A DNA stretch of 22,802 nt from a virus: positions 1 through 22,802 of IMG/VR virus record IMGVR_UViG_3300001679_000074; one strand, 5' to 3'. Both the position numbers and the translations under genes were made by a program. Position 1 is the stretch's first letter; every line of letters starts with the position of its first letter. This document shows, one piece after another, positions 1-22,802 of the stretch. The notes under the pieces were generated by a model. The model was not told the origin of the DNA and did no database searches. It was given only the letters and a program-made list of their open reading frames with translations.

Positions 1-114
1 TGTTTGCAGTTCTTTCTCTATGTCGCCGACACCGAAGGGAAGATCGTTGATGGCACTAGAGCCCTGATCGCCAAGCTGATTCCCTCCGCTGTTACCAGTA
101 CCCGGATTCCTCAT
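1..114 (-). CDS. Partial phage tail-region protein, N-terminus only
   Basis: An open frame starts at ATG 114-112 and runs without a stop for 38 codons to the window edge. The start overlaps the upstream stop as ATGA, the coupling used throughout this operon, and this is why I accept it. The peptide is rich in Gly, Asn and Ser (begins MRNPGTGNSGGNQ) and then becomes more ordered (INDLPFGVGDIEKEL). Nothing identifies its function. By position, downstream of the tail tip and a small appendage protein, it may be another tail accessory or host-contact protein. Confidence 0.6.
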   Translation of the reverse strand, partial: MRNPGTGNSGGNQLGDQGSSAINDLPFGVGDIEKELQT

Positions 115-593
115 GCCGCATCCTCGATCGCTACAAGGTTGAAGGTCACCAGCATGACATGAGTCGAGTACGTTGAGGCTGTTGCTACGCCGGTGCTCAG
201 TATGTTGGTGGATGCAATAACATCGATGCCCAGGTTTCTGAGCGTGATCGTTTCGAGGGCAGAGGTGGCGTCTATCTCTATCTCCGCGAAATTATCTGTG
301 TCTGTCGAAAGACCGAATCGCATCGTTGGCGGGTTGCCTGATCCGCTGATTGATTTGCATGTGACTTCGATGCTTTCGACTTTCCAGTAGAATCCGCCCG
401 GCAGGGTGTAGACGTTGGTATCGCCTGTTGCTGTTGCATCAAGCTGAGCAACGACTGAGTACCTCGGAACCGGCCCCGCTGGTACGGGTACACGATCCGC
501 AAGCTCTCTGAAGTTGTTATCTATTGCAAGCCCCGCATCGCCTGTAGGCTGCGGGGTGTACACGGTAAGACCGTTGACTGTGGTTTGAGCCAT
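111..593 (-). CDS. Small tail appendage-like protein, 160 aa
   Basis: I place the start at ATG 593 (MAQTTVNGLTVY) rather than an upstream ATG at 632, because ATG 593 overlaps the stop of the preceding gene as TAATG. The N-terminal 35 residues, with a short strand, a Pro-rich segment and then IDNNFRELADRVP, resemble the attachment ends of phage fibre and tip accessory proteins. The rest is Thr/Ser/Ala-rich and predicted to be beta-strand, with no Cys and no membrane segment. It lies immediately downstream of the large tail-tip protein and is probably a minor tip or fibre-like component. The family is not recognised; the role is inferred from position and composition. Confidence 0.6.
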   Translation of the reverse strand: MAQTTVNGLTVYTPQPTGDAGLAIDNNFRELADRVPVPAGPVPRYSVVAQLDATATGDTNVYTLPGGFYWKVESIEVTCKSISGSGNPPTMRFGLSTDTDNFAEIEIDATSALETITLRNLGIDVIASTNILSTGVATASTYSTHVMLVTFNLVAIEDAA

Positions 594-2716
594 TAGCTGC
601 CCCCTCCGAATGTAAAGCTGAGTTCTGTGCAATCAGCAACAGAGACCGAATCGCCTGTATCGCTTCGGCGGGCTGTTGCCTGAATGCCCCACGTATCCCC
701 AGGCATGAATTCGCCCGAGGTAAATACGTTGTCTTGATTAACGATGCTTCTCACAAAGAAAATATCTGTGCCGATCGAATGGCTTACGTCCAAGGCTGAG
801 CTTTGAACGCCCCGCCTCACCCCTGTGAGGGTGTAGCTGCCATCGCCGTTGGCTGTCACGTCCCTGATGCTGATGAGTTCTTCACCAACAAGCATGAGGG
901 TGGTATCCGCCTGCCACTCAGCCGTTGTCACGCTCTCTAAGAGGCTGTCATTGATGCCATCAAGCTCAATATCGATGGTCTCGCTGGCGTTCTCTGTCGG
1001 CGTAGGGGTAGCCGCTAGAGCCGTCTGCAAGGTGCCTGCCGGGACGTACTGATAGCGAGTCCCGATGATTTGGTAGTTGCCTGTCAGATTCCGTCTGGCG
1101 TAGACCCTGAAGCTGTCTGTAACGTTATTCGGAGCCTGCCCCGCTGCAACGATGACTTCGATGCTTGAGCCCCCGAAGACCTTGAGAGGCGTGGGAAGCT
1201 CATAGACCGCAAAACGGGTTAGACAGTCGAGGGTTGAGGCGTCGCCGTCGTTCGCATCGTCGGGGCTACCAAAGTCCACTGAGGGAAGCTCAGCGAGTAC
1301 ATCCTCAATCGCAGAGACGGTAACGATCCCGCTCTCAATCTCTTTCTCGTCAACGGCTGTCACGATGAGGTCCAGAGTTTCATCTGAGCCCCACGATCCT
1401 GGAGCAAGCCTGATCCGCCTGCCCGCCCAGATGCGAGTGGATCGGAGGTTGCAATCGAAGCTCACAGCCCGCTGGACCGTGGACCGCTGATACAGAATGC
1501 GGTTGCCCTGTCTTACTGCCGTCTGTTTGTTCGTAATGGCTGTGAGATTCAGGGTATCGAAGCGAGCCCCGTAGAGTTGAAGGCTTCGCTCGTTCTGCAA
1601 GGGGAAGCTCTGGATAGCAAACTCGTTCTCAGCATCGGTCCACTCAACAGCTAGCTGATTGATGATGCTTGAGCCGCTTGCTCTTTCAACTCTGAGCGTG
1701 CCTTCGATGATGTGTGTGTCGTTGATCGGTATGTAATCTTCGTCTGTCAGATTCTGATTCTCACGGATGAGACTCATGGCGATCTTGCCATCAATATCTG
1801 TGAACAGATACGAGTTGGTCCATGTTGAGATATCGCTGAGGATGCTGATTGCTGGCTGCGAGGTCGAGGCAATGAAGCTGATGCCAAAGTTTTCGGCGAG
1901 GAACTGGTCTGCTGCATCTTGGAAGCTATCGAGGTTGAGGTAAGCGGGCGGAATCCCGAGCCCCCATATAGGATTGGTCAGGATCTCCGCAACCACATGA
2001 GCAGGGTTCGCATCGTTGCCAATCGAACTCTCCCCCGTGAGCAGATGGCTCGTCTTCGGGTAGCGGACGATCTCGAATGCCAGCGAGCTTGGCCAGTTGG
2101 GCGAGCTTCCGAGGTTGGCATCTTCGATGGTGGCGTAGCAGTAGCGATTGAAGCGAGGCGGGTTCTCGTCCAGAGCTTGAAAGTATGGCGAGTATGGCTG
2201 ACCATCGATGCCCCAATAGAACTGGAAAGTACCGAAGTCCGTGGTGACAGAGGTTGGTAAACCATCTACATAGTCGAGAGGTCCGCCCTCCCAGATGCTC
2301 TCCTGCCTGTTGGTGATATCGATGATCTTGTCTACCGGCCCCCAGCAGCAGAGCATGGCGGCAGAAACGTAGTAGCTAATATTGGGTGCATCACCCGAAC
2401 CTCCGAAGCCCGAGCCGCCCCCGCCTCCCGACTGCTGGCTGCGGAAGTTCTGATAATGCATCTGAAGGCCAGAGACTCTGCCTCTTCCGAAGATAATGGG
2501 TACAGGGGTGCCTTCTCTATTGCTTGTAAATCCGTTGAGGTTGTTGGCCGGATTGAAGGCTTGTCCTGCGCTCTCGCCTAGTAGAGCAGAGGCGAGGGTG
2601 ACGCCAGCGAGGAAGCCGATGTAAGCACCTTGCGGACCGCCACCAACAAAGAAGCCCGCTGCTGCACCGGCTATGCCAGCGCCTAATACCGCATACTCTC
2701 TCTCGTTAGCTCCCAT
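593..2716 (-). CDS. Large tail tip / host-specificity protein (J-like, GTA gp15-like), 707 aa
   Basis: This is probably the central tail-tip protein that closes the tail tube and mediates host contact. Residues about 8-45 are a Gly/Ala-rich hydrophobic stretch (GAGIAGAAAGFFVGGG), typical of the N-terminus of these hubs. Next comes a segment with PVPIIFGRGRVSG, a Gly/Ser linker (about 94-105), and a central region containing NPIWGLGIP followed by LNLDSFQDAADQF. That last pattern is a recurrent signature of phage tip-attachment proteins. The last 200 residues are beta-rich. Start ATG 2716 (MGANEREY) is preferred because it overlaps the NlpC stop by 11 bases and follows a purine-rich GGAAAGAG; ATG 2743 has no good ribosome site. 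The order after an NlpC/P60 gene matches phage and GTA tail modules. Confidence 0.78.
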   Translation of the reverse strand: MGANEREYAVLGAGIAGAAAGFFVGGGPQGAYIGFLAGVTLASALLGESAGQAFNPANNLNGFTSNREGTPVPIIFGRGRVSGLQMHYQNFRSQQSGGGGGSGFGGSGDAPNISYYVSAAMLCCWGPVDKIIDITNRQESIWEGGPLDYVDGLPTSVTTDFGTFQFYWGIDGQPYSPYFQALDENPPRFNRYCYATIEDANLGSSPNWPSSLAFEIVRYPKTSHLLTGESSIGNDANPAHVVAEILTNPIWGLGIPPAYLNLDSFQDAADQFLAENFGISFIASTSQPAISILSDISTWTNSYLFTDIDGKIAMSLIRENQNLTDEDYIPINDTHIIEGTLRVERASGSSIINQLAVEWTDAENEFAIQSFPLQNERSLQLYGARFDTLNLTAITNKQTAVRQGNRILYQRSTVQRAVSFDCNLRSTRIWAGRRIRLAPGSWGSDETLDLIVTAVDEKEIESGIVTVSAIEDVLAELPSVDFGSPDDANDGDASTLDCLTRFAVYELPTPLKVFGGSSIEVIVAAGQAPNNVTDSFRVYARRNLTGNYQIIGTRYQYVPAGTLQTALAATPTPTENASETIDIELDGINDSLLESVTTAEWQADTTLMLVGEELISIRDVTANGDGSYTLTGVRRGVQSSALDVSHSIGTDIFFVRSIVNQDNVFTSGEFMPGDTWGIQATARRSDTGDSVSVADCTELSFTFGGGS

Positions 2717-3359
2717 CGCCCTCTTGCTCTTTCCTCGCTCCATTCGTCAGCCGGTAGGCATAGACGAAACGCTTACGCCATCTGTTGTCTTCAAACCGTG
2801 ACTCAATGACCTTGTTTGCCTGATCGCCAGCAACGCTGTGCATGATCGTTCCTCTCTTTGTTAGTACGCCAACATGACTCTCAATACCTTTTCCGAAGCT
2901 GAATACGAGGATGTCGCCGGCTCTCAGTTCTGAGGGCTCATCGATCTTCTTGAGATCAACCGTTTCTTTCAGCTTCTCAAATGCGGGATGATGCGTATAG
3001 CTCTCGGTGAGGTACCACTGTTTTGCATACTCATCGGGGCTGAGGTCTTCTGGCAAGAGGCCAAGCTCTTTGTAGAGGCCAAGAACAAGACCGATGCAAT
3101 CGGTACCGTCTCTGGTCTGGCCCATGTGCCGGTAGGGCGTATCGAGCCATTGATCTAACGCTTCTTGATAGTCAGCCGTGTTGACCATTCCATATTGCGT
3201 AACGATCAGTTCGGAGTCTGGGGTATGGGGAGCACGCCATGTCTCGCTAGTGTTGAGTTTGTACTTCTCAACAAGCGTGGTAGGTTTCTTCTCTTTCCGC
3301 GAAGTTCTCTTTAGTGCTGCGGCCCTGCGATTGCAGCCGCATCCTCGTTTCTTTGTCAT
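2706..3359 (-). CDS. NlpC/P60-family tail peptidoglycan peptidase, 217 aa
   Basis: This is a tail-associated cysteine peptidase thought to cleave peptide stems of peptidoglycan during DNA entry. The NlpC/P60 domain covers about residues 65-205. The catalytic Cys88 sits in the motif DGTDCIGLVLGLY, His162 in SHVGVL, and the third polar residue is probably His174 in IMHSVA. The segment LRAGDILVF before the His motif is typical. The N-terminal 30 residues are very basic with two close cysteines (MTKKRGCGCNRR), which may be a nucleic-acid or metal contact and is unusual for the family. The start overlaps the upstream stop as TAATG. Its place between a DUF2163-like gene and the large tip gene is the standard tail-tip order. 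Confidence 0.88.
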   Translation of the reverse strand: MTKKRGCGCNRRAAALKRTSRKEKKPTTLVEKYKLNTSETWRAPHTPDSELIVTQYGMVNTADYQEALDQWLDTPYRHMGQTRDGTDCIGLVLGLYKELGLLPEDLSPDEYAKQWYLTESYTHHPAFEKLKETVDLKKIDEPSELRAGDILVFSFGKGIESHVGVLTKRGTIMHSVAGDQANKVIESRFEDNRWRKRFVYAYRLTNGARKEQEGDGS

Positions 3360-4252
3360 TAGAGCTTGTCCGTTGCTAGATTTCTAAGCTGCACGTACTT
3401 GAATGAACCGCCAAAGTTCTCTCTGTTGTCGAACTTGGCACATCCATTCTCCCCGTCTTTGGTCCGGTCGCAGCCGTAAGTCACCGTGACCTGAACGGGA
3501 GCACGTATCGAGTCCGGTATTTTGGTGTAGAGCCGAAAGCCCCGAGCATCGGCGATGTTTGCCACAAAGGGAACGTCTACGTTTATCATGGCCGAATAGC
3601 ATTCATCGCCAGCAAAGGTAATCACGCCGTTAACGAATGCATCGTCTACAAAGTCGTTAGGCACATCTGCGAAGACAACTGCTACGCTTCTTCTATCTCC
3701 CTGGATGTGGACTGCCGCTCCCTCGAAAGTAAATTCTTCCTTGTTGGCTTTGCATGTAAACGGATCGTACAGGGCATACGGACAACTCTTGAATGCCAAG
3801 ACCCTCGGGAACTTCTCTTTGAATCGCTCGTTGAAGCCGGTGAAGCTCACCGTAACCGTGTTATCTCGTCTATCGATGTTCTCGCTCTCACCCCAGAATG
3901 CAACGATGTAATCTTCTGAGGTGTATCTCGCCTTGGTCTCGGTTGTAAAGACCTGAAAGACTTTAACCGTGAGGGTTTCGGCGATAGCGCTTGAGATAAA
4001 CTCAGCGATGTGGGTGCTGTCGAAGTTGGTTGAGATCGTCAGCCGATCAGATGATTCATCGGCACTTCTCTGTATCTGGCCTCGGCTGAGGTAGAGAGGC
4101 GGGAAGACAACATCCTCGCCCCCGATCTCAAGCGTTACGGGTACGTCCGATGTGGTGCCTACGAATGTCTTGATGCAATCTGAGTCGTTGTAATAAAACT
4201 TATAACATTCGCAAAGTTGTGATTCTTGTTTTTGTCTATCGGTACTTGGCAT
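3359..4252 (-). CDS. DUF2163 / BR0599-like minor tail protein (GTA gp13-like), 297 aa
   Basis: This is a tail hub-type baseplate component. The N-terminal half has the typical pattern of a beta-barrel repeat (VTLEIGGEDVVFPPLYLSRG), a Thr/Ser segment and AFWGESENIDR. The C-terminal half has cysteine pairs in the family layout: SCPYALYDPFTCKAN at about residues 158-172, then YGCDRTKDGENGCAKFDN with NFGG at about 258-281. The family is known for the C-x(7-8)-C and GCD motifs followed by F-x-N. It is separated by two bases from the stop of the 268 aa gene and overlaps the NlpC start as TAATG. It probably forms a hub for the tail tip. Function comes from family and context; the motifs are directly seen. 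Confidence 0.78.
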   Translation of the reverse strand: MPSTDRQKQESQLCECYKFYYNDSDCIKTFVGTTSDVPVTLEIGGEDVVFPPLYLSRGQIQRSADESSDRLTISTNFDSTHIAEFISSAIAETLTVKVFQVFTTETKARYTSEDYIVAFWGESENIDRRDNTVTVSFTGFNERFKEKFPRVLAFKSCPYALYDPFTCKANKEEFTFEGAAVHIQGDRRSVAVVFADVPNDFVDDAFVNGVITFAGDECYSAMINVDVPFVANIADARGFRLYTKIPDSIRAPVQVTVTYGCDRTKDGENGCAKFDNRENFGGSFKYVQLRNLATDKL

Positions 4253-4254
4253 CC

Positions 4255-5061
4255 TTATTCCTCGGCCTCGCCGGATACGAGAGTGACTCCTGCGGCCTCA
4301 TCCAGCGATTCGCAATCAGTTGTAAGCAAGGCGTAGTCCGTATCTTCGAGAGCTAGGTACTGCGTCTCGCTGAGAGTCGTGTAGCACAGAGCCGTCAATT
4401 CGATGACGTAGCCGGGGTCTTCCCCGATCTGATCCGCCTCTCTAATCTCTTCGACGAACGAGATGTTCACGTCCAACAGGGTTGAGGTCTGATGGCTGTA
4501 CGTGATCGAATCGCTTGCAAAGGTCACTCTGTAGATGATGCTGCCAGAGGTTCCTGCGGGAAGAGCTATACCAATGCCAGCATCAAAGGTGATCGTGGTA
4601 TCTGTCCAGCTTGCAACGATGGCTTCGAGGTACTGACCCGCAAGATAGAAGAACATTCTCTGCCCCACGTACAGCGAGACTTCATGCTCTTCAACTTGGA
4701 TGGTGTCAGTGCCCAGGACGGCATCAGAGGCGAGGGTTACATCGGCCTGCCAGCTTGGAAGACAGAAGCTCTTGTTGAGCCCTTGCATCGTCTGGAAGAA
4801 ACTCTCCATCTCGGCAAGATCAACGAGGTTGTTGAGTCTGTAGCTGTTGCGAAAGACAAGCGGGTTGGGCGTCTCTCTGTCCGTGTCGAGTCGGGCGGGT
4901 CCGTGGCCCAGAGCAATCAGATTGAGCGATGACTCGGCTTGGTACCGAGAGGGGTTCGATCTCTCGGGTACAAAGTCAAACAGATAGCATTCGGTCTTTT
5001 CGTCTACCGAGGTTAGCGAGTACCCGAGGGCTGGGGCAGACTGTCCGCTCTGGCTACTCAT
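4255..5061 (-). CDS. Distal-tail-like protein (gp12-type position), 268 aa
   Basis: This is probably a ring-forming tail-tip protein. It is predicted to be almost all beta-strand, with landmarks SRYQAESSLNL (about 38-48), FCLPSWQADVT (about 99-109) and TTITFDAGIGIALP (about 154-167). The same order of landmarks occurs in the first 205 residues of the upstream 841 aa protein, so the two probably share a fold. The C-terminal 40 residues are rich in Asp, Glu and Leu (QYLALEDTDYALL), a pattern often repeated in phage tail proteins. The start overlaps the upstream stop as ATGA. It occupies the position of GTA gp12 (DUF2460). I do not claim membership of that family from the sequence alone. Confidence 0.62.
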   Translation of the reverse strand: MSSQSGQSAPALGYSLTSVDEKTECYLFDFVPERSNPSRYQAESSLNLIALGHGPARLDTDRETPNPLVFRNSYRLNNLVDLAEMESFFQTMQGLNKSFCLPSWQADVTLASDAVLGTDTIQVEEHEVSLYVGQRMFFYLAGQYLEAIVASWTDTTITFDAGIGIALPAGTSGSIIYRVTFASDSITYSHQTSTLLDVNISFVEEIREADQIGEDPGYVIELTALCYTTLSETQYLALEDTDYALLTTDCESLDEAAGVTLVSGEAEE

Positions 5062-7583
5062 GATTCGCCTCCTGTATCGCAGCAGTCGTTGCCGTCGCCA
5101 TCGAAGCCGGGGTCATACCAGCGGTAGGTCCAGAGGGTCAGACCCTTGGTGCCATCGATAAGCTCGTTGTCTTTCGTGGTTGGAACGCCTGCAATCGAAT
5201 CGTTGACCGTGATGACTGAGGCAGTCAGCGGTACCGATGGCCAGTAGAACAGGCAGTTATCAGGATCGGGCTGGCACCCCAGTTGATCTGGCGGGCCATC
5301 GCCAGTCCAGTTGAAGACTCGGGTCTCGCCAGTCTCTTGGATGAGCCCTTCGCCCGGGCAGTTGAAGCCCTCGGGGAATTGAACAAACGAGACGGCATCA
5401 TAGATATAAACGCTGTAGAGATTGCAGGGACAATCTACATCGAAGCAATCGTTTGGTGCCTGCAAGATGGCATCGATATCTGGATCATCTAAAAAAAGTG
5501 GAGTGAGTTCTACATCAACAGGATTGAGATTCCATCCGTTTGTACCGAGGCTCGCCTTGATCTCTGCCTCATAAGGATTGCCGTTGTTCTGCCAGTCGTC
5601 TTCCTCTACATACTCCCAGCGTAAGTCTTTCCTGTTCTGCGCAGGAAAAAGCCAGTCGTAATTGCAGCGGCTGATCTTGAGTCCGTACCCCTCCGATCCT
5701 CTCCACGGATTATCGAACTCGGGGCACTGTCGTATGCAGTTGTTGGTAGCAAAGAAGTATTTCTCACGGTCGATAGACTGCTGCAAGTTTACCGTGATGG
5801 TTTTGATGTTATCTGTCTTGTAGCAGGCTCCACCCGCTGCATCGTAACCGGGTATCACGATCGTCCTGGACGTGCCACCGATCTGGTAGTTATCGTGGCC
5901 GTCGCAGCCGTCGAAGTCGCCTACATCCGTACCGGCACCGCTGTACTTATCAAGCCCATCTAGAAGCTCATCAGGGACTTGCAGGCAGCTCATCGTATAG
6001 CAGGCGGTAGCCGTCACTGTAAGGGGCATGGTGATTGCATCGTGCCCATGCGGTATATCCAGCCGCGGGTTGTTCGGGATCTTGAGGCTCACGTCCCATG
6101 CCCCGGTCCCGTAATGCACCATGCCCATAGAAAAGAACGTGTCCGAACCGAGGCCAGAACCGTAACAGGAGTTGTACTTCGCATCCTGTACAGTCGCCCC
6201 GTCCCACGGATACCCAATATCAACGGAAACCGGATCGTCGGGGTAGAGGTCTCGGCTCTGAGAACAGCCTGCTGTCAGACTCGTTCTGTAGTTCCATGTG
6301 GCTGCCAGCTGAGGGTGGGCATACTTGTAAGGTGCTGATGACCGCCCGATGCATGGATCGTCCCTGTAGTGGTCGTAGCCATCGCCATGAGTCGTCCCAT
6401 CCGTGTAGCTGGCGATCTCATCGCTGAAGACATAGATATTGAGGAGGCTGCCCCAAGCCCCCTTCTTGTTGTTGATCGCTGTTTCACCCGGGGATTGGTC
6501 CTCATCATGTTCGATGACGAGACGGACCTCAAGGGTGTATGTTCCCCCGTCCCCGCCTGTGTACTCTCTCGTTTCTCGCCAGAGCCATCTGGATACAGTC
6601 GGCTCAAGATAGAACCAACTGCTGTTGCCAGCCTTGACATGATTCCAGTGGCGAGAGGTTGAAGTATCCCATGTATAGGGAAAGACAAAGCCGAGTTCCC
6701 ACTCGCCATCAAGAGCATCGATCATGTTGGTTAGATCAGCGGTTGTTGAGTGTCCTGCGTTCTGCGATATCTCGTTCTTATCGAAACGGATAAAGAACGT
6801 CTGCGGGGGGGCTACGTCTTTGGCTCTGAACGCTGGGCGTTCCTCTGAAGGATTGCCGCAAGGCGTATCGAACATCGGGTAAGCGAGGTACTCGCCACTG
6901 ATGAGGCATGGCTCGCAGATTTCGCCACCATCGTCGGGGCCATCGGGATCATTGCGGCAATCCAGATCAACAGAGGCGGAATTGAGGGCCGTCTCGCTGG
7001 CTTCTACCCATGTAATCGACCCCTCGCAGACCGTATCCGTGATCCACTGGAGCTTTACCTCGGTGGGGTAACAGGTAAATGCCTTGAAGCAATAGATATC
7101 ATCATCGCCGGATCCAGAGAGCGAGTATGTAGCGTCAAGCTCAAGCGTGATCGTGGATGAATCGAAACCCGTTGCATCTACGGTTGCGGCATAGTAGACC
7201 GATGGGCTCTGCCAGATGATGACCCTATCGCCCGCCTCGATTGCCTGATAATCCGTCTTGTCCGAGATATCGAACTCAACGTAGGTAACAGTATCACCAG
7301 AGCCATCCGATGCTGGGAGGTCCGAGAGATCGGTAACAATGCGGTTGATACGCCAGTCTGGAACACTGAAGAGTTGGTTGGTGTTTTTACGCAGCTTATG
7401 CAGAATGTCCGAAGACTCTTGCCCGTTGAACTGCGTTGTATATTCGATGGTGACGAGGGGCGTTGTTCTGAGAGCAGACCGTTGGCGTAGCTTGTAACGG
7501 CTGGTGCTTCTTGCGGTCTTGAAGCTCTTGGTGAACTGTACAGGCTGGGACCAATCGGGATCGTAGGGGAATGCGATAGCCAT
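5058..7583 (-). CDS. Large Cys-rich tail-tip protein with distal-tail-like N-terminus, 841 aa
   Basis: Residues about 1-205 resemble the following 268 aa protein (STSRYKLRQ, LFSVPDWRI, SSTITLELDATYSL, GSITWVEA in the same order), suggesting a tail-tube-end or distal-tail module. Residues about 206-841 are an unrelated, aromatic-, Asp-, Gly- and Cys-rich region. I count about 25 cysteines in the protein, many in pairs such as EPC, VDCPC and DCCD, which is very high for an intracellularly assembled tail protein. This region could be a receptor-binding or metal/disulfide-stabilised tip extension. The start overlaps the tape-measure stop as TAATG and the stop overlaps the next gene as ATGA. No family name is recognised for the C-terminal part. 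Confidence 0.68.
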   Translation of the reverse strand: MAIAFPYDPDWSQPVQFTKSFKTARSTSRYKLRQRSALRTTPLVTIEYTTQFNGQESSDILHKLRKNTNQLFSVPDWRINRIVTDLSDLPASDGSGDTVTYVEFDISDKTDYQAIEAGDRVIIWQSPSVYYAATVDATGFDSSTITLELDATYSLSGSGDDDIYCFKAFTCYPTEVKLQWITDTVCEGSITWVEASETALNSASVDLDCRNDPDGPDDGGEICEPCLISGEYLAYPMFDTPCGNPSEERPAFRAKDVAPPQTFFIRFDKNEISQNAGHSTTADLTNMIDALDGEWELGFVFPYTWDTSTSRHWNHVKAGNSSWFYLEPTVSRWLWRETREYTGGDGGTYTLEVRLVIEHDEDQSPGETAINNKKGAWGSLLNIYVFSDEIASYTDGTTHGDGYDHYRDDPCIGRSSAPYKYAHPQLAATWNYRTSLTAGCSQSRDLYPDDPVSVDIGYPWDGATVQDAKYNSCYGSGLGSDTFFSMGMVHYGTGAWDVSLKIPNNPRLDIPHGHDAITMPLTVTATACYTMSCLQVPDELLDGLDKYSGAGTDVGDFDGCDGHDNYQIGGTSRTIVIPGYDAAGGACYKTDNIKTITVNLQQSIDREKYFFATNNCIRQCPEFDNPWRGSEGYGLKISRCNYDWLFPAQNRKDLRWEYVEEDDWQNNGNPYEAEIKASLGTNGWNLNPVDVELTPLFLDDPDIDAILQAPNDCFDVDCPCNLYSVYIYDAVSFVQFPEGFNCPGEGLIQETGETRVFNWTGDGPPDQLGCQPDPDNCLFYWPSVPLTASVITVNDSIAGVPTTKDNELIDGTKGLTLWTYRWYDPGFDGDGNDCCDTGGES

Positions 7584-8035
7584 TATCTCAACACCCTCTT
7601 TACCGCCTCACGGTTTCGGCTGATGATGTTGAGATTGACTTGCTGGCCCTGCCTCTCGGCTATGGCGTTGTAGATATCGTTCGCATCGAATGCGTTGATG
7701 TTGGTGATAGCGGGTGTGCTGGCAACGATGCTTGATGCAACCCGCTCCTGCTGTGCTGCGTTGAGTACGATCTCTCCCGGGGTGAGAAGGGCTCTTACAG
7801 AGTCACGTCCCCTGATCGGACCATCGACCATGCCGCCCATCGCAAACTTCTGTATCCCTTGGGTTGTGGCGATGCCTCCGCTGTAGGCCCCACCACCAGA
7901 GAAGGCATTGAGAAGCGATGAGTACCAGCTTGCAGAGGCACCGCCCGCATCGGTTCCCGCTGCCGATCTGAGCAGCCCGAGCACAGCCGCCCTGGCTAAG
8001 AGCTTGGTGATATCCGCCACAATGGACCGGACCAT
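7583..8035 (-). CDS. Tape measure protein, C-terminal part (after in-frame TAG)
   Basis: This is the C-terminal end of the tape measure, in the same frame as the 642-codon part that ends at TAG 8062-8060. Only eight sense codons separate the TAG from this ATG. The region carries the usual tape-measure tail: amphipathic helices (VADITKLLARAAVLGLL), a Gly/Ser-rich segment, then KFAMGGMVDGPIRGRDSVRALLTPGEIVLNAA, cut here into two recognisable halves: the GGMVDGP motif and the LLTPGEIVLNAA motif. These are well-known end motifs of phage tape measures. There is no Shine-Dalgarno before ATG 8035, so an independent gene is unlikely. It is either made by read-through of the TAG or is a severed fragment. 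Confidence 0.8.
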   Translation of the reverse strand: MVRSIVADITKLLARAAVLGLLRSAAGTDAGGASASWYSSLLNAFSGGGAYSGGIATTQGIQKFAMGGMVDGPIRGRDSVRALLTPGEIVLNAAQQERVASSIVASTPAITNINAFDANDIYNAIAERQGQQVNLNIISRNREAVKRVLR

Positions 8036-8059
8036 ATCGGAGAAGGCTTCAGATACGCT

Positions 8060-8062
8060 CTA
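8060..8062 (-). other. In-frame amber codon interrupting the tape measure gene
   Basis: The minus-strand codon at 8062-8060 is TAG. The same frame is open for 642 codons before it and 158 codons after it, ending at TAA 7585-7583. The local context is GGG ACC TAG AGC GTA. A single-base change from AAG or CAG would explain it. Whether it is a mutation, a sequencing error or a recoded codon cannot be told here. Confidence 0.9.
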
Positions 8063-9988
8063 GGTCCCGTCTATGAGCGAGTCAAAGGCACTGTTCATGT
8101 TGCCTTCGATGACAACGCCGAGGGCGGGTAGCTGCTCTTCTAGGTCCGCAACCTGCTCTTCGAGGCTGACGAGTTCGGCTCTGAGCTGCGATGCTTTCTG
8201 AGCATCGTTGGCTTGTTCTGATAGTCTGATGAGATCGTTGGTGAGTTTGATACGCTGCTTGAGGGTGCTGATTTGTAGCTTTCGGGTCTGCCCCTCAATG
8301 TCTGAGAATGTCCCTCTCTTGGCGAGAATATCCGCTCGCCCCTCCGTGTTGAGATCCCTGATATAGTTCTCGCCCGTAACCTCCCGATACTCAAGAGCTA
8401 GATCGATCGCCTGCTTTCTCAGCCTGATGCGTTCTATCTCAAGGTCTTTGAGTTTCTCTTCAAGCTCGCCTACTTCGGTTAGGGAGTTCTTGAGGTTGTC
8501 ATATTGAAGCTGGTTGATCTCTCCCTTGCCGTTGATCTCTTCAGCCTCTTTGCGATGCTTGGCAAGAAGCTTGTTGGCTATCTCTAGGTTCTTCTCTAAT
8601 ATCTCTCTCTGATCGGATAGCTCTTGAGATTGTCTATGAAGCACTCGTACTTGGTCGTAGAGGATGCCCGAGTTTTTCAGGCGAGCTAATTCTATCTCTC
8701 TTTCTCTGCGAGCTATATCCTCAGCCGTAAGCCCGATGCCTTTCTCTGAGAGTTCGGCTTCGAGTTCTGCGATTCTCTCAACATTGATGGCTTTCTGAGC
8801 TTGCTGTTGATCTTTCTTTCTCTGTGCACGATCGGCGATAGCTTCGCCCGCATAGTCGGCTGATCGCTGCGAGAAGTTACTAAAGTCGAAGTTGCGAATG
8901 GACTCGCCAAGGGTTCGCCAGAATGCATAGATGGTTGACAGGGCGTCCATCACCCAGTCATAGACGGTATCTAGCATCTTGCCGATGCCATCAATGCCCT
9001 CAGTGAAGTTGTCAAAGACTTTGGCTCTTGCATCATCTACGCCAGAGAGCCCATGCACCAGTCCTGCCACTGCCTGCACCAGTAACAGAATCACACCAAC
9101 GTATAACCCGTTCTTGAGTATGACGCCGATGCGTATTAACGATGCAAGTAGAGTCTTGATCGCTTCGCTCGCTCGTTTCGCTCCCTTTGCAAACTGATTC
9201 GATCCCATGAGACTGAGGCCAGCTATTGCAGCCGTACCGCCTATCGCCGGCCCTGTCAGCCTGTTCTCATTGAGCTTGCCGAGGATCGATGTAAACAGAT
9301 TGATGGCCGGACCCAGAACCGAATTGATCGTTCTGGCTACCTCAGCCAATGAATCGTTGAGGGTTGAGAACAACCGACTAAAGTTGTTGCGGCTAAAGAT
9401 GGGGCTCTGACTGTCGGCGATGTAGTCTGCACGCTGAGATTGAGTCAGCCTTCGGAACTCAGCAGGCGATGCGCCGATCAGCGGGCCAAGCGTCTCAGAG
9501 ATTTCACCCGAGATAATGGCCCTCTGGACCGATTTGGCGATCTCATCAACACCTGCCGTAGATCGCTGAGCCAATCCACTGATGGCCTCGTTGAGTCTGA
9601 GTGTCTGATCTTCTGCCAGACCCAATACAGCCGTATAGCCCTGGAACTGAGTGACCTGAGCCCGGGTAAAGCCGCTGGCTCTTCCGAGTTCCGTGGCCTG
9701 CCTTCTCAGAGATTCACGGAAGTTGTCTGATAGTTTGGTGTTGCGGGTCAGCGAGTCTGCGAGGTTAGTCTCTGCCCGCTCTAATGCCTCGAACTGAACT
9801 ACCGCCTGTCTCAGAGTCGCAGTTGATACGAGCCCCGCAAACAGATTGCGGAAACCGTTACCTAGCCTGCTGACTTGCTGTTGAGTCTGGCTTACGGTCT
9901 GATTGAGCTGATTGAACTGGGCGTTGACTTGTTGGAGTAACGCCTGATTCTGGATGCTGATGTTGATGAGGGCGTTGAGGTTCGCCAT
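8060..9988 (-). CDS. Tape measure protein, N-terminal 642 codons (tail length determinant)
   Basis: The tape measure sets tail length and is ejected ahead of the DNA. The N-terminus is Gln/Asn-rich coiled coil (about 10-45). It is followed by FRNLFAGLVSTATLRQAV and helical segments with LGRASGFTRAQV and RSTAGVDEIAKSVQRAI, typical of these proteins. A hydrophobic, probably membrane-inserting stretch lies at about 284-311. Heptad-rich coiled coil fills about 395-620. The frame ends at TAG in SAFDSLIDGT-stop, exactly where related proteins continue into a SVSEAFSDM-like helix, and that helix is encoded right after the TAG. Read through, the product would be 801 positions long. The start overlaps the end of the chaperone T frame by 131 bases. 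The start is ATG with only a weak upstream GAAGAA. Confidence 0.88.
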   Translation of the reverse strand: MANLNALINISIQNQALLQQVNAQFNQLNQTVSQTQQQVSRLGNGFRNLFAGLVSTATLRQAVVQFEALERAETNLADSLTRNTKLSDNFRESLRRQATELGRASGFTRAQVTQFQGYTAVLGLAEDQTLRLNEAISGLAQRSTAGVDEIAKSVQRAIISGEISETLGPLIGASPAEFRRLTQSQRADYIADSQSPIFSRNNFSRLFSTLNDSLAEVARTINSVLGPAINLFTSILGKLNENRLTGPAIGGTAAIAGLSLMGSNQFAKGAKRASEAIKTLLASLIRIGVILKNGLYVGVILLLVQAVAGLVHGLSGVDDARAKVFDNFTEGIDGIGKMLDTVYDWVMDALSTIYAFWRTLGESIRNFDFSNFSQRSADYAGEAIADRAQRKKDQQQAQKAINVERIAELEAELSEKGIGLTAEDIARREREIELARLKNSGILYDQVRVLHRQSQELSDQREILEKNLEIANKLLAKHRKEAEEINGKGEINQLQYDNLKNSLTEVGELEEKLKDLEIERIRLRKQAIDLALEYREVTGENYIRDLNTEGRADILAKRGTFSDIEGQTRKLQISTLKQRIKLTNDLIRLSEQANDAQKASQLRAELVSLEEQVADLEEQLPALGVVIEGNMNSAFDSLIDGT

Positions 9989-10364
9989 TCTTGTTCTTCA
10001 CTCGCTGCGGTCTATTTCTCCTTTCCGCTTTTTCTGCATTCGCCTGATGCATCGAACCTGCGAAGGAATGGAACATAGAGCCAAGGTCTTTCTGTACCTT
10101 GTTCTTCCGTGGTTTGCCCTGTAATTCCTCTATCTCATCTTGCAGTGCCATCTTGTTACGCTCCAGCAGCTTGACTTGACGTTCACGCTGCTTGCTGCCA
10201 TCCTCGCTCATCATGGGGATTGAACACTGATGGCGGATGGCATCATCGATCTCTTGGATGACGCAGAGGTAGTAGAAGATCAGCATTCGCTGATAGCTGT
10301 AGCGATGTAACACATGGTCATAGCTGTGACCATGCCTGATGAGCGTGTTGATTATGGTTTCGGG
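9858..10364 (-). CDS. Tail assembly chaperone, T frame (probable -1 frameshift extension)
   Basis: This frame follows the G-type chaperone gene and precedes the tape measure, the place of the lambda T frame. Relative to G it is the -1 frame. Its only standard start codon near the beginning is GTG 10313, with no ribosome site. The upstream codons in the same frame read PETIINTLIRHGHSYDHV and look like part of the protein, so I extend it to the CCC codon at 10364, near the end of G. The 168-residue part begins with hydrophobic helices (RMLIFYYLCVIQEI) and becomes very basic and Gln-rich. Its last 43 codons overlap the tape measure start. The exact slip site is not certain: CCCGAAA is near-slippery but not canonical. 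Confidence 0.6.
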   Translation of the reverse strand, partial: PETIINTLIRHGHSYDHVLHRYSYQRMLIFYYLCVIQEIDDAIRHQCSIPMMSEDGSKQRERQVKLLERNKMALQDEIEELQGKPRKNKVQKDLGSMFHSFAGSMHQANAEKAERRNRPQRVKNKNGEPQRPHQHQHPESGVTPTSQRPVQSAQSDRKPDSTASQQAR

Positions 10365-10744
10365 ACTGACTCGTTCTCTGGTGTTGCCTTGGCTATGGCC
10401 TCGCCCACTCTCGTAAAGAGAGATTGCCAGGCAGCAACGTTTGACGAGGTAAAATTTAGCTCAATGACCGCCTCAGCCAGCTTGAGAACAAAGGGAACGG
10501 GCAACGCCTTTACATCATTCAGACTCTCGCCATCTACTTTGATCTCGCAGAGTTGAGAGATCACGGTATCCATGCCCGAGATCATGGGACCGATGCTGTT
10601 CTGCATGGCCATGTAGACAAGCTCCATGAATACGGTTTCGATCTTGGTTACATCGCCCCACGTAGCCGCCCGAACAACGGCAACTACTTTCTTGTCTGCG
10701 ATGGTTTCTTCTACGGTCTTGGTTTCGAGTACGGATTCAAACAT
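10352..10744 (-). CDS. Tail assembly chaperone, G-type, 130 aa
   Basis: Such chaperones bind the tape measure and recruit tail tube subunits during assembly. The protein is mostly alpha-helical, begins MFESVLETKTVEETIADKKV and has a Val/Leu/Ala-rich core (PFVLKLAEAVIELNF). This fits the small helical chaperone found between the tube protein and the tape measure in most siphoviruses. It sits just downstream of a strong intrinsic terminator, so it is probably expressed at lower level than the tube protein. The end (ESVPKP then TAA) overlaps the T frame. Assignment rests mainly on gene order, size and the overlapping second frame. Confidence 0.68.
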   Translation of the reverse strand: MFESVLETKTVEETIADKKVVAVVRAATWGDVTKIETVFMELVYMAMQNSIGPMISGMDTVISQLCEIKVDGESLNDVKALPVPFVLKLAEAVIELNFTSSNVAAWQSLFTRVGEAIAKATPENESVPKP

Positions 10745-10753
10745 GGGAACTCC

Positions 10754-10801
10754 AAAAAAGACAGCAGCAGAGGGCCGAGGCTCCAGACCCCCTACTGCTG
10801 C
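10754..10801 (-). terminator. Intrinsic terminator / attenuator after tail tube gene
   Basis: On the minus strand GCAGCAGTAGGG (10801-10790) pairs with CCCTCTGCTGC (10774-10764). This makes an 11-bp GC-rich stem with one bulged T and a 15-base loop, followed at once by TCTTTTTT (10761-10754). It lies in the 104-base gap between the tail tube stop (10849) and the chaperone start (10744). The structure is that of a rho-independent terminator and should reduce transcription into the chaperone and tape measure genes. Confidence 0.8.
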
Positions 10802-10848
10802 AAGTGCAATGGTTGTACGTATGCAGTTTTTACGAGCCTCTTAGTCTG

Positions 10849-11619
10849 TTATCGCCACATACGCCAAGTGCCGTAAGGCTGGGTGGCACTGTTGGTGGCG
10901 AGTATGTCGATTCTGAACGGCATGTTTGAGTAGTCCGTATCGCCGATGGACAGCGAACCGTTGGCACTGATCGTGGCACTCGTTCCGTTCCATTCGTAGA
11001 CCTCTCCCGAGTTACCGATGACGCTGATGTAGAAGCTGTCGATCTCTTGAATGTTGGTTACGGTTCCGGGGTAGAACTGCTCTCCCTCGATTGCGCCGTA
11101 GTCGTACTCAATGCTGATCGTGTCCGAATCTTCAACTATTGCAGATCCCGCCAAGAAGGTGATGATGCCCTGCTCATAGTCAAGCTCGTAATCGGTTCCC
11201 TCTGTCAGAGAAGTAGAACCCTCTGCTGCGGTGAAGGTACCGTTTGTAATGTTGCGATGACTGAGCTTGAGGCTCTTACCAACAAGAGCCGTTACATCGG
11301 TCGATGCCTGCGATCCGCTCGTCTGGGAATAGGCGATCGCATCGGCACTGGATCCGAAAAACAGACCCATGTTGTCTGAGTTGAACTCATCGAGCGTGAA
11401 CTCAAGGGTGAACTCTTCCCCGATTTTGTCTTTACGATCCTTGCGGCGTTTGCCGGACCAGCTTGTATAGTGGTCCAGGTACTCGGGGTTGTTGTTCATG
11501 GTTACGTTTGTTGCATTACCAAGGATGTTGTAGGCACTGGCTCCACTCTTGCGAATGTAGATGCGTACTCCACCCAATAGGTAGTTATCATTGTCTGGTG
11601 CTGTCTCCGTTATTGACAT
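10849..11619 (-). CDS. Major tail tube protein, 256 aa
   Basis: This would be the abundant subunit that polymerises into the tail tube. The protein is acidic and beta-rich. Its central region (about 110-180) has VTALVGKSLKLSHRNI, TSLTEGTDYELDYEQGIITFL and then DSDTISIEYDYG, a pattern seen in many phage tube proteins (an Ig-like or tube-fold insertion with TEGTDYxLDYxxGxI). It lies between the tail terminator-like gene and the chaperone, the standard order. A strong terminator follows the stop, consistent with a highly expressed product. The start ATG 11619 is preceded by GGAG about 12 bases upstream and by a purine run next to the ATG. The family call is well supported by position and pattern. 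Confidence 0.82.
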   Translation of the reverse strand: MSITETAPDNDNYLLGGVRIYIRKSGASAYNILGNATNVTMNNNPEYLDHYTSWSGKRRKDRKDKIGEEFTLEFTLDEFNSDNMGLFFGSSADAIAYSQTSGSQASTDVTALVGKSLKLSHRNITNGTFTAAEGSTSLTEGTDYELDYEQGIITFLAGSAIVEDSDTISIEYDYGAIEGEQFYPGTVTNIQEIDSFYISVIGNSGEVYEWNGTSATISANGSLSIGDTDYSNMPFRIDILATNSATQPYGTWRMWR

Positions 11620-11648
11620 TCTCTCTTACTCCAAAATTCTACGCTCTT

Positions 11649-12080
11649 TTATTTCGCTCGCTTTCTCAGTCGCCTGTAACGAACGTCATATATCAATACA
11701 TACTTCACACTCTGCATACCTTCTTTATCCGTGTAGATCACTTGGTTCTGCAAAGGGGCTATGCCGTTACAAAGCTGCTGTAACGGCTTGTAGCTGTCTA
11801 CTGAATCGAGTATCAGATCCAGCGTCTTGCATCCCTCTTCGATGCCCGCCATATCCGTTCTGAGGGATGAGGCACGCTGAAAGGCGATGTAGACGTTGAA
11901 GCGGTACTCCCGGTACTGGCTGCTCTCGGTGATGGCGATTTCCTCGCCGGGTTCGATGTAGCAGTTGTTCTCTTCGATGTATTCGGGATCGACAGGGCCG
12001 ACTCTGATATCAGCCCATGACAGTTCATTGGTGTTGAGGGCGTCATAGAACCCGCTCAGGATGCTCGATAGGTTGCTCAT
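11649..12080 (-). CDS. Tail terminator-like protein, 143 aa
   Basis: This is a small alpha/beta protein located just before the tail tube gene, where the ring-shaped tail terminator or tail-to-head joining protein is normally encoded. Visible features are a helical N-terminus (LSSILSGFYDALNTN), a central strand-rich part (REYRFNVYIAFQRA) and helices around EEGCKTLDLILDSV. The end is strongly basic (RYRRLRKRAK). Start ATG 12080 overlaps the upstream stop as ATGA. The fold is compatible with terminator families such as DUF3168, but there is no unmistakable motif, so the role comes mostly from gene order and size. Confidence 0.6.
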   Translation of the reverse strand: MSNLSSILSGFYDALNTNELSWADIRVGPVDPEYIEENNCYIEPGEEIAITESSQYREYRFNVYIAFQRASSLRTDMAGIEEGCKTLDLILDSVDSYKPLQQLCNGIAPLQNQVIYTDKEGMQSVKYVLIYDVRYRRLRKRAK

Positions 12081-12502
12081 GGCCTGCGGCTCTCCCTGCG
12101 GAATACATCGCCAAGAGACTTGCGAACCTCAGCCGCCAGCAGTTTGTCTGCTCTCTCGATTCCATACTCAAACCATCCTCTGCGGCTGTTCTGGATTGAG
12201 CCGTAGAAGGCGGGCTCGCCTCCATAGGCGTTGCGGTCCACAAAGACAGCCAGGCGGCCAGCCTCGGCTACCTTGGCCCTCTTGGGGTAGCTCCTGATCC
12301 TCAGAGAGCTTTGCAGATTGCCTGTGACCCTTCCGAGGGTGCGGGGGCCTGTCTGACTCAGAGCAGCTTCTATGAAGCCCCTGCGGTACTTGTGAGCGAT
12401 CTGGGGCAGCTTCTGTGACAAGCTGTAGAACGCCCCATCAACAATCGAGTTGAAGCCGTCCCGAGTCGCCAGCCGTCCTGATGTTTGAACCCTTACATTC
12501 AT
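12077..12502 (-). CDS. Neck / tail completion protein (HK97 gp10-like), 141 aa
   Basis: I place the start at ATG 12502 (MNVRVQTSG) because it overlaps the upstream stop as ATGA. A further 19 in-frame codons back to ATG 12559 would overlap the connector gene heavily. The protein is basic and has the pattern of gp10-type neck proteins: an N-terminal helix (SLSQKLPQIAHKYRRGFIEAAL), a PRTLGRVTGNLQSSLRI segment (these proteins usually carry a T-G-x-L-x-x-S-I motif), a strand region and a YGIERADKLLAAEV helix. It would act in joining head and tail. It is flanked by a connector and a tail terminator-like gene. Confidence 0.68.
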   Translation of the reverse strand: MNVRVQTSGRLATRDGFNSIVDGAFYSLSQKLPQIAHKYRRGFIEAALSQTGPRTLGRVTGNLQSSLRIRSYPKRAKVAEAGRLAVFVDRNAYGGEPAFYGSIQNSRRGWFEYGIERADKLLAAEVRKSLGDVFRRESRRP

Positions 12503-13137
12503 GCGGGGATGAACTCCCTGCGGTAGCTGTCTAGAACCTCTCTCACCATCGGAAGCCAAGTCAGAGGCTGACTGCGGGTAACGGATCCGGTGCGATCGGT
12601 TACAGAGTCGATGCCCGCCTTTGTCCTGTTGGCATACTCAAAGTTGAGTTGCGTGAGAATCGCCTGGGCCAAGTCGTCTGGCAGCGGAGTCGAGGAATAT
12701 CCCTCTGATGCGTAGTCGTAGGGATCTGCTCCGAAGGGGCTGTAACCGCCCGCATAGGTGACGAGGTACCGCCGATGTCCCCAGTCCGCCTGTCCCTTGA
12801 GGATGATGCTGTTCTCTTCTACAAAGTACGCATCAGAGCTAACAAGATTCGTAGCTGCGAACTCATAATCATGGAATGCCTGGATGCTCTCAACATTGGC
12901 TATGGGTAGCCGGGTTGGATAGAGCCTCTTGCCGACAGGAGCAAGGTTCTCTGAGAAGCTGTTAGACCACTGCAACAGGACATTGATATGGGTCTCGGCT
13001 CGTTTGATGATGCCGTTCAGGATAATGTAGACAGCGTGCTTATTAGCTTCTTTGCCGTAGTTGGTGCTTTCTGATTTGGCAAACCACTCGGTCAGGATCT
13101 CATCGGTAAACAGATTGGGCGTAACCGTGTAGCTCAT
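12499..13137 (-). CDS. Head-tail connector (gp6/gp15-like adaptor), 212 aa
   Basis: This is a probable ring-forming adaptor that docks under the portal. The first 60 residues are helical (VYIILNGIIKRAETHIN). There follows a strand region containing YPTRLPIANVESI, which matches the 'L-P..P-i-..I' pattern common in these adaptors. Then come WGHRRYLVTYAGGY and PLPDDLAQAILTQLNFEYANR, which is the classical P-x-D-L-x-x-A-h-x-x-h motif of gp6-like connectors. The start overlaps the upstream stop as ATGA. Position two genes after the capsid supports the call. Family placement rests on the two motifs; ring formation is inferred from relatives. Confidence 0.8.
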   Translation of the reverse strand: MSYTVTPNLFTDEILTEWFAKSESTNYGKEANKHAVYIILNGIIKRAETHINVLLQWSNSFSENLAPVGKRLYPTRLPIANVESIQAFHDYEFAATNLVSSDAYFVEENSIILKGQADWGHRRYLVTYAGGYSPFGADPYDYASEGYSSTPLPDDLAQAILTQLNFEYANRTKAGIDSVTDRTGSVTRSQPLTWLPMVREVLDSYRREFIPA

Positions 13138-13364
13138 TCGTATTCGTCTGCCTCGTAAGCGTCGTACTCATCGAGAGCATCGAACTCGATAGCTCTTGTC
13201 TCGTCTGTGAAGCTCTGTATGTACGGCTGTTTCTGCTCAATGAATCCATCGGGGAACTTGGCTGCCTCGTCTTCCGATAGCTGGGCCTCTTGTCCCTTGC
13301 TGAACTCTCCGAGCCCATCCACGTAGATGCTCTTGATGACTCTGTATTTGTTAATGTTTTTCAT
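13134..13364 (-). CDS. Small acidic head protein, 76 aa
   Basis: The gene lies directly after the major capsid gene and starts at ATG 13364, six bases after a perfect AGGAGG (13374-13369), the strongest ribosome site of the operon together with the one of the first gene. The N-terminal half (KYRVIKSIYVDGLGEFSKGQEAQ) resembles a small beta-barrel seen in short proteins between capsid and connector genes. The C-terminal 25 residues are very acidic (DALDEYDAYEADEYE). It might be a capsid accessory or decoration protein. The function is not known. Confidence 0.62.
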   Translation of the reverse strand: MKNINKYRVIKSIYVDGLGEFSKGQEAQLSEDEAAKFPDGFIEQKQPYIQSFTDETRAIEFDALDEYDAYEADEYE

Positions 13365-13378
13365 GTGGCCTCCTAAAT

Positions 13379-13406
13379 CCTCAACGAGCCTTTCGACTCG
13401 CCAAGG
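13379..13406 (-). promoter_or_regulatory. GAAA-tetraloop stem-loop after capsid gene
   Basis: The minus-strand transcript can pair CCTTGGCGAGTC (13406-13395) with GGCTCGTTGAGG (13390-13379) around a GAAA tetraloop. This is a 12-bp stem with several G-U pairs. It lies between the capsid stop (13437) and the AGGAGG of the next gene. There is no T-run behind it, so it is a poor terminator. A more likely role is a 3' end protector or processing site for capsid mRNA, or a modest attenuator. Confidence 0.5.
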
Positions 13407-13436
13407 GTGTTGTTATCTCATTGGGGTAAATGAGGG

Positions 13437-14675
13437 TTATGCTGGGTTGACGATTCGGGCGATAGCGCTCGGGTCAGTCACCTTGAAGTCAAACTCCGAG
13501 TGCAGTCTCCATGCGGAGATCGCAGCATCGAAGTTGTAGAACGGGTCGTAGGCCAAACTAATCTGACCTGTTACGCCGATAGCACCCGCTCTGCGAAGGT
13601 TGCCGAAGTACATGAGCGCATCAACCTCGGAGCCCTCGTTGAGAGAGGCTTCGGAGTTGGGGCCGATGATCTCAAGCGGCCTGATCGGGTAGCCGAACAA
13701 CGTACCGAATGGCGACTCGTTGAAGCCCATACGGATGACCGGCTGCCCAGTTGTATCCTTGAGGCTGTGGAGCGAATTCAAGGTTCTGCGGTTGCAGTAC
13801 CAAGCGGTATCGCCATCAAAGGCATAAGTCTCAACGAGATTCATGCAGGCGATGAGAGCATCAACGCCCTTCGGGTTGGCATCGTCGGGAGTACCGGATG
13901 CGTTGACCTTGAAGAGATCGCCAAGAGCCCCGAGGGTTACTTCGCTGATGTTGCCGTCATTCTCGTATCCGGTGATGCCGCCGTTGTCAGCATCAGATGC
14001 TCCGGTGCCTCTCCAGATTACGTAATCTTCCCTGTAACCGTGGGCTCTCACGAGTCCCCTACCGATGATGTCAGCGATGCTGAAACGGGACTGGTTGAGA
14101 ATAGACTGAGAAGCCTGCGATAACGCCTTGATCACCTTGGGGTCAAGGGTCACGGTGTCGTAAGCCTCTTTGCTTACAGCAGCGCTGACGCCCTCTGCCT
14201 TGAACTGAGCGGTTGTACCGCCATCGTTGAAGGGAAGCTCCAGACTACCGCCATCGATGGTGTAAACATCGTGGTACTGCCTGGACTGTCCGTAAGTGTT
14301 GAAGCGATCTTGAAGCGTGTTGCTGAAGAGTTCGGGCACAAGGTGTCCGCCCTCGGCATCGGTGCCTACGTTGGCGTAGTCAGCCTTGGCTAGCGAGTCT
14401 TTGCGAAGCTGACTCTGCTTACCCTTGCTGATATGTCCGTCCAGAACAGCATCGGTGATGAAGCTGACAAACTCATCGGCCTGCTCATTGCTGTCCCAGA
14501 ACTTTGTTTTGAGTGGTGCCTTGCCGCTGGTGGCTATTTTCTCGTAAGCCTCTAGTCTCTCGGCAAGTTTCTTTACTTCGGATTTAGTAGCTGTCTCTGT
14601 CTCGCTCTGCTCGATACGATCGTTAAGCTCACTAATCTCCTTGCTCAGGTTGTTTAGTATCTCCGGTGTTTCCAT
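13437..14675 (-). CDS. Major capsid protein, HK97 fold, 412 aa
   Basis: This is the main shell protein. Residues 1-50 form an acidic, Glu/Lys-rich coiled coil like the scaffolding delta domain that the prohead protease removes. At about residues 103-120 stands the sequence VGTDAEGGHLVPELFSNTL, the typical start of the HK97 core with its N-arm. The rest follows the family pattern (SLELPFNDGGTTAQF, VTLDPKVIKALSQASQSIL, spine-helix region, and YDPFYNFDAAISAWRLHSEFDFKV at the end, cited here as the segments YDPFYNF and WRLHSEFDFKV). The start ATG 14675 lies inside the protease gene, overlapping it by 44 bases, after a GAGAG-type site. It is the best supported gene of the head module with the portal. 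Confidence 0.92.
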   Translation of the reverse strand: METPEILNNLSKEISELNDRIEQSETETATKSEVKKLAERLEAYEKIATSGKAPLKTKFWDSNEQADEFVSFITDAVLDGHISKGKQSQLRKDSLAKADYANVGTDAEGGHLVPELFSNTLQDRFNTYGQSRQYHDVYTIDGGSLELPFNDGGTTAQFKAEGVSAAVSKEAYDTVTLDPKVIKALSQASQSILNQSRFSIADIIGRGLVRAHGYREDYVIWRGTGASDADNGGITGYENDGNISEVTLGALGDLFKVNASGTPDDANPKGVDALIACMNLVETYAFDGDTAWYCNRRTLNSLHSLKDTTGQPVIRMGFNESPFGTLFGYPIRPLEIIGPNSEASLNEGSEVDALMYFGNLRRAGAIGVTGQISLAYDPFYNFDAAISAWRLHSEFDFKVTDPSAIARIVNPA

Positions 14676-15483
14676 TTTCTATGTACTCTCTATTTTTCAT
14701 GTTTTTTACTTTCGATAGGATTTCCATGAGTTGCTTATCCAATTCGATATCAGACTGATCCGGGGTGGACTCGCCGGGCTCGTCAGTCTCGTTAGCCTCA
14801 GCGGTCTTGGTGGTGACTATCTCATCGAGACGGTTCTCAATCGCATCGATGGCCGATGCGGAATCCGTGAGAGCGGCTTCGATACGGTCGAAACGCTCTA
14901 TGAGTATGTTGATCTGTTCCATATTCATCTGTTCTTCCTGCTCATCTGTCTCTCGTTCTGCCTTGATGCTCAGCGCTACGGGATTCGCAGGCAGAGAAAC
15001 GACGCTTACCTCGGTGAGTTCCGTAACGAGGTACCGAAATCCTTCTATCTTGCCGTTTTTCTCGATTGTCTCTGCCTCTGTGACGGATGCGCCGATTGAA
15101 AAACTCAGGCGTCCAGCCTTCTCTGCTACCTGCCTCCACTCTCGGGCTAGCTCTGTATCAAGCCATTCCCATTCCATAAAGACAGCAGGCACCGATTCGC
15201 CCTTGATAACAGCCGTACCCGCATAGATAACCTTGGCAAAGCCGACTTGAGGCGGCTTCCCATCGGGCAGCTTGCGGAGATGCGAACTCAGGACTGGGAG
15301 CGGGTTTGTCTCGTTGTAACGAGGCCAGCTCATTCCCTTGACAACGACTACATCGCCATCGGCATCTGGGATCTCAGCAGTGATGAGGGCACGCATGATG
15401 CCGCCCTCCATTTTCTCGATACGACCAAGGGGTACCTCAATCGTCTTGATTATCGTCTTCTTGATTTCCTTTTCTAGTTTCAT
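14632..15483 (-). CDS. Prohead maturation protease (S78-like) with C-terminal scaffold-like tail, 283 aa
   Basis: This enzyme cleaves the scaffold portion of capsid subunits during head maturation. The catalytic domain covers about residues 15-170: DADGDVV near 40-46, His68 in LSSHLRKLP, the probable nucleophile Ser129 in LSFSIGA, and Glu158 in LTEVSVVSLPANP, the family's third-residue segment. Residues about 180-283 are acidic and helical, as in fused protease-scaffolds. I use ATG 15483; a GTG at 15492 in frame would add three residues. It overlaps the portal end by 47 bases. The stop is TAG followed at once by TGA, the only TAG terminator among the structural genes here. Confidence 0.85.
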   Translation of the reverse strand: MKLEKEIKKTIIKTIEVPLGRIEKMEGGIMRALITAEIPDADGDVVVVKGMSWPRYNETNPLPVLSSHLRKLPDGKPPQVGFAKVIYAGTAVIKGESVPAVFMEWEWLDTELAREWRQVAEKAGRLSFSIGASVTEAETIEKNGKIEGFRYLVTELTEVSVVSLPANPVALSIKAERETDEQEEQMNMEQINILIERFDRIEAALTDSASAIDAIENRLDEIVTTKTAEANETDEPGESTPDQSDIELDKQLMEILSKVKNMKNREYIENGNTGDTKQPEQGD

Positions 15484-17509
15484 ATATCTCACTCGCTAAT
15501 TGCTTGAGGGTTTCTCTTGGGATGCTGTTTGAGTACGTGCGTACCATCTCCAGCATCTCTTGCTTGCCGTCAGCGAACTTGAGAAGCTTGCTCAAGTCGC
15601 CATAGAAACGGCGTGCTACGGCTCGCTGATCCGAAGCTCCGATCGTGTCTAATGCTTTGTCGAGGTCTCGAATGCGGATGGTCTTGCCGTTGGCTAAACG
15701 CTTGAGGCTCACGCTCCGCATTTCGTGTATGCAGCGGCTCGCCCTCTTGAGATCCTGAGTCTCATACTTGAGGGCTGGCCTAGGTTTGCTCTCTGCCTTC
15801 TCAGCGAGGTACTGAGCCTCTAGAGCCTTGATGCGATCGAAGGTCTTGCCTTCTCTCAGGATCTTCTCTGCTTCGTCCTGAGTCTCTGTCTCGGCTTCTG
15901 GATTCCTGGGCTCTGAAGGCTGGCCCTTCTGGGCAGCGATGCCCTCGATAAGCTCGCTGAATGCCTCGCTGATCGTGCCTGGATCCGCAAGTGGGAAACT
16001 CAAGAGGGCAAACAGTCTGCCCGCCTCTCGGGGGATGATGCCCTCTGCTACCCGTTCTGCGATCAGGACCAAGGAAGCAATCTGAGCACCGTTGAGTGCG
16101 GTTCTCTCTACGGCATCCTGACCCTCTGCAACAGGAGCTCCCGATACCTCAGCCTCATCAGACTCGGGCGTGATGGGCAGGAGGTTGTTGTTGCGGTAGA
16201 CCCGATCCCGAAGCTCGTTGTTCTCATCGTCCGGGGTGTCGATGCCAATGTACTTGAAGGCTGCGTTGCTGGACCATTGGCCCTCGTTGATGAGCTTGAG
16301 GGCCATATCTACCCGCTGGCGGGCAAGCTTGTTCATAATGGGCAGAGTCGAAGGATCGAAGAAACCAACAATGCGAGAGTCGGCGTGAACGTCCAGACTC
16401 TTTTCTAATGCAGCCTTGGTCAGAGCCGATAGCTTGCACTTCTTGGTCTTGCCCTTGGTCTCTGTCCTCCAGTCGTAGCGGTCTAATAGCTGCCCCTGGA
16501 ATACATCGCTGGCATTCTGGAGCATCGGCAGGAGGGTGTTCTCTGCGAAGCTTTCGAGTTGCTCAGTGGCAGCATCGTATTTAGCGTTATTCCAGTCGCC
16601 GGAAATAATCGGCGGCACAGAGTACAGCTTGTAAATGTCCTGCTCAGACATTTCTATCATCTTGTCAGCGAGCGAGTCCTTGAGGCTTGTATCGAGCTTC
16701 TTGATCTCATACTGACCCTGAGCAAACAGGACGCCATGCTTGCCCTTGCCCCCGAAGAGAACCTCATACTGATTCCTCATGGCCTTGAGGGATTGCGGGC
16801 TCATCGTTTCGGGCATGTTGATGATGGCCGATGGCATCGTGTGGTTTTCAAAGAAGCTGGCGGCATGGTCCCAGCCGTAGTAGTAGCTGGCGATCTCGTT
16901 TGAACCGGACAGAATCGGGCTGATACCACGGACTCCGCCCAATGCGAAGTTTCGGCCATAGAGCATGTTGGTAGATGATGCGAGTAACTGTGCCCCATTC
17001 GGGAAGTTGTACTGCCACTGGATTACGTCTGAAATGTCATTTGGATTTGCGGGCTGCTCTACTCTCAGCCGGAATGGGTCCAGGACTACAAGGCTGGTGG
17101 GCTTGCCCATGATGTCCTGGTCGTAGCTATCGCCTGTTGGCATGAAGACCGCATACTCGCCAGCTAAGAGATACCACGAATAGATGGCTTGTTTGAGTTG
17201 GTACTCGCTCCAGAATCGGCTTGGTTTATTTATAAGGTTGTGAAGTTCGCCTCCGATGATCTCGTTGCCCGTGACCCGATCGAACATGCGGAAGCGGGCT
17301 CTGGCTGCGTTGTCAGCAATCTTGGTGATTGCGTTTCTGATCGGAGCTACCTTGAGGTAATGCTCTTTGACAGAGAGTTGGCGGGCATTTCTTTGTGCTC
17401 GCTGGAAGATTTCATCGAAGCTGCCCGTTGCGTTGGCCGCATCGTTATCTACAACATCGGTAACGGCTTTCTCTAATGCCTTTCTCTTGAATATGTCTCG
17501 TAATCCCAT
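15437..17509 (-). CDS. Portal protein with long C-terminal extension, 690 aa
   Basis: The portal forms the dodecameric DNA channel at one capsid vertex. Residues about 1-420 follow the phage portal pattern: APIRNAITKIADNAARA near 54-70, HNLINKPSRFWSEYQLKQAI near 89-108, AGEYAVFMP, then YGRNFALGGVRGISPIL and AMRNQYEVLFGGKGKHGVLF, and the crown-side IYKLYSVPPIISGDWN. Residues 460-520 hold LNGAQIASLVLIAERVAEG with IPREAGRLF, a helical motif often seen at portal C-ends. Residues about 530-690 are an additional charged helical region ending in an acidic tail (QEDDNQDD). With 690 residues it is longer than the usual 400-550. It lies between terminase and protease; the start has AAGGAT six bases upstream of the ATG. 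Confidence 0.88.
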   Translation of the reverse strand: MGLRDIFKRKALEKAVTDVVDNDAANATGSFDEIFQRAQRNARQLSVKEHYLKVAPIRNAITKIADNAARARFRMFDRVTGNEIIGGELHNLINKPSRFWSEYQLKQAIYSWYLLAGEYAVFMPTGDSYDQDIMGKPTSLVVLDPFRLRVEQPANPNDISDVIQWQYNFPNGAQLLASSTNMLYGRNFALGGVRGISPILSGSNEIASYYYGWDHAASFFENHTMPSAIINMPETMSPQSLKAMRNQYEVLFGGKGKHGVLFAQGQYEIKKLDTSLKDSLADKMIEMSEQDIYKLYSVPPIISGDWNNAKYDAATEQLESFAENTLLPMLQNASDVFQGQLLDRYDWRTETKGKTKKCKLSALTKAALEKSLDVHADSRIVGFFDPSTLPIMNKLARQRVDMALKLINEGQWSSNAAFKYIGIDTPDDENNELRDRVYRNNNLLPITPESDEAEVSGAPVAEGQDAVERTALNGAQIASLVLIAERVAEGIIPREAGRLFALLSFPLADPGTISEAFSELIEGIAAQKGQPSEPRNPEAETETQDEAEKILREGKTFDRIKALEAQYLAEKAESKPRPALKYETQDLKRASRCIHEMRSVSLKRLANGKTIRIRDLDKALDTIGASDQRAVARRFYGDLSKLLKFADGKQEMLEMVRTYSNSIPRETLKQLASEIYETRKGNQEDDNQDD

Positions 17510-17521
17510 TTGAATCCTTGT

Positions 17522-18922
17522 TTAGAAACCTACCGCTATGCATCCGAAGTTCCTCACTTCCTCTGCTGCCTTGAGTGCTAACGCACATGACCAGAAGCAA
17601 TCGCCGTGACCATTGACGCTTCTGCCGTCGTAACTCATCGATCGAAACTTGTTGGTGACAGCCTGAACGCAAGTAACGTCTTCTCTGATATCGTTTCGAC
17701 CAGAGGGGAACGCAATCCTCCTATGCTCCGCATAGGCCCTCATCGTTTCGGCGAGGTCAGCCTTGTTTGGATTTGAGAACGTGTACCCCTTCACCTTGCC
17801 CGTTGTTTGCTTCAAATCCTCATAGATGGACAGCCCGAAACTGCCCTGATCCATGTAGCAGACAAAAACGTTTGGATGGTTGATCCATCGCCTAATAAAG
17901 CGTGTCTGCTCTGGCAGGCTGAGATTCAGGCTTGCGTTCTTGCCGCTGAGTACCGCTACATGCCGTGTAAAGAATTCCCTGCGTAGGTGTTCATCATCAA
18001 CGAGCGGGTTGTACCGCTCTTCGACCACCCAAACCACGGTCTGATCGGATTTCCCGAAATCGACTCCGATGTAGAGATCGTTGTAGCTTCTATCAAAGTC
18101 GAGGGGCGTATCTGTTCCCTCAACAATGGCAAGCTCGTTGTAGAGGTCTTTGCTGATAACCGTGCTGCCAGCCGCAACAGGCTCTAGCTCATATTCTTGC
18201 TTGAAGATCGTTTCGGAAACCGCTAGAGATCGTTTGAGTTCAGAGAGGAATGCCTCGTTGGTCTTCTCTAGATCGGGTAGGTATTGCTGATGATCGCCTG
18301 GAGTCTTGACAGCGAAGCCATCAGCTAGAGCATCGTGGATGCTGATTGAGTGGACTGAGTAGGAGCCGGGCTCGCCCTGATTCCGTTTGGCGTTCTGCAC
18401 CATGTCATAGAAGAATGTTTGTCCTCTATGGCTGGAGATAATGCAGAGGTTGCCCGCATAGCCCATGCCCGAGACAACTGGCCTTGCTGCTGCCAGTAGG
18501 TCTTGAGGCTGTTCGCTGAATGCGAATTCGTCAAGTATGACAGAGCCTGTGCATCCTCGGAGGGAATCGGGATCGCTCGAACATAGGACAACCGCCCCGC
18601 CATTGGTGAGCTTGATCTCTTTCTGCGTTGACTTCTTGAGGTCGATTACATCGCTGCCCACTTCGAGGTTGATGAGTTCCCCGAACTTGCGGACGTAATC
18701 GCCGAATTCCAAGGATCGCTGGAAGTTGTTTGATACGTAGTAAACTTTCTGCGGAGTCTCGATAGCCCACAGGAGTGCTTTGTAAGCAATGGCGAAAGAG
18801 ATACCGACTCGGCGTGATTTCTCGCAGAGTATGTACCTTGATTTGTCCGCAATGATCTTGTTCTGATAAGGTAGAAACTTGGTGTTGCGAATCTGTTGTA
18901 TCTGTTTCTTACTGAGCTTCAC
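17522..18922 (-). CDS. terL: Terminase large subunit, 466 aa
   Basis: This is the ATP-driven packaging motor and nuclease. The ATPase part has a variant Walker A, KSRRVGIS at about residues 35-42 (the KSR-x-GIS form seen in Mu gp28-like terminases), followed by a Walker B VILDE at 129-133 in SVILDEFAF. CIISSHRG at about 161-168 fits the coupling motif. The nuclease part begins with YIGVDFGKSDQTVV, Asp289 being the first metal ligand, and YMDQGSFG later could supply the second. The start codon is GTG 18922, after GAGAAGG. The gene begins inside the open extension that follows the small terminase and ends 12 bases before the portal start. Confidence 0.9.
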   Translation of the reverse strand: MKLSKKQIQQIRNTKFLPYQNKIIADKSRYILCEKSRRVGISFAIAYKALLWAIETPQKVYYVSNNFQRSLEFGDYVRKFGELINLEVGSDVIDLKKSTQKEIKLTNGGAVVLCSSDPDSLRGCTGSVILDEFAFSEQPQDLLAAARPVVSGMGYAGNLCIISSHRGQTFFYDMVQNAKRNQGEPGSYSVHSISIHDALADGFAVKTPGDHQQYLPDLEKTNEAFLSELKRSLAVSETIFKQEYELEPVAAGSTVISKDLYNELAIVEGTDTPLDFDRSYNDLYIGVDFGKSDQTVVWVVEERYNPLVDDEHLRREFFTRHVAVLSGKNASLNLSLPEQTRFIRRWINHPNVFVCYMDQGSFGLSIYEDLKQTTGKVKGYTFSNPNKADLAETMRAYAEHRRIAFPSGRNDIREDVTCVQAVTNKFRSMSYDGRSVNGHGDCFWSCALALKAAEEVRNFGCIAVGF

Positions 18923-19043
18923 CCTTCTCTTGGTCCGTTATGTTCTCTAGTTTGGGTTGCTCATCCTCTTTCCTCGGTAGAGAGGGAAGCTCATCCGGTT
19001 CATCGATGATGGATGCCTCGGCATCTTGAATGCCGAATAACTC
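18909..19043 (-). pseudogene. Open 44-codon acidic extension in frame with the small terminase, after its TAA
   Basis: After the TAA of the small terminase gene (19046-19044) the same frame stays open for 44 codons and stops at TAA 18911-18909, inside the start of the large terminase gene. It reads ELFGIQDAEASIIDEPDE and then a Lys/Glu/Pro-rich tail. The composition looks like the acidic tail of a real protein. The extension has no ATG, GTG or TTG start, so it could be made only by read-through. The chance of 44 open codons is not negligible, hence the modest confidence. Confidence 0.4.
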
Positions 19044-19481
19044 TTAGACTTTGATTGCTACCTCAACATCGCTCTTGGTGGTGATATCCACGTTGGAGCG
19101 GGATACGGGTTTACCGAATGCTCTGTTGAATAGCTCGCTGATTGCTCTGAGGGATACCTCGTCATTCTCGCTCATGGCTGTATTGACGAGCTTTGAAACG
19201 ATCTCTTCCCATGTAACAACATCGATGAGTTCGCCCATTACGTCTACTAAGTCGAGTGGAGGCGGCTTCTGGCCCTTATGCCTTCCCCACGTTTGCGAGC
19301 CTTTCATCAACGTTTTCTTGACTGGATGCCGGTAGATCACCCATCCGTCTTCATACTCTTCTTTGATGCATGGGACGTTCTCTGTCGGGTGAATGGTCTC
19401 TGATTTCTTGAGCAACTTGGGATTGAGGTGATAATCTTTCTTGTACCCGTACTTCAATTCGTCCGGTCGCCTGTTAGCCAT
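19044..19481 (-). CDS. Putative terminase small subunit, 145 aa
   Basis: The gene directly precedes the large terminase. The C-terminal part, DEVSLRAISELFNRAFGKPVSRSN followed by a short VDITTKSDVEVAIKV strand, has the pattern seen at the end of many small-terminase-like or DUF5681-type phage proteins (SELF-x-R-A-x-GKP; segments given here in two pieces, SLRAISELFNRAFGKP and SDVEVAIKV). The N-terminal half is basic (WGRHKGQKPPP) and may touch DNA. It overlaps the upstream gene by 8 bases. Its TAA is followed by an in-frame 44-codon acidic extension, described separately, so this may be a shortened form of the protein. The role is inferred from place and the C-terminal motif. Confidence 0.6.
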   Translation of the reverse strand: MANRRPDELKYGYKKDYHLNPKLLKKSETIHPTENVPCIKEEYEDGWVIYRHPVKKTLMKGSQTWGRHKGQKPPPLDLVDVMGELIDVVTWEEIVSKLVNTAMSENDEVSLRAISELFNRAFGKPVSRSNVDITTKSDVEVAIKV

Positions 19482-20304
19482 GATGCTTGTATCTCCGCTT
19501 TCTTTCGTAGATCGCTACAGCCTGCGGATGCTGACGCATCATGTTCGCTTTCCATACCGCCTCTACTAGTTCTCTGCTGTCTTGGCTATTCTGAGTTACA
19601 AGGCTCAATACCTCCTTGTAGTCGATTTGTCTGCTCCAATTGCCATAGCTGCAATTGAAGAGAACCATCTTGCTTGCGTTGTCAGAGAGAAACTCTGTCT
19701 GGGCATCAATCATCATCTGGCGGGTGTTGGTCTGGGCATACTGCCTGCCCCACTTCGGATGGTCGAAGCCGTACCGATAGCTGTCTTTCTCATAGTTTGC
19801 ATCCAGACCAAGACAGATGATCGGATAGAAACCAAGCCCATGAGCTATGACGACCGCCTGAGATCCAGACAGAACCGATGGCGTCTTGAGAACGTGGGTG
19901 GGGTCTTGGCCTTCCCATTCCGATGTAGACTCGGCTCGGGTCCGCCAGTAGTAGAAACCGCTCGTCTTGGACGTTGAGAGCCGATTCGAGGGTCTGCTCA
20001 GACTGGTGATAAGAAAGGTTCTACGCCCTTCTACGGCTGCTCTGAACCTGGGATACTGGAAGATGCCGTAGTCCTGGACCAAGACCATATCGGCGTTGTA
20101 TTGCTCGATAGCGTGATTGCAGGCGATGGTGAAGCAACCGGGTAGACCGTGGGCTTTCAGGCACTTACGGGCCGACTCTCCCCCACCGATGACAACGCAT
20201 GGCCCTCTGCATTGCTTTGAGAGAAGTCTGAGGGGAAGGCTCGTCTTAGGCAGATGAGGGTACAGAACGTAGGGATTGATGGTTTGTCCGCTTGCCCCCT
20301 TCAT
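19474..20304 (-). CDS. DUF115/MAF-like Rossmann protein (putative glycosyltransferase-like), 276 aa
   Basis: The N-terminal region has CVVIGGGESARKCLK (about 36-50), a glycine-rich nucleotide-binding turn, followed by TIACNHAIEQYNADMVLVQD with an Asn and an Asp in the positions typical of DUF115 and of Cst-type sialyltransferases (segments FTIACNHAI and ADMVLVQDYG). Then come SGSQAVVIAHGLGF and IICLGLDANYEKDSYRYGF (about 146-180), the SG-x-x-A-x-x-A-x-x-LG and LGxD signatures. Families with this layout include the flagellin-modifying motility accessory factors and sugar transferases using nucleotide-activated substrates. In phages such genes occur near terminase genes, possibly modifying surface glycans or virion proteins. 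The specific substrate is not known. Start overlaps the upstream stop as ATGA. Confidence 0.6.
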   Translation of the reverse strand: MKGASGQTINPYVLYPHLPKTSLPLRLLSKQCRGPCVVIGGGESARKCLKAHGLPGCFTIACNHAIEQYNADMVLVQDYGIFQYPRFRAAVEGRRTFLITSLSRPSNRLSTSKTSGFYYWRTRAESTSEWEGQDPTHVLKTPSVLSGSQAVVIAHGLGFYPIICLGLDANYEKDSYRYGFDHPKWGRQYAQTNTRQMMIDAQTEFLSDNASKMVLFNCSYGNWSRQIDYKEVLSLVTQNSQDSRELVEAVWKANMMRQHPQAVAIYERKRRYKHHG

Positions 20305-20606
20305 TCGTCCTCATCGGGTATCTCGTCTACGTATTCGCTGGCTTGCGTGAGGTAGTCGCCCTGATGGTCGGTGAAGTCGTCTAGAGCATCCTTGAGCTTT
20401 GCGATTTCTCCGGGGTCTGTCTGCTCTTCGAGACTCTTGAGGATGGCTGCTCTGCATTTTCTGCGCGCAGAAAGAAATGCAGAGAGGGGTGACTTGGAGT
20501 AGGCCCTGACATTTAGGGCTTTGCAGTGGGCAACGCAGAGGGCGTCCCTTGCATTCATGCGTAATGTGCTGTCGCAGTTCTCAACGATGATGCCGTACTG
20601 ATCCAT
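20301..20606 (-). CDS. Hypothetical protein, 101 aa
   Basis: The family is not recognised. The protein has four cysteines in the first half (ENCDST, LCVAHCKAL, RKCRAA), a basic Ala/Leu helical stretch (AFLSARRKCRAAILKSLEEQ) and an acidic end (YVDEIPDEDE). It is coupled on both sides: ATG overlaps the upstream stop as TAATG and its stop overlaps the next ATG as ATGA. That coupling supports a real gene. It lies in the pre-terminase segment, where small DNA-binding or regulatory proteins are frequent. A long palindrome lies inside the coding region. Confidence 0.62.
   Translation of the reverse strand: MDQYGIIVENCDSTLRMNARDALCVAHCKALNVRAYSKSPLSAFLSARRKCRAAILKSLEEQTDPGEIAKLKDALDDFTDHQGDYLTQASEYVDEIPDEDE
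20451..20483. repeat. Perfect 16-bp palindrome within a longer imperfect inverted repeat
   Basis: The core TTTCTGCGCGCAGAAA (20458-20473) is a perfect palindrome. The arms extend as TCTGCAT (20451-20457) and ATGCAGA (20477-20483) with a three-base bulge, giving 15 paired positions with no loop. It lies inside the 101 aa gene. A closely similar element lies at 21255-21274 in the divergent region. Confidence 0.75.
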
Positions 20607-21019
20607 TATCGAAGCTCATGTAGATCCTGATTCGCAATGGCCTCAATGCCCTGCGTATTACAGGTATCGTCAATATCTGACCATGCACCGAACGGGACTG
20701 CATAGACGGCATCATGCGAATCATCGGATGCCGGGGTTAGCTCGTAATCCAGAAAGAGCGTGTTGTAATAGTCGAGGATATTGAGAAAGCTTTTGGCTCT
20801 GTCTCTGGCGAGGTATGCCCATGACCCGCCTCGGGCGTCATACTCAAAGATCGTGGCCGACATTTGAGACAGAGAGGCGATGGCCTCGTTGAGCCTTTGG
20901 GTGCGGGTCTGCGTTGGTCTGACGACTCCCCACTCTGATACCGTTGAGCGGGATACGTGGTCTGGCTCGTACTCTCCGCTGTCGATGGCGTCCTGGAGGT
21001 CTTGGTTGTTGCGGGCCAT
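20606..21019 (-). CDS. Hypothetical protein, 137 aa
   Basis: No family is recognised. The protein starts MARNNQDLQDAIDSGEYEPD, has an Arg/Thr-rich segment with VRPTQTRTQRLNEAIASL (about 33-50), a helical middle (YLARDRAKSFLNILDYYNTLF) and an acidic, aromatic end. There is no signal peptide or membrane segment. The gene is coupled by TAATG to both neighbours, and this supports its reality. It is the second gene of the structural operon and may encode a small packaging-associated or head-related protein, but nothing in the sequence proves this. Confidence 0.62.
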   Translation of the reverse strand: MARNNQDLQDAIDSGEYEPDHVSRSTVSEWGVVRPTQTRTQRLNEAIASLSQMSATIFEYDARGGSWAYLARDRAKSFLNILDYYNTLFLDYELTPASDDSHDAVYAVPFGAWSDIDDTCNTQGIEAIANQDLHELR

Positions 21020-21222
21020 TAGAAGAGACCGCTGCCCACTTCAAGCTTGACAACTACTGATTGGTCAAGCTGTATGACCGTTTGTGCTGCTGCAACGAGA
21101 TTGTTGAGGGCGTTGGGATGGATGCCGTTATCGGCTTCGATGTGAAGCTGTTTCTTGCCTATTAGGTCTGGGGCGGTATCCGATATGCCCCCGTCTGCTG
21201 ATACGTAAGTGACTGATGCCAT
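21019..21222 (-). CDS. Hypothetical protein, 67 aa; first gene of the structural operon
   Basis: The family is not recognised. The start ATG 21222 is chosen because a perfect AGGAGG (21236-21231) lies eight bases upstream, the best ribosome site in the operon along with that of the 76 aa gene. The protein has an N-terminal strand (ASVTYVSADGG), an amphipathic middle (PNALNNLVAAAQTVIQL) and a strand at the end. The ribosome site lies within an 8-bp inverted repeat, so translation of this gene, and by coupling of the next ones, may be controlled. As the first gene on the minus strand it faces the divergent accessory block. Confidence 0.62.
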   Translation of the reverse strand: MASVTYVSADGGISDTAPDLIGKKQLHIEADNGIHPNALNNLVAAAQTVIQLDQSVVVKLEVGSGLF

Positions 21223-21224
21223 GG

Positions 21225-21252
21225 CTGTAACCTCCTAATTCATGGGTTACAG
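21225..21252 (-). promoter_or_regulatory. 8-bp hairpin enclosing the Shine-Dalgarno of the first structural gene
   Basis: CTGTAACC (21225-21232) and GGTTACAG (21245-21252) are perfect inverted repeats separated by 12 bases. In the minus-strand transcript the hairpin ends two bases before the ATG at 21222. The final GG of AGGAGG is in the stem and the rest of the ribosome site is in the loop. This may be an RNA switch for translation or a DNA operator for a dimeric regulator. Confidence 0.6.
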
Positions 21253-21254
21253 TC

Positions 21255-21274
21255 TTTTTCTGCGAGCAGAGAAA
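21255..21274. repeat. Inverted repeat related to the 20451-20483 palindrome
   Basis: TCTGC (21259-21263) and GCAGA (21266-21270) pair across GA, and flanking T- and A-runs extend the dyad to nine pairs with one T:G mismatch. The sequence TTTTCTGCGAGCAGA matches TTTTCTGCGCGCAGA at 20457 except for one base. It lies between the two divergent transcription units. I see no convincing -35/-10 pair in either direction in this gap. Confidence 0.5.
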
Positions 21275-21294
21275 TAATCCTCTACGCTGATGGC

Positions 21295-21494
21295 ATGGAT
21301 TCGCTCACCCAAACCATGCTGAGGCATCTAGAAGCTACAGAGGGCGGCGGTTCTGCTTCAGTGGTTGAGCTAGACGGGAAGGCTGTAGCAAGGTATCAGT
21401 CTGAGCGTGGGCAGATAATGCGGCAACAGGCACCGACAGCTACGATGCGGTCTGCAATCTGCTGCTGATGATGGGCTATGACATTGAGGGTTAG
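21295..21494 (+). pseudogene. Small plus-strand gene with apparent one-base frameshift (66 aa if restored)
   Basis: ATG 21295 opens a frame of 57 codons ending at TGA 21468 (MDSLTQTMLRHLEATEGG at the start). From the GGG at 21409-21411 the -1 frame gives a more protein-like continuation, ADNAATGTDSYDAVCNLLLM and then MGYDIEG, ending at TAG 21492-21494. Reading one G twice, or restoring one missing G, gives a single 66-residue protein. Its restored end carries the GAGGG ribosome site of the next gene, as in a coupled operon. The family is not recognised. It is too short and broken to assign a role. Confidence 0.5.
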
Positions 21495-21499
21495 GCAGT

Positions 21500-22759
21500 A
21501 TGGTTGATCTGGAAGAGATCCAATATGACTCTTGGGAAGTTGTGCCGATCGAACTAAAGTACGAAGGTAAACTATGGAAACAGTTTGATAGTTACACTGA
21601 TTTTTGTGCATGGTTTAATCCTACCTGGTCTGAATTGCACGGCATAGTGCAGAATTTATCTCAGCATAGCGGGAAGGATGTAATCATACAGGCGGACAAG
21701 AACCGCAGAAATATAGAATCCAATCTACGCAATAATCCTGGATGGTCTATACGGGATCAAATGAGACATCTTGTTGATCTTGTTTCTAGTGTAAATACAA
21801 TATTAGCTCCATTTATGGGGAATGAACTAAACTTAGAACGTTTGCTGTCTTATGCTAGAGAATACGGTGTACTTATGGCAGCTGCTTATTGGTCGAGCTA
21901 TAACGATTGGAGAATCAACAGTCCCGACCAGCCTAAATGTCAGTTAGGAATTATCTACGGCTACTTCGATCAAAAATTATTATCGAGTGATGAATTTGCC
22001 AAGATCAATTCAATGACAGCCACCGAAGATGCATTGAGGATCAAGAATCTATTTATCAAGTGGTATCATAAACAGAAAAAAACGACCGAAAAAGCTCAGT
22101 GTGATTTAGCAGATACCACAAATAAATTACAGGAATTGATCGATAAGCAAGTTAGTTGGCGACAGCGATTTGTGGATGTATCGAAGAGGTATCAAAGTAT
22201 TTTTGCCGCTTCAGCAAGATCTAGGTTTGATGCTGAGCTTAGACATTACCGAGAAGACCTAGCACTAAAATCTCCGGTTGATTACTGGGACACTAAAGCT
22301 AGCGATCACTCAAGATATGCGAGAAGGTACGCCATAGCCCTTGGTCTAGCAATTGGATTATCGTTTCTATTTGTATTCGCTCTTTCTGCATTCTTACTGT
22401 TGCCAATTGAAGAATCTGTAGTCAAATCGCTATACGGCAAAGAGCACGAATACGACAAGATAAATCCATTCGTGAAGGCATCAGCGGCTGCCTCTGTATT
22501 AGCTCTCGTTTACTGGACCCTTCGCATCATCAATCGTAATCTTCTGAGCCATCAGCACCTCGCTTCTGATGCGAAAGAGCGTGTAGTTATGGCTAAGACT
22601 TACAGAGCTATTCAATCTGATAAAGATCTTGCTAATGACGCTGATATTAATATTATCCTGAATGCATTGTTTAGACCTGCATCCGATGGATTCATCAAAG
22701 ACGATTATGGTCCCGCTCATCCTGTTATAGACCTGATACTCAGCAGGCAGAATAAATAA
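21500..22759 (+). CDS. Two-pass membrane protein with DUF6161-like C-terminus, 419 aa
   Basis: The long N-terminal part (about 1-270) is soluble, aromatic and charged, with a coiled-coil stretch at about 175-255. Two hydrophobic segments follow, at about 277-302 (IALGLAIGLSFLFVFAL) and 326-345 (KASAAASVLALVYWTL). After these comes a cytoplasmic-looking tail: SHQHLASDAKERVVMAKTY (about 350-368) and ILNALFRPASDGFIKDD (about 386-402). I recognise that tail as the DUF6161 pattern (H-x(3)-DA-x-ER-x-x-M-x-x-TY and LFRP-x-x-DG-x-x-KDD). Function of the family is unknown to me. The gene is more AT-rich than the structural genes and points away from them, which fits a moron or defence-type cargo gene. 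GAGGG precedes the ATG by ten bases. Confidence 0.75.
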   Translation: MVDLEEIQYDSWEVVPIELKYEGKLWKQFDSYTDFCAWFNPTWSELHGIVQNLSQHSGKDVIIQADKNRRNIESNLRNNPGWSIRDQMRHLVDLVSSVNTILAPFMGNELNLERLLSYAREYGVLMAAAYWSSYNDWRINSPDQPKCQLGIIYGYFDQKLLSSDEFAKINSMTATEDALRIKNLFIKWYHKQKKTTEKAQCDLADTTNKLQELIDKQVSWRQRFVDVSKRYQSIFAASARSRFDAELRHYREDLALKSPVDYWDTKASDHSRYARRYAIALGLAIGLSFLFVFALSAFLLLPIEESVVKSLYGKEHEYDKINPFVKASAAASVLALVYWTLRIINRNLLSHQHLASDAKERVVMAKTYRAIQSDKDLANDADINIILNALFRPASDGFIKDDYGPAHPVIDLILSRQNK

Positions 22760-22773
22760 CCCTCCGAAGAGGG
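22760..22773 (+). terminator. Short stem-loop directly after the DUF6161-like gene
   Basis: CCCTC and GAGGG pair across CGAA immediately after the TAA at 22757-22759. It is a compact hairpin at the expected place for a transcript end, but it has no T-run after it, so intrinsic termination would be weak. Confidence 0.4.
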
Positions 22774-22802
22774 CTAGCTGGATTCGGGAAGGTTTCGGAC
22801 TT

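Follow-up and report, generated by a model that had tools for sequence, protein, structure and literature searches.

A lone in-frame TAG in the tape measure gene of a metagenomic siphophage is most likely a private mutation or a sequencing error

A single in-frame TAG codon interrupts the tail tape measure gene of a phage contig, which raises the question of whether this codon is read in an unusual way to yield a full-length protein, or whether it is a private lesion of the gene or of its recorded sequence. The window, that is, the whole stretch of DNA analyzed here, is a 22,802-base IMG/VR virus record that carries siphophage late genes on its minus strand, with terminase, portal, capsid, tail genes, tape measure, tail tip, and a J-like tail protein. 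The tape measure frame opens with an ATG at 9988 and runs for 642 codons (8063-9988, minus strand) up to a TAG at 8060-8062, beyond which the same frame remains open for a further 158 codons and closes with a TAA at 7585-7583 (7583-8059, minus strand). This TAA overlaps the ATG of the next tail gene, which is intact (5058-7583, minus strand). The layout can be read directly from the sequence, as it had been in a preliminary description of the locus.

The post-stop part of the gene matches several families annotated in PHROGs as "tail length tape measure protein" (phrog_37649, E=3.3e-10; phrog_24; and others), in agreement with its earlier assignment as tape measure sequence. The upstream 642 residues alone gave no PHROG match; they are called tape measure here because of the continuity of the frame and their homology to unbroken genes in two relatives. 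The nearest of these, L002 (IMGVR_UViG_3300037782_000181), is an IMG/VR phage that is syntenic across nearly the whole window, and its unbroken tape measure gene of 801 codons aligns end to end with the gene studied here at 53% identity. The other, L009, is a 10-kb contig filed in the metagenome-assembled genome (MAG) of Phycisphaera sp. NORP138, with an unbroken tape measure gene of 833 codons and 46% identity. Neither homolog contains an internal stop. The pre-stop part aligns lengthwise to both, the whole 801-codon frame does so over its full length, and the alignments show neither gain nor loss of a residue at the junction. Hence, on this comparison, the two halves form a single gene that is interrupted at one codon. 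With its C-terminal sequence match and its place in the tail operon, the gene resembles other siphophage tail tape measures (PHROGs 37649, 24, 934, and 339), from which it differs in that one TAG interrupts it in this contig.

Two other origins of the break were considered and rejected. A frameshift in place of the stop does not fit, since both halves lie in the same frame and in register with L002 and L009, and an intron, intein, or insertion does not fit either, as there is no extra residue at the junction.

At the position of the stop, L002 has AAG (Lys), which is one substitution away from TAG, and L009 has GCA (Ala). Tape measures at a greater distance, drawn from viral contigs and from genomes in the same class as the L009 MAG, carry one of three residues at this site: Lys (as in L002, and in L003, L004, L006, L007, L096, L098, and L099), Ala (as in L009, and in L094), or Gly (L095, L097, and L101). 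A stop was found at this site in none of these relatives, of which only L002 and L009 are close enough for whole-length alignment, and the stop is therefore private to this contig. The preliminary description had held that AAG in relatives would mark the stop as an error or a private mutation, and the codon of the nearest relative favors precisely these two readings. It had also placed the split exactly before the conserved C-terminal region, a view that has to be revised: the TAG takes the place of the middle residue of a conserved motif, SLIDGT-x-SVSEAFSDM (in shorter form, IDGT-x-SVSEAF-DM), which spans the stop.

If the stop had long been in place, the codons behind it might show signs of decay. 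Identity to L002 is 67% over the 158 residues after the stop, compared with 52% for the upstream part generally, and the last 100 residues before the stop (54%) are conserved about as well as that upstream part. The pN/pS ratio against L002 is 0.33 downstream and 0.45 upstream, although these ratios are rough, with synonymous sites near saturation. Private changes in the window and in L002 number 23 and 11, respectively, downstream of the stop, and 81 and 61 upstream, which amounts to no significant downstream excess (Fisher p=0.33). Neither the pN/pS ratios nor the private-change counts show relaxed constraint or a long decay after the stop. Because the downstream codons are still constrained and have no excess of private changes, the stop would have to be young if it is real; an old pseudogene would not be expected to keep such constraint. 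An intact, constrained downstream part is nevertheless predicted by a young mutation, by a miscall, and by silent suppression.

Taken as a real mutation and a miscall jointly, a private nonsense change rather than recoding is probable, with considerable confidence. The prospect that the TAG is specifically a recent private nonsense substitution, that is, a real mutation in one phage or prophage, is about even. Directly observed are the TAG itself, the lack of a stop in relatives, the way in which both halves form one continuous frame, and the absence of other lesions; that the base is truly in the DNA we infer. Ribosomes would then stop at residue 642, the best-conserved stretch of the protein, its C-terminal 158 residues, would be lacking or made in amounts too small to be of use, and this copy would be expected to form no tails or defective tails unless complemented. 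Several points weigh against a real mutation. Siphophages cannot do without their tape measure, and nonsense alleles of it should thus be rare among free virions; the window yielded no lysogeny gene by which a tolerant prophage state would be proven; and suppression or a miscall would likewise leave the downstream frame fully intact. A rather unlikely alternative, though one of some weight, is that this single metagenome contig has the codon at 8062-8060 wrong, through a miscall or a mis-assembly, and that the real gene is unbroken. The stop is indeed seen in a single contig, its codon is one base off that of the nearest relative, and everything else is intact. Moreover, an independent copy of the same phage that could confirm the codon was not found among the viral contigs scanned, although near-identical records may escape such scans; the GenBank phage collection gave no match at the DNA or protein level, and terminase and tail-protein scans for relatives yielded no further close tape measure. 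On the other hand, all other genes in the window that have an L002 counterpart align to it without interruption, so that the consensus is good overall, and an isolated substitution error falling in a key gene represents a small target. We therefore favor a real mutation over a miscall, with weights set by judgement, since sequence alone cannot decide between the two. A known parallel is offered by premature stops in the tail fiber gene of T5-like isolates, where likewise one isolate carries the stop and close relatives are intact (PMC5816814); here, the affected gene is the tape measure, known from a metagenome contig alone.

Functional suppression or natural read-through of the TAG, through an amber suppressor tRNA of host or phage or through near-cognate decoding, would produce forms of 642 and 801 residues. 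The intact and constrained downstream frame is in keeping with such a mechanism, and the window represents only part of the phage, so that a tRNA gene could lie elsewhere. Nor does any other gene in the window rely on TAG alone as a stop: the sole TAG-terminated gene (14632-15492) has a TGA directly following, and hence the window cannot show TAG alone terminating. In L002 and L009, however, the NlpC/P60 gene ends in a single TAG followed by a sense codon. The tape measure is the only interrupted gene in the window, with one in-frame TAG in about 6,800 late-gene codons, whereas phages with code 15 or a similar code have in-frame TAG in many genes; genome-wide TAG recoding was rejected on this ground. 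In phAss-1, for instance, 41 open reading frames contain TAG and three suppressor tRNAs are encoded (PMC10607447). An in-frame TAG in the tape measure gene is a feature shared with TAG-recoded phages (code 15; phAss-1, PMC10607447; crAss-like phages, PMC9523058), but phAss-1 has it in tens of genes together with suppressor tRNAs, compared with one TAG in one gene here, and the relatives of the window carry Lys, Ala, or Gly at the site rather than the Gln that recoding would lead one to expect. A tRNA with a CUA anticodon, which the preliminary description had proposed to look for, did not turn up: there are no tRNA genes in the window or in L002, and of the 37 found in the L009 MAG none has a CTA anticodon, a result qualified by the weak host link, as this MAG may be incomplete and is tied to the phage by homology only. 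The stop is not conserved among relatives, as a programmed read-through site would be; the 100 bases after it fold no better than shuffled sequences (z=0.23), giving no sign of a stimulatory 3' structure; and no Rfam element was matched. Taken together, we consider suppression or read-through improbable. A stronger version, in which the phage relies on leaky reading of this one amber codon to produce mostly truncated and some full-length tape measure, in a ratio that matters for tail assembly, is very improbable. Were the TAG both real and read through, the phage would possess a tail protein made in two forms through stop-codon leakiness. From the explanations listed in the preliminary description, nonsense mutation and base-call error thus emerge as favored, and evidence for a two-form, recoded protein was not found among the features analyzed.

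The downstream part could also be made as a protein in its own right. Reinitiation can occur about 25 bases past a stop, and the first internal ATG, at 8035, lies at about this distance from the TAG, opening a mechanical reading frame of 150 residues (7583-8035, minus strand). This frame lacks a Shine-Dalgarno sequence and is unlikely to be a gene of its own: the anti-Shine-Dalgarno pairing at ATG 8035, at -1.4 kcal/mol, is the weakest of 24 starts tested, consistent with the earlier remark that no ribosome site precedes it. In addition, the stop interrupts a conserved motif, and the gene is split in none of the relatives. A shortened form is conceivable, given that lambda and T5 tape measures undergo cleavage as the tail is assembled (PMC10038345). 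Even so, a genuine split, in which the C-terminal 150-158 residues are supplied by reinitiation in place of a lambda/T5-type proteolytic cut, seems to us barely credible. A private nonsense change thus remains the preferred reading, and the interruption can in all likelihood be put down to an ordinary mutation of recent date or to a sequencing error, rather than to a new reading of the genetic code. As a matter of caution, recoding should not be proposed for a lone in-frame TAG in an otherwise well-kept phage gene from a metagenome until relatives have been compared.

Several features of the neighboring genes and of the relatives merit description. The gene pair preceding the tape measure (10744-9858, minus strand; L002, 9168-10003; L009, 758-1521) resembles the lambda G/GT-type chaperone pair. 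Its second reading frame is shifted by -1 from the first; in it, homology among all three sequences sets in before the first gene ends (window, RERVSPETIINTLIRHGHSYD; L009, RSRISPDQIIGRLIPHGHNYS; L002, RERVSAERILGKLIPRGHRYS), and there is no conserved start codon. Homology that begins before the stop, together with the lack of such a start, suggests -1 frameshifting in this pair, but no obvious canonical slippery heptamer was seen near the stop of the first gene.

On the other side of the tape measure, the 841-residue product of the tail gene at 5058-7583 (minus strand) has a tail assembly PHROG match limited to its first 150 residues, and its long Cys-rich remainder is common to L002 and L009. 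The gene preceding the capsid gene closes with a tandem TAG TGA that lies within the start of the capsid gene (14632-14675, minus strand). The stretch of L009 syntenic with the phage group of the window (1-9017) lies within the Phycisphaera sp. NORP138 MAG, a placement that gives a weak hint of Planctomycetota hosts for this group. The longest plus-strand open reading frame of the window, at the edge of the late operon (21500-22759), matches DUF6161 (PF19658, E=1.5e-19).
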